A DNA stretch of 64,000 nt from Gluconacetobacter dulcium (lineage in GTDB: Bacteria > Pseudomonadota > Alphaproteobacteria > Acetobacterales > Acetobacteraceae), in the NCBI RefSeq assembly GCF_014174165.1, contig NZ_JABEQN010000007.1, forward strand, positions 1 to 64,000, in the 5' to 3' direction. A program made the position numbers and the translations under genes. The notes under the pieces are model-generated. The model saw only the letters and a list, made by a program, of their open reading frames with translations. It made no database searches and was not told the DNA's origin. Below are positions 1-64,000 of this stretch, piece after piece (the first letter of the stretch is position 1; the number at the start of each line of letters is the position of its first letter).

Positions 1-13
1 GGGTTGAGCAAAG

Positions 14-76
14 GCGGAAGGGACCCATGCTCCCAAACGGGCTCCAGACCCTCGGGGGGGACGGGCTCCCTTCCGC
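14..76. terminator. Inverted repeat downstream of the TonB receptor
   Basis: Perfect 10-bp inverted repeat, GCGGAAGGGA at 14-23 and TCCCTTCCGC at 67-76, separated by a 43-nt G/C-rich loop. It lies beyond the stop codon of the TonB-receptor gene on the minus strand and may act as its terminator. There is no clear U-run, and the neighbouring gene to the left is outside the window, so the role is inferred. Confidence 0.4.
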
Positions 77-142
77 TATACATCCTCGCACATCACCAAC
101 AGACAGGGGGGACTGTATCAGACGATCGGGGGATTGCAGCGT

Positions 143-2926
143 TTACAGGGCGTAGTCGAGGTGCCAGAGGAAGGTGCGGCCGAACTCGATATAATCTTTC
201 TGATACTGGATGGCTTCGCCGCGGGTTGTGAAATAGGCCCAGTCATTCAGCAGATTGTTGCCGTCGAAGGCGACCTGGATGTTGCGGGTGATGTTGTAGC
301 CGACATGCAGGCTGAGGTTCCTGTTGTGCTGGACCCATTTGTCGAGCTGGTTGGAGCGCAGCGATTCGAGGTATTTTCCGCGATAGGACAGGGACAGCCG
401 GGCATCGACGCCGTATTTCCGGTAATTGAGCGACATATTGTAGAGGAGATTGGGCGCGTAAACGAGGGGCGTGTCCTTGGTGCGCCACGATTGCCCGCTG
501 TTGGCGCTGCTGCGCTGGAAGGTGACGTTGCCGGAGACGCCGAAGCCGTCGAGGAAATAGAGCGGGGACGCATGCGGGATCAGCCCCAGCAATGTCCGTG
601 ACGCGCTGAATTCGATGCCGTAGAGGCGGGCTTTCTTGCCGTTCTCCGGCTGGGTGATGTCGATGCTGCCGACTTCATTGGTGGCGGGGACATAGTCGCC
701 GTTGGTGAAGATGAAATTGCGGATCTGCTTGTAATAGCCGGCCACCGATATCATGCTGTTGGCGTCCATGTAATAATCGCCAGACAGGTCGAAATTCAGC
801 GCGCGGGCTGCCTTGAGGTTGGGGTTGCCCTGTGAGATCGCGATGATGTTGCCGGTGCCGGGATTGCGGGTGACCGTCTGGGAACCGGAGAGATAGGCAT
901 ATTCCGGCGCGGAGTAGCCGGTCCAGATCGCACCGCGCAGCAGAAGGTTGCGCGTGACGGGCAGGTTGGCCGTGATGCTGGGCAGGAAGACGCCGTAGCC
1001 CTTGTAGGAGGATGCGGGCGCCAGCGTATCGCCATCGACGTTGAAGAACGTGCTTTCGGTATTGCGCCGTTCGTAGCGCAGGCCGCCGATCAGGGACAAT
1101 CTGCCGAGTTCGATGTCGGTCATGAGATAGCCCGAGAAGACCCGTTCGGTCGTGTTCGTGTCGTTGCCATATAGGCTGGCGGCACTGGTTCCCGCGCCCG
1201 GCGTTGCCTGCATGGCCGTGCGGATCGCGTTGATGACGGCATCGCGCGAATAGATGGCGCCGTAATAATACCGGTTGCTCAGGATCTGGTTGACGGTGCG
1301 GTCGATCAGGCCGGACTGGGCGAGATTGAGCCCATCGAGCGATGTGCCCGAGAAATCGCCCTGCCAGAGCAGGTGATCGTAATAGCTGCGTGTGGAGTTG
1401 CGGAACTGGAAGCCGCCCTTGAAATATTTGATAATGTCGTTGACGTCGTATTTGATGTCCAGGTTGGTCGAAACGATCGTGTTGGTCGTGGCGCTACGTT
1501 CCAGGGACGCGCCGTCCAGCGGCAGCAGGGCCGGGTTGTATTGCACCGCGTTGGCGAACGGGCTGGCCGTTACCGTCGGGAAGCGGGGGTCGATGTGGCT
1601 CCAGCTTATGCCTTCATCGAAGGTCTTGTCATATTCCACCGAATATTCGTTCGGTGTCGAATCCTGGCCCCGGCTGACGCTGGCATTGAAGGTCAGGTGG
1701 AACCGGTCCTTGTCGAGTTTGCCGCCCCCCTGGAGATTGGCGAGATACTGATTGTCGTCCTCGACCTGAAATTCGCGGCCGAACAGGAATTTGGTCGGGT
1801 CCCAGATGCCGGCCGCGTTATAGTAGTTGCCGGTGTTGTTATATTCGGTCGTGTCCAGGTTGCCGGTGACCTGAAGGCGCGCATATTGGCCGTGCAGGTA
1901 GGCCGACCAGATATCCTCGTGATAATCGACGGCGAAGGAGCCGCCGACCCGCGCCTGGCGGGTGCGCCGATAGGCGAGGTCGATGCCCGGCAATTGCAGG
2001 CTGTTGAAATCGATCGCGCTCGTGCTGTCGGGGGCCTCGTGATAGGGGCGGTAGGCGCCGTCATTTTCGATTTCCTGCCCCAGGGTGTGATCGACGACGT
2101 AATAGCCCGAGAGATAGACGCCCAGACGGTCGTTGAGGAAGCGGCGCGCGCCATCGACCTGAATCTGTCCGCCGAACGAGGACTGGTCCTGCGACATCGC
2201 GCTGTCATTATATCCGGCGGCGGAATAGACCCGCAGCATCTGCGGTTTCTTGAAATCGAAGGCGGTCGGCGTCTTGAAGTCGATCGAGCCGGCGATGGCG
2301 TCGCCCATCATGTCCGGGGTCTGGGTCTTGGACACCGTGACCCCCGACATGCCGTACGGCTGAAGCAGGTTGAGCGACACGTCGCGGCTTTCGGAATTGG
2401 TGCTGGCGACCTTGGCCCCGTTGAGCATGAAATTGTTGTAGGTGCCGGCCAGGCCGCGAATGGTCACATACTGGCCCTGGCCCGTCGTCTGGTTCACGAT
2501 CGCGCCGACGCCCGGTATCTTGCCCAGGGAGTCGGCGATGGAACTGGTCGTCGAACTGCGGAGATCTTCGGCCGACAGGCTGTCGGTGATCCCGGCCAGG
2601 ACTCTCTTCTGCTGGATCGCCGTCCTGTCCGCGGCCGCCGCCGTGGCGGTGACGAGAATCGCCTCGGGTTTCGCGACATGCGGGGCGGACACATCCTTTT
2701 TCGCCTGGTCGGCCGAAGCGGGCGCGGCTGTGGGGCGCTTTCCCGGTCCGGACGAGGGGGGCGTGCTGTCGTCGGACGCTTTGTGGCTTGCCGCGAACGT
2801 GGGCCGATCGGCGAAGGCGAACGGGCCAATGAGTGTCGTCGTCAGCAGAAGGGTTGCCATGCGGGCGCGGCGGCGCGGGCCGGAGCCTGGCATCTGGGGC
2901 GTGGAGTGGTCGAGCGGAGAGGGCAT
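143..2926 (-). CDS. TonB-dependent outer-membrane receptor
   Basis: Outer-membrane 22-strand receptor for energised uptake of a scarce substrate. An N-terminal export signal is followed by a TonB-box-like stretch (EAILVTAT), a plug domain (DSLGKIPGVGAIV, then VTIRGLAGTYNNFMLNG) and a long beta-barrel ending in an aromatic-rich strand (FGRTFLWHLDYAL). The plug wording fits the TonB-Xanth-Caul subfamily (TIGR01782) rather than classical siderophore receptors. An ATG at 2956 is possible, but it sits 2 bases from a palindromic operator. The ATG at 2926 has a GGGAG box 6 nt upstream and is preferred. It is divergent from the DUF5690 transporter, and both promoters carry the same operator type as the phospholipase/HD-oxygenase promoter. 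The substrate is therefore inferred to be a phospho- or phosphonate compound rather than iron. Confidence 0.9.
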   Translation of the reverse strand: MPSPLDHSTPQMPGSGPRRRARMATLLLTTTLIGPFAFADRPTFAASHKASDDSTPPSSGPGKRPTAAPASADQAKKDVSAPHVAKPEAILVTATAAAADRTAIQQKRVLAGITDSLSAEDLRSSTTSSIADSLGKIPGVGAIVNQTTGQGQYVTIRGLAGTYNNFMLNGAKVASTNSESRDVSLNLLQPYGMSGVTVSKTQTPDMMGDAIAGSIDFKTPTAFDFKKPQMLRVYSAAGYNDSAMSQDQSSFGGQIQVDGARRFLNDRLGVYLSGYYVVDHTLGQEIENDGAYRPYHEAPDSTSAIDFNSLQLPGIDLAYRRTRQARVGGSFAVDYHEDIWSAYLHGQYARLQVTGNLDTTEYNNTGNYYNAAGIWDPTKFLFGREFQVEDDNQYLANLQGGGKLDKDRFHLTFNASVSRGQDSTPNEYSVEYDKTFDEGISWSHIDPRFPTVTASPFANAVQYNPALLPLDGASLERSATTNTIVSTNLDIKYDVNDIIKYFKGGFQFRNSTRSYYDHLLWQGDFSGTSLDGLNLAQSGLIDRTVNQILSNRYYYGAIYSRDAVINAIRTAMQATPGAGTSAASLYGNDTNTTERVFSGYLMTDIELGRLSLIGGLRYERRNTESTFFNVDGDTLAPASSYKGYGVFLPSITANLPVTRNLLLRGAIWTGYSAPEYAYLSGSQTVTRNPGTGNIIAISQGNPNLKAARALNFDLSGDYYMDANSMISVAGYYKQIRNFIFTNGDYVPATNEVGSIDITQPENGKKARLYGIEFSASRTLLGLIPHASPLYFLDGFGVSGNVTFQRSSANSGQSWRTKDTPLVYAPNLLYNMSLNYRKYGVDARLSLSYRGKYLESLRSNQLDKWVQHNRNLSLHVGYNITRNIQVAFDGNNLLNDWAYFTTRGEAIQYQKDYIEFGRTFLWHLDYAL

Positions 2927-2958
2927 CCTGGGCTCCCGGTTGGCCATGCGAGACATAA

Positions 2959-2972
2959 TTGGTCCATACCAA
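2959..2972. promoter_or_regulatory. GntR/HutC-type operator, TonB-receptor promoter
   Basis: TTGGTCCATACCAA, a 14-bp imperfect palindrome with TTGG/CCAA ends, placed immediately upstream of the receptor coding region. It shares the TGGTnnAnnCCA pattern with the sites at 3168 and 7471. From memory, PhnF of Mycobacterium binds TGGTATAGACCA-like sites, so the adjacent HutC-family regulator is the inferred ligand-responsive repressor. Confidence 0.65.
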
Positions 2973-3038
2973 AATGACTCGGATACGTATTGTTAAGAAT
3001 CAGTGACGAACCGGAGTGATGGCGTTTTTTACTTATAA

Positions 3039-3116
3039 ATGAAGAAAAAATGGCGTTCTTTCACGGGAGGCATGGTGGTGGTTCTGGTCGTGACGCTTGT
3101 CTTCATGCGTCAATGA
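3039..3116 (+). CDS. Possible 25-residue single-span membrane peptide
   Basis: A short frame in the divergent promoter region. It starts MKKKWRSFTGG, runs through a hydrophobic segment (MVVVLVVTLVF) and ends MRQ. The positive-inside N-terminus plus one hydrophobic span is typical of real small membrane proteins. No convincing Shine-Dalgarno precedes it, and the upstream TATAAA-like bases may instead be a promoter -10. It could be a chance ORF. It is recorded because it would be transcribed with the DUF5690 gene only if a promoter lies further upstream. Confidence 0.2.
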   Translation: MKKKWRSFTGGMVVVLVVTLVFMRQ

Positions 3117-3167
3117 TCCTGTCATAGAACCTTCATTCGGCAGGGGCGACGGCTGGTTATAAAATTG

Positions 3168-3179
3168 TGGTATATACCA
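3168..3179. promoter_or_regulatory. GntR/HutC-type operator, DUF5690 promoter
   Basis: TGGTATATACCA is a perfect 12-bp palindrome 11 bases before the chosen ATG of the transporter gene, just downstream of a TTATAAAAT -10-like sequence. This position would let a bound repressor block transcription initiation. It is the most symmetric of the three TGGTnnAnnCCA sites. Confidence 0.75.
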
Positions 3180-3190
3180 AATGGTGTCTG

Positions 3191-4480
3191 ATGAAATCGA
3201 GCTTCGTATCGCGTCTGCCCCGACCCGCCATGACGGCTGTTGGTGGCGTCGCCGGGTTTGCCGCCTATTTTTCCATGTACGCCTTTCGCAAGCCTGTCGC
3301 CGCCGACACGTTCGCGGGGGTGGCGCCGTTTCTGCATGGTCTGGATTATAAATCTGCCGTCATCATCATGCAGATCGCGGGTTATGCGCTTTCAAAGCTG
3401 ATCGGGATCCGCGTGGTCGCGCAGTTCGGCCGCACGGGGCGCGGCTATGCGATCATCGGGCTGGTATCGATTGCCTGGGCGGCGCTGATTCTGTTTGCCG
3501 TCGCACCCGCGCCATGGAATGCCGCGTTCTTTCTGCTGAACGGGTTGCCGCTGGGCATGATATGGGGCCTGGTCTTCAGTTATCTGGAAGGGCGGCGGGA
3601 GTCCGATATCCTGGGGGCGATCCTGTGCGCGAGCTTCATCTTTTCCTCCGGGGTCATGAAGTCGGTGGGAGAGGTGATGGTGCGAAGCGGCATCGGCATC
3701 TGGTGGATGCCCGCCGCCGTGGGCGCGGTGTTCTTTCCGCTGCTGCTGCTGTCGGTCTGGGCGCTGGAGAGCCTGCCGCCCCCCGATGCCCAGGACGAGA
3801 AGGAGCGCATGCCGCGCGTACCGATGTTCAGGGCCGAGCGCATGGCCATGCTGCGGGCGAACTGGATGATGATCTTCCCGCTTGTCGCCGGCTATGTGAT
3901 GCTGACCGCGATCCGGGATTTTCGCGATAATTTCGCGCCCGAACTGTGGCAGGCCGCCGGCTATCGGGATGTCGCGGCGCTCTTTACCGAAAGCGAAGTG
4001 CCGGTCGCCATCGGCGTGCTGGTGGTGCTGGCGGCGTTGAACCGGGTGCGCGCGAACCTGGCCGCCTTGCAGGCGATGCAGGTGCTGATCATCCTTGGCG
4101 CGCTGATGCTGGCGGCGGCGACCGCTTCCTTTCAATGCGGCCTGATTTCCGGGCTGGTCTGGATGGTGCTGTCGGGGATGGGGCTTTATCTGGCCTACAC
4201 GCCGTTCAATGCCATGCTGTTCGACAGGATGATCGCCGCGATCGGCAAGCCGGGCAATTCGGGTTTTCTGATCTATGTTTCCGATGCGGCGGGGTATTGC
4301 GGCAGTGTCGGGGTGATCGTGTCGCGCAATGCGTATGGCGCGCCGGGAAACTGGCTGTCGTTCTATGTTGCGTTTGCCTATGTCACGGCGGCGGTCGTGA
4401 CCGGCTTTGGCCTGCTGTCGCTGTTTGTGGCGCACCGGCGCCTGGGGGGAGGGGCGCCGGCGCGTGTCATGCGACCGTGA
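3191..4480 (+). CDS. DUF5690-family MFS-type transporter
   Basis: Twelve-span integral membrane protein of about 429 residues resembling the major facilitator fold. The N-terminus GVAGFAAYFSMYAFRKPVAADTF is characteristic of the DUF5690 family, whose substrates are unknown to me. The 'SMYAFRKP' stretch recalls the organophosphate:phosphate antiporter family (GlpT/UhpT), where an Arg in the first helix binds phosphate, so a phosphorylated or phosphonate substrate is reasonable inference. A GTG at 3167 is in frame but lies inside the operator region, so the ATG at 3191 is preferred. Its 3' end overlaps the convergent regulator gene by 14 bases. Confidence 0.8.
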   Translation: MKSSFVSRLPRPAMTAVGGVAGFAAYFSMYAFRKPVAADTFAGVAPFLHGLDYKSAVIIMQIAGYALSKLIGIRVVAQFGRTGRGYAIIGLVSIAWAALILFAVAPAPWNAAFFLLNGLPLGMIWGLVFSYLEGRRESDILGAILCASFIFSSGVMKSVGEVMVRSGIGIWWMPAAVGAVFFPLLLLSVWALESLPPPDAQDEKERMPRVPMFRAERMAMLRANWMMIFPLVAGYVMLTAIRDFRDNFAPELWQAAGYRDVAALFTESEVPVAIGVLVVLAALNRVRANLAALQAMQVLIILGALMLAAATASFQCGLISGLVWMVLSGMGLYLAYTPFNAMLFDRMIAAIGKPGNSGFLIYVSDAAGYCGSVGVIVSRNAYGAPGNWLSFYVAFAYVTAAVVTGFGLLSLFVAHRRLGGGAPARVMRP

Positions 4481-5204
4481 GATCGACCTCGATCCGGATG
4501 GCGTTGGCGCACCAATATTCCTGGTCATATTCGATGACCCGTCCGCGTGCGTCGTAGCTGGTGCGGATGACGAGAAGCCCCGGCGTGCCGGATTTGACCC
4601 CCAGACATTCCGCCGTGTGCCGCACCAGAGCGCATGCGCGCATTTCGACATGGTTGCGCGTCACGACCAGCCCATAGACATCGCGTAGGACGCCGCTGAG
4701 CGACCCGTTGAGATTGTGACGCGCCAGGCCGGGGGCGAGCGCCGGATTGATGGTGATGTCCTCGACCAGGACCGGCCGTTCGTCGATGCTGCGGCGGCGT
4801 TCGACCCGATAGAGGGGGTTGCGGACGCCCTTGCCGAAAATATCCAGGATGGCGGGCGGCTGCTTTTCGGTCTTGACCTGAAGGGTTTCCGTGGCCGGCA
4901 GGCGGCCTTGTTCCGCCACATAGGTCATGAAGCCGGACCAGCGGGTGGGGTCGTACGTGACGGGTTTGGGCGACACGTACCAGCCGCTGCGGTCCTTGCG
5001 GTAGATCAGACCCTCGGCTTCCAACTGGGACAGGGCCTCGCGGACGGTGCCGCGGGCGCTGCCGATCAGTTCATGATATTTGCGTTCGGACGGTAGCCGG
5101 GCGCCTGATGACAGGATGCCGGCCTCGATCTCGTTCGCGATCTGGTTGCGCAGGCGAAGATAATGGGGTTCGGCACTGTCGTTTTCGGAATCGGTTTGAA
5201 ACAG
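4467..5204 (-). CDS. GntR/HutC-family transcriptional repressor (apparent CTG start)
   Basis: N-terminal winged helix-turn-helix (LRNQIANEIEAGILSSGARL, PSERKYHELIGSARGTVREA, LSQLEAEGLIYR) followed by a UTRA effector domain (NPLYRVERRRSIDERPVLVE, then IRTSYDARGRVIEYDQEYW), which is the HutC/PhnF layout of about 245 residues. No ATG, GTG or TTG occurs in frame upstream of the complete HTH. A CTG at 5204 is preceded by AGGAG with an 8-nt spacer and is the only well-placed initiator. An out-of-frame ATG lies only 1 nt from the same AGGAG. The gene follows the phospholipase gene by 69 nt on the same strand. It is therefore probably co-transcribed from the operator-bearing 7471 promoter and negatively autoregulated. 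Confidence 0.85.
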   Translation of the reverse strand: MFQTDSENDSAEPHYLRLRNQIANEIEAGILSSGARLPSERKYHELIGSARGTVREALSQLEAEGLIYRKDRSGWYVSPKPVTYDPTRWSGFMTYVAEQGRLPATETLQVKTEKQPPAILDIFGKGVRNPLYRVERRRSIDERPVLVEDITINPALAPGLARHNLNGSLSGVLRDVYGLVVTRNHVEMRACALVRHTAECLGVKSGTPGLLVIRTSYDARGRVIEYDQEYWCANAIRIEVDLTVA

Positions 5205-5273
5205 GCTGCATTCTCCTGATGATGGTGCGACGGTCGGAAATGTCGTCCAGCATCACGGATGGCGGATACAGCG

Positions 5274-7418
5274 TCAAGTATGACGCGGAGCGGCCGGCGC
5301 GGACCGGTCGTCCATGGCGGTTTCCAGCGCCGGGTCCGTTTTCGTCGGTCTGACGGCACCATACAGGCGGGCCTGGAAGGACGGGTCGGTGGTGCTCCGG
5401 ATTGTCAGGGCATACCAGCCATCGCTGTGCGTCAGCGGGACCGTGACGGTGTGGACCGCGCCGGCCAGGAGCACGGTCTGGTGGAAAGTGGAATGGGCGG
5501 GCGTGGTGTCGTCCGTGAGCTGGATCTGCTGCGGCAGGGGGGTGAGGCCGATCAGCGACAGACGGAGCGACTGGCCCGATCCGGCCTCTGCCCGCACCGC
5601 GACGGGCAGGCGCGGGGAGGTGTCGCAATGATGTCTGATGAAGCCGTCGGGGCCGCGCACCGTAAAATCGTGGCGCGGATCGCTGCCGGTTTCCGCCCAT
5701 AAGCGGGCATGGTGATCGTGACCGGCCCCGACCGTGAAGAAGAGCGGGGCGTTGCGGTCGCTGTTGTCATGGACGCTGAGGCATATGCCGACGGTGCCGC
5801 TATTGGCGATCAGGAGGCTGGGGGCGCCCTCGGCATCGGGCACGATGTCCACCGTGAAATCGTAAGGCAGGGGGCGGACGGGGCGTTGGCCGGCCATCTG
5901 GCGGGGCTGGCGCTGCGTGGCCGGAATGGCGAAGGCCCGGCCGGCCAGGGACCGCGCGATCCGGCTTTGGGTGTCGCGGATATGGGGGAACGTGAGGGGG
6001 ATGTCGGCGGTGGGCCGGGAGAAATCGAACGCGCTGAGAAGATCGCCGCAGACGGCGCGGCGCCAGGGGCTGATATTGGGTTCCATTACCCCGAAACGCC
6101 GTTCGAGGAACCGCAGGACGGATGTGTGATCGAATAATTGTGAACAGATATAGCCCCCGCGACTCCATGGGCTGACGATGAGCGCGGGCACGCGGATGCC
6201 CAGGCCGATCGGCTGGGCGCCGGGGTGGGGGGTACCGGGCGGGTACTGTTTCGCCTCGCCGGCGGTCGAGACGGTGCTGAAACCCCGATCGGGGGTCAGG
6301 GGGGGAACCGGGGGCGCCATATGGTCGAAAAAGCCGCCGGCTTCGTCGTAGATGGTGATGAAGACCGTGCGGGCGAACGTCTCGGGGTGATCGACCAGGG
6401 CTTCGATCAGTTTCGCGGTCACAAATTCGCCGCGCGCCGGAATGGCTTCCGGATGTTCCGACAGGTCCTTTGCCGTGACGATCCATGAGACCTGCGGCAG
6501 TCGGCCGGCCGCGATATCCGCGCGGAACGCCTCGACAAGCTGGGTGCCGTCCGAACGGGTGCGATCGGCGCCGCTGCGATGCTCGCTGACCCATGAGCGG
6601 CCACGGGCATACAGGCCGGACTCGCGCGGGCAGGGCCGGAAAGCCGGGAAGACCGAGAGCAGGTTGTCGCCGAAATTATCGTATTCCTGGTAAACTTTCC
6701 ACGCGATCCCTGCATTTTCCAGGCGTTCGGCGTAGGTGTGCCAGTTATAGGCGTCGGCGCGCAGCGGCTGGTCCTGTGCCATGTCGGCGCTGGGGGTTTC
6801 GGACTCGCCGTAATTGTCCATTTCCGGATCGCCGCCGACCGTGCCGCCGCCATTGCAGCCGGAGAAGAGGTGCAGGCGGTTGGGGTAGGTCTGCGTCATC
6901 GTGGACGCATGCCATGCATCGCAGAGGGTGAAGGCGTTGGCCAGATCGTAATAGAACGGAAGGTCGCCCGCGGTGAAATGCAGCATGCGCTGCCGCATTT
7001 CGTGCGTGGCGCCCCATTGGTCGAAACGCCCGCCCGCGAAGATGGTCAGGTTGGCCAGGTGGCTCTGGTCGGCGCCATCGACCGTGAAGGAGCGGGTGCT
7101 GCGGCTGTCGCCATGATAGGGCAGGACATAACCGTCGGGATGGTCCGCCGAGGGCTGGCACCATACCGGCCTGCCGCCCGGCAGCCGCAGGGGGTGGGGG
7201 TCGGAGAAGCCGCGCACCCCGTTGAACGCACCGAAATAATGATCGAACGAGCGGTTTTCCTGCATGTGGATGACGACATGCGCGACGTCCTGCACCGAGC
7301 CGGTCCGATGGGCGGGCGCGATGGCGAGGGCGCGTTCGACCAGGCTGCGCATGAAGGGGAGCCCGACGAGGGAGGCGCCGGCCGTGGACAGAACCCGACG
7401 GCGTGACGGACCGGACAT
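5274..7418 (-). CDS. Tat-exported phosphocholine-specific-type phospholipase C
   Basis: Protein of about 714 residues in the phosphoesterase (AcpA/PLC) superfamily. It begins with a twin-arginine signal (SRRRVLSTAGASLVGLPFM) and contains the metal-binding MQENRSFDHYFG motif near residue 55 and the nucleophile region STMTQTYPNR. Two C-terminal beta-sandwich repeats resemble the DUF756 pair of bacterial phosphocholine-specific phospholipases C (TIGR03396-like). The enzyme would hydrolyse phosphatidylcholine, sphingomyelin or related head-group lipids in the periplasm or outside the cell. The ATG at 7418 (AAGGAA box) is preferred over 7454. It is divergent from the HD oxygenase across a palindromic operator and upstream of the GntR gene. 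The head-group preference is not deducible from sequence alone; phosphonolipids are possible. Confidence 0.88.
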   Translation of the reverse strand: MSGPSRRRVLSTAGASLVGLPFMRSLVERALAIAPAHRTGSVQDVAHVVIHMQENRSFDHYFGAFNGVRGFSDPHPLRLPGGRPVWCQPSADHPDGYVLPYHGDSRSTRSFTVDGADQSHLANLTIFAGGRFDQWGATHEMRQRMLHFTAGDLPFYYDLANAFTLCDAWHASTMTQTYPNRLHLFSGCNGGGTVGGDPEMDNYGESETPSADMAQDQPLRADAYNWHTYAERLENAGIAWKVYQEYDNFGDNLLSVFPAFRPCPRESGLYARGRSWVSEHRSGADRTRSDGTQLVEAFRADIAAGRLPQVSWIVTAKDLSEHPEAIPARGEFVTAKLIEALVDHPETFARTVFITIYDEAGGFFDHMAPPVPPLTPDRGFSTVSTAGEAKQYPPGTPHPGAQPIGLGIRVPALIVSPWSRGGYICSQLFDHTSVLRFLERRFGVMEPNISPWRRAVCGDLLSAFDFSRPTADIPLTFPHIRDTQSRIARSLAGRAFAIPATQRQPRQMAGQRPVRPLPYDFTVDIVPDAEGAPSLLIANSGTVGICLSVHDNSDRNAPLFFTVGAGHDHHARLWAETGSDPRHDFTVRGPDGFIRHHCDTSPRLPVAVRAEAGSGQSLRLSLIGLTPLPQQIQLTDDTTPAHSTFHQTVLLAGAVHTVTVPLTHSDGWYALTIRSTTDPSFQARLYGAVRPTKTDPALETAMDDRSAPAAPRHT

Positions 7419-7470
7419 ATCTTTTTCCTTGCCATGGTGCGACCGAGGAGCCAATAAATAGGCCGCAAAT

Positions 7471-7484
7471 CTGGTATAGTCCAG
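7471..7484. promoter_or_regulatory. GntR/HutC-type operator, PLC/HD-oxygenase divergent promoter
   Basis: CTGGTATAGTCCAG, a 14-bp near-perfect palindrome lying between the divergent phospholipase and HD-oxygenase genes. It fits TGGTnnAnnCCA and differs by one base from the TGGTATAGACCA site I recall for PhnF. A single site could control both transcripts and, through read-through, the repressor itself. Confidence 0.75.
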
Positions 7485-7509
7485 AATGAAATCTGAGCGT
7501 CGGGTGACT

Positions 7510-8091
7510 ATGAATATTGTCGATCGGATCTATGACTTTTTCGCCGAATTTGGTGGTCAGGATTATGGCGAAGATGTTTCGCAGCGTGATCATGCCCTTC
7601 AGTGCGCATGTCTGGCGCAGCGGGACGGAGCGCCTGATACGATCGTCGCCGCGGCGCTGCTGCACGATATCGGGCAGTTTATCGATCGGGCCGGCGCGCA
7701 GGCGGAAATGTCGGGAACGGACGGGTATCACGAGCACCGGGGCGGGGCGCTGCTGCGGCCTTATTTTCCGTCGTCGGTGATCGCGCCGATCGTGATGCAT
7801 GTCGATGCCAAGCGGTATCTTTGCGCGCGTGAGCCGGGATATCGCGAAGGGCTGAGCGCGGCGTCCGAACTGAGCCTGCGGTTGCAGGGCGGACCGTTCA
7901 CGCCTGAGGAAGCCGAGGCGTTCGAGAAGAATGTCCATTTTCACGACGCCATTCAGGTCCGCCGCTATGACGATGCCGGCAAGATGCAGGACATGGCGGT
8001 GCCGCCGCTGGAATCCTATCGCGATCTTCTGATCCGGCTGGTGGCCCAGGGCGCGGATCGCCCCAGGCGGGAAGCGGCTTCGGACAAATGA
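7510..8091 (+). CDS. PhnZ/TmpB-like HD-domain oxygenase (phosphonate-associated HDIG protein)
   Basis: About 193 residues with the metal-ligand pattern of the mixed-valent di-iron HD oxygenases: H28 (DHALQ), H52-D53 (LLHDIG), H76 (HEHRGG), H97 (MHVDAKRYL) and a C-terminal RRYDDAGK Asp. This matches the phosphonate-degradation-associated HD family (TIGR03276; PhnZ, TmpB), which cleaves the C-P bond of 1-hydroxyphosphonates. The substrate-lid Glu is present (E21, seven residues before H28). The usual Tyr three residues before it is Asp18, with Tyr19 adjacent. No PhnY/TmpA 2-oxoglutarate hydroxylase is nearby. Start chosen at MNIVDR; 7486 is an in-frame alternative that begins right at the operator. 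Confidence 0.8.
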   Translation: MNIVDRIYDFFAEFGGQDYGEDVSQRDHALQCACLAQRDGAPDTIVAAALLHDIGQFIDRAGAQAEMSGTDGYHEHRGGALLRPYFPSSVIAPIVMHVDAKRYLCAREPGYREGLSAASELSLRLQGGPFTPEEAEAFEKNVHFHDAIQVRRYDDAGKMQDMAVPPLESYRDLLIRLVAQGADRPRREAASDK

Positions 8092-8118
8092 TATCGACCG
8101 GTGGTGCCGGGGGTGAGC

Positions 8119-8988
8119 CTATCCGGCGCTGTCGATCCGGTCCTGCGTCTTCGTCTGAAAATCGCTGGCTTCGTGGCGTTCGCGCAGTTGTTCTGACGGG
8201 TCGCCGCTGGTGCGGTTGACCATGCGGCCGCGCTGGACGGCGGGGCGGGCCAGCAGGCGGTCGGCCCAGGCTTGCAGATGTTTGTAGTCCTGCACGCTCA
8301 GGAACGCGGCTGACGTGCCGTAGAGCCAGCCTTTGGCCAGGCCGCCATACCACGGGAAGATCGCCATGTCGGCGATGGTGTAACTGTCGCCAGCGATGTA
8401 CGGGGTTTCCGCCAGGCGGCGGTCCAGCACGTCGAGCTGGCGTTTGGTCTCCATCGCGAAACGGTCGATCGCATATTCGATCTTGTGCGGCGCGTAGGCG
8501 TAGAAATGGCCGAAGCCGCCGCCGAGATAGGGGGCGCTGCCGACCTGCCAGAACAGCCAGTTGAGGCATTCGGTGCGTCCGGCGATGTCCTTCGGCAGGA
8601 AGGCGCCGAATTTTTCGGCCAGGTAGAGCAGGATGGAGCCGGATTCGAAGATGCGGAGGGGCTCCGGTCCGCTGTGATCGACCATGGCGGGGATCTTGGA
8701 GTTCGGGTTGACGGCGACGAAGCCGCTGCCGAACTGGTCGCCGGTGCCGATATTGATCAGCCACGCATCATACTCGGCCCCCGCATGACCGGCGGCCAGC
8801 AGTTCCTCCAGCATGATCGTGACCTTCACGCCGTTGGGGGTGCCGAGCGAATAGAGCTGGAGCGGGTGCCGGCCGACCGGGAGCGCCTTGTCGTGCGTGG
8901 GGCCGGCGATCGGGCGATTGATGTTGGCGAACTGGCCGCCGTTTGCGCTGTTCCAGGTCCAGATCCTGGGCGGGGTGTAATCGGTCAT
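8119..8988 (-). CDS. yghU: YghU-type glutathione S-transferase / disulfide reductase
   Basis: A 289-residue GST-fold protein with the long N-terminal extension (PRIWTWNSANGGQFANINRP) and the IGTGDQFGSGFVAVNPNSKIPA segment of the YghU/Ure2p-like nu class. These enzymes have high glutathione disulfide-bond reductase activity and bind two glutathiones. The cytosolic function would be thiol-redox or peroxide defence. It lies 15 nt downstream of a second GST gene on the same strand, so the two probably form an operon opposite a TetR regulator. The family call is secure; the physiological substrate is unknown. Confidence 0.88.
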   Translation of the reverse strand: MTDYTPPRIWTWNSANGGQFANINRPIAGPTHDKALPVGRHPLQLYSLGTPNGVKVTIMLEELLAAGHAGAEYDAWLINIGTGDQFGSGFVAVNPNSKIPAMVDHSGPEPLRIFESGSILLYLAEKFGAFLPKDIAGRTECLNWLFWQVGSAPYLGGGFGHFYAYAPHKIEYAIDRFAMETKRQLDVLDRRLAETPYIAGDSYTIADMAIFPWYGGLAKGWLYGTSAAFLSVQDYKHLQAWADRLLARPAVQRGRMVNRTSGDPSEQLRERHEASDFQTKTQDRIDSAG

Positions 8989-9003
8989 GGTGATGCTCCG
9001 GTA

Positions 9004-9708
9004 TCAGGGTGTGGGCGGGTAGTTGGACGGGAACAGGGCCCGGAGCGATTGTTCGTCCGTGGCCGTCTTGAAGACATGATCCTGCCCGACGGCGCGGGCG
9101 CGGGCCACCGCGGGGCGCGCGTCGATGGTCTGGAAGAAACGCTTCAGGTGCGGCCACGGAGCCAGCGGGTCATCCGTCGTGTTCATGACCCGTGCCGCGC
9201 GGTCGATCCAGCCCCAGGCGGACATGTCGGCAATGGTATAATGCGTGCCGGCGAGATAGGCGCGGTCTTTCAGATGGTCGTTCAGGACCTGGTAATGACG
9301 CTCGGCCTCGCGTCGATAGCGATTGATGGCGTACGCCTGATCCCCTGGCGCGAAATACTGGAAATGCACCGCCTGGCCGGAATAGGGGCCCAGGCCGGTG
9401 GCGGTGAACATCAGCCAGGACAGCAGGTCCGGCCGGTCGGCCGGGGTGCCGAGAAAGCGGCCGGTCTTTTCGGCAAGATAGAGCAAAATGGCCGTGGAAT
9501 CGAAAACGCGCGCCGGTTTGCCGTCCGGCCCGTCGGGATCGACGATCGCGGGGACCTTGCCGTTGGGGTTGATGGCGCGGAAGGCCGGGTCATGCTGTTC
9601 GCCCTTGCGGGTGTCGACGGGGACGACCGTGTAGGGCAGGCCGCTTTCTTCGAGGAACAGCGCGACCTTCGCGGGGTTGGGGGTGGGGTGGAAATAAAAG
9701 CGGATCAT
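9004..9708 (-). CDS. Glutathione S-transferase family protein
   Basis: A GST of 234 residues. The N-terminal thioredoxin-like domain contains MIRFYFHPTPNPAKVALFLEE, the cis-Pro loop NPNGKVPAIVD and the Ser-binding FDSTAILLYLAEK. An all-helical C-terminal domain follows, with YTIADMSAWGW, the family's conserved N-capping/Asp motif. The start ATG has GGAGG 4 nt upstream. It is divergent from a TetR-family gene, which is the likely local regulator, and is followed closely by the YghU-type GST. The substrate cannot be inferred. Confidence 0.88.
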   Translation of the reverse strand: MIRFYFHPTPNPAKVALFLEESGLPYTVVPVDTRKGEQHDPAFRAINPNGKVPAIVDPDGPDGKPARVFDSTAILLYLAEKTGRFLGTPADRPDLLSWLMFTATGLGPYSGQAVHFQYFAPGDQAYAINRYRREAERHYQVLNDHLKDRAYLAGTHYTIADMSAWGWIDRAARVMNTTDDPLAPWPHLKRFFQTIDARPAVARARAVGQDHVFKTATDEQSLRALFPSNYPPTP

Positions 9709-9825
9709 GAAGCCTCCAGTCGATCGGGGCGCATGGGAACGGGGTGTTTTAGTACGCGCGTTACAGAATGACGTGTGGCGTTGCGTATGGCAAGATGGGC
9801 CGATGACCCGTGGATGGATGTTGGA

Positions 9826-10461
9826 ATGGCGCGTCCGAGAGAATTTGACGAAGAGGCCGTGCTGGATGGGGCGGTCGCGTGCTTCTGGCGGCAGGGGTTC
9901 GATGCGACGTCGATCCGCGATCTGGTCGGCGAGACGGGGCTGACCGCCGCCAGTCTGTATAATGCCTTTGGGGATAAGCGGTCGTTGTTTCGGCTGGCGC
10001 TGGAACGGTATATCGAAGCGGGGATCGGCCCGCGCATTGCGCGATATGAGGCCATGACGCCGCTGGAGGGTGTGCGGGGCTATCTGGAAGACGTGATGGC
10101 GCGCTCGTTGAACGACCCGGAGAACAAGGGGTGCATGGTGGTGAACGCCGCGCTGGAATTCGCGGCGCGGGATGCCGAGTTCCGGCCGGTGATCGTGGGC
10201 ACGTTCGCCCGGATCGAAGCGTTCTTTCTGGACTGTATCGAGCGGGGCCAGCAAGATGGCAGTATCACGCGCCTGCTGGCGGCGGCGGATCTGGCCCGGC
10301 ATTGTCTGGCCGTGTTGATGGGGGTGCGCGTGCTGGTGCGGGTCCGCCCTGAACGCGCCGTGTTGAACGGGGCGGTCGCGGCCCTGATGGCGTCGCTGGC
10401 GGCGGGGCCGGGCGAGCGGGCGGATGCCAGCCCGGTCGGTGCCATATCACGAGAGGATTGA
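9826..10461 (+). CDS. TetR/AcrR-family transcriptional regulator
   Basis: A 211-residue one-component repressor. The N-terminal TetR helix-turn-helix (EAVLDGAVACFWRQGFDATSIRDLVGETGLTAASLYNAFGDKRSL, given here in part) ends in the characteristic LYNAFGDK turn. It belongs to the group with ENKGCMVVNAALEFA, common in regulators of oxidoreductase and GST genes. Start set at MARPREFDEE; an upstream in-frame start would add an unconserved 17 residues. It is divergent from the GST pair and 3 nt upstream of a LysE-type exporter, with which it is probably co-transcribed. Confidence 0.88.
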   Translation: MARPREFDEEAVLDGAVACFWRQGFDATSIRDLVGETGLTAASLYNAFGDKRSLFRLALERYIEAGIGPRIARYEAMTPLEGVRGYLEDVMARSLNDPENKGCMVVNAALEFAARDAEFRPVIVGTFARIEAFFLDCIERGQQDGSITRLLAAADLARHCLAVLMGVRVLVRVRPERAVLNGAVAALMASLAAGPGERADASPVGAISRED

Positions 10462-10464
10462 AAA

Positions 10465-11100
10465 ATGATCTTGCCCGTAACGCATCTTGCCGCGTTCGCT
10501 CTGGTCGCGCTGGGGATGGCGCTGACCCCCGGACCGAACATGATCTATCTGATTTCGCGTTCGATCTGTCAGGGGCCGCGTGCGGGGCTGGTCTCGCTGG
10601 GCGGGGTCGCGCTGGGGTTCGTCTTCTACATGGTCTGTGCCGCGTTCGGGATCACGGCGCTGGTGATGGCGGTGCCGTATGCCTACGATGCGCTGCGGCT
10701 GGGTGGCGCGGCCTACCTGCTCTTTCTGGCGTGGCAGGCGATCCGGCCCGGTGGGCGCTCGCCGTTTCAGGTGCGGGCGCTGGCGGCGGATGGCAATCGG
10801 CGGCTGTTCCTCATGGGGTTCATGACCAATCTGCTGAATCCCAAGATCGCCGTCATGTATCTGTCGCTGCTGCCGCAATTTACCGTGCCCGGTTCGTCGA
10901 TGCTGGCGCAGATCCTGATGCTGGGAGCCATGCAGATCGGCATCAGTGTGCTGGTCAATGCCGCCATTGCGCTATCCGCGGGGAGAATGGCGATGTTTCT
11001 TGAAACCAGGCCGGGTTTTGCCAAGGCCCAGCGGTGGGTCATGGCCACTGTGCTGGGCGGGTTGGCGGCGCGGATGCTGACCGAGCATCGGGGCGCATAG
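10465..11100 (+). CDS. LysE/RhtB-family amino-acid exporter
   Basis: A 211-residue, six-span inner-membrane protein. The diagnostic N-terminal motif GMALTPGPNMIYLISRSI and the mid-protein MGFMTNLLNPKIAVMYLSLLPQF mark the LysE/RhtB translocator superfamily, which effluxes amino acids or related small molecules. An AGAGG Shine-Dalgarno precedes the ATG. The tight coupling (3 nt) to the TetR gene suggests induction by the exported compound. Substrate unknown. Confidence 0.9.
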   Translation: MILPVTHLAAFALVALGMALTPGPNMIYLISRSICQGPRAGLVSLGGVALGFVFYMVCAAFGITALVMAVPYAYDALRLGGAAYLLFLAWQAIRPGGRSPFQVRALAADGNRRLFLMGFMTNLLNPKIAVMYLSLLPQFTVPGSSMLAQILMLGAMQIGISVLVNAAIALSAGRMAMFLETRPGFAKAQRWVMATVLGGLAARMLTEHRGA

Positions 11101-11193
11101 ATCGCGGGGCGCCTAAATCTCGGGCTCGGGCTCGGGCTCCGGCGGGGGCATTCTCCGTCGGGTGAGCAATGCATCGTTTTATGATGGAAAGGG

Positions 11194-11269
11194 TGGCTCC
11201 CGAAGTAGGACTCGAACCTACGACCCAGCGATTAACAGTCGCTTGCTCTACCAACTGAGCTATTCGGGA
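11194..11269 (-). tRNA. tRNA-Asn (GUU)
   Basis: Read on the minus strand, the 76-nt gene has a 7-bp acceptor stem TCCCGAA/TTCGGGA and an encoded 3' CCA. The D-arm is AGCTCAGTTGGTAGAGC, the anticodon stem-loop is GCGACTGTTAATCGC with anticodon GTT, and the T-arm loop is GTAGGTTCGAGTCCTAC. All invariant positions are present. Upstream, at 11118-11138, is a short CTCGGG-type triplicate in the intergenic DNA. No integrase gene or attachment duplication was seen beside it. Confidence 0.97.
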
Positions 11270-11454
11270 TCAGCGCCGGGGCACCGTATAGCGGAGGTTC
11301 GGGACGGAGGTAAACCCCCTGATGCGTTTTTTTTTGACGGCTAGGAGAGGAGGCCCCAACCATGCGATGAAGCCTCGTGCGCGATGAGCTGCATTGCGCC
11401 GGAGAGGGGCTGAAGGGGGCCTGGGACGGGGATGGATCAGAAGGCCGGTCATCC

Positions 11455-12531
11455 ATGCGTGGCCTGACGAGGCGGCGCCTGCTGCTTGGCGCGGGCGGTG
11501 CGACAGCAGGGGCGGCCGTCGTGGGCGCTGTGGTGGTGCATTATCGGCGCCCCCGGCCGGTGGTGATGCACAAGGTCGTGCTGGATGGTCGGGCGCGGCG
11601 GATGGTCCTGTCCTGGCCGTCGTCGAATCGTTTGTTGTTCCATGTCGCGCAGGCGCGGTTTTTCGGCACGTACAATCTGGACGTGACGCTGGTGGATGGG
11701 GCGCGAACCGGCCGGACGACCATCGCCGATGTGGTGGAAGGACGGGCCGTGGGCGCGGCGGCGCCGATTCTGACCTGGCTGGACCGTTACCGTCTTGGCC
11801 CGATTCCGGTGCATCTGGTCACCGGTCTGCAATCGGGGGGCTTTCGCCTGCTGGTGCGGCGTGGGGTCAAGGGCTCGCGGCTGGATAATGTCGCCGGTAT
11901 GCGCATTGCGGTGACGGACCAGGATATGGCCGACCGGCTGTTCTTCTCGGTCATGATGCGGCGCAAGGGCATCAATCCGGACGATGCGGTGCATTGGGTG
12001 ACGCTGGCGCCGGCGCAGATCGAAGACGCCGCGCGGGCCGGCGAGATCGATGCCGTGGCGGCGCACGATCCGCTGGCGTGGCAGTGGCTTCACGCGCCCG
12101 ATCCGCTGTTCTTTGAACTGGCGAACAGCACGACCGGGCATTACAGCCAACGGACCAATCTGGCCCTCGGCCTCTCCGACGCCCTGTTGCGGTCCGACCC
12201 GGTGGGGGCCGCATCGCTGGTGATGGCGCTGCGCGCGGCCTCGGACTGGGTCCGCCAGCATCCCGACGAGGCCGCCGGGCTGATGGCCGAGGCGACGGAT
12301 GGCATGGATGCCGCCCAGATCCTGGCCATGCTGCGGCATGAAAGCCTGGGGATCAGCCCCGTGGGGCATGACCTGCGGGTGCAGGTGTCGCAATATGTGG
12401 ATGAAATGAAGCTGCTGGATCGCGTGCCCGATGCGGTCGGTTCGGCCGCTTATGCGCGGCGGCTGTGCGTCAATGTGCTGGAGGCCGATGAATCCGGCGC
12501 GCTGCTGATTCCGGATGCCGGGCCGGCCTGA
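11455..12531 (+). CDS. Orphan ABC substrate-binding protein, NitT/TauT (SsuA-like) type
   Basis: A protein of about 358 residues with a twin-arginine leader (MRGLTRRRLLLGAGGATAG) and a periplasmic type-2 binding-protein fold. It shows the family's AQARFFGTYNLDVTLVDGARTG domain-1 start, the VVEGRAVGAAAPILTW ligand-site loop, a GMRIAVTD hinge and AGEIDAVAAHDPLAW. Relatives bind sulfonates, nitrate, taurine, thiamine precursors or aromatic acids. No permease or ATPase gene is adjacent, so it must pair with a distant transporter or act as a sensor. It converges on blcC across a shared hairpin terminator. Confidence 0.8.
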   Translation: MRGLTRRRLLLGAGGATAGAAVVGAVVVHYRRPRPVVMHKVVLDGRARRMVLSWPSSNRLLFHVAQARFFGTYNLDVTLVDGARTGRTTIADVVEGRAVGAAAPILTWLDRYRLGPIPVHLVTGLQSGGFRLLVRRGVKGSRLDNVAGMRIAVTDQDMADRLFFSVMMRRKGINPDDAVHWVTLAPAQIEDAARAGEIDAVAAHDPLAWQWLHAPDPLFFELANSTTGHYSQRTNLALGLSDALLRSDPVGAASLVMALRAASDWVRQHPDEAAGLMAEATDGMDAAQILAMLRHESLGISPVGHDLRVQVSQYVDEMKLLDRVPDAVGSAAYARRLCVNVLEADESGALLIPDAGPA

Positions 12532-12548
12532 TGCCCGGCCCGGCATCC
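12513..12548. terminator. Bidirectional hairpin terminator between the binding protein and blcC
   Basis: Perfect 12-bp inverted repeat, GGATGCCGGGCC and GGCCCGGCATCC, with a 12-nt loop. The first gene's stop codon is inside the loop and the second gene's stop lies 3 nt beyond. The very GC-rich stem, placed exactly between convergent genes, fits a shared terminator, although no strong U-tract follows. Confidence 0.7.
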
Positions 12549-12550
12549 GT

Positions 12551-13342
12551 TCAGTCGTAGAATTCGGGCGCCTGCCGGAAGTGGGGCCAAGCCTCGGGGT
12601 CGTGACCGGTGACGATCCGGGCGGCGGTGCGTTCGGCCAGGGCGTGCAGTTTGCGCACCGAGCGCACGCTGTCGATCGTCGAGGTGAGGAAGCCGGGCAG
12701 GGAGCGTTCCGCCCAGTGATCGAGCGTGTAGGCGGCGTCGATCGTCAGCAGGGTGGCGCCGGTTCCGGGGAGGCGGACCAGGAACGACATGTGACCCGGT
12801 GCGTGGCCGGGCGTGAACACCGTGGTCAGCACGCCGTCGCCATATAGATCGTGATGGTCGTCCGCGAGGCCGTTGAGGAACTGCCATTTCAGCCCCGGAC
12901 GATCGAAATCGCGCCGGATATAGCCGCCTGTCGCGAACCAGTCGGGCGCGTAGGCATAGTCATATTCCGCCTGCTGGACGATGTGGGTGGCGTTTGGAAA
13001 ACGGCCGATCGCGCCGGTATGGTCCAGATGCAGGTGCGATTGCAGGACATGGCGCACGTCCTCGGGCCGGATGCCCAGGCGGGCGAGCTGGGCCACGCAT
13101 CCGTCCGCCTCGGTCATCACGGGCCAGTAGGTGTCGCAGATCGCGCCCCAGTAGCCGCGCGGGTCGGTCGCGACCTCGACGGCGTTGCCGCCGTCGATGA
13201 TCGTGTGGCCCTTGGGATGCGTGATCAGGAAGAAGGGAATCGGGATTTCATAGTCCGCGCCGTTGCCTTCGTTCATCTTGATGTTGTGCAGCTTGCATTT
13301 TACGGACCCGCTCTGGAACATGTACAGCCGGATATCGGTCAT
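12551..13342 (-). CDS. blcC: Gamma-butyrolactone / N-acyl-homoserine lactonase (BlcC/AttM-like)
   Basis: A 263-residue metallo-beta-lactamase-fold lactonase with the dinuclear zinc motif HLHLDH at 103-108, the later FTPGHAPGHMSF histidines, a bridging Asp (LLTIDAAYTLDHW) and TGHDPE. Start TDIRLYMFQSGSVKCK and overall length match AttM/BlcC, which opens gamma-butyrolactone to 4-hydroxybutyrate and also hydrolyses acyl-homoserine lactone signals. It is the distal gene of a blcA-blcB-blcC order identical to that of Agrobacterium. It is therefore primarily catabolic, with quorum-quenching as a possible side activity. Confidence 0.88.
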   Translation of the reverse strand: MTDIRLYMFQSGSVKCKLHNIKMNEGNGADYEIPIPFFLITHPKGHTIIDGGNAVEVATDPRGYWGAICDTYWPVMTEADGCVAQLARLGIRPEDVRHVLQSHLHLDHTGAIGRFPNATHIVQQAEYDYAYAPDWFATGGYIRRDFDRPGLKWQFLNGLADDHHDLYGDGVLTTVFTPGHAPGHMSFLVRLPGTGATLLTIDAAYTLDHWAERSLPGFLTSTIDSVRSVRKLHALAERTAARIVTGHDPEAWPHFRQAPEFYD

Positions 13343-13410
13343 GGTGGGGCGTCTTCGTGGCTTGGGCCGTTTGCCGGCCTCGTGGTTTCGACTGGATTTC
13401 GCCGGGCGGT

Positions 13411-14571
13411 TCAGAAGGCCTCGCGATACAGGGCCAGGGCGTCTTCTTCGGTGATTTCGACCGGGTTGTTGACCAGGAGCCGGGTCTGTTTCATGGCGTC
13501 GCGGGCCAGCATGGCGAGGCTGTTGTCGGTCACCTTGACATCGCGCAGCCGGCGGGGGGCGCCGCTTTCGTCCATCAGCGTCATCATATGCGTGACGAAG
13601 GCGGCCGCGCGGGTGTGGATGTCGCCTTCGCCCGGCGCGCCGACGACATCGGCCAGTTCGGCATAAAGCGGGGCGGCGATGCGGGCGTTGTAGCGCAGCA
13701 CCGGCCCCAGCATCAGCGCGTTGGTCAGGCCGTGGGGCAGGTGGTAATGGCCGCCCAGCGGATAGGCCAGCGCATGGACGGCGGCGACCGGCGCGTTGGC
13801 GAAAGCCTGGCCGGCGAACAGGGCGCCCAGCAGCATGTTTTCGCGCGCCGCGCGGTTGTGGCCGTCGCGGCACGCGGGCAGCAGGTTGGCCGACAGCAGG
13901 CGCAGCGCCTCGCGCGCCAGCATGTCCGAGATCGGGTTTTTCCGGAATTTCGACGTATAAGCCTCGATCGCGTGGACCATGGCGTCGATGCCCGTCGCCG
14001 CCGTGTGGATCCGCGGCAGGCCGACCGTCAGCGCGGCATCGAGCAGGACGAAATCGCCGTAGAGCTGGGGGGAGACGACGCCCATCTTGGTCGTCTCGCC
14101 CGTGGTGATGATCGAGATGTTGGTGACTTCGGACCCCGTGCCGGCCGTGGTCGGGATCAGGGCCAGGGGCAGGCGCGTGCCGGTGACGTTGCCGACGCCG
14201 TACATCGAGGCCAGATCCTGTGCCGACCCCGCCGTGACGGCGATGAGCTTGGCGATGTCCAGCGACGAGCCGCCGCCCAGTCCGATGACGATATCCGCCC
14301 CCTGTGCCCGTGCGGCGGCCGTGCAGTCCAGGACCACGCTTTCCGGCGGATCGGCGACGACATCGTCGAAGAGCGTGACCTGAAAGCCGGCCTGTTCCAG
14401 CGAGGTCCGCACCGGGTCGATCAGTCCGGCGCGGACCAGTCCGGCATCGGTGACCAGCAGGGCCGAGCGGGCAGCGAACCGCCCGGCCAGTGTCTCGCCC
14501 AGGCGGCCTGCGCCGCCCCATTCCACATGGATATGGGGGACCGTGGTGAAGCCGAAGGGAGTGAAGGTCAT
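13411..14571 (-). CDS. blcB: Iron-containing alcohol dehydrogenase, 4-hydroxybutyrate dehydrogenase (BlcB-like)
   Basis: A 386-residue group III Fe-dependent alcohol dehydrogenase. The NAD-binding region contains DIVIGLGGGSSLDIAK and IPTTAGTGSEVTNIS. Iron ligands fall in TGIDAMVHAIEAY and AYPLGGHYHLPHGLTNA. In the Blc pathway it oxidises 4-hydroxybutyrate to succinate semialdehyde. It sits between the lactonase and the aldehyde dehydrogenase with gaps of about 60 nt, on one strand, so a single operon transcript is likely. The specific substrate is inferred from the neighbourhood; the enzyme family is clear. Confidence 0.87.
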   Translation of the reverse strand: MTFTPFGFTTVPHIHVEWGGAGRLGETLAGRFAARSALLVTDAGLVRAGLIDPVRTSLEQAGFQVTLFDDVVADPPESVVLDCTAAARAQGADIVIGLGGGSSLDIAKLIAVTAGSAQDLASMYGVGNVTGTRLPLALIPTTAGTGSEVTNISIITTGETTKMGVVSPQLYGDFVLLDAALTVGLPRIHTAATGIDAMVHAIEAYTSKFRKNPISDMLAREALRLLSANLLPACRDGHNRAARENMLLGALFAGQAFANAPVAAVHALAYPLGGHYHLPHGLTNALMLGPVLRYNARIAAPLYAELADVVGAPGEGDIHTRAAAFVTHMMTLMDESGAPRRLRDVKVTDNSLAMLARDAMKQTRLLVNNPVEITEEDALALYREAF

Positions 14572-14629
14572 ATCGTTATTCTCTTTTGATCTTGTTTTTT
14601 GAACGATACTGGCCCGATGCCGGTTTTTT

Positions 14630-16096
14630 TTAGCCTATGGCGGAGCAGAGATATTTGATTTCCAGATATTCCTCGATGCCGTGACGCGAGCCCTCGCGGC
14701 CCAGGCCGGACTGCTTGATGCCGCCGAAGGGCGCGACCTCGTTGGAGATCAGGCCGGTATTGTGGCCGACCATGCCGTATTCCAGGGCCTCGGCGACGCG
14801 CCAGACCCGGCGGACGTTCTCGGTATAGAAATAGGCCGCCAGACCGAATTCGGTGTCGTTGGCCATGGCGATGACCTCCTCCTCGGTCTCGAAGCGGAAG
14901 AGGGGGGCGACGGGGCCGAAGGTTTCCTCGCGCGCGACCTTCATCTTCTGGGTGACGCCGGTCAGGATCGTCGGTTCGTAGAAATTGCCGCCGAGCGGGG
15001 GTTGCCTGCCGCCCGTCACCAATGTCGCGCCCTGGGCCAGTGCGTCGGCGACGTGGGATTCGACCTTTTGGACCGCGGCCTCGTCGATCAGCGGGCCGAC
15101 GGTGACGCCGGGCTCGGTGCCCCGGCCGAGTTTCATTGTCCGCACCGTCTCGGCCAGGCGGGCGGCGAAGGCGTCATGGATGCCGGACTGGATGTAGAGC
15201 CGGTTGGCGCAGACGCAGGTCTGGCCGGCATTGCGGTATTTCGAGGCCAGCGCTCCTTCGATCGCCGCGTCGAGGTCCGCGTCGTCGAAGACGATGAAGG
15301 GGGCGTTGCCGCCCAGTTCCAGGCTGAGTTTCTTGATGGTGGGGGCGGACTGGGCCATCAGGATGCGCCCGACCTCGGTGGAGCCGGTGAAGGACAGCTT
15401 GCGCACCACGTCCGACCCGGTCAGCACGCCGCCGATGGCGCGGGCATCGCCGGTGATGACTTGCAGGACGCCGGCCGGGACGCCTGCCCGTTCGGCCAGC
15501 ACGGCCAGGGCCAGCGCGGTCAGCGGCGTCTGTTCGGCCGGTTTGACGATCATGGTGCAGCCGGCCGCGAGTGCCGGCGCCGCCTTGCGGGTGATCATGG
15601 CGGCGGGGAAGTTCCACGGCGTGATCGCGGCGCAGACGCCGACCGGCTGCTTGATGACCAGCAGCCGCTTGTCGGCGGTGGGGGCGGGGATCGTCTCGCC
15701 GTAGATGCGCTTGGCTTCCTCGGCGAACCATTCGATGAACGAGGCGGCATAGAGGACCTCGCCCTTCGCCTCGGCCAGGGGTTTGCCCTGTTCGGCGGTC
15801 ATCAGCGCCGCCAGGTCGTCGGCGTTCGCGATCACCAGATCGAACCAGCGGCGCATGATGGCGCCCCGATCCTTCGCGGTGCGGGCCGACCAGGCGGGCA
15901 GGGCGCGGGCGGCCGACGCGATGGCCGCTTCGGCCTCGGCCGCGCCCAGATCGGGCACCTGGCCGACGATCTGCCCGGTGGCCGGGTCGGTCACGGGCGT
16001 GGTGCGTCCTGGGGCGGGGCCTCCGGGCGCTGTGATCCATTTGCCGTCGATCAGGCAGTCCGACCGCAGCAGGGTCGGGTCTTTCAGCATTACCAT
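14630..16096 (-). CDS. blcA: Succinate-semialdehyde dehydrogenase (BlcA-like)
   Basis: A 488-residue NAD(P)-aldehyde dehydrogenase of the GabD type. The N-terminus LLRSDCLIDGKWI is followed by ITPWNFPAAMITRKAAPALA, the cofactor stretch FTGSTEVGRIL, the general base in KLSLELGGNAPFIVF and the catalytic Cys in NAGQTCVCANRLY. It would convert succinate semialdehyde to succinate, feeding the TCA cycle. The ATG at 16096 has GGGAG 6 nt upstream; an earlier in-frame TTG at 16117 falls inside the operator and is rejected. First gene of the blcABC-like operon, divergent from the IclR regulator. Confidence 0.9.
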   Translation of the reverse strand: MVMLKDPTLLRSDCLIDGKWITAPGGPAPGRTTPVTDPATGQIVGQVPDLGAAEAEAAIASAARALPAWSARTAKDRGAIMRRWFDLVIANADDLAALMTAEQGKPLAEAKGEVLYAASFIEWFAEEAKRIYGETIPAPTADKRLLVIKQPVGVCAAITPWNFPAAMITRKAAPALAAGCTMIVKPAEQTPLTALALAVLAERAGVPAGVLQVITGDARAIGGVLTGSDVVRKLSFTGSTEVGRILMAQSAPTIKKLSLELGGNAPFIVFDDADLDAAIEGALASKYRNAGQTCVCANRLYIQSGIHDAFAARLAETVRTMKLGRGTEPGVTVGPLIDEAAVQKVESHVADALAQGATLVTGGRQPPLGGNFYEPTILTGVTQKMKVAREETFGPVAPLFRFETEEEVIAMANDTEFGLAAYFYTENVRRVWRVAEALEYGMVGHNTGLISNEVAPFGGIKQSGLGREGSRHGIEEYLEIKYLCSAIG

Positions 16097-16110
16097 TGCC
16101 GTCTCCCTAT

Positions 16111-16128
16111 CGTTCAATATATTGAACG
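16111..16128. promoter_or_regulatory. BlcR-type operator (perfect 18-bp palindrome)
   Basis: CGTTCAATATATTGAACG is a perfect 18-bp palindrome 14 bases before the blcA start, in the blcA/blcR divergent promoter. IclR-family proteins bind such AT-centred inverted repeats, and Agrobacterium BlcR is known to repress blcABC through inverted repeats until succinate semialdehyde releases it. The assignment to this BlcR is inference from position. Confidence 0.75.
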
Positions 16129-16133
16129 GATGG

Positions 16134-16145
16134 TCATCATGATGA
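16134..16145. promoter_or_regulatory. Second palindrome in the blc divergent promoter
   Basis: TCATCATGATGA is a perfect 12-bp palindrome starting 6 bases after the larger one, about two helical turns centre-to-centre from it. It could be a second half of a tandem operator for a tetrameric IclR regulator, or chance. Its half-site differs from that of the 18-mer. Confidence 0.35.
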
Positions 16146-16189
16146 ACTGTGGGAGCGTCGCGCTTCTTCGGTCAAGGTGGGAGGGGGCG

Positions 16190-16972
16190 GTGGAAGGTCA
16201 CGATCAGATCAGGTCCGCCGGGGCGCATGTGCCCGCGCTGCGCCGGGCGGTGGCGATTCTCGACCATGTTGCGGCGTCTTCCGACGCGCCGACGCTTTCC
16301 GGACTGGCGCGCGCGCTGGGGTTGCCCAAGAGCACCGCGCATGGGCTGGTGCAGGCGATGGAGGAACTGGGGCTGCTGGTGCGCGCGGCTGACGGCAGCC
16401 TGCGGACGGGGCCGCACCCCTTGCGGTGGGCGGGCGATTTCCTGGCCCGGACCGATCTGGTCTCGGTCTTCCGGCATGCCATCGCTGAATCGCGGCGATT
16501 CGACCGGTTCACCGTGACGATGACGGTGCTGGACGGGGGGGAGGTGGTTTATATCGCCTGTTCGGATGCCAGCCGTCCGCTGGACGTGACGTTTCGGATC
16601 GGCATGCGTTTGCCCGCCCCTTTCACCGCGACGGGCAAGGCGCTGCTGGCGGCCCGGCCGGAGCGGGACCTGGATGGACTGTTCGCGCAGGGATTTCCGG
16701 CGCCGCTGACGCGCTACAGCGTGGCCTCGCTGCCTGCTCTGCGACGGGAACTGGTCGAGACGCGGGAGCGGGGCTTTTCGATCGACGATGGGCAGATCCG
16801 CGAGGGGCTGTTCTGCCTGGGGGCGACGGTTGGCGATCATACCGGCCACGCCGTGGCGGCGCTGGCGCTGTCGCTTACGCGCAGCGAGGCCACGCCGGAG
16901 GTGATCGCAACATTGGGGCGCAGCCTGGTCGAGGCTGCCGCCGACCTGTCGCGCCGGCTGGGGGGCGGCTGA
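16190..16972 (+). CDS. blcR: IclR-family repressor of the blc operon (BlcR/AttJ-like)
   Basis: A 260-residue IclR regulator. The winged helix (RRAVAILDHVAASS, PTLSGLARALGLPKSTAHGLVQAMEELGLL) is followed by an effector GAF-like domain with RIGMRLPAPFTATGKALLAA, GFSIDDGQIREGLFCLGATV and an SLTRSEATPE tail. GTG at 16190 is preferred because GGGAGG lies 5 nt upstream; the longer in-frame starts would overlap the second palindrome. The effector is expected to be succinate semialdehyde by analogy with Agrobacterium. Divergent from blcA and convergent with a TetR gene. Confidence 0.85.
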   Translation: MEGHDQIRSAGAHVPALRRAVAILDHVAASSDAPTLSGLARALGLPKSTAHGLVQAMEELGLLVRAADGSLRTGPHPLRWAGDFLARTDLVSVFRHAIAESRRFDRFTVTMTVLDGGEVVYIACSDASRPLDVTFRIGMRLPAPFTATGKALLAARPERDLDGLFAQGFPAPLTRYSVASLPALRRELVETRERGFSIDDGQIREGLFCLGATVGDHTGHAVAALALSLTRSEATPEVIATLGRSLVEAAADLSRRLGGG

Positions 16973-16987
16973 CCGGCGTTGCCGGTC
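16971..16987. terminator. Hairpin terminator between blcR and the TetR gene
   Basis: GACCGGC-gtt-GCCGGTC, a perfect 7-bp stem with a 3-nt loop, fills the 15-bp space between two convergent stop codons. It is likely bidirectional. Confidence 0.65.
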
Positions 16988-17737
16988 TTATGCCGCCGCG
17001 CGGCGTTTGCGGGCCGGGGTTTCCTTTGGGGCGGCCTTCGTGCTGCTTTTCGTCGTGCCCTTGGTGCGCTGCGTCGTCGGGGCGTCGTGGCGGAAGATCG
17101 CGAGGATCTGCATCGCGATCTCGGCACGGGACATGCGGCCTTCGTGGTACCAGGTATCCGCCGTGTTGAGCAGGCGCAGCAGCAGGATGCGATAGATCTG
17201 GCGGTCCATCTCCGGCGGCAGGGGCAGGGCGTCGACGATGTCGCGGAAGATGGTTTCGAACTCGTCGCGCTTCTTGACGAGGGCGGCTTTCACCTCCTCG
17301 GGCACCGAGCGGAAATTGTTCATGATCGGCAGGGTGAGGGATTCGGCATTGAGCTGGATTTCCAGCATCTCGCTGCATGCGGCCTCCAGCCTGGCCCACG
17401 GCGCGGTGTGCGAGGCCATGGCGGCGCGCACCCGCCGTGCCGCCGCGTCCAGCGCCCGGTCGTGGATTTCGATGAACAGGGCCTCTTTCGAGCGGATATG
17501 GTAGTATAGCGATCCGCCCATCATGCCGGCCCGTTCGGCGATCTCGCGGATCGATGTCGCCTTGTAGCCATATTCGGCGAACAGCTTGGCGGCGATTTCC
17601 AGGATTTCCTGTCGGCGTTCCGGGTTCGGGACGGTATCGGCCGTCGCGGGGGCCTGTGTGCGGCCGCGCCGGGCCGGACGGGCCGGGGGATCGTCATGCG
17701 TCCTGTTCGAACCGGTGGTTTTCTGCCTCACGCTCAC
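16988..17737 (-). CDS. TetR-family regulator with a basic Lys/Ala-rich tail
   Basis: A 249-residue protein starting with GTG. A disordered Arg/Pro-rich leader is followed by a TetR HTH (EILEIAAKLFAEYGYKATSI, AERAGMMGGSLYYHIRSKEAL) like that of KstR2/FadR-type regulators of acyl-CoA metabolism. The ligand domain contains SVPEEVKAALVKKRDEFETIF. It ends in about 30 low-complexity residues (TKGTTKSSTKAAPKE, RKRRAAA) resembling histone-H1-like DNA-binding tails. Target and ligand are unknown. The upstream 240 bp to the next gene hold its promoter and nothing else recognisable. Confidence 0.82.
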   Translation of the reverse strand: MSVRQKTTGSNRTHDDPPARPARRGRTQAPATADTVPNPERRQEILEIAAKLFAEYGYKATSIREIAERAGMMGGSLYYHIRSKEALFIEIHDRALDAAARRVRAAMASHTAPWARLEAACSEMLEIQLNAESLTLPIMNNFRSVPEEVKAALVKKRDEFETIFRDIVDALPLPPEMDRQIYRILLLRLLNTADTWYHEGRMSRAEIAMQILAIFRHDAPTTQRTKGTTKSSTKAAPKETPARKRRAAA

Positions 17738-17976
17738 GCCGACCTGTGCTCCTGATGCCTGCTTTCTGGTAATTCTTAATGCATGGCCGGTTCATGTTCC
17801 ATGGTCTGATGGGCGGTCTGGCCGAAAGGGCGTGTTTCGCGCGTCCGCGTCCGGCGGGGCCGCACGCTCTCATGTGCGATGAGGCATGCGTCCTTTCGGT
17901 CCGGGCAGGACCGTGGAATGGCATGAAGGGTCGATATTCGGGACATGGAAAGCCGGTCTGTCCGGGGGCGCTGTCG

Positions 17977-18654
17977 ATGCGCATGACGCGTGGGTGTGCC
18001 GTTTCACGGCGTCTGCCGGTTCTGGCTGCCTTGGGATTGCTGCTGGCCGGCTGTGCCGGAACCGGCCGGCCCCTCGCCTGCCGGGCCGTGGGAGGCACTG
18101 CGGTCTATCTGGTCGATCGGGGGTGGCATACCGAAATCGGCGTGCCGGTGGCCGCACTCTCCGGCCCGCTGGCGGTTTATCGCGATATCTTTCCCGGCGC
18201 GCGGACCGTTCTGTTCGGTTACGGCAAGAAGACGTTCTTCACCGCGCCGGCGTCCAGCGTGGAAGAATATCTGATCGGACCGTTTCCCGGCCCGGCCGTG
18301 GTGCAGGTCTTTGCCATGACCACCACGCCCGATCGGGCCTATGGCCCGGATGCCGTGGTGGTGCTGCCGATGAGCCGGGCGGAGACCGATCGTCTGTCGG
18401 AATTTATCGGGGGGGATCTGGAGAGAGGGCGGGACGGCCGGCCACGGCTGATCGCGGTCGGCCATCGGCCGGAGAGCCTGTTTTATGCGGCGCGCAGCCG
18501 CTACACGCTGTTCCATACCTGTAACGGATGGGTGGCGCAGGCGCTGGGCCGGGCGGGCCTGCCGGTTTCGGACGATGGGGTGGTGTTCGCGGGCCAGGTC
18601 ATGGCGCGCGGCGCGCGTGCCGCCGCCATGATGTGCCGTCCGGAGGGGCCGTGA
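17977..18654 (+). CDS. DUF2459 lipoprotein
   Basis: About 225 residues. A signal peptide ends in a lipobox (GLLLAGC), placing the mature protein on a membrane facing the periplasm. The body matches the DUF2459/TIGR02117 family by VYLVDRGWHTEIGVPVAAL, FGYGKKTFFTAP and TLFHTCNGWVAQALG. The conserved His, Cys and Trp suggest a papain-like (NlpC-related) hydrolase fold, but no activity is established to my knowledge. Start chosen at MRMTRGC because it gives the compact signal peptide. Confidence 0.8.
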   Translation: MRMTRGCAVSRRLPVLAALGLLLAGCAGTGRPLACRAVGGTAVYLVDRGWHTEIGVPVAALSGPLAVYRDIFPGARTVLFGYGKKTFFTAPASSVEEYLIGPFPGPAVVQVFAMTTTPDRAYGPDAVVVLPMSRAETDRLSEFIGGDLERGRDGRPRLIAVGHRPESLFYAARSRYTLFHTCNGWVAQALGRAGLPVSDDGVVFAGQVMARGARAAAMMCRPEGP

Positions 18655-18660
18655 GTGGTG

Positions 18661-18855
18661 TTACGGACAAGGCGGGTGGGTGCCGTCGGGGCAGACGACA
18701 TCGGTGCCGCGCGGCACGACGATGACGTTCTTGCCGTGGGGCGGGTGGTCGTCGCCCTCGCCGCTGGCGGAACTGCATGCGGCCAGCGGGAGAAGGAGCA
18801 GGCACAGGGCGGTGGAGAGGCGGAACGGGTGGCGTGGCAACGGAACGTCGGTCAT
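18661..18855 (-). CDS. Small lipoprotein, unknown function
   Basis: A 64-residue protein starting TDVPLPRHPFRL. A hydrophobic signal (STALCLLLLPLAAC) is followed by a lipobox Cys and a short mature part (SSASGEGDDHPPHGKNVIVV, then PRGTDVVCPDGTHPPCP) with two further Cys and several His/Pro. It converges on the DUF2459 gene with a 6-nt gap. No family recognised. The HPPHG and PDGTHPPCP pieces might bind metal, which is speculation. Confidence 0.6.
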   Translation of the reverse strand: MTDVPLPRHPFRLSTALCLLLLPLAACSSASGEGDDHPPHGKNVIVVPRGTDVVCPDGTHPPCP

Positions 18856-18956
18856 GGAAGGTGCCTTGCGGGAGGAATGAGAGCGGCAGCTATTCAATCG
18901 CGCGGTTTTCGTTCCGGTTGCCGGTCGGCGGTGATTTTTCCCGTGATGTTCGTCGG

Positions 18957-19568
18957 TTAGGCGCTCGGGTGGCCGTCCAGCCCCGGCATGCCGATGAAAT
19001 CCGGCAAGGCCCGGACCCGGCCGAACCATCGCCGCAGGGCTGGATAGGGCGTGAGGTCGATGCCCCCTTCGGGAGCGAGCGCCAGATAGGGAAACAGGGC
19101 GCAATCGGCGATCGTGGGGTGGTTGAGCGCGAACCAGTCCCGCGCATGCAGATGGGATTCGAGGATTGGCAGGAGCCGGTTGGTCCAGCGCAGGGCGTCG
19201 GCCATGTCCAGCGGATAGCCGAATTTCCGGATCAGGCGGGCGGCGTTGGGGCCTTTGCGGATTTCGCCGGCGGCGACGGACAGCCATTCGGCGACCCTTG
19301 CCTGATCCGCCGGGTCCTGGGGCCACCAGCTTCGATCGCTGCTTTTGCCCGCGAGGTAGATGAGGATCGCCTGCGAATCCCGCAGCACGAGGCTGCCATC
19401 TTCCAGGACCGGGACTTCGTCGAACGGGTTGAGGGCGTGGAAGGCGGGCGCGTGATGGGCGCCGGCGGCGAGATCGACGGGGACAAGATCCAGCGTCGTG
19501 CCGCTGAGCGCGGCGAAGAGGCGGACCTTGTAGCAGTTTCCCGAAACGTCGAGATCGTAGAGACGCAT
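18957..19568 (-). CDS. Glutathione S-transferase family protein
   Basis: A 203-residue GST. The N-terminal domain reads MRLYDLDVSGNCYKVRLFAA, with the cis-Pro loop NPFDEVPVLEDGSLVLRDSQ and then AILIYLAGK. The helical domain contains WFALNHPTIADCALFPYLAL. The sequence resembles the YfcG/Ure2-like or beta-class bacterial GSTs. The promoter region upstream holds no partner gene. Function is presumably thiol-dependent detoxification; substrate unknown. Confidence 0.87.
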   Translation of the reverse strand: MRLYDLDVSGNCYKVRLFAALSGTTLDLVPVDLAAGAHHAPAFHALNPFDEVPVLEDGSLVLRDSQAILIYLAGKSSDRSWWPQDPADQARVAEWLSVAAGEIRKGPNAARLIRKFGYPLDMADALRWTNRLLPILESHLHARDWFALNHPTIADCALFPYLALAPEGGIDLTPYPALRRWFGRVRALPDFIGMPGLDGHPSA

Positions 19569-19913
19569 GGGGGCGTACCCTTTTCCGTTTCTGCGGATGG
19601 TCTGCTTGCGCCGATGGGGCGACCCGCTTACCGGTAACGGACGATCATTCGTGGGTGGGCGTGAGTCAAGGCGCGAATGAAAGAGGCTGTTCCCCTGCGC
19701 CGGATCGTTGTCGAGGATTGCGGGTTGTTTCGTGAACGGACTTATGTGGGTGTGTCCTTGCGCGAACCGGCTGTGCGGGTGGGCGTGCGGCGGCAAAGCC
19801 TCTATACGCGCTTTGCAGCATATGTTCGCGATGCCGATGCTGCCGTCTTGCTTTGCCATTCTGCTCCATGGCCGGTACTTCGGGCGTGAACGACCGCCGA
19901 TAGCGGAGGGAAG
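19569..19913. other. Intergenic region, no gene recognised
   Basis: A 345-bp divergent promoter space between the GST and nagA. Short open frames exist but have no recognisable protein character or Shine-Dalgarno. A strong GGAGG belongs to nagA. Confidence 0.5.
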
Positions 19914-21032
19914 ATGAGTTCGTTGCCAGTTCTGGAAGGTCGGATCGTGCTGCCCCGGCGGATCATGTCGGGGCGCATCGTCTTTGACGGGCAGATCCGC
20001 GAGATCGCGTCACGCCCGGAGGCGCCGCGACACTACATCCTGCCGGGTTTCATCGATTGCCATGTTCATGGCGGCGATGGCGCGGATACGATGGATGGGG
20101 CGGCGGCGATCGGGCGGCTGTCGCGTTTTCATCTGGCGCATGGCACCACGACGATCCTGCCGACCACCATTACCCGGCCCTGGTCCGACGTGATGGACGC
20201 GCTGCGCGCGGTTGCCGAGGTGCGTCGGGCTGGGGTGCCGGACGGGCCTGACATTCATGGCGCGCATCTGGAAGGGCCGTTCGTCAGCCCGCACAAGCTG
20301 GGCGCGCAGCCGCCCTTTGCCGTGGCCCCGCATCCCGACCTCGTGCGGGAGGTGCTGGAGACCGGCATTGTGCGCGTGGTGACCCTGGCGCCGGAACTGG
20401 AACATGCCGAGCGGGCCATGCGGATTTTCGCCGGCGCCGGGGTGCGGGTCAGCCTGGGCCACATGACGGCCGATTACGCGCAGACCGAGCAGGCGATCTG
20501 CACGATCTGCGCCGCCGGCGGGACGGTGGGGGCGACGCATCTGTTCAACGCCATGGCGCCGATCGAGGGACGCCGCCCCGGCCCCGCGACCTCGTTGATG
20601 TGCAGCGATGCGGCTTATGCCGAAATGATCCTGGATACGCATCATGTCCATCCCGCCACCTTTCGCATGGCCGCGCGCCTGATGGAGGGGCGCCTGCTGC
20701 TGGTGACCGACGCGATGCGCGGTACCGGTCTGCCGGACGGGCCGAGCCAACTGGGCGGGCAGGACGTGATGATCCGCGACGGGGTGGTGCGACTGCCGGG
20801 CGGGTCGCTGGCGGGCAGCGTGCTGACCCTGGATGTGGCCCTGCGCAACGCGGTGGAGAGTGGGGGTGTGGCGCTGCCGCGTGCCGCCGATCTGGTCAGC
20901 GGCGCGCCGGCCCGTTATCTGGGCCTGCATGATCGGGGCGTTCTGGCTGTGGGACGCCGCGCCGATTTCGTCGTGATGGACGAACAGTTGCGGGTTCGGC
21001 AGGTGTGGGTCGCCGGACGGCAGGTGTGCTGA
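19914..21032 (+). CDS. nagA: N-acetylglucosamine-6-phosphate deacetylase
   Basis: A 372-residue amidohydrolase-fold enzyme that removes acetate from GlcNAc-6-phosphate in amino-sugar recycling. Metal and substrate motifs are in order: FIDCHVHGGDGADTM (H50, H52), HLEGPFVSPHKLGAQ, SLGHMTADYAQTEQA, GATHLFNAMAPIEGR, LVTDAMRGTGLPDG and the terminal LGLHDRGVLAVGRRADFVV. The length is typical. Strong GGAGG Shine-Dalgarno. No nagB or GlcNAc transporter adjoins it, so it probably serves cell-wall recycling. Confidence 0.93.
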   Translation: MSSLPVLEGRIVLPRRIMSGRIVFDGQIREIASRPEAPRHYILPGFIDCHVHGGDGADTMDGAAAIGRLSRFHLAHGTTTILPTTITRPWSDVMDALRAVAEVRRAGVPDGPDIHGAHLEGPFVSPHKLGAQPPFAVAPHPDLVREVLETGIVRVVTLAPELEHAERAMRIFAGAGVRVSLGHMTADYAQTEQAICTICAAGGTVGATHLFNAMAPIEGRRPGPATSLMCSDAAYAEMILDTHHVHPATFRMAARLMEGRLLLVTDAMRGTGLPDGPSQLGGQDVMIRDGVVRLPGGSLAGSVLTLDVALRNAVESGGVALPRAADLVSGAPARYLGLHDRGVLAVGRRADFVVMDEQLRVRQVWVAGRQVC

Positions 21033-21071
21033 GGGCCTGCTCTGGCGACGCGGGCCGGCTCCGGGACGCGG

Positions 21072-21281
21072 TCAGGTCGGGTCGCTGTCGGAGGGTTCGG
21101 CGACGCGGATGCCGCGCCGGGTCAGGGCTTCGCGCAGCAGGATTTCCATCTGCGCGTTGACGCTGCGCAGGTCGGCATCGGCGCTGCGCCGGATGGCCGC
21201 GAGCAGGGCCGGATCGAGGCGGAGCGCGAACGCCGCCTTGTCCGGCCCGCGCGGCCTTCCCCTGCGGCTTTCGCCGGTCAC
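21072..21281 (-). CDS. Small ribbon-helix-helix (Arc-like) protein
   Basis: A 69-residue protein beginning with GTG. A basic leader (TGESRRGRPRGPDK) precedes an Arc/MetJ-type ribbon-helix-helix (AAFALRLDPALLAAIRRSAD, then SVNAQMEILLREALTRRG). The GTGA overlap with the SPFH gene's stop codon implies translational coupling. It may be a transcription factor for the pair; without a toxin-like partner, a toxin-antitoxin role is not supported. Confidence 0.75.
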   Translation of the reverse strand: MTGESRRGRPRGPDKAAFALRLDPALLAAIRRSADADLRSVNAQMEILLREALTRRGIRVAEPSDSDPT

Positions 21282-22213
21282 GAATACAGCGTGCCCGTGT
21301 TGACGACCGGTGTGACATCACGGTCGCCGACCAGCACGACCAGCAGATTGGAAATCATCGCCGCCTTGCGTTCGGCGTCCAGGACGCCGCCCAGGCGATC
21401 TTCGAGTTCGTTCAGGGCCTGTTCGACGATCGCCACAGCGCCGGACGTGATCGTCCGCCTTGCGGCGATGACGGCGCTCGCCGCCTGTTTGCGCAGCATG
21501 GTCGCGGCGATTTCGGGCGAGTAGGCCAGGTGCGACAGGCGGGCTTCCTGCACGATCAGGCCGGCCAGTTCCATCCGGTCGCGCAGGTCGGCGGCCAGGG
21601 TGGCGGTCAGCCGGTCTCCGCCGTCGCGCAGGGACAGCACGGCGCCTTCCTGGCGGAGCGGCCCCTCCACCTGCTGTTCGGCCAGGGCGTGGCGGTATTC
21701 CTCTTCGTCATAGGGGTGGCGGCTGGCCAGGCTGCGCAGGGCGGTTTCGCCCTGGGCCGTGACATAAGCCTGATAATTTTCCACGTCGAAGACCGCGCGG
21801 GACGCCTGGGCCACGCGCCATGTCAGCACCATGCCGATCTCGACCGGATTGCCTGCCGCGTCATTGACCTTCAGGGGGCCGATTTCCTGCGTCACGAGCC
21901 GGCGGGTGACCCGCTTGCGCAGGGCGAACGGGTTGACCAGCCAGAAGCCGTCCTGGCTCAGGGTTCCTGAATATTTCCCCAGGAATGTCAGCACCGCCGA
22001 CTCATTGGGTTGCAGGGTGATGAACGCACGCAGCAGGAGCAGGATCGCGCCGCCGCACAGGCCCGCGCCGATGATGTGGGCCGTGGCTGCGCTGTCCGAG
22101 GCGTCTGCCTGGATGGAGAGCAGGCTGATGGCGCCGGCCAGAGCCAGAAGCGGAATGGCGCCGATGCCGACGAAACCCGAAATTGCCCGTGCCCTGATTT
22201 CAGCCGTACCCAT
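21278..22213 (-). CDS. SPFH (Band 7) domain membrane protein
   Basis: A 311-residue protein. Two N-terminal hydrophobic spans (ISGFVGIGAIPLLALAGAIS and IIGAGLCGGAILLLLRAF) precede the SPFH domain (LQPNESAVLTFLGKYSGTL, WLVNPFALRKRVTRR, PVEIGMVLTWRV) and a coiled, Ala-rich tail with RLSHLAYSPEIAATMLRKQ. SPFH proteins oligomerise into membrane microdomain scaffolds. Its stop overlaps the ribbon-helix-helix gene. The AT-rich upstream region likely holds the promoter. Confidence 0.88.
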   Translation of the reverse strand: MGTAEIRARAISGFVGIGAIPLLALAGAISLLSIQADASDSAATAHIIGAGLCGGAILLLLRAFITLQPNESAVLTFLGKYSGTLSQDGFWLVNPFALRKRVTRRLVTQEIGPLKVNDAAGNPVEIGMVLTWRVAQASRAVFDVENYQAYVTAQGETALRSLASRHPYDEEEYRHALAEQQVEGPLRQEGAVLSLRDGGDRLTATLAADLRDRMELAGLIVQEARLSHLAYSPEIAATMLRKQAASAVIAARRTITSGAVAIVEQALNELEDRLGGVLDAERKAAMISNLLVVLVGDRDVTPVVNTGTLYS

Positions 22214-22507
22214 TCTTGCTGCTCCGTTTTTTCTTATTTTATATATTTATGATATCAAAAAATAAGCAACGAAAAAATATGCGAAGAGCGGGTTTTTTGC
22301 CGATTCAGACGGTGAGGGGCGGCGGGATGGCCCGGATGACCGGGGCCGGGCACGATCTCGGTCGTGGTGCCGCCGGCGCGGTCGCGGTGGCGCGCGTGAT
22401 GCGCGCGGGCTGGGCGGGGGCTGTTGCATCCGGGCGCGGAACGAGGTTGGTTGGGCGGATCGCGGGCGATTTGCTCGCCTGTTCCCTCGTTTCGGAGTTT
22501 GCCTGAC
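22214..22507. other. Divergent promoter region, AT-rich at the SPFH side
   Basis: Bases 22226-22285 are strikingly AT-rich (TTATTTTATATATTTATG) in an otherwise GC-rich context, consistent with the SPFH promoter. The remainder has no supported gene. Confidence 0.45.
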
Positions 22508-24100
22508 GTGTCGTCCCGCCTGAATCGTGCCCTTGGACCCTGGCAGCTGATGTTCACCGGGCTGAGCGCCATGATCGGGTCGGGGTGGCTGTTCGGTGCC
22601 GAACGGGCGGCTTCCACCGCCGGGCCGGCCGCCATCCTGGCCTGGCTGCTGGGGGCGTTCATCGCCCTGGTCATCGCCGCGATGGCCACCGAGCTGGGCG
22701 GCATGTTTCCGGTGGCGGGCGGCATGGTCCGCTATGCCAACCTGACCCATGGGCCGCTGGTCGGCTTCATGGCCGCCGGGGCGAACTGGCTTTCGATCGT
22801 CAGCGTCGTGCCGGTCGAGGCCGAGGCTTCGGTGCAGTATATGAGTTCCTGGCCGTTTCCCTGGGCGCGGGGCATGTATCATGACGGGGTGCTGTCGCCG
22901 AGCGGGCTGGCCGCCGCCGCCGTGCTGGTGGTGGTCTATTTCCTGCTCAATTTCTGGGGCGTGCGGTTCTTTGCCCGGTTCAATTCCGCCATTACGGTCT
23001 TCAAGCTGATCGTGCCGGCGACGACGGCGGTGCTGCTGATGGCCAGCAGCTTCCATGCCGGCAACCTGACCGGCGCGGAGACGGGGGGCTTCATGCCCTA
23101 TGGCCTGTCGGGCGTGCTGACGGCGGTGGCGACCTCGGGCATCGTCTTTGCGTTCAACGGGTTTCAGAGCCCGCTGAACCTGGCGGGCGAGGCGCGGAAT
23201 CCGGGACGGAGCATTCCGTTTGCCGTGATCGGGTCGGTGGCGACGGCGACCGTGATCTATCTGCTGCTGCAATGCGCCTATCTGGGCGCGGTGCGGCCGG
23301 GTGCCGGAGGATGGGCGGGATTGTCCTTTTCCTCGCCGTTCGCGCAACTGGCGATCGCCTTCAACCTGAACTGGGTGGCGATGCTGCTGTATTTCGATGC
23401 GTTTCTCGCACCCAGCGGGGCGGGGGCGACGCATCTGGCCTCCAGCACGCGGATGACGCTGGGCATGCAGCGCAACGGCACGCTGCCTGACCTGCTGGGG
23501 GCGATCCATCCGGAATATGGCGTGCCGCGCCCGGCGCTGTGGTTCAATCTCGGTGCCGCCTATATCTTTCTGTTCTGTTTTCGCGGCTGGGGTATTCTTG
23601 CGGCGGTGATTTCGGTCTGTACCGTGATTTCGTACCTGATGCTGCCGATCTCGGCGCTGGCGCTGCGGCACACGCTGGCGGATCGTCCGCGCCCGGTGCG
23701 GGTGCCGGTGATGCGCTTGACCGGGGCGCTGGCCTTCATGTTCTCGTCGCTGCTGCTGTATTGGGCGCGCTGGCCGCTGAGCGGGTACATCATCCTGCTG
23801 ATGCTGCTGCTTCTGCCGCTTTATCTGTGGTGTCGCCGGCAGGATAGCTGGGCGCAGCATCGCGCGGCCGCCCGGCATGCCGTCTGGTTCATGGTCTATC
23901 TGCCGACGATCGCGGCCCTGTCCTATGCCGGGAGCCCGCAATTCGGTGGGCATGGCTGGATTCCCTATGGGTGGGACCTGATCGTGGTGGCCGTGGTTTC
24001 GCTGTTGTTCTGCATGTGGGGGGTGCGCAGCGCCGTGGCCGCGCCGGACCTGTCGCTGATGGACGAAGAGGATGATGGATTGCCGGATATCGGGCACTGA
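22508..24100 (+). CDS. APC-superfamily amino-acid permease
   Basis: About 530 residues and 12 or more hydrophobic spans. The first helix GLSAMIGSGWLFGAERAAST carries the unwound substrate-binding glycine motif of APC transporters. ELGGMFPVAGGMVRYANLTHG and FNGFQSPLNLAGEARNPGRS are further family landmarks, similar to aspartate:proton symporter/YveA-like permeases. The GTG start gives SSRLNRALGPWQLMFTG; a more upstream TTG is less likely. The IclR gene follows by 18 nt, so transporter and regulator share a transcript. The substrate is presumably an amino acid or amine. Confidence 0.87.
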   Translation: MSSRLNRALGPWQLMFTGLSAMIGSGWLFGAERAASTAGPAAILAWLLGAFIALVIAAMATELGGMFPVAGGMVRYANLTHGPLVGFMAAGANWLSIVSVVPVEAEASVQYMSSWPFPWARGMYHDGVLSPSGLAAAAVLVVVYFLLNFWGVRFFARFNSAITVFKLIVPATTAVLLMASSFHAGNLTGAETGGFMPYGLSGVLTAVATSGIVFAFNGFQSPLNLAGEARNPGRSIPFAVIGSVATATVIYLLLQCAYLGAVRPGAGGWAGLSFSSPFAQLAIAFNLNWVAMLLYFDAFLAPSGAGATHLASSTRMTLGMQRNGTLPDLLGAIHPEYGVPRPALWFNLGAAYIFLFCFRGWGILAAVISVCTVISYLMLPISALALRHTLADRPRPVRVPVMRLTGALAFMFSSLLLYWARWPLSGYIILLMLLLLPLYLWCRRQDSWAQHRAAARHAVWFMVYLPTIAALSYAGSPQFGGHGWIPYGWDLIVVAVVSLLFCMWGVRSAVAAPDLSLMDEEDDGLPDIGH

Positions 24101-24118
24101 GCCTGTCGCCGCCCTGCG

Positions 24119-24820
24119 GTGGCGGCTGTGATCCAGTCTGTCGAGCGGGCGGCCGCTATCCTGGAAATCATCGCCCAGGAAGGCGGGCGGGCGCATCTGC
24201 GCACGATCCACGAGCAGATGGGCATCGGCAAGACGACCGCCCACAATATTCTGAAAACGCTTGATCGCCTGGGCTATGTGCAGCGTGTGCCGGGGGATAT
24301 GCGCTATCATCTGGGGAGCCGGATTCTGAATATCGCGCGTATGGCGGGGAATGATGCCATGTTGCGCGATCGGCTGCGGCCGGTGCGGGAGGCGATTGCG
24401 CGGGCCTGCGAGGCGACGGTGCTGCTGGCGGTGCCGAGCGGGGATGAAGTGGCGTATCTCGACATGATCGAAACGCCGGCCTGGCGCCTGGATGGTGCCG
24501 GATTCGGGCAGCGTGACAGGTTGGAAGGATCGGCGCTGGGACTGGTGTTTCTTGCGTTTTTTCCGGGGTTTGAGAAGAGGATGGCCCTGTCGCAGGGCCG
24601 GACCCTGAGTGCGGCGTTTCTCTCGCAGATCGAACAGGTGCGGGCCAGGGGATATGCGCTCGACCTTGAAGCCTCCCGCGCCGGATGGAACTGCCTGGCC
24701 GTGCCGTGGCGGGATAACGGCCTGGTACAGGCGGGCATCAGCATTACCGGGCCGGCTGACAGGTTGCCCCGGCGGCGGCTGATCGAATTGAGCTGGACGA
24801 TGATGACGCTGGCCGCCTGA
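24119..24820 (+). CDS. IclR-family transcriptional regulator
   Basis: A 233-residue protein, GTG start. The winged helix VIQSVERAAAILEIIAQEGG, then LRTIHEQMGIGKTTAHNILKT, is followed by an IclR effector domain that is shorter and less canonical in its second half (FQHR-like motifs are absent). It probably regulates the permease it follows. A long palindromic repeat begins 18 bp after the stop and may terminate this transcript. Confidence 0.85.
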   Translation: MAAVIQSVERAAAILEIIAQEGGRAHLRTIHEQMGIGKTTAHNILKTLDRLGYVQRVPGDMRYHLGSRILNIARMAGNDAMLRDRLRPVREAIARACEATVLLAVPSGDEVAYLDMIETPAWRLDGAGFGQRDRLEGSALGLVFLAFFPGFEKRMALSQGRTLSAAFLSQIEQVRARGYALDLEASRAGWNCLAVPWRDNGLVQAGISITGPADRLPRRRLIELSWTMMTLAA

Positions 24821-24837
24821 CGGTTTGGGCAGGCCGG

Positions 24838-25017
24838 AGAGCCTGAGCGAACATGCGCGCTGGCGGCGTGTCCTCCGCGCGTTTCCTGCGCGCATTTTCT
24901 GGGCTTCGGTGCTCGTGGCCATCAAGGCCACTCCGCTCCGATGCTCGGAAACACATGTCGGGCGCGGCCCGGAACGGGCCGCTCTCGCGCGCCAGCCCAC
25001 ATGTTCGGTCAGGCTCT
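24838..25017 (+). repeat. Palindromic intergenic repeat, copy 1
   Basis: A 180-bp element bounded by AGAGCCTGA and TCAGGCTCT. Most of its length can fold into a branched hairpin (GCGCGCTGG near the start against CCAGC near the end). The core includes GTGGCCATCAAGGCC and CTCCGCTCCGATGCTCGG. Copy 2 at 26794 is nearly the same sequence in opposite orientation, with some small insertions here. It resembles non-autonomous REP/MITE-type elements and has no ORF. Confidence 0.8.
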
Positions 25018-25150
25018 TGCACTGTGGCGGCGGCGCGGAAGTTCAACAATATTGAATAAATTCGGAATTGTGGGGTCCGGTTATTCCATGGGCGCTGGTC
25101 TCGATTAGAGTGGGGATACGCTTTCCTGACAGCATCAGAGGTCGGTTTTC

Positions 25151-25546
25151 ATGCAGCTTTCATCTGCTACCCATATGCTCGCCGCAGCCCGTGCGGAGGC
25201 GGAGCGGCTGGGTGTCGTCGTGTGCGTGTCCATCGTGGATGCGGCGGGGTACCCGGTTGTCTTCCTGCGCATGGATGGCGTTGCGCTGGGCTGTATCGAT
25301 GTCTGCCACAAGAAGGCCAGGACCGCTGCGTTGTTTCATATGGATAGCGCGGCGTTTGGCCAGGTTGCGTGCCCTGGCGGCGGGGCCTACTCGCTGGAAC
25401 AGACCAATGGCGGCATGACCAGCTTTGGCGGCGGGCTGGTCATCCGGGACGAGGGCGGGGTGGTGATCGGGGGGATTGGCGTCTCTGGCGCCAGGACCGA
25501 AGACGATATCGCCATCGGCCGCGTGGCCGTGGCTGCCCTTTCGTAA
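25151..25546 (+). CDS. GlcG/HbpS-family protein
   Basis: A 131-residue heme-degrading-domain/GlcG-like protein (PF03928). It shows AAARAEAERLGVVVCVSIVD, a VFLRMDGVALGCIDVCHKKA middle and the glycine-rich GGLVIRDEGGVVIGGIGVSG signature. Family members form octamers; some bind heme or cobalamin, and others are found beside glycolate or diol metabolism genes. No signal peptide. The stop codon abuts the next gene's ATG directly, so it is co-transcribed and perhaps coupled with the MFS transporter. Confidence 0.85.
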   Translation: MQLSSATHMLAAARAEAERLGVVVCVSIVDAAGYPVVFLRMDGVALGCIDVCHKKARTAALFHMDSAAFGQVACPGGGAYSLEQTNGGMTSFGGGLVIRDEGGVVIGGIGVSGARTEDDIAIGRVAVAALS

Positions 25547-26794
25547 ATGAGCGTAGAATCCGGGATTGATCCGATGGCGACAGAAACGATTCCGGATGGG
25601 CACGGTATTGCCCGCATCCCGCCGCCGCATGGAACGGCCCTGGCATTCCTGACGCTGACATTCGGCACATTCGTCGTGGGCACCGGCGAGTTTGCGATCA
25701 TGGGGATGCTGCCCGAATTCGCCGCCTCGCTTCATGTGTCGGAAGCCCGAGCCGGCTATGCCATTACGGCCTATGCGCTGGGGGTGGTGGTGGGGGCGCC
25801 GCTCTTTACCATTCTCGGCGCGCGGCTTTCTCGCCGGGAGCTTCTGCTGGTGCTGTTCGGCTTTTTCTGTGGCGGGAATGTTCTCGGCGTCATGATGCCG
25901 ACGCCGGGGCTGGTCGATATGGCCCGCTTCATCACCGGCCTGCCGCATGGTGCGCTGTTCGGGATTTCGGCGCTGATCGGGGCCTCGATGGTCGATCGCG
26001 CGCGGCGGGGCTGGGCGGTTGGCCGGGTGCTGTCGGGGATTGCGATCGCCACGCTGATCGGCGCGCCGTTTTCGACCTTCGCCGCCGATCATCTCGGCTG
26101 GCGGATCGCCTATGTCGTGATCGGGTTGGCCGGCGCCGTGACCCTGCTGGGTGTGTGGCGGTATATTCCGGCCGATCAACCCGATCGTGCCGTGACGCCG
26201 CTGGGGGAATTGCAGGGGCTGGCCAATGCGCAGGTACTGCTGACCCTGCTGACGGCGGCCATCGGTTTTGGCGGCATGTTCACGCTCTACACCTTCCTGA
26301 CCAGCATCCTGAACAATGTGACCCATGTGCCGGAATGGATGGTCATGACCTATATGGTGCTGTGGGGGGCCGGTATGCTGGCGGGGGCGAATGTCGGGGC
26401 CTGGATTGTCGATCGCAACCTGAATGCGGCCGTGCTGATCGCTCTGGTGGGCAGTATCGGGACCATGCTGGTTCTGCCCTATGTCCTGCATAGCCGCATC
26501 GGGCTGATGGCGGATGTCTTTCTGGTGCCGACCTTCTTCAACGCGCTGGGGCCGGCGTTGCAGACGAGATTGATGGATTTTGCCGGTACCGCGCAGACCC
26601 TGGCGGCGTCGCTGAACCATTCCGCGTTCAATATCGCCAATGCGTTGGGGGCCGTATTGGGCAGCGTTCTGCTGGCGCACCAGTTTGGCTATGGCGCGCT
26701 TGGCATGGGCGGGGCGCTGCTGTCCGTCGGTGGATTGCTCGTCTATCTCGTGGCGCTGTTTGCCCTGAAAGGGCGGAACGCCCAGTCCGCCTGA
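25547..26794 (+). CDS. MFS efflux transporter (AraJ/PbuE-like)
   Basis: A 415-residue, 12-span drug:H+ antiporter-type MFS protein. The TM1 motif GTFVVGTGEFAIMGMLPEF and the loop-2 motif GARLSRRELLL are typical of the arabinose-efflux/purine-efflux (AraJ, PbuE, YdhP) branch. It begins immediately after the GlcG-type gene. Its last base overlaps the first base of the second palindromic repeat, so the repeat supplies the 3' end. Confidence 0.88.
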   Translation: MSVESGIDPMATETIPDGHGIARIPPPHGTALAFLTLTFGTFVVGTGEFAIMGMLPEFAASLHVSEARAGYAITAYALGVVVGAPLFTILGARLSRRELLLVLFGFFCGGNVLGVMMPTPGLVDMARFITGLPHGALFGISALIGASMVDRARRGWAVGRVLSGIAIATLIGAPFSTFAADHLGWRIAYVVIGLAGAVTLLGVWRYIPADQPDRAVTPLGELQGLANAQVLLTLLTAAIGFGGMFTLYTFLTSILNNVTHVPEWMVMTYMVLWGAGMLAGANVGAWIVDRNLNAAVLIALVGSIGTMLVLPYVLHSRIGLMADVFLVPTFFNALGPALQTRLMDFAGTAQTLAASLNHSAFNIANALGAVLGSVLLAHQFGYGALGMGGALLSVGGLLVYLVALFALKGRNAQSA

Positions 26795-26959
26795 GAGCCT
26801 GACCGCAAATGCGGGCTGGTGAGCGAGAGCGGCCCGTCAGGGCCGCGCCCGGCGTGTGTTTCCGAGCATCGGAGCGGAGCGGCCTTGATGGCCGTGAGCA
26901 CCGAAGCGCAGGAAACGCGCGGAGGACACGCCACCAGCGCGCATTTGCGGTCAGGCTCT
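26794..26959 (-). repeat. Palindromic intergenic repeat, copy 2 (inverted)
   Basis: A 166-bp element with the same AGAGCCTGA...TCAGGCTCT ends as copy 1, here with longer terminal pairing (GAGCCTGACCGCAAATGCG with its complement at the far end). On the minus strand it matches copy 1 along its length. It sits between convergent genes and may work as a terminator. With copy 1 it brackets the GlcG-MFS pair in inverted orientation. Confidence 0.8.
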
Positions 26960-26979
26960 GAGAGGCTGGTTGCCGCCTG

Positions 26980-27495
26980 TCATCCTTCGGCGGCGGCCAT
27001 TTCCGCCAGTCTGGCGACCGTATTCATGTTGCGTGCGGTCCCGGCCTTTTCGCTGGGGAGGCGCAGGCGGGTCTTCGCCATGCCGTTGGGGTAGAAGACG
27101 AACAGGGCGCGTTGTCCCGGGCGGACCTGTTCGTCCTGCGCGCCGGTGGCGCCTTCCATCGGGTCGGCCGGCAGGGGGGTGTCCACGAACAGGGCCATGA
27201 CGCGGTTGCCCGGCTGGTCGGGGAACGGGTTTTGGGCCACGATCGCCGCGATCTCGGGTGCGGTCCGGACGATGACGCCGACGCGCTTGCCGCAATGCGC
27301 GTGGAGCCGGTCTTCGAGCGCCGTACGGACCTGATCTTCGGTTTCGTCGCTGTGGAAGACGACGTTGCCGCTGGCGATATAGGTTTGCACGCGCGAGAAC
27401 CCGGCGGCCGCGCAGAGTGCGGCCAGACTGGTCATCGGCAGTTTGCCGGTGCCGCCGACATTGACCGCGCGCAGCAGGGCGACATAAGCCGTCAT
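26980..27495 (-). CDS. DUF1697-family protein
   Basis: A 171-residue protein with the family signature MTAYVALLRAVNVGGTGKLP and, further on, VQTYIASGNVVFHSDE. A C-terminal LPSEKAGTARNMNTVARL supplies the conserved 'R-N-x-x-T' element. DUF1697 proteins are small soluble proteins of unknown biochemical role, common in bacteria. It follows the MFS gene by 13 nt on the same strand, so it is probably its operon partner. Confidence 0.88.
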   Translation of the reverse strand: MTAYVALLRAVNVGGTGKLPMTSLAALCAAAGFSRVQTYIASGNVVFHSDETEDQVRTALEDRLHAHCGKRVGVIVRTAPEIAAIVAQNPFPDQPGNRVMALFVDTPLPADPMEGATGAQDEQVRPGQRALFVFYPNGMAKTRLRLPSEKAGTARNMNTVARLAEMAAAEG

Positions 27496-27508
27496 GCGAT
27501 TTCTCCTT

Positions 27509-28720
27509 TCAGGACCGGGCGACCCGGTGCAGCCATGCGGCGGCGGCCAGTGCGCCGGCCAGCAGTAGCAGCGTGAAACCGGCGACCCCGTTCCATCCCA
27601 GGCCCGTCCACCACCAGCCGCCGACCGAGCCGGCGATGCTGGAGCCGAGATAATAGGCCAGCAGGTAGAGCGACGTTGCATGCCCCCGGTCGATGCGCGC
27701 CCGGTGCCCGACCCAGCCGCTGGCCACCGCGTGGGCGGTGAAGAAGCCGATCGTCAGGAACACGATGCCGAGGAAGATGCAGGGCAGGGCATGTGGCAGG
27801 GTCAGCATGATCCCGGTTCCCATGATCAGGATGCCGGCGGTGAGCACGCTTCCGCGCCCCATGCGGTCGGACAGCGCGCCCGCGACCGACGAGGACACGA
27901 TGCCAAACACATAGACCGAAAAGAGCAGGCCCAGCCGGGTCTGGTCCAGATTGTAAGGCGGGGCCATCAGCCGGTAGCCGGCATAGTTGAAGAGGGTGAC
28001 GAAACTGCCCATGACCGTGAAGCCGATGGCGTAGAGGGCCGGTAGCGCCGGGTCGCGCAGGTGGCGCGCCCAGGAGGCGAGGTGATGGCGCGCGTTCAGT
28101 CCCGCTCGGCGGATGAAATTGCGCGAGGGGGGTAGCAACGCCAGGAAGCCGAGGGCGGCGAGAAGGCCGGCGGCGCCGATGATGGTCATGGCCGCGCGCC
28201 AGGAGAACGCATCGGTCAGGATGCCCGTGCCGACACGGCCGATCATGCCGCCGAACGCGGTGCCGGCGACGTACAGGCCCATCGCCAGGCCCAGTTCGCG
28301 CGGGTGGATCTCCTCGGCCAGGTAGGTCATCGCCACGGCGGGTACGCCGCCCAGCACGAAGCCCTCGGCCATGCGGGCGGCCAGCAGGGCCGGCCAGACC
28401 GGTGCCCAGGCGGCGGCGATGTTCAGCACGGCCGACAGCATCATGGACAGGGCCATGATGTCGCGCCGGCCGAGGCGTTCGGACAGGGCGGCGGCGAGCA
28501 GGATGGCGACGGCGAGGGCGCTGGTGGACAGGGAGAGGGACAGCGAACTGCTGGCCGCGCCGATGCCGAACTGGTGGGAGAAGACCGGTAGCAGCGGCTG
28601 CACGCAGTAGAGCAGCGAGAAGGTCGCGAAGCCCGCCAGGAACAGGGCCAGCCCGGCGCGGCGATAGGCCGGGCTGGCGCGAGTAATGAACGTGCCGGCA
28701 TCCGCCGGAGCAAGGGGCAT
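27509..28720 (-). CDS. MFS transporter, YnfM-like
   Basis: A 403-residue, 12-span protein with the TM1 sequence GLALFLAGFATFSLLYCVQPLLPVF and the loop motif LSERLGRRDIMALSMM. The VLGGVPAVAMTYLAEEI stretch fits the YnfM/arabinose-polymer-like efflux branch of MFS. The exported compound is unknown. Upstream of it lies a 250-bp non-coding stretch shared with the end of the adenine deaminase gene. Confidence 0.87.
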   Translation of the reverse strand: MPLAPADAGTFITRASPAYRRAGLALFLAGFATFSLLYCVQPLLPVFSHQFGIGAASSSLSLSLSTSALAVAILLAAALSERLGRRDIMALSMMLSAVLNIAAAWAPVWPALLAARMAEGFVLGGVPAVAMTYLAEEIHPRELGLAMGLYVAGTAFGGMIGRVGTGILTDAFSWRAAMTIIGAAGLLAALGFLALLPPSRNFIRRAGLNARHHLASWARHLRDPALPALYAIGFTVMGSFVTLFNYAGYRLMAPPYNLDQTRLGLLFSVYVFGIVSSSVAGALSDRMGRGSVLTAGILIMGTGIMLTLPHALPCIFLGIVFLTIGFFTAHAVASGWVGHRARIDRGHATSLYLLAYYLGSSIAGSVGGWWWTGLGWNGVAGFTLLLLAGALAAAAWLHRVARS

Positions 28721-28972
28721 GGGGGCGTCCGATCGAGAGTTCAGAACTGGTCGTCGGAGGCTGTTTGAAAAATGCCGGTGCTGGCAAGCCCTGTGGGCGT
28801 TTTTCCGCGCGGTGGGCGGGAGGCTGGCGAGGGCTTTACGGCGTGGGGTTGCCGGTGCGGGCCGCGTCTTTTCCCGTGCGGGGCGCTGTCGGGGCGGCGC
28901 CGTCTTTGCTGTGTCGTCGCGGCTGGCGGGGGAGTCAATTTCGTGCGAGCCGCGCGATTGCGCGGGCTTCGG
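28721..28972. other. Intergenic region containing a 13-bp repeat end
   Basis: No gene is seen. CTGTTTGAAAAAT at 28761-28773 is the reverse complement of the terminus of the element at 35125-35236. The remainder is GC-rich with CGGGAAAAGACGCG-like pieces on the minus strand. It may be a decayed relative of that element as well as the promoter of the YnfM-type gene. Confidence 0.4.
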
Positions 28973-30682
28973 TCAACCGATCACGGTCATTCGGCTGACA
29001 TCGACCAGACCGTGATCGGTGATCTTCAGGTGCGGCACCACCGGCAGGGGCAGGAAGGCCAGTTGCAGGAATGGTTCTTCCAGCGTTACGCCCATCTCGC
29101 GCGTTGCGGCGCGCAGGATGTCCAGTTGCGCCCGCACGGTCTCGAACGGTGCGTCGCTCATCAGGCCGGCGATCGGCAGGTTGAGTTCGGCGCGGACCGC
29201 GCCGCCCTCGACGATGACGAAGCCGCCGCCGGTTTCGGCCAGCCGGTTGACCGCCGCCGCCATGTCCGCGTCGTCCATGCCGACGACGCAGATATTATGC
29301 GCGTCGTGGCCGACCGATGAGGCCAGGGCGCCGCTGCGCAGGCCGAAACCCTGTACGAAGCCGCGGCCGATATTGCCGTTCAGCCCGTGTCGCGCCACGA
29401 CCGCGACCTTGGCGATGTCGCGCCCGATGTCGGGCAGGACGCGGCCTTCGGTCTCGGGCAGGTCTTCGGTCAGGAAGGTGGTGATGATCTGGCCGGGGAC
29501 GATGCCCATGACCGGACGACCGGTGCCGCTGCCGGGGACCGTGAAATCCTCCGCCGTGACCGGTCGGTTGAGGATGATGCTGTCGCGGCCGGGGGCCGGG
29601 ATCGGCTGGCGCTCGGCCAGTGCCGGCCCGATGGGGCGGCCGCCGGCCAGCACATCGGAGACCGTGCAGCGTTCCAGATCGTCGAGGAAGACGATGTCGG
29701 CGCGTTTGCCGGGTGCCAGCATGCCGCGATCGGTCAGCCCGAAGGCGCGCGCCGCCGTGAGGCTGGCGGCGCGATAGGCGGCCAGTGGTGGCACGCCGCG
29801 TGCGATGGCGCTGCGGATCAGGAAGTCGATATGGCCTTCATGCGCGATTTCCAGCGGGTTGCGGTCGTCGGTGCAGAAAGCCAGGAAGGGGGAGGTTTCG
29901 ACCGTCAGCAGCGGCGCGAGCGCCGCAAGGTCCTTGCAGACCGATCCTTCGCGGATCAGGACCGTCATGCCTTTGCGGATCTTCTCCAGTGCCTCGTCGG
30001 CGCGGGTGGCCTCGTGGTCGGTGGAGATGCCGCCCGACAGGTAGCCGTTCAGCTTCCTGCCGCCCATCAGCGGGGCGTGGCCGTCGATATGGCGGCCCGC
30101 GAAGGCGGCCAGCTTGTCCATGCAGTCGGGGGCGCCGGACAGTACGCCGGGCATGTTCATGAATTCCGCCAGGCCGATGACCTTGGGGTGGTTCATCAGC
30201 GGGGTCAGGTCGTCCGCCATCAGGACGGCGCCGGAGGTCTCGACTGGCGAGGATGGCACGCAGCTCGACAGGTTGACCCGCAGGTCCATGACCATGCGGG
30301 TCGCGGCGTCGAGGAAATAGCGCAGGGCCGGGACGCCCAGCACATTCGCCATTTCATGCGGGTCGCAGATGGCGGTGGTGACGCCGTGGGGCAGCACGCA
30401 GCGCTCGAATTCGAACGGCGTGACCAGCGACGATTCGACATGCAGATGGGTGTCGATGAAGCCGGGGACGACGATGCGGCCGCGTCCGTCGATGACGTTG
30501 GGGCCGTCGTACCGGTCCAGCGTGCCGACGATGGTGTCGCCGCAGATTGCGATATCGGTCTCGATCAGTGCGCCGGTCACCAGATCGAACAGCCGGACAT
30601 CACGGATGACCAGATCCGGTGCTTCCGCGCCGCTGCCCTGACGAATGCGGCGGGCGATCAGGTCGGGAGAGATGCTTGCCAT
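28973..30682 (-). CDS. ade: Adenine deaminase (Ade-type)
   Basis: A 569-residue amidohydrolase. The N-terminus [20 protein letters not shown] is followed by the metal site in [40 protein letters not shown] and [18 protein letters not shown] match bacterial adenine deaminase, which converts adenine to hypoxanthine and ammonia for purine salvage. The C-terminal [21 protein letters not shown] region completes the Ade fold. An MHS-type transporter gene lies 34 nt upstream, giving a plausible uptake-plus-salvage operon. Confidence 0.93.
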
Positions 30683-30716
30683 GTCGTTCTTAAGCACGGA
30701 CAGGCGGTGGCGTCCA

Positions 30717-32057
30717 TTATATCCGTGTGGCGTCCTGGCCGGCGAGCGGCGTTCCACGCGTATGCGCGGGGCGCGGGGCTGTGATGTCGGGCATGGCCCA
30801 GAGGGCGGCGCCGCCGATCAGGGCCATGACGATGACATACAGGGCCGGCCCGGTGGCATTGTGCCCGACCAGCGCCGAGACGCAGGCCGGCGTCAGCCCG
30901 CCGAAGACCGCGTAGGACAGGTTGTATGAGAAGGACAGGCCGGAGAAGCGGGTCGCCGGGGGGAAGGCCCGCACCATCGCGATCGGCACCAGGCTGACAT
31001 AGCCGGCGCCGATGCCGGCCAGGGCGGCGAGCGCCATGAACCATGAGGGATGGGCGGGGGCCACCGCGTACAGCCCCCAGGCGCCGGCGATGAGCAATGC
31101 GATGACCGGTGGGATGGTGCCGCGCAGGCCCCAGCGGTCGGTCGCGGCCCCGATCGCCACGGAGGCGAGGGTGATGCTCAGTGTGGCGATCAGGCTGGCG
31201 CGCATGGTGCTGGCGGGGGAAAAGCCATGCAGGCTTTGCAGCAGAGCCGGCATCATCAGCAGCAGGACGATGATCGCGGCGGTGAGCGTCCAGGTGCCGA
31301 TCACCGAGAGGACGATTGCGCGGCGGCTGGCGCGCAGCACCATGAGCAGCGGGGCCTGCCGTGCCAGCGCATCGTTGGCCTGCATTTCGGCGAAGACCGG
31401 GGTTTCGTGCAGCCAGCGGCGCAGGCGCATGGCGATCAGCCCGAACAGGCCACCCAGGAGAAACGGCAGCCGCCATCCCCAATCGGTGATCGCGGTGGGC
31501 GACAGAGCCGCATTCAGGCCCAGCGCGACCAGTGAGCCGATCAGCATCCCCGCCGTCAGGCCGCCTGTGAGCAGGCCGCAGGCCAGGCCGGTATGCCGGG
31601 GGCTGGCATGTTCGACGACGAAGACCCAGCCGCCAGGGGCCTCGCCGCCCATGGCCGCCCCCTGGGCCATGCGCAGCACCAGCAGCACCAGTGGCGCGCC
31701 CACCCCCAGCGTGTCGAAACCGGGGAGCAGGCCGATCAGCAGGGTGGGGGCCGCCATCAAGAGCACGCTGAAGGCGAACATCTTCTTGCGCCCGTGCAGG
31801 TCGCCGAAATGCGCCATGATCACGCCGCCGAGCGGCCGCGCCAGATAGCCGGCGCCGAACAGGCCGAAGGTCTCGGTCTGGCGCAGCCAGTCGGGCTGGC
31901 TGGCGGGGAAGAAATGCTGGGCGATGACTTTCGCGAAATACGCGAAGATCACGAAATCATAGAATTCCAGTGCGCCGCCCAGCGCGGCAAGCATCAGCGT
32001 GCGCAGGTCTTTCCATGTCAGGCTGGCGGTATGGGACGGGGCTGGGGACAGGGGCAT
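30717..32057 (-). CDS. MHS-family MFS symporter (ProP/ShiA-like)
   Basis: A 446-residue metabolite:H+ symporter. [20 protein letters not shown] in TM1, [26 protein letters not shown] and [15 protein letters not shown] are the standard MHS landmarks. The family moves proline, betaine, citrate, shikimate and alpha-ketoglutarate. Linkage to adenine deaminase suggests a purine or a nucleobase-derived substrate, but that is context only. Confidence 0.88.
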
Positions 32058-32255
32058 GGGGGCTTGGTTCGGTGGGGGTGATTCGGTCTGTCCGACACGG
32101 CCTGCGTTCGTAACTCTTTGTCAAGAGTCGGACTCGTGTACGTCGCCGCAAAGAATGTCTTGCGTTTCGGTCGTGCTGACCTTGAAATCGGGGGCGGCCT
32201 CCCAAAAAAAGGCGGCCGGTGCGGACGTAAAAAAACAAGAACGCGAGTCTTCACA

Positions 32256-32588
32256 ATGGTTGATACAGGCATGACCCGCTCCGAGGAGCGGTTCATTCGC
32301 TGGTCTTTCGGGACCTATTCCGGCAGCAATCCCTCGCTTTCGGCGGGCATTATCCTGCCGACATGGAAAAGCGGGCCGTTGGCGGGGCAGCCGCGTATTC
32401 CGGCGGCGATCCGCGATCTGGTCGCGCGTGGCCTGTTGCGGGTCGCGGCCGACGAGGGGCCGCCACGGGCCTATTTCACCTCCACGGGTCTTGGCGCGGT
32501 GCGGCGCATGTTCATCCGCCCCCGGTTCGATACGCGGCTTTATGTCCATCTGTGGCGGGAGGTCGAACATCGCGGGGTGTGCGAATAG
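32256..32588 (+). CDS. Hypothetical protein, possible winged-helix fold
   Basis: A 110-residue soluble protein (MVDTGMTRSEERFIRWSFGT) with no family I recognise. The middle IPAAIRDLVARGLLRVAAD followed by YFTSTGLGAVRRMF reads like a MarR-type winged helix, in which a 'wing' after a recognition helix ends in 'T..G'. This fold guess is weak. It is Arg-rich at the C-terminus. Start may alternatively be MTRSEERF. It precedes the Nudix gene on the same strand by 140 nt. Confidence 0.5.
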   Translation: MVDTGMTRSEERFIRWSFGTYSGSNPSLSAGIILPTWKSGPLAGQPRIPAAIRDLVARGLLRVAADEGPPRAYFTSTGLGAVRRMFIRPRFDTRLYVHLWREVEHRGVCE

Positions 32589-32728
32589 CCACGGGCCGGG
32601 CTCTGGCATTTATCCACAGAAATGGGGACAATCCTGTGGGTGATGTCGGGGAAGACGGTCGGACGGATCGGATTCCATCAGGCTTGTGCATGGGATGTTG
32701 CGACCCGCTTCAAAAGGAGGCAGCCGGC

Positions 32729-33424
32729 ATGGTGCCGATCGATCACATTCCGATTGCATTCTCGGCCGGCGTGCCGGAGGACCGGCGCGCCGACGTGCGG
32801 GCGGCGCCGCATTTCCGCCGCTGGCTGGAGCAGGCGGCCGCGCGCTTCGACCTGCGCGGCATCGTGGTGCGGGATGTGGTCTTTTTCGGGGCGCGGGTGG
32901 GATTTATCCTGGTCGATGCCGATGCGTGGCATGAGGGGCGGAAGGTGCCCGGCGCCGCGCTGTTGCGTGGGGATGCGGTCTCGGTTCTGGTCGTGCTGCA
33001 TTGCCCCGGTCAGGCTCCGCGAACCATCCTGACCTGCGAGGCGCGCCTGCCGGTGGCCTGCCCCGACCTGCTGGCACTGCCGGCCGGGATGGTGGACGGT
33101 GGAAATCTGGTCAGCACCGCCTTGCGCGAACTGGCCGAGGAAGTCGGCCCCGATCTGGTCGTGCCTGCCGAGCGGCTGATCGAGCTGACGACGGTATGGC
33201 CGTCGCCCGGCGGCTGTGACGAGGCAATCACCCTTTATGCCGTGGATCTGGAGATCGACGAGGCGACGATGCGGGCGCTGGATGGACGGCGGACCGGGAA
33301 CGCGGCCGAGCATGAATCGATCCGGCTGCATGTGGTCGCACTGGACGATATTCCGCGCCTGGGCCGGACGGATGCCAAGACCCTGTTGTCCTACCATCTC
33401 TATCGGGCCGGGAAGTCCATCTAG
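32729..33424 (+). CDS. Nudix-fold hydrolase with a divergent Nudix box
   Basis: A 231-residue protein preceded by AAAGGAGG. The arrangement (N-terminal beta-rich part, LPAG, Nudix helix, then ITLYAVDLEI) matches ADP-sugar pyrophosphatases such as NudF/GDPMK. The box reads LPAGMVDGGNLVSTALRELAEEVG. The catalytic REL-x-EE helix is intact, but the loop before it is one residue short and lacks the usual first Glu (normally PGE). It may therefore act on an unusual nucleotide sugar or be impaired. ADP-ribose or sugar-nucleotide hydrolysis is the family default. Confidence 0.75.
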   Translation: MVPIDHIPIAFSAGVPEDRRADVRAAPHFRRWLEQAAARFDLRGIVVRDVVFFGARVGFILVDADAWHEGRKVPGAALLRGDAVSVLVVLHCPGQAPRTILTCEARLPVACPDLLALPAGMVDGGNLVSTALRELAEEVGPDLVVPAERLIELTTVWPSPGGCDEAITLYAVDLEIDEATMRALDGRRTGNAAEHESIRLHVVALDDIPRLGRTDAKTLLSYHLYRAGKSI

Positions 33425-33455
33425 CGCCTGGTGCCCCTGCTTCCCCGAAGGCCGG

Positions 33456-35111
33456 TCATCGCCTGGGTTGCGTTCCCGGTGATCTCTTTCCGGTGGGGTG
33501 CAGGAGGAACAGGGTGACGCTCTGGCGGGGCAGGGAGGCGTGGAGCCGGGCGTTCGTGTAGCGGGACGGCGCCAGGTGGACGATCCTGTTATCCGCCAGT
33601 TGCCAGGTTTCCACCGTGCCGGTGTCGGACTCATGGGCCAGCGACAACGAGACATCGGCCATGCTGTCGAGCTGTTTGTTGATGACCATCACCGTCGTTG
33701 CGCCGTCCCTGGCGCGCAGGGCGGCGAAGGCGGACACCCGGTCGGCGTCGGGTACTGCGGCCTGGATGCTCGTCTCGCCGAACCCATCGCCCTGGTCGTC
33801 GTAATTGCGGTAGAGTTTCATGGCCTTGTAGACCGGCGTCCCCGGTTGGGGTGCCGTCCAGCGCAGGGCGATATCGAGCCGTTCCCGGCCGAAGATGCCC
33901 AGGAGATCGGCCTGGGCCGTCGCGCCGTTCATCAGCTTCTCGCCGCCCCAGTTATACTCCGTCAGGGCGATGGGGGTGCCGGGATAATAATACCGGTCCA
34001 CCCATTGCCGCATCAGCGGAATCAGGGCGATCACGCTGTTGATCCAGGTCGGGTCCTTGTAGTGCCGGTCCCACAGGTCGCGGGTCGAACGGTTGCGGGC
34101 GCGTGCGACGGTGGGGGAATCGGAATCGGAAAACTCGCCGCCCTGCGGGTAGAAATGCAGGCTGAACACGTCGATCGGATGACCGGCGGCTTTCCATCGT
34201 GTCAGCAGCCATGGAACATAATCCTGGCCCTGTGTCTGGTTTTCCCGATCGGGCGGATGGGCCAGGCCGTGCTGTGTGTCGTATTGCTGGTCGAAGCCGC
34301 TATATTGATAGCCCGTCCAGCCCCATTCCTCCGGCCCCACGACCAGCCCATGTGGATCGGCGCTTTTGATGGCCCTGGAATAGAGGATGCTCCTGTCGGC
34401 GACTTCCTGCGCGTGGGCGCCGATGGGATGGACGTCGTAATGGGTGATGTGCCAGAGGCTCGGTTCGTTATCGAGGATATAAAAGCGGATGTCGCGGCGG
34501 GTGAAGCCGGCCGCCAGTTGCCGCACGCGGGCGTGTTCGTTGGCAGGGGTATCCGGGGTTTCGGCATCGTGCGGGTCGGCGTGGGCGATGGGCGTGCCGT
34601 CGGGCGCCCGGCCGTTTCCCGCGTCGGGAAACCATTGGGCGTCGTGTGCCTGCTGCGGCCCGTATTTCGCGATGGAAAAGCTGGCGAGGCGCGTGTGGTT
34701 CGGACCCAGTTTCGCAGTCCAGCCGATCATCGGAATCGTCACCATCGGGATGGCGCCGCTCTTTCTGGCCGTGGCGATGAAGCGTGGCCCGAACTGGGCG
34801 GTTGCGTCATCTGGTGGACATGGCAGGCTTTCGTAGAACCAGTCTGCATCGGTGTTGCGGGCGTCAAGGCGCCAGTTGTACGAACTGGCATTGTTGCCGC
34901 CGGAACGGGTGATGGGGGCGCGAAGATCGTGCAGGACGGCGGCTGAACCGAAATTGACGCCGTAGATCAGCGGGCTGATCGGATGACGCCCCGCTGCCGC
35001 ATCGACGGCAATTTCGACCGCAAGCGTGTCGGCGCGGGCATGCGTGAACTGGAGGACAAAGGCGGCTACGAGGGCAGAGGCTGCTTTACGCATTGGTTTG
35101 TCGCCCATCAT
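33456..35111 (-). CDS. Secreted glycoside hydrolase family 44-like enzyme
   Basis: A 551-residue exported protein. A Sec signal peptide (RKAASALVAAFVLQFTHARA) precedes mature DTLAVEIAVDAAAGRHPISP and IYGVNFG. It then has a TIM-barrel with RSGGNNASSYNWRLDARN, the acid/base Glu in LDNEPSLW (E216) and the nucleophile Glu in ALTEYNWGG (E385), plus a C-terminal beta-sandwich. This is the GH44 pattern (endoglucanase/xyloglucanase). Start at 35111 or 35093 is equally plausible. It lies downstream of a TPR-sulfotransferase with a repeat element between them. Substrate probably plant hemicellulose or the cell's own cellulose-like polymer. Confidence 0.85.
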   Translation of the reverse strand: MMGDKPMRKAASALVAAFVLQFTHARADTLAVEIAVDAAAGRHPISPLIYGVNFGSAAVLHDLRAPITRSGGNNASSYNWRLDARNTDADWFYESLPCPPDDATAQFGPRFIATARKSGAIPMVTIPMIGWTAKLGPNHTRLASFSIAKYGPQQAHDAQWFPDAGNGRAPDGTPIAHADPHDAETPDTPANEHARVRQLAAGFTRRDIRFYILDNEPSLWHITHYDVHPIGAHAQEVADRSILYSRAIKSADPHGLVVGPEEWGWTGYQYSGFDQQYDTQHGLAHPPDRENQTQGQDYVPWLLTRWKAAGHPIDVFSLHFYPQGGEFSDSDSPTVARARNRSTRDLWDRHYKDPTWINSVIALIPLMRQWVDRYYYPGTPIALTEYNWGGEKLMNGATAQADLLGIFGRERLDIALRWTAPQPGTPVYKAMKLYRNYDDQGDGFGETSIQAAVPDADRVSAFAALRARDGATTVMVINKQLDSMADVSLSLAHESDTGTVETWQLADNRIVHLAPSRYTNARLHASLPRQSVTLFLLHPTGKRSPGTQPRR

Positions 35112-35124
35112 GGTACCCTGCGGG

Positions 35125-35236
35125 CTGTTTGCGGAGTGCCCCTGTCGGAGACTCGCCCCGCGTTTTCTGTGCTGCGTGGCAGGTGGCCATCAAGGCCGCG
35201 ACGCTCCGATGCCCGACAGGACAATTTTTCAAACAG
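35125..35236. repeat. Palindromic intergenic element sharing the copy-1/2 core
   Basis: A 112-bp element with CTGTTTG at the left end and CAAACAG at the right end. An inner inverted repeat, CCTGTCGG/CCGACAGG, encloses GTGGCCATCAAGGCC and CGCTCCGATGC. That core also occurs in the repeats at 24838 and 26794, while the termini are different. It fills the gap between the sulfotransferase and GH44 genes. Confidence 0.65.
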
Positions 35237-35240
35237 TCTT

Positions 35241-37232
35241 TCAATTGCAGTCGGTTTTCGGAATGCCCGTTCCAAGAGCTTCGAGCAGGGGACGCAACGT
35301 CTCGTTATCGGGGCGCCAGCGCCCCACGGCCGTGCGATAGAGCGGTTTGCGGACCTGCGCGACGCTTGATGTCCTGACCAGGCGCCGGGTTTCGTGAAAG
35401 CGCAGGCAGGCATCGTTCCATGGCAGGCCGCACCAGGCGATGATGCGTCGCGCATTGGCTTCGAGATCCTCGACGATGTCTTCGTAATGGACGTCCAGGA
35501 TCGCGTCTGCCGGCAGGACCTGCCGCCAGTGGGCCATCTGTTGCTGATATTGGCGATGATAACGGCCCAGTTCGCCCAGATCGAACGTAAAATCGAGATT
35601 GTCGAAGGAAATCGAGAAACAGGACAGGCAGGTGTCGATCGGATCGCGACAGGTATGGATGATCCGAGCATTGGGCCACAATTGCCGAATGATTCCGATA
35701 TGGAAGAAATTATCCAGCATCTTGTTCGTGATGCGTGCCGGCGGGTGGTCGCCCGTCCAGTCGATTGCTGCCAGCTTGTCCAGTCGCTGGAGATACTCTT
35801 CGGCGATGGCGTGTCGATCCTGCGCACTCAGGCAGGCCAGCGGGGTGCCGACCTGCCACGTCGGAAACCGTTTGGCCGCGTCCTTCAGCGTATCGGTCAG
35901 CGTGCTGACTTCGCCGGCGCCATACACGTCCGGATGGCTGGCCAGGATCTGCTCGACGAGTGTTGAGCCCGATCGGGGCATGCCGACGATGAAGATCGGG
36001 CGTGACGAGGGATGGCCGGTTCCGGCGGTCGCCGCCAGGGCCTCGGCGGTAAAATGCTCACGCACGGCCTTTGCCGCGCGGGCGACCGGCTTTTCGTCAT
36101 AGGGCACGAGGCGGCGGCGGATCGCGTTGGCTTTCAGCAGATGGTCGAACGATTCCTGATTCCGGCCGAGGTCGGCAAGTGCTTTGCCCAGTGCGAAATG
36201 GAGAGTCATCCTGCCTCGGTCGTCAAGCGTCTCTTCGCGCCCGGCCAGGGCGTGCATGGCGGCCAGCGCGGGATCGTCGGGCGCCAGTTTCGTCAGGCGG
36301 GCGAGGGCCAGATAATGGCTCGGTTCCTCCGGTGCCAGGGCGATGGCCCGACGCCGGTGGGCGATCGCCGCGTCGATATGCCCCTGTTCCTGAAGGAGTT
36401 GGGCCAGGGCGGCGTGGATCGGCGCGTCGTCCGGCCGCAGGGCGTGGGCCTGTTCCAGGTGATGGATGGCCTCGGCGTGGCGCCCGGCTTTGCGCAGCAG
36501 CGTTCCCGTGGCGGCGTGGATGGCGTGCAGGCTTGGGTCCTGTTCCAGAACGGAGCGATAGCAGGCGATCGCCTCGTCGAGACGATTGAGCGCGACCAGG
36601 GCCTGAGCCAGATTGCGCGCCGCGTCGGGGCAGGCCGGCGTGTGGGTCAATGCCGTGCGGAACGGCTCGGCGGCCTCTTCATGTCGGCCGGCCGCGTGCA
36701 GCGCATGGCCGAGGCCGGTGAGGGCGGCCATGTCCTGTGGATCGGCGGCCAGGGCCGCGCGGTGGCGGGCGATGGCCTCCATGCGGGCTTCGATCGCCAG
36801 GACCGCACGGTATTGCTCGATATTATCCGTGGTGTGGCCGCGCGCCGCCAGGGCTTGCCTCAGGCGTGCCCGCGCGTCGGGGAATGAAGGGCGCAGGTCG
36901 ATGGCCTTGCGGAAGCTGCTGATGGCTTCTTCTGTTCTTCCGGATTCATGGAGCGCCAGGCCGAGCGTGTTGAAGGCTTCCGCATTGTCGGGCATCAGGG
37001 TCTTGGCGCGTTGCAGGAAGGGGACCGCCTGTTCGAACTGCTTCCGCCATGTATGGATCGTGCCCATGAGCAACAGACCTTCGGGATGATCCGGAGCCTG
37101 GGTAAGGCGTGTCAGGGCGTAGCGGAGAGCGTCGTCGGTCGTCGCCTCGGTGGGGACGGCGGTGCCCGAGGGCAGGCAGCCAGACGCGGCCTCGCCAGCG
37201 GCAGGCTGGATATCCTCGTTTGTTTCGCGCAT
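35241..37232 (-). CDS. TPR-repeat protein with C-terminal sulfotransferase domain
   Basis: A 663-residue protein. Residues ~35-390 hold about nine tetratricopeptide repeats (for example NAEAFNTLGLALHESGRTEE). Residues ~400-650 are a sulfotransferase-fold domain with the PAPS 5'-phosphosulfate loop PIFIVGMPRSGSTLVEQIL, a 3'-phosphate region ARIIHTCRDPIDTCLSCF and DVHYEDIVEDLEANARRI. There is no signal peptide. TPR-sulfotransferases probably modify protein- or glycan-bound acceptors docked by the repeats; the acceptor here is unknown. It is the gene upstream of the secreted GH44 enzyme. Confidence 0.85.
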   Translation of the reverse strand: MRETNEDIQPAAGEAASGCLPSGTAVPTEATTDDALRYALTRLTQAPDHPEGLLLMGTIHTWRKQFEQAVPFLQRAKTLMPDNAEAFNTLGLALHESGRTEEAISSFRKAIDLRPSFPDARARLRQALAARGHTTDNIEQYRAVLAIEARMEAIARHRAALAADPQDMAALTGLGHALHAAGRHEEAAEPFRTALTHTPACPDAARNLAQALVALNRLDEAIACYRSVLEQDPSLHAIHAATGTLLRKAGRHAEAIHHLEQAHALRPDDAPIHAALAQLLQEQGHIDAAIAHRRRAIALAPEEPSHYLALARLTKLAPDDPALAAMHALAGREETLDDRGRMTLHFALGKALADLGRNQESFDHLLKANAIRRRLVPYDEKPVARAAKAVREHFTAEALAATAGTGHPSSRPIFIVGMPRSGSTLVEQILASHPDVYGAGEVSTLTDTLKDAAKRFPTWQVGTPLACLSAQDRHAIAEEYLQRLDKLAAIDWTGDHPPARITNKMLDNFFHIGIIRQLWPNARIIHTCRDPIDTCLSCFSISFDNLDFTFDLGELGRYHRQYQQQMAHWRQVLPADAILDVHYEDIVEDLEANARRIIAWCGLPWNDACLRFHETRRLVRTSSVAQVRKPLYRTAVGRWRPDNETLRPLLEALGTGIPKTDCN

Positions 37233-37405
37233 GCCGACAGGATAGTTGTTTAAGCCGGTATGGCTGTCAATCCGGGCGGCCGGTCGTCAGGATATGCGTG
37301 GGGCCGTGGGTCTGTCATCTGGAAGGCGTGTTGTGTCGCGCCGGCCGGTAGGGCATGAGGGGCACCTGAAACAATCCCCCCCGAAATGTCGGCAGGTCCC
37401 TGAAT

Positions 37406-38416
37406 ATGGCGGAACATACACCAATCGGTCTCGGTCATGAGGCGTCACCCGTCAGGGCACTGACCCATTCGGGCAATTTTCATGCCGACGAGACGCTGGG
37501 ATATGTCATCCTTCATTATGCGCTTGCGCCGCAGGGGGACCTGCGGGCGCGGATTCTGGGCGAGGGGCCGGAGGACCGGCTGACCTTTAAGCGCTCGCGC
37601 GTGCCGGGGCAGATCCAGGCCGCGGAGATCGTGTTCGATGTCGGTGGTGTGTACGATCCGGCGGCGGGGCGGTACGACCATCACATGAAGAACAAGCCGC
37701 TGCGCGAGGACGGTACGCCCTACAGCGCGGCGGGGCTGCTGTGGAAGGATTATGGCCTGGCCGCGATCCGGAACATGCTGGCCGAGCCTGTGGAGGACGC
37801 CATGGAGGCCGCCATCTGGCAGGCCGTCGACAAGGCGCTGATCCTGCCGGTCGATCTGGATGATAACGGCGTGGCGAAAATGGGACGGCTGTCGCTGGCG
37901 GAGATCGTTTCGACCTGCGGTGCGGCCTGGGACACCGCCGAACTGTATGGCGCCGAGGAAGCGGGAAAGCGCGAAATGACCGGCTTCGCCGATGCGGCCG
38001 GGATCGTGGCGCGGTATCTGGTCGGGGTTGTCGATCGTGCGCGGGCCAGCCTGAAGGCTGTGGAGCGTGTGTTGCGTGCCTATGAGCTGGCCGAAGACAA
38101 GCGCATTCTGGTGCTGGAGACGGGGATGCCGGCCGAGAAGGTGATTTTCGAGCGCGATCTGCCTGTCGTCTATGTCGTCTCGCCGGCCGGTGGCGGCCAG
38201 TGGAATGTGAAGGCGGTGCCGCCGGCACGGGGGGAGTTCGGCCAGCGTGTCTCGTTGCCGGAAGCGTGGGGCGGGCTGGAAGGCCAGGCGCTGGCCGATG
38301 TCTCGGGGATCGGGGATGCGGCCTTCGCGCATCCGGCGCGGTTCATCTGCGGTGCGCGCAGCCGGGCGGGGGCCGTGGCCATGGCCCGCCGGGCGCTGGA
38401 GATCGGCGCGCCCTGA
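37406..38416 (+). CDS. MYG1-family DHH-type exonuclease/hydrolase
   Basis: A 336-residue bacterial MYG1 (UPF0160) protein. THSGNFHADETLGYVILHYA supplies the metal-binding H and D; DVGGVYDPAAGRYDHHMKNK is the DHH-like pair. C-terminal VYVVSPAGGGQWNVKAVPP is the family's characteristic end domain. Eukaryotic MYG1 is a mitochondrial/nucleolar 3'-5' RNA exonuclease; bacterial versions are uncharacterised as far as I know. The family match is strong. Confidence 0.9.
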   Translation: MAEHTPIGLGHEASPVRALTHSGNFHADETLGYVILHYALAPQGDLRARILGEGPEDRLTFKRSRVPGQIQAAEIVFDVGGVYDPAAGRYDHHMKNKPLREDGTPYSAAGLLWKDYGLAAIRNMLAEPVEDAMEAAIWQAVDKALILPVDLDDNGVAKMGRLSLAEIVSTCGAAWDTAELYGAEEAGKREMTGFADAAGIVARYLVGVVDRARASLKAVERVLRAYELAEDKRILVLETGMPAEKVIFERDLPVVYVVSPAGGGQWNVKAVPPARGEFGQRVSLPEAWGGLEGQALADVSGIGDAAFAHPARFICGARSRAGAVAMARRALEIGAP

Positions 38417-38589
38417 TTTCGCCATTCCCCGTCGATCCGCCTGCCGCTGCCTTGCCGGGAGAGCGTGACGCGCTCCGTGAGGCGTGGGCCGCCCGGTCGG
38501 CGGCGGGCAGGGACTGAGTCTCTTTGACCGGCAGAGGGGGATGCGGCACGCTCCCGCTCCGTTCGCCCAACTGCTGGAGGCTCTCTGCC

Positions 38590-40031
38590 ATGTCGTCTTA
38601 TCCGGATACCTTGCTGTTTATCGACGGTCGGTGGATTGCTGCGCAGGATGGGCGGTTCATCGACGTGGTCAACCCTGCGACCGAGCAGGTGATCGGGCGG
38701 GTGGCCCATGCCGGCCAGCCTGATCTGGCCGCCGCCGTGGCGCCGCCGAACGGGGCTTTGCGGTGTGGAGCCGCATGTCGGTGTTCGAGCGCTACCGGAT
38801 CATGCGGCAGGCGGCGACCCTGCTGCGGGCGCGGGTCGATGACGTTGCGCCGGTCCTGACCCAGGAGCAGGGCAAGCCGCTGGCCGAAGCGCGGACGGAA
38901 TTGCTGGGGGCGGCGGATACGATCGACTGGCTGGCCGAAGAGGGACGCCGGGCCTATGGGCGGCTGATCCCGTCGCGCGCGGTGGGGGTGAGCCAGACGG
39001 TGATCCGCAGCCCGGTGGGGCCGGTGGCGGCGTTCTCGCCGTGGAATTTCCCGGTCAACCAGGTGGTGCGCAAGGTCGGCGCGGCGCTGGCGACCGGCTG
39101 CTCGATCATCGTCAAGGCGGCGGAGGAAACGCCGGCTTCGCCGGCCGCGCTGATCCGCGCCTTTGCCGATGCCGGGGTGCCGGCGGGGGTGATCGGGCTG
39201 GTCTATGGCACGCCGTCCGAAATTTCGGAGACGCTGATCGCGCATCCGGCGATCCGCAAGGTGACGTTTACCGGCTCGACCGTCGTGGGCAAGATGCTGG
39301 CCGCGCTGGCCGGGTCGCACATGAAGCGGGCGACGATGGAACTGGGCGGGCATGGGCCGGCCATCATCTGTGCCGATGCCGATATCGACCATGCGGCGGC
39401 GACGCTGGCGGCGGCGAAATTTCGCAATGCCGGGCAGGTTTGCGTCTCGCCGACCCGTTTCCTTGTGGAGCGTCCGGTCTTCGGTCGGTTCGTGGAGCGG
39501 TTCGCGGCGGTGGCCAGGGAGATCCGCGTGGGTGACGGGCTGCTGCCCGATACGAAAATGGGGCCGCTGGCCAATGTCCGGCGCGTGGAGGCGATGGAAG
39601 CCCTGATCGGCGATGCGACCGGCAAGGGGGCGACGATCGTGACCGGTGGCCAGCGGATCGGCAATGCCGGTTATTTCTTTGCGCCGACGGTGCTGACCGA
39701 CCTGACCACCGACATGCGGATCATGAATGAGGAGCCGTTTGGTCCGGTGGCGCTGATGAATCCGTTCGATACGCTGGACGAGGCGCTGACCGAGGCCAAT
39801 CGCCTGCCATACGGGCTGGCGGCCTATGGTTTTACCGGCGCGGCCCCCACGGCCGCCCGCCTGCGCGACGAGGTGCGGGCCGGGATGCTGACGGTGAACC
39901 ATCTGGGGCTGGCGCTGCCGGAGGTGCCGTTCGGCGGGATCGGCGATTCCGGTTATGGCTCGGAAGGCGGCAGCGAGGCGCTGGATGCCTATCTGGACAC
40001 CCGTTTCGTGACGATCCGAGATTATGTCTGA
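38590..40031 (+). pseudogene. NAD-dependent succinate-semialdehyde-type aldehyde dehydrogenase, frameshifted
   Basis: The first ~52 codons (SSYPDTLLFIDGRWIAAQDG, then IDVVNPATEQVIGRVAHAG) are in one frame. From about 38745 the protein continues in another frame at VWSRMSVFERYRIMRQAATL and runs to the end with AFSPWNFPVNQVVRKVGAAL, FTGSTVVGKML, MELGGHGPAIICADAD and catalytic FRNAGQVCVSPTRFL. One missing base in GTGGCGCCGCC (expected GTGGCGGCCGCC) would restore the expected AAAERGFA reading. Either a recent mutation or a sequence error. A good Shine-Dalgarno (GGAGG) precedes the start. The 3' end overlaps the nitroreductase gene by 8 bases. Confidence 0.85.
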
Positions 40032-40866
40032 CACGGCGGCCTTTGAGGCCGGCAGTCTGGCGGCGCTGTGGGCGGCGCGCTATCGCGAGGGCGTCGCGCC
40101 GGGGGCTTTGCCGGACGAGGCGATGCTGCGGCATCTGATGGCGCATCGCTCGGTGCGGGCCTATCGGCCCGATCCGTTGCCCGAGGGCGTGCTGGAAGGG
40201 GCGATGGCGGCTGGCCAGTCGGCCTCGACGTCCTCGAACCTTCAGGTGTGGAGCGTGGTGGCGGTCGAGGATGCCGAGCGGCGCGCCCGCCTGTCGGAAC
40301 TGGCCGGTGGGCAGGCGCATATCCGTCAGGCGCCGCTGTTTCTGGCGTGGCTGGTCGATCTCTCCCGACTGGCGCGGCTGGGGGCGAGGCTGTCGCACGC
40401 CACCGAGGGGCTGGATTATCTGGAGACCTTTCTGGTCGGGGTCGTCGATGCGGCGCTTGCGGCGCAGAACGCGGCCGCTTTCTTCGAGGCGCAGGGGCTG
40501 GGGATCGTTTATATCGGCGGCCTGCGCAATCACCCGGAACAGGTGGCGCGCGAACTGCGGCTGCCGGATCGCTGCATGGCGGTTTTCGGCATGTGTGTGG
40601 GGTATCCGGATATGGCGCGGCCCGCCGCGATCAAGCCGCGCCTGGCGCAGGCGGTCGTGCTGCATCGCGAGTGCTACGATGTGTCGGGCGAGGACGCGGC
40701 GGTCGGCCGGTATGACGGTATCGACGAAGCCTTTCAGCGCGAACAGGGGCTGGCGCCGCGCGCGTGGTCGGATGCCATGGTGCGCCGTGTGGCCGGCCCG
40801 CAATCGCTGAATGGCCGCGACCGGTTGCGTGAGGCGCTGGGTGCGCTGGGATTTGCGCTGCGATAG
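40024..40866 (+). CDS. NADPH-dependent FMN nitroreductase (NfsA/Frp-like)
   Basis: A 280-residue flavoprotein of the NfsA-FRP branch. MLRHLMAHRSVRAYRPDPLP is the FMN-binding N-terminal signature, AAGQSASTSSNLQVWSVVAV the second flavin contact, and GLGIVYIGGLRNHPEQVARE and MCVGYPDMARPAAIKPRLAQ the conserved C-terminal parts. It reduces nitroaromatics, quinones or flavins with NADPH. The ATG overlaps the stop of the frameshifted aldehyde dehydrogenase, so the two form an operon. Confidence 0.9.
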   Translation: MSDTAAFEAGSLAALWAARYREGVAPGALPDEAMLRHLMAHRSVRAYRPDPLPEGVLEGAMAAGQSASTSSNLQVWSVVAVEDAERRARLSELAGGQAHIRQAPLFLAWLVDLSRLARLGARLSHATEGLDYLETFLVGVVDAALAAQNAAAFFEAQGLGIVYIGGLRNHPEQVARELRLPDRCMAVFGMCVGYPDMARPAAIKPRLAQAVVLHRECYDVSGEDAAVGRYDGIDEAFQREQGLAPRAWSDAMVRRVAGPQSLNGRDRLREALGALGFALR

Positions 40867-40915
40867 GTCGTGCCGTGCGGGCATGGCGTGGGTGTATTGA
40901 TCTGATCTTGCTGCG

Positions 40916-41788
40916 ATGGAGATGATGCGCATGCGGCGTCGCGATTTGCTTCGATCTGTTCCGGTCCTGCTTGTGTCCCCGGCGTGCGCGCGGGCGCCGG
41001 CGGAGGGCGCGATCGCGGCCTATGAACGCGCGACGGGCGGGCGGGTCGGCGTTTTTGCCCTGAATATTGCCAGCGGAAAGCGTTTTGCCTGGCGGCAGAG
41101 CGAACGGTTTGTGATGTGCAGCACGTTCAAGGCCTCGCTGGCCGCGTGCGTGCTGGCGCGCGTCGATCGGGGGGACGCGGATCTGGATGAGGTGATCGCG
41201 TTTACGGCCGCCGACATCGGGGGGATGTATGCGCCTGTCGCGAAAGAGAATCTGGGCCGGGGCGCGATGTCGGTGCGCGAGATGTGCGCGGGGGCCGTCG
41301 AATTCAGCGACAATGTCTGTGCCAACAAACTTCTGACGCGGATCGGTGGTCCTGCCGCGTTGACGCGGTTCTGGCGGTCGATCGGCGATGATGTGACCCG
41401 CCTTGACGACGTTGAGCCTTTTCTCAATCGCACGCCCCTGGGCGGGGTGCGGAATACGACGACGCCGTTGGCGATGGCGGGGATCGCCCGGCGGCTTGTG
41501 CTGGGGGATGTGCTCTCGGAGGGGTCGCGGGCGATGCTGAAGACCTGGCTGGTCGATTGCCAGACCGGAAAGAACCGCCTGCGCGCGGGCCTGCCGGGCC
41601 AGTGGGTGGTGGGCGACAAGACGGGGAATAATGGCAAGGACGCCGCCGGCGACATTGCGATTGCGTGGCCTGGGGTGGGCGGGCCGATCGTCATGGTTGT
41701 CTATACGCGCGGGGGTGCGCCGGATGATGCGCAGTTTGCGGCGCTCTTCGCGGGGATCGGGCGGCATGTGGCGGCGACGCTGTCGTAA
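40916..41788 (+). CDS. bla: Class A beta-lactamase
   Basis: A 290-residue exported serine beta-lactamase. An N-terminal RRRDLLRS leader is Tat-like. Active-site motifs are complete: the nucleophile in MCSTFK (S69-K72 of this protein), SDN at 131-133, omega-loop EPFLN (E167, N171) and KTG at 235-237. There is a Cys just before the STFK Ser, as in carbapenemase-type enzymes, but no partner Cys after KTG (KTGNNG), so that disulfide cannot form. Penicillin and cephalosporin hydrolysis is expected. No LysR (AmpR) regulator adjoins it. Confidence 0.92.
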   Translation: MEMMRMRRRDLLRSVPVLLVSPACARAPAEGAIAAYERATGGRVGVFALNIASGKRFAWRQSERFVMCSTFKASLAACVLARVDRGDADLDEVIAFTAADIGGMYAPVAKENLGRGAMSVREMCAGAVEFSDNVCANKLLTRIGGPAALTRFWRSIGDDVTRLDDVEPFLNRTPLGGVRNTTTPLAMAGIARRLVLGDVLSEGSRAMLKTWLVDCQTGKNRLRAGLPGQWVVGDKTGNNGKDAAGDIAIAWPGVGGPIVMVVYTRGGAPDDAQFAALFAGIGRHVAATLS

Positions 41789-41932
41789 CCGGCTGCCGGC
41801 CTGATGCGCGGCGGCGCGGGCTTGACGTGCCGCGTGATCTGGGGATTCTGACCGGTCGGGACGTGCCGTGGGGTGCGTGCCTGTTGCGTCGTGCATGCGG
41901 CACGCGCCGTTTCGTCGTGAGAGAGCAGGATC

Positions 41933-43027
41933 ATGGATAGCGCCGATCAATTCCGTTTCACGCATATTCCGCACCCCGCGCCGGTATCGGTCGCGCAGCG
42001 TACGGAATTGCTGGCCAATCCGGGGTTCGGGCGCGTCTTCACCGACCACATGGCGGTCGTCCGCTACAAGGAAGGGCAGGGCTGGCATAATCCGACGATC
42101 GAGGCGCGGGCGCCGATCGCGCTCGATCCTGCTGCGGCCGTGCTGCATTATGCGCAGGAAATCTTCGAGGGCATGAAGGCGTATCGCGCCGCCGATGGTG
42201 GCGTGGTGATGTTCCGCCCGGATGCCAATGCCCGGCGTTTCCGCCAGTCGGCCGAGCGCATGGCCATGGCGGACGTGCCCGAGGCGCTGTTCCTGGAGGC
42301 GGTGCGCGAGCTGGTGAAGACGGATCGCGACTGGATTCCGTCAGGGGAGAGCGCCAGCCTGTATCTGCGGCCGTTCATGATTGCCAACGAGGCGTTCCTT
42401 GGGGTGAAGCCGTCCTCGGAATATCTGTTCATCGTCATCGCATCGCCCGTCGGGGCGTATTTCAGCGGTGGCGCCGTGTCGGTGTGGGTGTCGGAGGATT
42501 ATACCCGCGCCGCCCCCGGTGGGACCGGCGCGGCCAAGTGCGGTGGCAATTACGCCGCCAGCCTGCTGGCCCAGCGCGAGGCGAAGAACCAGAAGTGCGA
42601 TCAGGTGCTGTTCCTGGATGCCGCCGAACATCGGTGGATCGAGGAAATGGGCGGCATGAACATCTTCTTCGTGATGGATGACGGCACGCTGGTCACGCCG
42701 CCGCTGGGGGGGACGATCCTGCCCGGCATTACCCGCGATGCGCTGCTGACGCTGGCGCGCGACAAGGGGCTGACGGTGCGCGAGGAAGGTTACAGCATCG
42801 ACCAGTGCTATGAAGACGCGGCCAGCGGGCGCCTGAAGGAAGCCTTTGCCTGCGGTACGGCGGCTGTGGTGACGTCGATCGGCCGTTTCCGTGGGCATCG
42901 GGGCGAGATCGTGATCGGTGCGGGGAATGGGGCCGATCCGGTGACGGAGGGGCTTCGCGAGGCGCTGATCGGCATTCAGCGCGGCCAGCGCCCGGACCCC
43001 TATGGCTGGGTCCAGCGCGTCGACTGA
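41933..43027 (+). CDS. ilvE: Branched-chain amino-acid aminotransferase
   Basis: A 364-residue fold-type IV PLP aminotransferase of the longer (BCAT group II) type. Landmarks are HYAQEIFEGMKAYRAADGGV, RPFMIANEAFLGVKPSSEYL, the lysine region GGNYAASLLAQREAKNQKCD, and EEMGGMNIFFVMDDGTLVTP. It performs the last step of leucine, isoleucine and valine synthesis and the first of their degradation. Monocistronic, followed by a hairpin terminator. Confidence 0.93.
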   Translation: MDSADQFRFTHIPHPAPVSVAQRTELLANPGFGRVFTDHMAVVRYKEGQGWHNPTIEARAPIALDPAAAVLHYAQEIFEGMKAYRAADGGVVMFRPDANARRFRQSAERMAMADVPEALFLEAVRELVKTDRDWIPSGESASLYLRPFMIANEAFLGVKPSSEYLFIVIASPVGAYFSGGAVSVWVSEDYTRAAPGGTGAAKCGGNYAASLLAQREAKNQKCDQVLFLDAAEHRWIEEMGGMNIFFVMDDGTLVTPPLGGTILPGITRDALLTLARDKGLTVREEGYSIDQCYEDAASGRLKEAFACGTAAVVTSIGRFRGHRGEIVIGAGNGADPVTEGLREALIGIQRGQRPDPYGWVQRVD

Positions 43028-43037
43028 TTGATGCCAA

Positions 43038-43058
43038 GGCGGGGCGTTCAGCCCCGCC
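43038..43058 (+). terminator. Hairpin after ilvE
   Basis: GGCGGGGC-gttca-GCCCCGCC, a perfect 8-bp stem with a 5-nt loop, begins 11 bases after the ilvE stop. The downstream GTTACAATT is only weakly U-rich. A second GGGGCT/AGCCCC hairpin at 43120-43132 lies closer to the convergent RidA gene's stop. Confidence 0.7.
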
Positions 43059-43139
43059 GTTACAATTGACTGAATAAACGAACCGGTTTGCACAGGCCGC
43101 CGGCCTTTGCCGGGGTCAAGGGGCTGAGCCCCCTGGTCT

Positions 43140-43493
43140 TCAGGGCAATGCCGCGATGCCGGTCAGTTCGACGCGCCAGGCCGGGTCGGCCAGTCGGGCC
43201 TCGACGGTGGCGCGGGCCGGTTTGTTGCCGCGATCCAGCCATTGGTCCCAGGCGCGGTTCATGGCGTCCAGATCGTCCATGTTGGCCAGGAAGAGCTGGA
43301 CCGAGAGCAGGCGGCTCTTGTCGGTGCCTGCTTCGGCCAGCAGGGCGTCGACCTGACGCAGGATGTCGGCCATCTGCCCTTCGATATCCAGCGACGAATC
43401 ATCGGTGACCTGGCCGGCCAGATAGACCAGCCCGTTATGGATCGTCGCGCCGCACAGGCGGGTTTCGGGTTGCAGGCGGGTGATCGGACTCAT
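43140..43493 (-). CDS. RidA/YjgF-family protein (cytosolic)
   Basis: A 117-residue Rid-family protein of the YoaB-like group. Start SPITRLQPETRLCGATIHNG, then VYLAGQVTDDSSLDIEGQM and the trailing RATVEARLADPAWRVELTGI. The conserved Arg (in ARATVEA) that binds the imine/carboxylate is present, while the C-terminal Glu of deaminating RidA is replaced by the GIAALP ending. It may deaminate reactive enamines or have another role. Convergent with ilvE, a PLP aminotransferase. Confidence 0.88.
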   Translation of the reverse strand: MSPITRLQPETRLCGATIHNGLVYLAGQVTDDSSLDIEGQMADILRQVDALLAEAGTDKSRLLSVQLFLANMDDLDAMNRAWDQWLDRGNKPARATVEARLADPAWRVELTGIAALP

Positions 43494-43575
43494 GGGGGTC
43501 TCTCTGTTCGTGGGGCGAGGGGGCGAACGATAGAATAACACACGCATCCGTGACAGATGGGCCTCGGTGGACGGA

Positions 43576-44892
43576 TCAGTGTGTCGGCCGGTCGGTCAGC
43601 ATGCGCAGGAAGGCGATGATATCCTGCCGTTCGCGTGGGGTCAGGGCCGGGGCGTCGCCTGGGTGGCGGTCGAAGGGGGCGTCCGTGATGTCGAGGTTGG
43701 TGCGGTAGGTGGGCGGCAGGTCGTCCTGGCGCAGGATCTGGCCGTTGGCGTCCTTGGGGTAGATCCGCTCGGGGGCGACATCGCGCAGGACGTAGAAATC
43801 CAGCACCTCATTGAGCGTGTGATAGATGCCGTTATGGAAGAAGGCGTGGCGGGTGGCGGTGTTGCGCAGGGTTGGCGTGACGAACAGGCCGCACATGTCG
43901 GCGCGGGTTGCCATGTCGGTGCGGACCGGGCCGCATAGTCCCAGATCGTAAAAGGCGGGGTTGCGGTTGGCGGACAGCGTGCGGTTGCGCGGGACGCCGA
44001 GGGCCTCGAACTGATGGTCGGTCAGCAGCGGGGGCGTGCCGTCGGGTTTGGGGCGGTCGGGGTGGCAGGCGGCGCAATTGCCTTTTGCCGGGTCGTTGAA
44101 CAGCAGGTAGCCCCGGTGCTGGGCCGGCGTCATGCGCCGCCGGCCTTCCAGCCAGTCGTCATATGGGCTGGCGTAGGGGTGGAAGGCCGGGTCTTCGATC
44201 TGGTAGCGCGCGATGGCGAACAGGGCTTCGGCGAGCAGCAGATTGTCCGAACTGGCGACGGCGGGGCCGCCCAGGCGGCGGAGCATCGGGGCGTAGGGGC
44301 CGTGCTTCAGCCGGGCCAGCACGATGGCGCGGCTGGAGGCCATTTCGTCGGGGTTGAAGAGGGGGCCGTTGGCTTGCTGTTGCAGGGTGTCGGCGCGGCC
44401 GTCCCAGAACAGGCCGCCTTGCGGGACCATGTTGACGGCGGACGCGGCGTTGTTCTGCGCGGTCTTGGCGCCGTGCGGGCCGATGGCCGTGGCGGAGGGG
44501 GTGGTGGCGGTTTCGGTTTCGGCATCGTCGGGGCCGATGCTGAAATTGGGGCGGGTTTCCAGATAGGTGAGGGTGGGGACCGCGCGCAGCCCGTCCCGCG
44601 TCAGGTCGGTGCCGCCCAGGGCGACGGCGGCCGGGCCTGCCGGGGCGTAATGATGCGCGGGGTCATGGCAGGAGGCGCAGGATTGCCGGCCCGATCCGGA
44701 CAGGGCGGGATCGTGAAACAGGCTGCGCCCGACCTGCGCCATTGCCGAGAGGGGGGCGGCGGCCGGGCGATGCAGCGCGACGGGACAGGGATTGCCGCCA
44801 TCGGGCGTCGGCAGGCAGGCGGCCGGGGGGGCGCCGGCGGCGAGAGCCGGTAAGGCCGGAAGCACAAGGAAGAGGAATATTCTAAAAAGCAT
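43576..44892 (-). CDS. Di-heme cytochrome c peroxidase / MauG-family protein
   Basis: A 438-residue exported protein. Signal peptide LFRIFLFLVLPALPALAAG; two covalent heme sites, CASCH at 72-76 and CAACH in the second half (AKGNCAACHPDRPKP). The DGRADTLQQQANGPLFNPDE and NTATRHAFFHNGIYHTLNEV motifs fit the CcpA/MauG superfamily. It follows the phosphoesterase gene on the same strand; a pair of hairpins lies in the 112-nt gap. The partnership of an AcpA-type phosphoesterase with a CCP-like protein recurs in proteobacteria, reason unknown. Confidence 0.9.
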   Translation of the reverse strand: MLFRIFLFLVLPALPALAAGAPPAACLPTPDGGNPCPVALHRPAAAPLSAMAQVGRSLFHDPALSGSGRQSCASCHDPAHHYAPAGPAAVALGGTDLTRDGLRAVPTLTYLETRPNFSIGPDDAETETATTPSATAIGPHGAKTAQNNAASAVNMVPQGGLFWDGRADTLQQQANGPLFNPDEMASSRAIVLARLKHGPYAPMLRRLGGPAVASSDNLLLAEALFAIARYQIEDPAFHPYASPYDDWLEGRRRMTPAQHRGYLLFNDPAKGNCAACHPDRPKPDGTPPLLTDHQFEALGVPRNRTLSANRNPAFYDLGLCGPVRTDMATRADMCGLFVTPTLRNTATRHAFFHNGIYHTLNEVLDFYVLRDVAPERIYPKDANGQILRQDDLPPTYRTNLDITDAPFDRHPGDAPALTPRERQDIIAFLRMLTDRPTH

Positions 44893-44946
44893 TGAATATG
44901 TCGAGATAGATCTCGAAATTGTCGATATCTCATAACCCCGAGGGGT

Positions 44947-44990
44947 GAAGGGGACGACTGTCCCCTTCCGGGTGCAGGGCAGCGCCCTGC
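44947..44990 (-). terminator. Tandem hairpins between phosphoesterase and peroxidase genes
   Basis: GAAGGGGAC-gact-GTCCCCTTC (44947-44968) and GCAGGGC-agc-GCCCTGC (44974-44990) are perfect stems of 9 and 7 bp. Read in the minus direction they lie 15 nt after the phosphoesterase stop. They could terminate most transcripts or protect a processed 3' end, reducing expression of the downstream peroxidase gene. Confidence 0.6.
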
Positions 44991-45004
44991 GTTGCTTGCG
45001 ATGC

Positions 45005-46672
45005 CTAACGAGCAATCGCGGAGCGCGGTTCGCCGGTCGTAGGGTCCAGCAGCAGACGGCCCATCCGGGGCGGCTGGGTGAAATCGAACAGGTCGCGCAG
45101 GTCGGCGGCGTCGGCGTCGAAGGAGCCGCCGCCCAGGCGTGTGCCGTGCAGCCAGTTGTCTTCGATGAAGCGGGTGATCGAACTCTGGGTCAGCAGGACG
45201 TGGCTGATATGGTTGGTCTTCGCCCACGGGGAGACGACCAGCAGCGGGATGCGGGTGCCGGGGCCGCAGCGGCCGTTGACGGGCCGGCCATCGACGCCCA
45301 TGGGGCGGGGGGCGCTGCCACCGCAGCGGCCGGGGCCGTCCAGTTGGTCGGCCTCGGGGTCGCTGGAGGAGCGGGTGGGGGGGACGAAGGCGTGGTCGTA
45401 CCAGCCATCGGAATCGTCCCAGGCGATGATGACGGCGGTGTCGCGCCATTCCGGCCGCTGCTGCACCATGTTCAGGACTTCGACCAGGCCCTGCTGTTCG
45501 TCCAGCGGGTCGGAATAGCCGGCGTGGCCGTCCTGATAGCCGAGGAGCTTGATGAACGAGACGGCGGGCAGGGTGCCGGCGCGCAGGACGGTGGCGAAAT
45601 CGCGCAGGTCGTATTCGTGGTTGGCCGGATCGCGCGTGACGCCGTCCGCCGCGAAGGTGTGGCCGATCGCGGCGACCGAACTGGGGCGGGCGTGGGTGGG
45701 GTTGGCGGTGCTGGGATAGTACTGGAACCAGTTGTGATGGGGGATGTAGTCGGTGATCGTCTGGCCGACCACGGGAGAGGGCGTGGAACGGGCGCAGCCG
45801 GTGGTGCCGTTGGGGTTGCGGATGTCCAGCGCGAACCCGCCCATGAAGCCGCCCCAGGTGATGCCGGCCTGGTTCAGCAGGTCGCCGACATTGCGGCCGC
45901 GCATGGTGACCTGATTGCCGGGAACCGAGCAGACATCATAGGCCGGGTCGATGTCGTTGATCATGGTCCAGCCGCCCTGGCCATCGGCGATATAGGGCGT
46001 TGCGGCGTGTTTGGTGGCGGGCTTCTGCGTCGTCCGGACGATCAGCATGCCGTTGGTCTGGCCCGCGACGACTTCCAGCGCGCCCGGCGTGGAGGGGCCG
46101 TAGGTGTCGGTGTAGGTGGCGTCGCTCATGGCGAAATGCTGGGCGTACTGCCACAGGGCGGTGACGGTGTTGCCGTCGAAATAGCCCATCACCTGGCCGC
46201 GCGTGCCAAACGCGCCCACGCCGCCGGGGGTGCCGCGCCCGGTATGGAGGGGGAACAGGTCGGCCTTGCCGCCATGATAGGCCATCTGCTCGGCCGTATA
46301 GGCGTGGTTCTGGTCGGCGGTGGCGGCCTGGGTGCGGTCGAGGCGGAACGGCAGGCTGGCGTCGGCGCCGTTGGCGGGACCGGCGTTGGGGTTGCTGGTC
46401 AGCAGCCCCGCCGTGACCAGCGTATTGGCCGGCGGGGTGCCGGGCCGGGCCGTGAAGGCGGGTTCGCCGGGCGGGTTGGCGGCCTGCGGATAGGTGGCGA
46501 AATAATGGTCGAACGAGACGTTCTCGTCATAGACGACGATCAGATGCTTGATCGGCGTTGCCGTTTCGGGCTTTGTCGCCAGCGTATTCGGGGTAGGAGC
46601 GGCCAGGGCGGGGGTGGTGGCCAGCAGGGCCACGAGGGGGCTGGCGAGGCGAACGGGGCGGGAAGAGATCAT
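45005..46672 (-). CDS. Secreted AcpA-like phosphoesterase
   Basis: A 555-residue exported enzyme of the phosphoesterase (PF04185) superfamily. Sec signal ISSRPVRLASPLVALLATTPALA; metal motif VVYDENVSFDHYFATYP; nucleophile region SDATYTDTYGPSTPGALEV; C-terminal IAWDDSDGWYDHAFVPP supplies metal-binding Asp/His. It lacks the C-terminal DUF756 pair seen in the phospholipase at the left of this window, which points to the AcpA acid-phosphatase branch rather than PC-PLC. The following gene encodes a di-heme peroxidase-like protein. Confidence 0.88.
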   Translation of the reverse strand: MISSRPVRLASPLVALLATTPALAAPTPNTLATKPETATPIKHLIVVYDENVSFDHYFATYPQAANPPGEPAFTARPGTPPANTLVTAGLLTSNPNAGPANGADASLPFRLDRTQAATADQNHAYTAEQMAYHGGKADLFPLHTGRGTPGGVGAFGTRGQVMGYFDGNTVTALWQYAQHFAMSDATYTDTYGPSTPGALEVVAGQTNGMLIVRTTQKPATKHAATPYIADGQGGWTMINDIDPAYDVCSVPGNQVTMRGRNVGDLLNQAGITWGGFMGGFALDIRNPNGTTGCARSTPSPVVGQTITDYIPHHNWFQYYPSTANPTHARPSSVAAIGHTFAADGVTRDPANHEYDLRDFATVLRAGTLPAVSFIKLLGYQDGHAGYSDPLDEQQGLVEVLNMVQQRPEWRDTAVIIAWDDSDGWYDHAFVPPTRSSSDPEADQLDGPGRCGGSAPRPMGVDGRPVNGRCGPGTRIPLLVVSPWAKTNHISHVLLTQSSITRFIEDNWLHGTRLGGGSFDADAADLRDLFDFTQPPRMGRLLLDPTTGEPRSAIAR

Positions 46673-46965
46673 GCCGGGCGCGTATCCTGCGGTTTGCGGT
46701 TCTGCGGCCCCGGAGCGGACCGATCGTGCGGGACGATCATCTCCGGGCCATCGCCGTTCCGGCGGCGGCCCCGGCGGTCGGCCTTCGTTCTATAGGGCGT
46801 CGTTCCGGCCTTGGCCATCATGGAACGGGAGCGGAAGAGTGTGAATTCTTGATGATGCCGGGTGCGTCGGGGCTTGACGTAGATCAGGGTCCGCTGCTGG
46901 CGGACGGGCTAATATCTCCTGCGTCGCGCCCTCGGTGCGCCACCCCTGCATTGTGAGGAACGAGC

Positions 46966-47994
46966 ATGACCGGAAAGATGAAGGCCGCCGTCGTCCGTGA
47001 ATTCGGCAAGCCGCTGACGATCGAGGAACTGGATATTCCGACGATCCGTGCCGACCAGATCCTGGTGCGGCTGGATGCGTGCGGCGTGTGCCACACCGAC
47101 CTGCATGCCGCCCGTGGGGACTGGCCGGTGAAGCCGAAGCCGCCTTTCGTGCCGGGACATGAGGGTGTGGGGCATGTGGTGGCTGTGGGAAGCGCCGTCA
47201 AATGGGTGAAGCAGGGCGACGTGGTGGGCGTGCCGTGGCTGTATTCGGCGTGCGGCCATTGCGAACATTGCCTGGGCGGGTGGGAGACGCTGTGCCCGAC
47301 GCAGGACGATACGGGCTACACCGTCAACGGATGTTTCGCCGAATATGTGGTGGCCGATCCGAATTACGTGGCTCATCTGCCGAAGAATATCGACCCGATG
47401 CAGGTTGCGCCGGTGCTGTGCGCGGGGCTGACGGTCTATAAGGGCCTGAAGATGACGGACACCCGTCCGGGCCAGTGGGTCGCCGTTTCGGGTGTGGGCG
47501 GGTTGGGCCAGATGGCGGTGCAGTATGGCGTGGCCATGGGACTGAACGTGATCGCGATCGATATCGACGACGAGAAGTTGCAGACCGCCAAGGTGCTGGG
47601 GGCGGCGCTGACCGTGAATGCGCGGTCGGTCGATCCCGCGCCTTATATCCAGTCGCAGGTGGGCGGGGCGCATGGCACGCTGGTGACGGCGGTTTCGCGC
47701 ACCGCCTTCGCGCAGGCGATGGGCTTTGCCCGGCGCGGCGGGACGATCGTACTGAACGGCCTGCCGCCGGGGGAATTCCCGATTTCCATCTTCGACATGG
47801 TGATGGCAGGGACCACGGTGCGGGGGTCGATCGTCGGCACGCGGCTGGACATGATCGAGGCGCTGTCGTTCTTCGCCGACGGCAAGGTCAAGACCGTCAT
47901 CGAGCCCGACCGGCTGGAGAATATCAACGAGATCTTCGCCGAGCTGGAGGCGGGCAACGTGCAGGGACGCAAGGTGCTCGACCTGCGGGGGTGA
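46966..47994 (+). CDS. adhP: Zinc-dependent alcohol dehydrogenase AdhP
   Basis: A 342-residue medium-chain dehydrogenase. Catalytic zinc motif DACGVCHTDLHAARGDWP and PGHEGVG, structural zinc cysteines ACGHCEHCLGGWETLC, and Rossmann VSGVGGLGQMAVQYG. This is the propanol-preferring AdhP type, NAD-dependent and cytosolic. GAGGAACG precedes the ATG. In acetic acid bacteria such enzymes complement the periplasmic PQQ system. The 290-bp upstream space shows nothing beyond a promoter. Confidence 0.94.
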   Translation: MTGKMKAAVVREFGKPLTIEELDIPTIRADQILVRLDACGVCHTDLHAARGDWPVKPKPPFVPGHEGVGHVVAVGSAVKWVKQGDVVGVPWLYSACGHCEHCLGGWETLCPTQDDTGYTVNGCFAEYVVADPNYVAHLPKNIDPMQVAPVLCAGLTVYKGLKMTDTRPGQWVAVSGVGGLGQMAVQYGVAMGLNVIAIDIDDEKLQTAKVLGAALTVNARSVDPAPYIQSQVGGAHGTLVTAVSRTAFAQAMGFARRGGTIVLNGLPPGEFPISIFDMVMAGTTVRGSIVGTRLDMIEALSFFADGKVKTVIEPDRLENINEIFAELEAGNVQGRKVLDLRG

Positions 47995-48059
47995 CGGGTG
48001 GTGGGGGCATAAGCCCTTGTCATAAGGGTGGAACCTTCCGGCTTTGCGCTGCTCCGCCT

Positions 48060-48310
48060 CGGGTACGATGGGCCGCGCCGCCGTTCGCCAGATCGAAGAT
48101 CGCCGTCAGTTCGCAGCACAGGGGGAGGCGTCGGCACAATGCCCCCGGCCGGCGCGCGGATTGCTTCCACCAGCCGGGTCGCCTTGAGCTGGTAGCGGTC
48201 CGAGAGGTTTGGGGGGGGGCACGCGCGGCAAGTCCGTCGGGATTGTCGGCCATGTGGGCGGCGATCTCGGCCTTCCTGGGCCAAGGCTCCTGCATTCGCG
48301 CCTTCATCGC
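48060..48310 (-). pseudogene. Decayed C-terminal fragment of a large serine recombinase
   Basis: On the minus strand, three peptide pieces appear in order in two frames. They are PRKAEIAAHMADNPDG, then PNLSDRYQLKATRLVEAIR, then CCELTAIFDLANGGAAHR. They resemble the end of proteobacterial 'recombinase' proteins (kaElearL ... hPnLaelYrrkVarLaeaL ... GELAAIL.LA). A run of nine G on the plus strand near 48213 marks one frame change. No catalytic domain is present. This is recognition from memory of family wording, so moderate confidence. Confidence 0.4.
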
Positions 48311-48503
48311 AGGCTCCATACATCCCGTCCGCGATCGCGCGCAGGATACCCGCCCTGCTTCGGTGGAATGCTGTCTGGCGCCTTGCGATCGGCCACCAAC
48401 CTGAAGCCTGTGCTGCCTGTTTTTGGCGGCTTTCGCCCTCTCCACGCATATCGCAGGCCATTCCAGGCGGTCGAACTGGGAAAATCCTTTTCTTCGCTCT
48501 CAC

Positions 48504-49463
48504 TCACTCCGTCGCATCGAACCTTCTGCGATAGGCGCTCGCGGTCAAACCAGTGATGCGTCGGAACTGTTTGCGGAATCCGGCCTCCGATCCGAACCCG
48601 GTCACATGCGCGATTTCCGCGACTGGCAATCGCGTTTCTTCCAACAGTTCCCGCGCCCGCGCGACGCGCTCGTTGAGCAGCCAGTTCAGCGGCGTCAGAC
48701 CTGTGGCGTCGCACACATGGCGATGCAGACCGCGCGGGCTCATTCTCGCCTCGGACGCCATCCGTTCGACCGGCCAGTGCTCGTGCAGGCGTCCGCGAAT
48801 CATATCGAGCAGTGTTGCGAGGCGGCGCCCCGCATGCTTCGCCACCGGACGCGGGATAAACTGTGCCTGGCCGCCGTCCCGGTGGGCGGGAATGACCAGC
48901 CGGCGGGCCACCTGATTGGCGATCCGGGCACCGAAATCCTGCCTGACCACATGCAGGCAGAGGTCGAGGCCCGCAGCACTCCCGGCAGACGTAAGGAGCC
49001 GTTCGTCCTCCGTGTACAGCACGTCAGGTTCGACCCTGATCTCTGGATAGGTTCGCGCCAGAACGTCCGTGTGGTGCCAGTGTGTCGTGGCACGACGCCC
49101 GTCGAGCAGGCCGGTGGCGGCAAGGACAAAAGCGCCCGAACAGATCGAGACGAGCCGTGCGCCACGCATATGGGCTGCCCGCAGAGCCGCCGCGAGATCA
49201 TCGGGTACGGGGGCGTGCGGACCGCGCCAGCCGGGAATGACGACCGTATCGGCCTGATCCAGAAGAGAGAGATCGCCGTCCGGCAGAACGCTCAGGCGTG
49301 CCCCGGCACGGAGCGGCCCGGCTTCGACCCCTGCGACGACGCAACGGTACCAGCCCGGCCCCGCCTCGGGACGCGATAGGGCGAAGACCTCCATCGCGCA
49401 GCCATATTCGAATGCGCACAGCCCATCATAGGCGAGAACGACAACGAGAGGGCGATCGGACAT
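48504..49463 (-). CDS. GlxA/FtrA-family AraC-type regulator
   Basis: A 319-residue protein. The N-terminal DJ-1/PfpI-like domain (RPLVVVLAYDGLCAFEYGCA, with the nucleophile-elbow Cys in LVSICSGAFVLAATGLLDG) is followed by an AraC-type double HTH (PVERMASEARMSPRGLHRHV, LPVAEIAHVTGFGSEAGFRK). The VSICSGAF elbow places it in the GATase1_FtrA/CdhR group. It is divergent from a GST gene and may regulate the detoxification block. Start chosen at MSDRPL; a longer in-frame start adds 16 residues. Confidence 0.88.
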   Translation of the reverse strand: MSDRPLVVVLAYDGLCAFEYGCAMEVFALSRPEAGPGWYRCVVAGVEAGPLRAGARLSVLPDGDLSLLDQADTVVIPGWRGPHAPVPDDLAAALRAAHMRGARLVSICSGAFVLAATGLLDGRRATTHWHHTDVLARTYPEIRVEPDVLYTEDERLLTSAGSAAGLDLCLHVVRQDFGARIANQVARRLVIPAHRDGGQAQFIPRPVAKHAGRRLATLLDMIRGRLHEHWPVERMASEARMSPRGLHRHVCDATGLTPLNWLLNERVARARELLEETRLPVAEIAHVTGFGSEAGFRKQFRRITGLTASAYRRRFDATE

Positions 49464-49572
49464 AGACAAGAACTCTGGCAGGATCGGAGCGTAGATGACC
49501 GATCCGGACACTTACGCCAAATCCATCATCCCAGGAAGATAGCGGCTCCTCACCCGAATGGAGCAAAGACCT

Positions 49573-50187
49573 ATGAAGCTGGTCGGAAAACTGGATTCTC
49601 CTTACGTTAGGCGCGTGGCCATTTCCCTGACGCTGATGGAGGTTCCGTTCGAACATGTCTCCCTCTCGGTGTTTCAGGATGAGGCCGCGTTCGTCGCGAT
49701 CAATCCCGTGCTGAAGGCGCCGAGCCTCATGACGGAAGATGGAACGGTCCTGATGGAATCGACCCTGATCCTCGACCATATCGAGCATGGGCTGCCGCCA
49801 GCCCGGCGGCTGATGCCGGAGGATGCTCCGGATCGGATGCAAGTGCTCCACACGCTGGGCTTCGCCCTGGTCGCGGCGGACAAGGCGGTGCAACTCGTCT
49901 ACGAACGGACGCGCCGGCCGCCGGACAGGCAGTATCAGCCCTGGGCGGAGCGCATCGTCGATCAGGCCCATGCCGCCTTCTCGATGCTTGATGCGCGCTA
50001 TGCCCGTTGCGCCGGTGACTGGTTGCTGGGAACGGTGTCACAGGCCGATATCTCAACCGCCGTCGCCTGGACTTTCGCCCGCAACGAAATCCCCGACATC
50101 GTGACCGGGGACGCGTATCCGGCTCTCCTGCGCCTCGCCGCCCGAGCGGAAGCACTGCCGGCATTCCTGAAATGGCAGCCGAAATAA
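49573..50187 (+). CDS. Glutathione S-transferase family protein
   Basis: A 204-residue GST with MKLVGKLDSPYVRRVAISLT, the cis-Pro loop INPVLKAPSLMTEDG and LMESTLILDHIEHG. The C-terminal helical domain has LLGTVSQADISTAVAWTF. The start is 9 nt after GGAGC. It is divergent from the GlxA regulator, so the two likely form a sensor-effector pair. Substrate unknown; electrophile or quinone conjugation is a family-level expectation. Confidence 0.87.
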   Translation: MKLVGKLDSPYVRRVAISLTLMEVPFEHVSLSVFQDEAAFVAINPVLKAPSLMTEDGTVLMESTLILDHIEHGLPPARRLMPEDAPDRMQVLHTLGFALVAADKAVQLVYERTRRPPDRQYQPWAERIVDQAHAAFSMLDARYARCAGDWLLGTVSQADISTAVAWTFARNEIPDIVTGDAYPALLRLAARAEALPAFLKWQPK

Positions 50188-50230
50188 GCAATATTTGGGA
50201 GAATACTATCCGATACAGGCGGATGCTGGA

Positions 50231-50294
50231 GGGCGCGCCGGGTCGTCATCCTCGGCGCGCCGCGACAACGGGCATATTCCTGCCCGCTGTCGCG
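50231..50294. terminator. Two hairpins between convergent GST and PRISE genes
   Basis: GGCGCGCCG/CGGCGCGCC (50232-50240 with 50253-50261, perfect 9 bp). Then CGCGACAACGGGCA-tattcc-TGCCCGCTGTCGCG at 50261-50294, a 14-bp stem with one mismatch. Position between converging stops supports a bidirectional terminator. Confidence 0.7.
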
Positions 50295-50311
50295 TTCGAT
50301 GCTTTTGAAAA

Positions 50312-51376
50312 TCAGGGAATCAGACGTTCCGAACGCAATCTCGCGAACAGGTCAAAGAATGAGTCCGGCGTGTACTGATAGTCCGTGAAGCCGGCGCGCC
50401 TGCTTTTGCTCATGTCCGTGACGCATTCCACGGGACGGCCGAGATCGGCATCGGTATGCCATGCGGACGCAACGCGATGAATGTCGGGTTCCGCCAGACC
50501 GTGACGCGCCGCCATGGTCGTCCAGAGCCTGCTATCCTCCGCAAGCATCTCATCCAGAGACAGCGCGGCTTCTGGATAGGGCGCGGCTTCGATGCCGAAC
50601 CATGTTGCGAGGTCCGGCCAAAGCCATTTCCAACGGAAGACGTCGCCATTGACGATGTTGAAATCCTGATTCTGCGCGGCGGCGGTCGTGCCCGCCCAAT
50701 GCAGGTGGCGAGCCAGTTGGCGCGCGTCTGTGACATCCGTCAGGCCATGCCACTGGTTGGGTGAGCCGGGGAATACGAACGGCCGCCCGGTCTCGCGACA
50801 GAGGCTGGCATAGACGGCGAGAGTCGAGCCCATATTCATCGCATTGCCGACGGCATGGCCGATGATCGTGCTCGGACGATGCACGCTCCAGGAAAAGCCG
50901 TGGCGTGACGCGGCCTCGAACAGGGCGTCTTCCTGATCGTAATAGAAATTCGCGATCGGGAGGCGTGGCATATCTTCACGAAACGGCGTTTGTACGCCAC
51001 CGCCCTGGGCATAGGCTTCGAACGGGCCGAGATAGTGCTTGAGCCCCGTCGTGAGGGCCGCGTGACGGATCAGCCCCGGAGCGGGCAGCGCCGCGAAGAC
51101 GTTTCGCACCATCGCGCCGTTGACCCGGCAGTTTTCGGCCTCCGTCGCCATCCGCATCCATGAACAGAAATAGATATGGCTCGGCCGTATTCCGGCCAGG
51201 GCCGTCCGCAACCCTTCCGCGTCCAGCAGATCCGCCGCGATGGGGATTGCGCCGCGCCCCGCCTGCCGGGGGCGGCGCGCCAGGCCGTGGACGACCCAGC
51301 CATCCGCGACCAGCCGGGCCGCGAGATTCTGCCCCACGATTCCCGTGGCGCCGACGATCAGTGCGCTATAAGACAT
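50312..51376 (-). CDS. PRISE-family SDR (progesterone 5-beta-reductase/iridoid synthase-like)
   Basis: A 354-residue atypical short-chain reductase. Rossmann start SALIVGATGIVGQNLAARLV; the PRISE catalytic Lys lies in TTGLKHYLGPFE and the Tyr in IANFYYDQEDALFEA, both hallmark motifs of enone 1,4-reductases. SVHRPSTIIGHAVGNAMNMG closes the active site. Plants use such enzymes in iridoid and cardenolide synthesis; bacterial members reduce various activated alkenes. It is 19 nt downstream of an aldo-keto reductase gene on the same strand. Strong GGAG Shine-Dalgarno. Confidence 0.86.
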   Translation of the reverse strand: MSYSALIVGATGIVGQNLAARLVADGWVVHGLARRPRQAGRGAIPIAADLLDAEGLRTALAGIRPSHIYFCSWMRMATEAENCRVNGAMVRNVFAALPAPGLIRHAALTTGLKHYLGPFEAYAQGGGVQTPFREDMPRLPIANFYYDQEDALFEAASRHGFSWSVHRPSTIIGHAVGNAMNMGSTLAVYASLCRETGRPFVFPGSPNQWHGLTDVTDARQLARHLHWAGTTAAAQNQDFNIVNGDVFRWKWLWPDLATWFGIEAAPYPEAALSLDEMLAEDSRLWTTMAARHGLAEPDIHRVASAWHTDADLGRPVECVTDMSKSRRAGFTDYQYTPDSFFDLFARLRSERLIP

Positions 51377-51395
51377 GCCCAGTCTCCTTCGGCAA

Positions 51396-52430
51396 TCAGA
51401 CGGCGGGGGGATTGAGGCGCGCAAACGCGGCCTGGCGGTAATAAGGGAAATACGGATAGGCGGCTTCTGTCCGGCTCGCATCATCCAGGCGCGCCGTCTG
51501 TTCAGCCGTGAGGCGCCATCCGACGGCACCGAGGTTCTGGCGCAGTTGTGCTTCATCGCGCGCGCCGATGATGACCGAGGCAACCGTGGGCCTTGAGGTG
51601 AGCCAGTTGAGGGCGATCTGCGGCACGGTCTTTCCCGTCTCGCCCGCGATCTCGTCCAGCATATCGAGAACACGGAACAGACGCTCGTCATCGACGGGCG
51701 GCCCGAAAGCGGCTGTCTGGTTCAGGCGGCTGTCCGCGGGAAGTGTCTCGCCGCGTTTCAGGCGGCCGGTCAATCTTCCCCAGCCCAACGGACTCCAGAC
51801 CAGCGCGCCTACGCCCTCTTCTCGTCCGAGCGGCATCAATTCCCATTCGTAATCACGGCCGACGAGCGAATAATAGACCTGATGGGCGACATAGCGCGGC
51901 CAGCCATATCGCTCCGCTATTCCCAACGATTTCTCCAGTTGCCAGCCGGAGAAATTGGAGACGCCGATATACCGGACCTTTCCGGCGCGGACGAGTTCGT
52001 CCAGCGTTGCGAGCACTTCCTCGAACGGCGTTGCGGCGTCGAAAGCGTGAAGTTGGAGCAAATCGATATAGTCAGTGCCCAGGCGCCGCAACGACGCTTC
52101 GACGGCGGGAAGCAGTCGCGCGCGAGACGTGCCCGCCTCTGCTGGCCCTTCTCCCATCGGTAGGCCGGTCTTCGTGGAAATCAGCACCTTGTCGCGCCGG
52201 TTGCGGATCGCTTCTCCCAGCACCTCTTCCGATGCGCCGTCGGAATACACGTCGGCTGTATCGAACAGGGTGACGCCGGCATCCAGGCAGATGTCGATCA
52301 GCCGCCGTGCCTCCGTGGCGTCGGTCTTGCCCCAGGCGCCGAACAGCGGCCCCTTGCCGCCAAAGGTGCCGGCACCGAAGCTGAGCAACGGAACCTTGAG
52401 GCCGGATTTTCCGAGCGACCGATAGTCCAT
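51396..52430 (-). CDS. Aldo/keto reductase
   Basis: A 344-residue AKR-superfamily (beta/alpha)8 oxidoreductase. The catalytic tetrad is visible: Asp in LFDTADVYSDGASEEVLG, Tyr in the same stretch, Lys in LISTKTGLPMG and His in LLQLHAFDA. NADPH-binding VIIGARDEAQLRQNLGAVGW is near the C-terminus. It resembles YajO/general stress AKRs. AAAGGAAG precedes the start. It is co-directional with the PRISE reductase and divergent from a LysR regulator that probably controls both. Confidence 0.91.
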   Translation of the reverse strand: MDYRSLGKSGLKVPLLSFGAGTFGGKGPLFGAWGKTDATEARRLIDICLDAGVTLFDTADVYSDGASEEVLGEAIRNRRDKVLISTKTGLPMGEGPAEAGTSRARLLPAVEASLRRLGTDYIDLLQLHAFDAATPFEEVLATLDELVRAGKVRYIGVSNFSGWQLEKSLGIAERYGWPRYVAHQVYYSLVGRDYEWELMPLGREEGVGALVWSPLGWGRLTGRLKRGETLPADSRLNQTAAFGPPVDDERLFRVLDMLDEIAGETGKTVPQIALNWLTSRPTVASVIIGARDEAQLRQNLGAVGWRLTAEQTARLDDASRTEAAYPYFPYYRQAAFARLNPPAV

Positions 52431-52532
52431 CCCGTCTTCCTTTCGATCCTGCACATGCGCGTGCCGTGAGCAGGCAGGATAAGGGGCAGGGAATTCGTGA
52501 TATAGAGTGCCGGATGGAACATCATCTGTGAA

Positions 52533-53450
52533 ATGAAAGACCGAATGGCAGGCATCGAGATCAATCGTTCACGCGAAATGGCGGTGTTCGTACACATCGT
52601 CGAGCAGGGCGGCTTCTCGGCTGCCGCGCGGGTGTGTCGGATGACGCCATCGGCGATCAGCAAACTGATCGCCCGCCTCGAAACGCGTCTGGGCGCACGG
52701 CTCGTCAACCGTTCGACACGACGTTTCCAACTGACGCCCGAAGGGTGCGTCTTCTACGAGCGCGCCACGCAAATTCTGGCGGACATCGCGGACGCGGAAC
52801 GGAGCGCCGGGGCTGGCGAACGGCCTTTCGGGCGTGTCCGCCTGACGACGAGCGCTTCCTACGCCATCCATATCCTCGCACCGATCCTGCCCGACTTTCT
52901 CGACCTCTATCCCGATATCACCCTGGATATCGTCCAGACGGACATGGTGATCGATCTTCTCTCCGAGCGAACGGACGTGGCGGTGCGTGCCGGACCGCTG
53001 AAAAGTTCAAGCCTCGTCGCACGCAAGCTGGGTGAGACGCCATCGGTCATTACCGCCGCGCCCGGTTATCTGAACCGCTTCGGTGTGCCAGAGACCATCG
53101 CCGACCTGGACCGGCATCGCAGGCTGGGTTTCGGCTATCTCCGCGCGATCGATGGCTGGCCTTTGAAACAGCACGATGAGACGATCGTGCATCCGGCATC
53201 CGGTCGCGTTCAGGCCAGTGACGGCGAGGCGCTACGACAACTCGCATTAAGCGGAAACGGCCTTGCCCGGTTGGCGCTCTTTACCGTGCGCGACGATATC
53301 GCCGCCGGACGACTGGTTCCCGTTTTGGAAAGGTTCAATCCGGGGGATCACGAAACATTCTACGCCGTCCATGCGGGCGGAAGCGGTCCGCTTCCCTCGC
53401 GTGTTCGGGCATTGCTCGATTTTCTCGCAGCGCGCGGGCGCGTGGAATGA
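52533..53450 (+). CDS. LysR-family transcriptional regulator
   Basis: A 305-residue LTTR. N-terminal HTH MAVFVHIVEQGGFSAAARVC, MTPSAISKLIARLETRLGAR and LVNRSTRRFQLTPEG; the effector domain begins near FGRVRLTTSASYAIHILAPI. It is divergent from the aldo-keto reductase across 100 bp, the standard LTTR target arrangement. A downstream bidirectional terminator lies 180 bp after the stop; the DNA between has no gene. Confidence 0.9.
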   Translation: MKDRMAGIEINRSREMAVFVHIVEQGGFSAAARVCRMTPSAISKLIARLETRLGARLVNRSTRRFQLTPEGCVFYERATQILADIADAERSAGAGERPFGRVRLTTSASYAIHILAPILPDFLDLYPDITLDIVQTDMVIDLLSERTDVAVRAGPLKSSSLVARKLGETPSVITAAPGYLNRFGVPETIADLDRHRRLGFGYLRAIDGWPLKQHDETIVHPASGRVQASDGEALRQLALSGNGLARLALFTVRDDIAAGRLVPVLERFNPGDHETFYAVHAGGSGPLPSRVRALLDFLAARGRVE

Positions 53451-53629
53451 AAGATCATGTCGGATCAGGATGGTTGACGGTCGCGCTGCGAAACTGAAGT
53501 GCGTGGCTGGAATGTCCGCGCGGGACCGGGCCATCATGTCATGGAGGCTGCGAATGCCGACATCCGCTAAGCGCACGGTTCCGTACTGATTTTGTCGTGG
53601 TCTGTTTTCAATGCGACATGCAACCGAAG

Positions 53630-53665
53630 AAAAACCTCGTGAATCTGCTGGTTCATGAGGTTTTT
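53630..53665. terminator. Bidirectional rho-independent terminator
   Basis: AAAAACCTCGTGAA-tctgctgg-TTCATGAGGTTTTT is a 14-bp inverted repeat with one G/T wobble, flanked by A- and T-runs that serve both strands. It is the most canonical terminator in the window, between a rightward LysR gene and a leftward methyltransferase gene. Confidence 0.85.
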
Positions 53666-53749
53666 GATGGGATCGTTGGTTGTGGGCATGGTGTGGCCGA
53701 TACCAACACGCCTTTTCTGTTAATTCTCTTTTTGAAATCGGTCAGGCTC

Positions 53750-54508
53750 TCAGGACATAACGAAACTGACCGTATCGAGCGTGAAACTGCCATCGTCTTC
53801 GATCTCGAAATATGCGCGCACATCGTCCGGTGCCGCCCGTTGCAGAGAGCGGATCGCCTGAATGCGTTCGGGCGGGGTGCGCGTGCGTGCGACCCAACTG
53901 GAAAACGCCATGCGCAACCGCCGAGGTGTCATGGCCTGCATGGCAAAGCCGGCGCGCCCAAGAGCCGACACCCATTCGGACACCGTGTAGTCCCGTACGT
54001 GCGAAATGTCGCGCGTCAGTTCCAGCGTCTGGAGCCAGCTATCGCAGAGGACATGTGACGGCGCGGCGACATCGATGAACATGGCGATGCCGCCGGGCTT
54101 CAGGACGCGGCGTGCCTCGCGCAATCCCTGCTCCATATCCTGCCAGTGATGGGTCGTGAAGCGACAGAGAACCGCGCAGAAACTGGCATCCTCAAATGGA
54201 AGGGATTCAGCGAAAGCCTGTTGCGTCGCGATGTTGGACAGTCCGCGTTCTTGCGCCGTTCGACGCACCGCGTCCAGCATATCCGGCGTAACGTCGCAGG
54301 CGACGACCTGCTCCACATGCGGGGCGACCCGGTAGCTGACATGTCCGCCGCCGCAGCCCAGATCCAGAACGCGACGCAACCCCCTGCCGGCAACAGCCTG
54401 TTCGATCTCGTCCAGATCCTCTCCGGCGCTGTGGACGGCACTGGATACATAATCCGCCGCGCGTTCTCCGTAATGGCGTGCGGCGTAACTGTCCGACGTG
54501 TCTGTCAT
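53750..54508 (-). CDS. SAM-dependent methyltransferase
   Basis: A 252-residue class I methyltransferase. Motif I is RVLDLGCGGGHVSYRVAP with the acidic follow-up VACDVTPDMLDAVRRTA. LPFEDASFCAVLCRFTTHHW and VLKPGGIAMFIDVAAP are motifs post-I to III. It belongs to the UbiE/Methyltransf_11-type group acting on small molecules. AAGGAG lies 5 nt before the ATG. Divergent from an XRE regulator across 90 bp. The substrate cannot be inferred. Confidence 0.9.
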   Translation of the reverse strand: MTDTSDSYAARHYGERAADYVSSAVHSAGEDLDEIEQAVAGRGLRRVLDLGCGGGHVSYRVAPHVEQVVACDVTPDMLDAVRRTAQERGLSNIATQQAFAESLPFEDASFCAVLCRFTTHHWQDMEQGLREARRVLKPGGIAMFIDVAAPSHVLCDSWLQTLELTRDISHVRDYTVSEWVSALGRAGFAMQAMTPRRLRMAFSSWVARTRTPPERIQAIRSLQRAAPDDVRAYFEIEDDGSFTLDTVSFVMS

Positions 54509-54597
54509 GATCGCTCCTTTCCGTTGACGCGCGCAGGATGGGCGGTTCATGAACCAGAGATAAGGTCTATTGTTATACGGGTATAAAAAGTGCCACC

Positions 54598-55389
54598 ATG
54601 ATCTCCATCCCTGAGCAACGCCGGACCCTTGGCGCCTTCCTTCGTGCCCGCAGAGAGGCGTTATCGCCCGAGCGGGCGGGGATTTTCCCGATGCCGGGCC
54701 GCCGACGCACCCCAGGTCTGCGACGGGAGGAAGCCGCGCAGCTCTGTGGCATCAGCACGACCTGGTACACCTGGCTGGAACAAGGGCGCGAGGTCGCCTG
54801 TTCCAACCAGGTGCTCGCAAGGGTGGCCGATGCCCTGCTTCTGTCGTCGGCGGAAAGAACCTACCTGTTCGAACTGGCCCGTCAGAACGATCCGCAGGCT
54901 CCCGCCGCCGCGCCCTCGCATGTGGTACCGCCAGACCTGCTCCGCATGTCGGATTTGGTAACCGCCCCGACATATCTGCTGGACGCGCTGTGGTCCGTGC
55001 GCGCCGCCAACGCCGGGGCGCGGCATCTCTTCGCCGGATGGATCGGCGGCGAAGAGCCGAACCTGTTGCGCTATGTCTTCCTGAACCCCGAAGCCCGCAT
55101 CTTTCTCGACGACTGGCCCGATCGCGCGCGACGGCTTCTTGCGGAGTTCCGTGCCGATACCGCCCGCCGGCCGGATGACAGGGCCATGCAGGCGATGGTG
55201 GATGACCTGCGCGCGGCAAGCTCCGATTTCGAGCGGCTGTGGACCTGCCACGCAGTGCTGTCCCGCGAAGGGGGACGACGCATGTTCAACCATCCGCAGG
55301 ACGGCGTGCTTCATTATGAGCAGATCACGCTGATTCCCGCCACATATCCTGGGTACAAGGTGGTGACGCTCATCCCTTTCCTCGGTTGA
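54598..55389 (+). CDS. XRE-family regulator with MmyB-like ligand-binding domain
   Basis: A 263-residue protein. The N-terminal HTH_3 (RRTLGAFLRARREALSPERA, GLRREEAAQLCGISTTWYTW, LEQGREVACSNQVLARVADA) carries the RRTPGLRREE signature of the MmyB family. The C-terminal half (APTYLLDALWSVRAANAGAR, WPDRARRLLAEFRADTARR, VTLIPFLG) is the fatty-acid-type ligand pocket of that family. It is divergent from the methyltransferase, its probable target, as is usual for these regulators next to single oxidoreductase or transferase genes. Confidence 0.9.
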   Translation: MISIPEQRRTLGAFLRARREALSPERAGIFPMPGRRRTPGLRREEAAQLCGISTTWYTWLEQGREVACSNQVLARVADALLLSSAERTYLFELARQNDPQAPAAAPSHVVPPDLLRMSDLVTAPTYLLDALWSVRAANAGARHLFAGWIGGEEPNLLRYVFLNPEARIFLDDWPDRARRLLAEFRADTARRPDDRAMQAMVDDLRAASSDFERLWTCHAVLSREGGRRMFNHPQDGVLHYEQITLIPATYPGYKVVTLIPFLG

Positions 55390-55466
55390 GGCTTGGGCAC
55401 TCCTTGCCGTCGGGCAACGGCTATCATCTGTTTTGTCGAACGCCTGTCTTCATGTGATTCTCGGCG

Positions 55467-55493
55467 ACGATCACGATCACGATCACGATCACG
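55467..55493. repeat. Short tandem ACGATC repeat
   Basis: Four and a half copies of ACGATC in the 294-bp gap after the XRE gene. The gap holds no supported gene. Such a repeat could be slippage-prone; it lies in no coding frame and near the presumed right edge of the island. Confidence 0.85.
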
Positions 55494-55683
55494 CTCGCCC
55501 TCCGCCGGCGGAAGCCGCAGGAAATAAACCTTCAGAAAGGCTCTGTTTTCGTTAGGGGCCAAAATGCGAGCTTTCTCGGAGCGAAGGCTCCGGGGTGGGC
55601 GCAACCCTCATGGGAGCATGGTGGTGCGGGGCCGTTCCGAGTTATGAGTCCTGCATCATGGACGAATGGGTTGGGAACGGGCG

Positions 55684-57108
55684 ATGCGGAACAGCGCGCG
55701 GATCTGGGAATGCGTCGAGGCCCGCAAGGGGCCGCTGATCGCGCTGAGCGACGCGGTGTGGGCGGTGCCGGAGCTGAATTTCGGCGAATTCCGCTCGGTC
55801 GCGCTGCATGACGCGGCGCTGGAGCAGGCGGGCTTTCGCGTGACCCGCGATGTGGCGGGTCTGCCGACCGCGATCATGGGCGAGGCCGGGGACGCGGGGC
55901 CGATGATCGCCTTCCTGGGCGAGTATGACGCGCTGCCGGGGCTGAGCCAGGAAGCCGGGGCGATGGCGCATCGGCCGCTGTCGGGCGATGGAAACGGCCA
56001 TGCCTGCGGGCATAACCTGCTGGGGTCGGCGTCGCTGCTGGCGGCGGTGGCGCTGAAGGACTGGCTGGCCGAGACCGGGATGCCGGGGCGGGTGCGCTAT
56101 TATGGCTGCCCGGCGGAGGAAGGCGGCGCGGGCAAGGGCTTCATGGTGCGCGCGGGCGTGTTCGATGACGTGGATGTTGCGATTTCGTGGCATCCCTTTG
56201 CCTTCGCCACCGTCTTTCCGCCGGCGGCGCTGGCCAACATGCGCATGGATTTCACCTTCACCGGGCGGTCGGCCCATGCGGCGGCGGCGCCCCATCTGGG
56301 CCGTTCGGCGCTGGATGCGGCGGAACTGATGAATGTGGGGGTGAACTACCTGCGCGAGCATATGCTGCCGAGTTCGCGCATCCATTATGCCTATCAGGAC
56401 GCGGGCGGTACGGCGCCTAACGTGGTCCAGTCGCGGGTAGTCATTCGCTATACCGTTCGCGCGGCCGAACTGGACGATATGCTGGCCCTGGCCGCGCGCG
56501 TGCGCAAGGTGGCCGAAGGCGCCGCGCTAATGACCGAAACCCGGATGGATTGCGCGGTGGTCAGCGGGATGGCCAATCTGCTGCCGAATCCGCCGCTTGA
56601 GGCGGCGATGCAGGCGAATCTGGAACGGCTGGGACCGCCGCCTTTCGATTCGGCGGATCGGGCGTTTGCCCGGGAGATGCAGGAGACCTTCACGCCGGAG
56701 GATATCGTGGCGGCGTTCCGCCAGGTGGGGCTGCCGCCGACGAGCGACATGACGCTGTGCGATGTCGTGCTGCCGTATCCGTCGCCGGCCGGGCCGATTC
56801 TGCTGGGCTCGACCGATGTGGGAGATGTGAGCTGGACGGTACCGACCGTCCAGGCGCTGGGGGCGACCTGCGCCATCGGCACGGCGCTGCATTCCTGGCA
56901 GATGACGGCGCAGGGCAAATCGTCGGTCGCGCACAAGGGCATGGTCCATGTCGCCAAGGTCATGGCGGCGACGGCGGTGGATGTGCTGTCGGACCCGGAG
57001 CTGCTGGCGCGTGCCCGGCGGGACCATGCCGCCCGGCTGGCCGAATGCCCCTATGTCAGTCCGATGCCGCCGGATCTTGTGCCGCCGGTTATGAGGCAGT
57101 CTTCCTGA
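55684..57108 (+). CDS. M20-family amidohydrolase, AbgB-like
   Basis: A 474-residue zinc-dependent amidohydrolase. Metal residues appear in GDGNGHACGHNLLGSASLLA and GCPAEEGGAGKGFMVRAGVF; the dimerisation lid follows with FTFTGRSAHAAAAPHLGRSA. Closest type is AbgB, which cleaves p-aminobenzoyl-glutamate; relatives hydrolyse N-acyl amino acids or indole-acetyl-Asp. Neither AbgA nor the AbgT transporter is adjacent, so a different amide may be the substrate. Start at 55684 or 55666. Confidence 0.88.
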   Translation: MRNSARIWECVEARKGPLIALSDAVWAVPELNFGEFRSVALHDAALEQAGFRVTRDVAGLPTAIMGEAGDAGPMIAFLGEYDALPGLSQEAGAMAHRPLSGDGNGHACGHNLLGSASLLAAVALKDWLAETGMPGRVRYYGCPAEEGGAGKGFMVRAGVFDDVDVAISWHPFAFATVFPPAALANMRMDFTFTGRSAHAAAAPHLGRSALDAAELMNVGVNYLREHMLPSSRIHYAYQDAGGTAPNVVQSRVVIRYTVRAAELDDMLALAARVRKVAEGAALMTETRMDCAVVSGMANLLPNPPLEAAMQANLERLGPPPFDSADRAFAREMQETFTPEDIVAAFRQVGLPPTSDMTLCDVVLPYPSPAGPILLGSTDVGDVSWTVPTVQALGATCAIGTALHSWQMTAQGKSSVAHKGMVHVAKVMAATAVDVLSDPELLARARRDHAARLAECPYVSPMPPDLVPPVMRQSS

Positions 57109-57125
57109 CCTTTCTGGTTTAATGG

Positions 57126-57172
57126 ACGTGCTGTAAAGATTTTTTTGTTTCAAAGTTGCATTTAAAGCACGT
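57126..57172. promoter_or_regulatory. AT-rich inverted repeat upstream of the amine oxidase operon
   Basis: ACGTGCTGTAAA and TTTAAAGCACGT form a 12-bp inverted repeat with one mismatch around a 23-nt loop containing TTTTTTT. It begins 17 nt after the M20 stop and 230 bp before the amine oxidase start. It could terminate the first gene or be an operator; the 293-bp gap holds no gene. Confidence 0.4.
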
Positions 57173-57401
57173 TCTGCCGCAGAAATTTTTTTTGATGCCG
57201 GAAAGGTCCGGGAAACAAATGTCTTTTCGTCCCGTCGAGGGGGGCACCCTGAAAAAACCGTTACGATAAGGGGATTATGTCATTGCCCATACGGGACGGA
57301 CCCCTGTAAACGGGCATGGTGTTTCCGCCTTCGGACGGTCTTGCTGCCCGGAGGGTGTCGTTAATGGTAAGGTTTTCTGTCCTGTCTGCTGGGAGAACTT
57401 G

Positions 57402-59003
57402 ATGACAAACGCTTTTCGGCGTCCGGTGGCCACGCGCCGCCAGATGCTGACACGAATCGGTATCCTGGGGGGCAGTGCCGCCCTGTATCAGGCCATGACG
57501 AGCCTGGGCCACGCCGCGGGAACGGATTTCCAGGGGCCGCCCGCGCTGAGCGGCGGCAAGCCGGGGACGAAAGTGCTGGTACTCGGGGCCGGCCTGGCAG
57601 GCATGCTGGCGGCGTACGAACTGCGCAAGGCCGGCTATCAGGTCCAGATCCTGGAGTTCCAGGACCGTGCCGGCGGCCGCAACATCTCGTTGCGCGGCGG
57701 GGACACCCTGACCGAACTGGGCGGGGCGGTGCAGAAGGTGCAGTTCGCTCCGGGCAACTACATCAACCCCGGTCCGTGGCGGATTCCCTATCATCACCAG
57801 GGCCTGCTGCATTACTGCAAGACCTTCGGCGTCGCACTGGAGCCGTTTGTCGAGCTGAATCATAATTCCTGGCTGCATTCCAGCGACGCATTCGACGGCA
57901 AGCCCGTGCGCTACCGCGATTTCGCCGCGGATTTCACGGGCTTTACGGCGGAACTGCTGGCCAAGGCGATCAACCAGCACAAGCTGGATGACGTGGTCTC
58001 GGACGACGAGCGGGCGCATGTCGTTTCGGCGATGCGCGGCTGGGGCGGGCTGACGGCCGATGGCGCGTATCGCAAGGGGGCGATCAGCTCGCTGCGTCGT
58101 GGCTTCGCCAAGCCGCAGGGTGGCGGGATGGACGGCGCGCCCGTGCCCTCCGACCTGTTCGCGCGGGGCGATGTCATGCGGTCGGGCCTGTGGCAGTGGA
58201 TCGCGTTCCACGAGCGGCTGGACATGCAGACAACGATGTTCCAGCCGGTCGGCGGCATGGACCAGATCGGCAAGGGCTTCAACCGCCAGGTGCATGACCT
58301 GATCACGCTGCACTGCAAGGTGACGGCGATCCATCAGGACGACCGTCATGTGACGGTGACCTATAACGACATGGCCCATGGCGGCGCGGTGCGGCAGGCG
58401 GAAGCGGATTATTGCGTCTGCACCATCCCGCTGACGATTCTGTCGCAGCTCGACGTGCAGGTCAGTGGCCCGATGAAGGCGGCGATCGCGGCGGTGCCCT
58501 ATGCGTCGTCGGTCAAGCTCGGGCTGGAATTCAAGCGCCGGTTCTGGGAGCAGGACGACCAGATCTATGGCGGCATCAGCTTCACCAACCAGCCGATCAG
58601 CCAGATTTCCTATCCCAGCCACGGCTATTTCTCGGATGGGCCGGCGGTTCTGCTGGGTGGCTACATGTTCGGGCCGGCGGCCTATGATTTCGCGGGCATG
58701 ACCCCGGCCGAGCGGATCGAGCACGGTCTGGCGCAGGGCACGGCCATTCATGCCAACTATCGCCAGGAATTCCGTACCGGCGTGTCGATGGCGTGGAGCC
58801 GTATGCCGTGGACCCTCGGCTGCTGTTCCATGTGGTCGGAACAGGCGCGCAAGACCCATTACAAGGCGCTGTGCGCGATCGACAACCGGATCGTGCTGGC
58901 CGGTGAGCATGCGTCGTATGTCGGCTGCTGGCAGGAGGGGGCCATCCTGTCGTCGCTGGATGCCATTACCCGTCTGCACAAACACGCGCAGGGAGCTGCC
59001 TGA
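57402..59003 (+). CDS. Tat-exported flavin amine oxidase/dehydrogenase
   Basis: A 533-residue FAD enzyme of the monoamine oxidase fold. An N-terminal twin-arginine leader (RRPVATRRQMLTRIGILGGS) is followed by the Rossmann dinucleotide site KVLVLGAGLAGMLAAYELRK, the FAD-binding AGGRNISLRGGDTLTELGGA, and the C-terminal IVLAGEHASYVGCWQEGAIL that covers the flavin ring. It would oxidise an amine or amino acid to an imine in the periplasm. Coupling by a TGATG overlap to a cytochrome c gene suggests electrons go to that cytochrome rather than O2. A GGGAG Shine-Dalgarno precedes the ATG. Substrate unknown. Confidence 0.88.
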   Translation: MTNAFRRPVATRRQMLTRIGILGGSAALYQAMTSLGHAAGTDFQGPPALSGGKPGTKVLVLGAGLAGMLAAYELRKAGYQVQILEFQDRAGGRNISLRGGDTLTELGGAVQKVQFAPGNYINPGPWRIPYHHQGLLHYCKTFGVALEPFVELNHNSWLHSSDAFDGKPVRYRDFAADFTGFTAELLAKAINQHKLDDVVSDDERAHVVSAMRGWGGLTADGAYRKGAISSLRRGFAKPQGGGMDGAPVPSDLFARGDVMRSGLWQWIAFHERLDMQTTMFQPVGGMDQIGKGFNRQVHDLITLHCKVTAIHQDDRHVTVTYNDMAHGGAVRQAEADYCVCTIPLTILSQLDVQVSGPMKAAIAAVPYASSVKLGLEFKRRFWEQDDQIYGGISFTNQPISQISYPSHGYFSDGPAVLLGGYMFGPAAYDFAGMTPAERIEHGLAQGTAIHANYRQEFRTGVSMAWSRMPWTLGCCSMWSEQARKTHYKALCAIDNRIVLAGEHASYVGCWQEGAILSSLDAITRLHKHAQGAA

Positions 59004-59422
59004 TGCGGTCCGTATTTCTACTTCTGGCCGGCCTGACGGCCGGCGCGTTCCTTGCCCCGCAGGCGCGGGCCGACAGTGCCAGTGCCGTCGTGGGCAAGAT
59101 GCAGCCGTTGAAGACCGGGGCCGACGTGTACCAGCATGTCTGCCAGAGCTGCCACATGCCTGACGCCAAGGGGGCCGAGGGTGCCGGTGCCCGCTTCCCG
59201 GCACTGGCGGGAAATGCCAAGCTGGCCAGCGCGGATTACCCTGTCTATGTCGTGCTGAACGGATTTGGCGGCATGCCGTGGTTTTCCGGCATGTTGACCG
59301 ACCAGCAGGTGGCGGACGTGGTGAATTATATCCGCACCCATTTCGGCAATCATTACACCGACATGGTGAAGCCGGCGGATGTTGCGGCCCAGCATCCGAC
59401 CATCAGATCTGAAGAGGATTGA
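59003..59422 (+). CDS. Exported class I cytochrome c
   Basis: A 139-residue protein. Signal peptide RSVFLLLAGLTAGAFLAPQARA; single heme site VCQSCHMPDAKGAEG; distal Met probably in GFGGMPWFSGMLTDQQVADV, the usual 'M-P' loop. It overlaps the amine oxidase stop codon by one base and precedes the exported RidA-like gene by 7 nt, so the three proteins are made together in the periplasm. Likely electron acceptor for the flavin enzyme, passing electrons to the terminal oxidase. Confidence 0.9.
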   Translation: MRSVFLLLAGLTAGAFLAPQARADSASAVVGKMQPLKTGADVYQHVCQSCHMPDAKGAEGAGARFPALAGNAKLASADYPVYVVLNGFGGMPWFSGMLTDQQVADVVNYIRTHFGNHYTDMVKPADVAAQHPTIRSEED

Positions 59423-59429
59423 CAGGGAT

Positions 59430-59939
59430 ATGACGATTTTCAGGACAGTCCGCATTGCCGCGCTCGCGTCGGTGCTGGCGGGCGGCGCGATTTCCGCCGC
59501 CGGAGCGGCGGATGTGGTGCGGCACAGCGAGCCGGGCAGCCATTTCCCGATTTCCACCGCGATCGAGGTGCCGCCGGGGGCCACGACCATCTATCTGAGC
59601 GGCATGGGCGCCCCGCCGGTCGACAAGACCGCCGATCCGAAGACGCTGGCGGCCTATGGCGATACGGAAACCCAGGTGCGTGGCGCGCTGACCCGTATTC
59701 AGGGCGAACTGGCCAAGCTGAAGCTGACCATGGGTGATGTCGTCAATATGCACATCTATCTGGTCGCCGATCCGAAGCTGGGCAAGATCGACTTTCCGGG
59801 GATGATGAAAGCCTACACCGAGTTCTATGGCACGCCGGCCCAGCCGAAGCTGCCGACGCGCTCGGCGTTCGAAGTCGCCCATCTGGCCAATCCCGGCTGG
59901 CTGGTCGAGATCGAAGTGGTTGCGGTGCGCACCCACTGA
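59430..59939 (+). CDS. Exported RidA/YjgF-family protein
   Basis: A 169-residue Rid protein with a Sec signal (TIFRTVRIAALASVLAGGAI, SAAGAA). The Rid core has IYLSGMGAPPVDKTADPKT, a long helix ETQVRGALTRIQGELAKLK and the conserved PTRSAFEVAHLANPGWLVEI, with the substrate Arg (R in TRSAFEV) and a C-terminal EIEVVAV. RidA proteins hydrolyse imines and enamines made by amine and amino-acid oxidation. An exported member beside an exported amine dehydrogenase fits a periplasmic clean-up step. Confidence 0.88.
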   Translation: MTIFRTVRIAALASVLAGGAISAAGAADVVRHSEPGSHFPISTAIEVPPGATTIYLSGMGAPPVDKTADPKTLAAYGDTETQVRGALTRIQGELAKLKLTMGDVVNMHIYLVADPKLGKIDFPGMMKAYTEFYGTPAQPKLPTRSAFEVAHLANPGWLVEIEVVAVRTH

Positions 59940-59945
59940 TACCGG

Positions 59946-59973
59946 CTCCGGGAGGGGTTAGTCCCTCCCGGAG
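59946..59973 (+). terminator. Terminator after the amine oxidase operon
   Basis: CTCCGGGAGGG-gttagt-CCCTCCCGGAG, a perfect 11-bp stem, begins 7 bases after the exported RidA stop. No U-run follows. Strong candidate for the operon's 3' end. Confidence 0.75.
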
Positions 59974-60058
59974 GAACTCCGATGATCGGTCTGCGTGGGA
60001 ACCCATCGACATGTCCGGGCATTAAGCACGGAGCATATGTGGAGGGGAGGGCCGGCAG

Positions 60059-60556
60059 GTGACGGATCTGGTAAGGCGCGCGGCGGTCTTTGCGGCATCG
60101 ATCCATGCCGCGAGCGGTCAGCGCCTCCGTTATACTGACGAGCCGTTCATCACGCATCCCATGCGGGTGGCCGAACTGGTTGCCGGAACAGGGGCGCGCC
60201 CGGAGGTGGTGGCGGCGGCATGGCTGCATGATGTTCTGGAGGGGACGCCGGTAACGCTGGCGGAACTCGTCGCGATCTTCGGGCCGGATGTGGCGTCGCT
60301 GGTGGACATGGTGACGATGTCGGCACATTGCCTGGCCGATGATCTGCCGGGTCCGGTGGACCACGAACAACTGGCCCAGGCTTCGGCCGAAGCGCAGACC
60401 ATCTGCATTGCCAGCCTGATCGACAATACGGCGCAGATCATGCGCTACGAAACCCGGCGGCGCAGCTTCTTCCTGCATGAACAGCGCGAGATCCTGCGTC
60501 GTCTCGGCAAGGGGGATGCCGGATTGTACATGATGGCCGCGATGGTCGTGGATTGA
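60059..60556 (+). CDS. Small HD-domain protein, SpoT-like (putative alarmone hydrolase)
   Basis: A 165-residue protein with a GTG start. The HD pattern is FITHPMRVAELVAG, VAAAWLHDVLEGTPVTLAEL, then FGPDVASLVDMVTM and CIASLIDNTAQIMRY. The spacing follows the hydrolase domain of RelA/SpoT and small alarmone hydrolases (MESH1). However, the catalytic 'ED' after HD..., normally HDxxED, reads HDVLEGT, so the Asp is replaced by Gly. (p)ppGpp or NADPH hydrolysis is possible but compromised; another nucleotide substrate is equally plausible. Confidence 0.75.
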   Translation: MTDLVRRAAVFAASIHAASGQRLRYTDEPFITHPMRVAELVAGTGARPEVVAAAWLHDVLEGTPVTLAELVAIFGPDVASLVDMVTMSAHCLADDLPGPVDHEQLAQASAEAQTICIASLIDNTAQIMRYETRRRSFFLHEQREILRRLGKGDAGLYMMAAMVVD

Positions 60557-60573
60557 TGTCCGGGCACCTGTAG

Positions 60574-60603
60574 CCATCCGCCCCCGGATATTGGGGCGGA
60601 TGG
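60574..60603. terminator. Bidirectional hairpin terminator
   Basis: CCATCCGCCCC-cggatatt-GGGGCGGATGG, a perfect 11-bp stem and 8-nt loop between the convergent HD-domain and glyoxalase-related genes. Confidence 0.75.
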
Positions 60604-60616
60604 TCGTCTGGTGTGC

Positions 60617-61375
60617 CTATGTGAGGACGGAGAAATCGAGGTTGCGTGGACCGCCCTCGATGACACGGCGCCGGCGTCGCTGGTCCTGATAATGCTGCCG
60701 GGTGGCGGTGATGGGGTCGTCCGCTCCCGCTTCCTCAAGGCGAATATCCTGAGCCCGGAGCGTGCCCATGCCGGTCAGCAGGATGCCGTAATGAAGGCTT
60801 TCGGCATCGTCGGGGATCTGGAGGACGATGTGCCGCGTCGTCCAGTCCGATGTGCCGGTCACCGCGCCGCCGCTTTCGCGGGTTATCAGGTTGTCGAAGA
60901 GAATCGGGGTCGGTCTGTCATCGTCGACCCGCATCCAGATGGTGGCATGGCCGGTAACGTCGCGGGTTGCCAGCCGGGCGGAGAAGCGCAGGCGCCGGCC
61001 GATGAAGGGGCGGGCATCGACCGCCTGCATCAGGGTGGCAAACCCTTTTTCGATCCGGGCGGCGTCCGGGTCGTCGGTCTGGAACAGGCAGTCGATGGTG
61101 AGGATTCGCGGCGCCGTACCGCCGGGTTCCGGTTCCACGCCGATGCGGTAGTTTTCGGGGGCCGTGCCGGCGGCAAACCAGCCCTCCGGCAGGCGGGCGG
61201 GTGTGCCCTGGCGTTCGGCCGCCGCGATGCGGGCGGCCAGGGTGTTCCAGTTCCGGAAACCGAACTGTCGCGCTACGATTTCCAGGCTTTCCGATGAGGT
61301 GATCGGGGTGCCGTGTTCCGCGAGTGCCGCGCGGAGCGTCGATGCCATGAGCTTGGCGTGTCTGAAGGTACGCAT
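60617..61375 (-). CDS. Glyoxalase-related N-domain fused to a ligand-binding-like C-domain
   Basis: A 252-residue protein. Residues 1-~52 (RTFRHAKLMASTLRAALAEH, LEIVARQFGFRNWNTLAARI) match the helical 'glyoxalase superfamily' leader domain. The rest (AAGTAPENYRIGVEPEP, GFATLMQAVDARPFIGRRLR, ATIWMRVDDD, TGTSDWTTRHIVLQIPDDAE, SLHYGILLTGMGTLRAQDIR) matches the beta-sandwich domain attached to some AraC-type regulators. No HTH of the AraC type is present, so the sandwich is here on a different module. ATG chosen at GAGG-spaced MRTFRH. Function unknown. Confidence 0.7.
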   Translation of the reverse strand: MRTFRHAKLMASTLRAALAEHGTPITSSESLEIVARQFGFRNWNTLAARIAAAERQGTPARLPEGWFAAGTAPENYRIGVEPEPGGTAPRILTIDCLFQTDDPDAARIEKGFATLMQAVDARPFIGRRLRFSARLATRDVTGHATIWMRVDDDRPTPILFDNLITRESGGAVTGTSDWTTRHIVLQIPDDAESLHYGILLTGMGTLRAQDIRLEEAGADDPITATRQHYQDQRRRRRVIEGGPRNLDFSVLT

Positions 61376-61511
61376 ACCCAACCTCGTCTGTCAGGGCGAA
61401 CCATCGGGATCAGGGCCTGCGTTGCTGACGGGTTCGCCCGAACAGGAGGGGGCTGGACCGAAGACGCGTTCACCGTGGCCGGAAGGGCCGCAGGCGGCTG
61501 GTCGCGTCGAA

Positions 61512-61538
61512 CCGGCCACGAATTTACGACGTGGCCGG
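61512..61538 (-). terminator. Hairpin downstream of the S10 peptidase gene
   Basis: CCGGCCACG-aatttacga-CGTGGCCGG, a perfect 9-bp stem 43 bp after the S10 stop on the minus strand. It is a plausible terminator. Confidence 0.6.
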
Positions 61539-61581
61539 CCGGCGTCAAATAAAATCGGCAGCGTGTTGCCGTGTTGCCGTG

Positions 61582-63228
61582 TTACGGCGTGGCAGATGCC
61601 GGGTTGGGCTGGTTGTCGGTGCGGCGGATGAAGTCGGCGATGTTGTCGTGCAACTGGGTCAGGGCCGGGATGTTGGCGTAGACCATGTGGCCTGACTGGT
61701 ACTGGCGGAATTCGATATTCTTCTGCAAGGCGGCCGGGATCGGCAGGTGGCGCATTTCGTAGACCCCTTCGTAATACGGGGTTGCCAGGTCGAAATAGCC
61801 GGCATTGAGCATGATTTTCAGGGTCGGGTTGGTCTTCATCGCCTCCGCGAGGTCGGGCATCACGTTGGCCGGGCCATCGGATTCGGTGCCGCCGCCGGCT
61901 GCGTGGTGGAAGTTCCAGTGCTGGATGTCGATTTCCGGACGATAGGTCAGGCCGTCACCGTAATTCAGCGTCTTGCGCACGTAGTCGTTGAACAGGGACA
62001 CGTAAGCCGAACTGATGGCGGTCGATTGCGGGTCGTATTCGGCTTCCTTGCTCATCGGGTCCAGAGCGGGGCCGGAGAAGCGGGTGTCGAGGCGGCCGGT
62101 CGTCATGCCGTCGTCCGATTGCAGGGTCTTGGAGAATTCGCCGCCGTCGATGCGCAGGTCGGCGCGGCGGATATAGTCGGCGGGTAGGCCGGTATAGGCG
62201 TGCAGCCGCTCGATGATCCGTGCCCGGTCGGCATCGGGCAGGGCCGCGCCCTGCTGGAGCGCCGCCAGATAGTCGGTGCTGGCGAAATGCTCGACCTCGG
62301 CCAGGAACGCCTTCAGGTCCGCGGGCTGCTGCGGCAGCTTGTGGTGATACCAGGCGGTGGCGGCGTAGGTGGGCAGGGCCAGCACGAATGGTTCGTCCAT
62401 GCCGGGATTCAGCGCCGGTTCGTCCACGCTGTTGTCGTAGCTGAGGATCTGCGACAGCAGGATGACGCCGTTGAAGTCGATATTTTCCTGATTTTGCAGG
62501 TCATTGACCAGAACGGCCGAGCGCATGGTGCCGTAGCTTTCGCCGAACAGATATTTCGGCGAGTTGTAGCGGCCGTATTTCGCCAGGAACTGGGTAATGA
62601 AGCTGGTGAAGGCCTGGCCGTCGGCATCCACGCCCCAGAACAGCTTTTCCTTGTCCTTGCCGTTGAGGCGGCCGAAGCCGGTGCCCGGTGCGTCGATGAA
62701 CACCAGATCGGTGACGTCGAGCAGGCTTTGCGGATTGTCGATCAGCCGGTAGGGGCTGGCGGGGGTGTGGGTGTCGTCGTTCGTGACCACCCGGCGCGGG
62801 CCGAAGGCGCCCATATGCAGCCAGACCGAGGATGAGCCCGGCCCGCCATTATAGACGAAGGTGATGGGGCGGGAGTCCGGGCGGCTGTCCTTGCGGAAAT
62901 AGGCGACATAGAACATCGACGCCGTGGCGTCGGGGTTGCCGTCGATGGCATGGGCGTCGCTGCCCGGCGTCTGGTGCTGGACGGTCTCGTCGGAATCGTC
63001 CCAACCATGGGGGTGCACGACCAATGTGCCGGCGACGGCCTGGTAGGCGACGGGTTTGCCGTCGATCGTGATCGTGCCGCTGCTGGTCCGTTCGATGGGT
63101 TGGGCGGGGTGGGCGGCATGGGCGGGATCGGGATGGGCCGCGTCCGGGTGGTCGATGGCGGCGCGGGCCGGCGACAGGCCCAGGCAGATGAGCGAGGCGG
63201 ACAGCAGCAGGGTCAGGCGTGTGGTCAA
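61582..63228 (-). CDS. Exported S10-family serine carboxypeptidase
   Basis: A 548-residue protein with an inferred TTG start and GGAGG 5 nt upstream. Signal peptide TTRLTLLLSASLICLGLSPARA; a His/Ala/Pro-rich linker follows. The alpha/beta hydrolase fold shows FVYNGGPGSSSVWLHMGAFG (oxyanion), the nucleophile Ser in PKYLFGESYGTMRSAVLV, Asp near MLNAGYFDLATPYY and His in EFRQYQSGHMVYANI. This is the complete S10 catalytic set. It acts outside the cytoplasm on peptides. It follows the metallo-hydrolase gene by 16 nt on the same strand. Confidence 0.9.
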   Translation of the reverse strand: MTTRLTLLLSASLICLGLSPARAAIDHPDAAHPDPAHAAHPAQPIERTSSGTITIDGKPVAYQAVAGTLVVHPHGWDDSDETVQHQTPGSDAHAIDGNPDATASMFYVAYFRKDSRPDSRPITFVYNGGPGSSSVWLHMGAFGPRRVVTNDDTHTPASPYRLIDNPQSLLDVTDLVFIDAPGTGFGRLNGKDKEKLFWGVDADGQAFTSFITQFLAKYGRYNSPKYLFGESYGTMRSAVLVNDLQNQENIDFNGVILLSQILSYDNSVDEPALNPGMDEPFVLALPTYAATAWYHHKLPQQPADLKAFLAEVEHFASTDYLAALQQGAALPDADRARIIERLHAYTGLPADYIRRADLRIDGGEFSKTLQSDDGMTTGRLDTRFSGPALDPMSKEAEYDPQSTAISSAYVSLFNDYVRKTLNYGDGLTYRPEIDIQHWNFHHAAGGGTESDGPANVMPDLAEAMKTNPTLKIMLNAGYFDLATPYYEGVYEMRHLPIPAALQKNIEFRQYQSGHMVYANIPALTQLHDNIADFIRRTDNQPNPASATP

Positions 63229-63244
63229 CGGTTCCTCCGGTTGG

Positions 63245-64000
63245 TCAGGGGGCCGGGCGTGCCGGTTCCCGCGGAGGCGGGGAGTCTCCGTGTGCGGCAT
63301 CGGCGCGCCAGACAGCGTGATCGTGCATGGCGCGACCGTCATCACGCAATTTTTCCAGGTGCGCCAGCAGATTCAGTTCCGCCGCCCGGTGGAGGGAGGC
63401 CGGTATGGCGCGATAGACGCGTCGCATCATGTCGTCGAGCGTTGCGGGGCCTTGCCGCAGGGCGGCCAGGATTCTGTCCTCGCGCGAGAGGCGATGCGCG
63501 ATCAGGGCGGAGATGCAGGTTTCGGGTGTGGAGATCGGCGCGCCGTGGGCCGGCAGCAGCAGGGACGGGGCCAGGGCGCTGATCCGTTCCAGCCCGTCGA
63601 GAAACTGGCGCACCGAGCCATCCGGTGCCGGCGGCACCATCGTCGTCGACCAGCCCATGATGTGATCGCCGGTGAAGACGATGCCCTCCGCCGTCAGGAA
63701 GCAGAGATGGTCGGTCGCATGGCCCGGCGTGTGCAGGGCGGTCAGTCCGGCCACCACCGACCCGTCGTCGAGCGCGATGTCCGGCGTGAAGGATGCGACC
63801 GCGCTGTGGCGGAAGCCGCAGACCGGCGCGCCTGTCATGCGGCCCAGCGGGCGGGCGCCCGTCAGGTGGTCGCGGTGGGTGTGCGTCAGCAGGATGTGCG
63901 TGATCCGGCCGCCCCCGGCTGCGAGGATCGCTTCGAGATGCGCGGGATGGTCCGAGCCGGGGTCGATGACGGCCGTGCCGCCGGGATGGTCGACCAGCCA
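63245..64000 (-). CDS. Metallo-beta-lactamase-fold hydrolase, LACTB2-like (5' end outside window)
   Basis: Open through the right end of the window; 251 residues are visible. Zinc motif ILLTHTHRDHLTGARPLG, then ALHTPGHATDHLCFLTAEGI, the bridging FTGDHIMGW and LLPAHGAPISTP. C-terminal VYRAIPASLHRAAELNLLAH is the winged-helix tail of LACTB2/AdhA-type hydrolases, some of which are RNases. Its stop lies 16 nt from the S10 start, indicating an operon. The start codon is not visible. Confidence 0.87.
   Translation of the reverse strand, partial: WLVDHPGGTAVIDPGSDHPAHLEAILAAGGGRITHILLTHTHRDHLTGARPLGRMTGAPVCGFRHSAVASFTPDIALDDGSVVAGLTALHTPGHATDHLCFLTAEGIVFTGDHIMGWSTTMVPPAPDGSVRQFLDGLERISALAPSLLLPAHGAPISTPETCISALIAHRLSREDRILAALRQGPATLDDMMRRVYRAIPASLHRAAELNLLAHLEKLRDDGRAMHDHAVWRADAAHGDSPPPREPARPAP

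Follow-up and report, generated by a model that had tools for sequence, protein, structure and literature searches.

A predicted GntR-controlled gene cluster for the use of phosphonolipid head groups in Gluconacetobacter dulcium

The window, a 64-kb stretch of Gluconacetobacter dulcium DNA, contains a cluster of five genes at positions 143–8091, encoding a TonB-dependent receptor (TBDR), a DUF5690 permease, a GntR-type regulator, a phospholipase C (PLC) and an HD-domain oxygenase (HD; Table 1). Four starts are served by three operator-like sites: TBDR (−), DUF5690 (+), PLC–gntR (−) and HD (+). The same five-gene cluster is found in Gluconacetobacter liquefaciens. The receptor start at ATG 2947 is preferred over 2956, as the resulting MANREP start is common to both species.

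Table 1. Genes and predicted regulatory sites of the cluster (window coordinates)
Feature	Position	Strand	Basis
TonB-dependent receptor (TBDR)	143–2947	−	TIGR01782, 463.5 bits (cut-off 310)
Operator site 1, TTGGTCCATACCAA	2959–2972		directly 5′ of receptor gene; identical in G. liquefaciens
Pho-box-like site, CTGTCATAGAACCTTCAT	3119–3136	+	12/14 match; 5′ of DUF5690
Operator site 2, TGGTATATACCA	3168–3179		perfect palindrome; DUF5690 start 11 bp on
DUF5690 permease, major facilitator type	3191–4480	+	PF18943, 457.5 bits (cut-off 25)
Predicted GntR/HutC-type repressor, PhnR-like	4467–5204	−	TIGR03337, 238.6 bits (below cut-off); UTRA and GntR Pfam domains
Phosphocholine-specific phospholipase C (PLC) family enzyme	5274–7418	−	TIGR03396, 634.5 bits (cut-off 580.25)
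Operator site 3, CTGGTATAGTCCAG	7471–7484		between divergent PLC–gntR and HD starts
PhnZ/TmpB-type HD-domain diiron oxygenase, short YGE loop	7486–8091	+	TIGR03276, 206.2 bits; alternative start 7510

The three palindromes that the first-pass annotation placed at 2959, 3168 and 7471 are all present and all fit TGGTNNANNCCA; sites 1 and 3 depart from perfect symmetry at the centre. This pattern has five matches on the two strands of the window (site 2 counted twice, plus one extra match at 61674), against 0.87 expected and a highest count of 3 in 100 shuffles. All three palindromes are identical in the G. liquefaciens cluster, in which the middle of the TBDR–DUF5690 gap has drifted. The operator agrees with the consensus NyGTMTAKACNy given for the HutC subfamily in PMC4494728. 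A search of the whole genome with TGGTATANACCA, allowing up to one mismatch, yields 26 match rows, four of them in the cluster, versus 14 for the reversed-pattern control. One reading frame over such a site, in L159, has weak codon bias. All 22 sites beyond the cluster lie within an open reading frame; this argues against a regulon reaching further into the G. dulcium genome, and at this match threshold the predicted regulon appears to be limited to the cluster.

The regulator contains both the PF00392 DNA-binding domain and the PF07702 UTRA domain, each above its cut-off, and so belongs to the GntR/HutC group. Its best NCBIfam model is TIGR03337 (PhnR), although the score falls short of the 296.75-bit cut-off. 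The gntR frame has no ATG, GTG or TTG codon 5′ of the DNA-binding part, the first TTG occurring at 5024. A CTG at 5204, preceded 8 nt upstream by AGGAG and conserved in G. liquefaciens, is the likely start, as read from the sequence. A frameshifted or dead gene can be dismissed: the frame runs uninterrupted and shares 92% identity with its G. liquefaciens counterpart, provided that the CTG start is used. The protein resembles PhnR/PhnF repressors in its best model and in an operator of the HutC-subfamily type described in the same source (PMC4494728). It differs from them in its predicted control of PLC, TBDR, DUF5690 and HD, and in scoring below both the PhnR and PhnF cut-offs, but may still act as a PhnR/PhnF-like repressor.

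Comparison with related loci ties the operator to the GntR gene. The sample comprised the best 80 of at least 571 DUF5690 loci plus three more (83 in all), of which 38 have a GntR gene by tblastn. A TGGTATAGACCA-like site precedes DUF5690 in 36 of the 38 loci with GntR versus 2 of the 45 without; 40 shuffled consensuses averaged 0.20/38 and 0.42/45 (maximum 2 in each). When only loci with complete flanks are counted, the figures are 30/32 and 0/21. The association has a Fisher p of about 1e-18 with kinship ignored; owing to relatedness among the sampled loci, the counts cannot be treated as independent. Operators also occupy the PLC start (27/30 with GntR, 0/4 without) and the HD start (23/23 and 0/2), counting only matches above 150 bits with sufficient upstream DNA; at these two starts the shuffled controls, which accompany the DUF5690, PLC and HD counts, reach high maxima of 11/30 and 12/23. 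At TBDR starts the site occurs in 17/23 loci with GntR and 0/12 without, the latter receptors belonging mostly to another cluster. These positions were taken from open reading frame starts, as tblastn matches begin deep inside the gene and gave 1/13.

Where HD and PLC lie head to head in other loci, an intervening site is present in 18/18 pairs. Six of the 38 GntR loci have an operator 5′ of gntR itself. Among neighbouring genes in GntR loci, the PbfD-type oxidase has its own operator in 7/32 cases and PhnX in 0/29, numbers to be expected only if these genes are read through from DUF5690. The five-gene set and its operator, for which the first-pass annotation had suggested searching other genomes, are both found there, with operators conserved alongside GntR. 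Sphingopyxis panaciterrae DSM 27164 (L054), for instance, carries all five genes. Comparative genomics thus strongly supports the earlier proposal of a single regulon and a real GntR–operator link across loci, with GntR binding as the prediction. As judged from these loci, the DUF5690-centred gene set occurs widely in related bacteria.

A Pho-box-like site upstream of DUF5690 would place this promoter in the Pho regulon. G. liquefaciens (L052) has a 12/14 box at the equivalent place. In 28 of the 36 sampled loci with both GntR and the DUF5690 operator, the box lies upstream of the operator with a gap of exactly 5 nt; 40 shuffled boxes gave a mean total of 0.97 (maximum 13) and a mean of 0.72 (maximum 9) for the best single gap. 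The constant spacing suggests dual control of the DUF5690 promoter by phosphate starvation, through PhoB, and by substrate, through GntR. In the G. dulcium window the gap is 31 nt rather than 5 nt. Boxes are in general enriched ahead of DUF5690, and also precede it in 28/45 GntR-free loci. Other starts show weak signals (PLC 8/30, HD 5/34, PbfD 4/32; control maxima 4, 3 and 4), and at the TBDR, PLC and HD starts of the window the best properly oriented stretches match 8–9 of 14 positions.

The DUF5690 sequence matches no PDB entry even when hits up to E 10 are admitted, which rejects a sequence link to solved transporters. Its AF2 model (mean pLDDT 83.5) finds as best PDB fold match the human glucose-6-phosphate transporter G6PT1/SLC37A4 (E 2.1e-8, TM 0.63–0.66), which takes the first two of the 50 PDB rows listed and 14 in all, none of them ranked below 26th. 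The modelled fold makes DUF5690 a candidate phosphonate or organophosphate importer. In PMC8316502, mutants establish AepP of Pseudomonas putida BIRD-1, of the organophosphate:phosphate antiporter family, as a 2-aminoethylphosphonate (2-AEP) permease. Like DUF5690, AepP is a major-facilitator permease co-localized with phosphonate genes (PMC8316502), but it is a GlpT relative by sequence, whereas DUF5690 forms a separate Pfam family. All six partner genes are missing from eleven of the 83 loci, and in L050 DUF5690 lies beside a glycerophosphodiester phosphodiesterase and a YfcE-like phosphodiesterase; these loci suggest that DUF5690 may accept a wider range of organophosphates. The term DUF5690 appeared in no paper of our literature search, most subscription papers lying outside its reach.

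The HD protein spans positions 2–179 of the 179 in TIGR03276, narrowly missing the 214.6-bit cut-off, and matches the TmpB structure 6npa at E 1.7e-37. PhnZ/TmpB-type oxygenases are characterized by diiron ligands of the form H...HD...H...H...D and a YxxE substrate loop, according to PMC8177086. The ligands are retained (H36, H60, D61, H82, H105 and D162, equivalent to H34, H58, D59, H80, H104 and D161 of PhnZ). The loop reads YGE instead of YxxE in the window protein and in 34/34 HD proteins of GntR loci; YxxE is present in four HD proteins linked to TmpA. The enzyme shares its family with TmpB of Leisingera caerulea, and TmpA and TmpB-like genes adjoin DUF5690 in 4/83 loci. Unlike TmpB, however, it carries YGE, falls outside the TmpB group in the tree, scores 181.1 bits against the TmpB equivalog NF049941 (cut-off 300) and goes with PLC and GntR. 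A TmpB-type trimethyl-AEP pathway in G. dulcium is ruled out, as no TmpA exceeds its cut-off. The cluster resembles the PhnY*/PhnZ oxidative 2-AEP pathway in its predicted oxidative C–P cleavage and conserved metal ligands, but it has no recognized hydroxylase gene and its HD loop is one residue shorter. Since HD is the sole recognized C–P enzyme of the cluster, its substrate is probably already 1-hydroxylated (e.g. 1-hydroxy-2-aminoethylphosphonate) or hydroxylated by an unrecognized enzyme. In a further set of HD proteins from other Acetobacteraceae and alphaproteobacteria (L040–L042 read at length), the other four genes were absent from the surroundings.

Phosphonate genes dominate the surroundings of DUF5690. 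Its neighbours in the 83 loci, with families verified on representatives, are a PbfD-type oxidase (58), PhnX (51), HD (43), GntR (38), PLC (34) and TmpA (4), and the PbfD, PhnX, HD and TmpA genes uphold the earlier claim of phosphonate catabolism. PbfD enzymes oxidize N-methyl-AEP and AEP to phosphonoacetaldehyde (PMC10590968). Of the 28 relatives having DUF5690, GntR, PLC and HD, 21 also have PbfD and PhnX at the locus. The Gluconacetobacter cluster departs from this hydrolytic pathway: at family cut-offs the G. dulcium genome contains neither PbfD (best 73.1 bits, cut-off 285.1) nor PhnX (25.9, cut-off 220), and searches for PhnW (89.2, cut-off 400.8), PbfA (229.2, cut-off 525) and TmpA (28.6 for the sole TauD-family protein, cut-off 400) were likewise negative. 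A PhyH-domain protein outside the cluster matches none of the NCBIfam models at an E threshold of 0.001. The genome does encode C–P lyase (PhnJ, 449 bits), so the cluster is not the strain's sole C–P route.

Taking the computed gene families, sites, GntR association, neighbours and Pho-box spacing as a guide to GntR and PhoB binding, transported substrate, lipid source and reaction, we consider it probable that the cluster forms a regulon induced by substrate, controlled by phosphate and devoted to scavenging phosphonolipid head groups, probably of aminoethylphosphonate types. An exported PLC, with solved relatives 9gy2 and 9gye and what we take to be a twin-arginine-like signal, would free the head group from a lipid that may be a phosphonolipid rather than phosphatidylcholine. 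The TonB receptor would take lipid or head group through the outer membrane, the DUF5690 permease would move the head group through the inner membrane, and HD would break its C–P bond to release phosphate. GntR bound to TGGTATAGACCA-type sites would keep the genes off until a phosphonate occupies its UTRA domain, and the Pho box before DUF5690 would add phosphate-starvation control. The first-pass annotation had outlined such an import and degradation pathway. Its single regulon and phosphonate catabolism are supported; external lipid cleavage, transport across both membranes and cytosolic C–P cleavage are consistent with the gene families, from which we infer the lipid substrate and transport steps. 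The Pho box is new in this analysis; that annotation also missed that the gene set is widespread, that it has PbfD and PhnX as partners in other loci, that gntR probably begins at an unusual codon and that the genome has no recognized TmpA-type hydroxylase.

Ordinary phospholipid scavenging is an unlikely competitor. Here PLC would release phosphocholine or phosphoethanolamine for import by DUF5690, leaving HD a side role (e.g. removal of a toxic phosphonate analogue) or a phosphatase activity. The PLC score for a phosphocholine-specific family, the glycerophosphodiester breakdown genes of L050 and the sugar-phosphate carrier as top fold match fit this account, but the commonest DUF5690 neighbours are the phosphonate-tied PbfD-type oxidase and PhnX, HD retains the PhnZ/TmpB diiron ligands and an HD gene lies beside TmpA in four loci. 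Somewhat less likely still is uptake of free aminoethylphosphonate, with PLC added to recycle phosphate from ordinary lipids and the repressor common only because both activities yield phosphate. DUF5690 with PbfD and PhnX in the absence of HD, PLC, GntR and TmpA is indeed common (15/83 loci), as are Pho boxes in GntR-free loci; against this, one head-to-head operator is common to PLC and HD in every such pair, and in the 53 full-flank loci the odds ratios for PLC are 21 with GntR and 13 with HD (HD–GntR 58), compared with non-significant values of 1.7 for PbfD and 2.0 for PhnX. It is very improbable that the five genes are not co-regulated and the palindromes are chance or sites of another GntR/HutC protein, which could bind given the similar sites across HutC-family regulators (PMC4494728), as the sites track this GntR gene across loci, are conserved in G. 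liquefaciens and exceed their shuffled controls, which rules out a chance origin.

A more specific form of the phosphonolipid reading can be put forward only tentatively: DUF5690 would be a new phosphonate permease family in an undescribed, dedicated phosphonolipid pathway, in which PLC frees 1-hydroxy-2-aminoethylphosphonate-type head groups and the YGE-loop HD subgroup cleaves them directly without a hydroxylase, behind a PhoB-plus-GntR gate that is a composite element in most relatives. Head groups of this type have been reported from Acanthamoeba polysaccharide and Bdellovibrio stolpii lipids. In keeping with the first-pass annotation, the literature search returned no described system with this gene combination, most subscription papers being beyond its reach.

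If the phosphonolipid reading is correct, DUF5690 would gain a role that this transporter-like family has so far lacked, lipid breakdown and C–P bond cleavage would be tied together within one regulon, and alphaproteobacteria would have a way to tap phosphonolipids for phosphorus. The composite Pho-box/GntR promoter makes dual control cleanly testable, and direct assays could identify the substrate of the YGE-loop oxygenase subgroup.

The five genes stand at the start of a contig of the Gluconacetobacter genome, and the three palindromes that the first-pass annotation had placed at their promoters were recovered in the sequence. The cluster of G. liquefaciens has the same gene order, with protein identities of 79–92%, and all three operator sites are identical in the two species; the middle part of the gap between the TonB receptor and DUF5690 genes is poorly conserved. 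DUF5690 is present in 2 of the 14 genomes of the genus, and the cluster is therefore accessory; in the class it is rare (5/385 genomes, the present one counted). In a tree of the HD oxygenases, the two Gluconacetobacter proteins cluster with sphingomonad-type sequences in an 18-row group whose support, 85/89, is not strong; this suggests, without proof, that the gene cluster was transferred from that group.

Coordinates of the cluster and its predicted regulatory elements in the window
Feature	Position	Strand	Remark
TonB-dependent receptor (TBDR)	143..2947	-	
Operator site 1	2959-2972		predicted GntR site
Pho box	3119-3136		31 nt before site 2; same in G. liquefaciens
Operator site 2	3168-3179		predicted GntR site
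DUF5690	3191..4480	+	
GntR regulator	4467..5204	-	
Likely gntR start (CTG)	5202-5204	-	AGGAG 8 nt upstream
Phospholipase C (PLC)	5274..7418	-	
Operator site 3	7471-7484		predicted GntR site
HD oxygenase	7486..8091	+	

When six aligned DUF5690 proteins were used to query the named-genome collection, at least 571 loci were found. The best 80, mostly from Sphingomonadales and Caulobacterales as judged by record titles, were compared together with L048, L050 and L051; L049, a copy of L082, was left out. Neighbours were called by tblastn (≥100 bits), and flanks are incomplete in 30 of the 83 loci. Within this set (the best 80 of at least 571, plus three), on which all locus counts below are based, the neighbours include GntR (38), PLC (34), HD (43) and the phosphonate enzymes PbfD-type oxidase (58), PhnX (51) and TmpA (4); 11 loci have none of the six. 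DUF5690, GntR, PLC and HD co-occur in 28 loci, 23 of which also carry a TonB receptor. Like the window, five of the 28 have neither PbfD nor PhnX: G. liquefaciens L052, Sphingopyxis panaciterrae L054, the Caulobacter loci L092 and L097, and L055, for which the absence is unsure because its contig stops beside DUF5690. Genes for a TPR protein, a sulfotransferase-like protein and an Asp/Asn beta-hydroxylase-like protein recur by the TonB receptor in L074, L089, L099 and others.

The sites follow the GntR gene across these loci. An operator (≤2 mismatches to TGGTATAGACCA) precedes DUF5690 in 36/38 loci with GntR versus 2/45 without, and in 30/32 versus 0/21 when only loci with complete flanks are counted; shuffled consensuses gave means of 0.20 (GntR loci) and 0.42 (others). 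The two GntR-free loci with an operator lie on contigs of 6.5 and 10.6 kb from which gntR may be cut off, and in both exceptions among the GntR loci (L070, L073) PLC lies directly before DUF5690. Operators likewise precede PLC (27/30 with GntR, 0/4 without) and HD (23/23 and 0/2), where controls had means of 0.5, yet maxima of 11 and 12, and occur at TonB receptors in 17/23 versus 0/12. All 18 head-to-head HD/PLC pairs have a site between the genes. In 15 of them it matches TGGACTATACCA at every position, which is window site 3 read as its reverse complement; L052 has this sequence in the opposite orientation, matching its gene orientation. Sites with ≤1 mismatch number 84 in 757 kb of GntR loci versus 11 in 728 kb of the others. 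Because the loci share ancestry, the p value for the association, 1e-18, is too small; even so, it is hard to see what else would explain why DUF5690 loci lacking GntR differ so clearly. Comparative evidence thus indicates that the five genes form a real regulon, as the first-pass annotation had proposed.

The regulator itself is PhnR-like, with a score under the PhnR cut-off. Its frame in the window has no ATG, GTG or TTG upstream of the DNA-binding part, and the same absence and the same CTG are found in G. liquefaciens; the corresponding stretch has ATG in 36 of the 38 GntR loci and GTG in one. Gene callers may trim off the DNA-binding domain.

DUF5690 appears to be under a second control. 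A Pho box (consensus CTGTCAT-4-CTGTCAT) matching at ≥11/14 is found no more than 300 bp upstream of DUF5690 in 20/38 GntR loci and 28/45 others, against means of 0.88 and 1.13 (maxima 4 and 7) for 60 shuffled boxes. Boxes of ≥10/14 end exactly 5 nt before the operator in 28 of the 36 GntR loci with an operator (32/36 at ≥9/14), against a best single gap averaging 0.72 (maximum 9) for 40 shuffled boxes, consistent with a composite element in these 28 relatives. With this spacing, TATAGA within the operator would lie roughly where a -10 element is expected, so GntR could block a PhoB-driven DUF5690 promoter. Pho boxes occur both with and without GntR; DUF5690 thus seems, as a rule, to be a gene of the phosphate-starvation response that in some loci has also come under GntR.

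The DUF5690 AlphaFold model (from six sequences; mean pLDDT 83.5) has human G6PT1 as its top fold match. AepP of Pseudomonas putida, identified as a 2-AEP (aminoethylphosphonate) permease by mutants, belongs to the organophosphate:phosphate antiporter family (PMC8316502). In L050 (8012-9136 and 11453-12361), DUF5690 accompanies genes for a TonB receptor, a DeoR-type regulator and two phosphodiesterases, one YfcE-like and the other a glycerophosphodiester phosphodiesterase; such neighbours hint that the family may carry organophosphates more broadly. In L110 and L124 it adjoins genes for TmpA (identified in L124) and a TmpB-type HD protein, and is a candidate importer of trimethyl-aminoethylphosphonate.

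The window HD oxygenase retains the diiron ligands. The YxxE loop that contacts the substrate amine in PhnZ and TmpB (PMC8177086) is present in 4/4 TmpA-linked HD proteins, whereas it is YGE in the window protein and in all 34 HD proteins of GntR loci; PhnZ His62 is replaced by Gln in the window. Beyond the GntR loci, YGE is seen in 4/5 HD proteins linked to DUF5690 and in part of a set of 23 relatives outside DUF5690 loci (23/24 kept), so the loop is shared with proteins outside the regulon. The 35 regulon rows of the tree group with four other DUF5690-linked rows (support 90/92), separate from the TmpB group (96/96).

PbfD converts N-methyl-AEP and AEP to phosphonoacetaldehyde (PMC10590968), from which PhnX frees phosphate (PMC8154272); loci with PbfD, PhnX and HD could use AEP, N-methyl-AEP and a hydroxylated form. 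HD is the sole one of these three enzymes kept in the Gluconacetobacter cluster. PbfD, PhnX, PhnW, PbfA and TmpA all lacked a match above cut-off in this genome, which has a C-P lyase gene. Possibly an unrecognised hydroxylase makes the HD substrate; one PhyH-domain protein is present in the genome. Most simply, however, the substrate would be a phosphonate that is hydroxylated in nature, such as 1-hydroxy-AEP, which occurs in a polysaccharide of Acanthamoeba castellanii and has been reported from the lipids of Bdellovibrio stolpii (PMC8154272).

DUF5690 was not found in the literature searched; a search on phospholipase C, phosphonate and PhnZ matched work on picocyanobacterial PhnD1, and no paper on this gene combination was found, as judged by title or abstract. 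The comparative evidence bears out the first-pass observation. The regulon is likely devoted to a phosphonate, and plausibly to a putative phosphonolipid.
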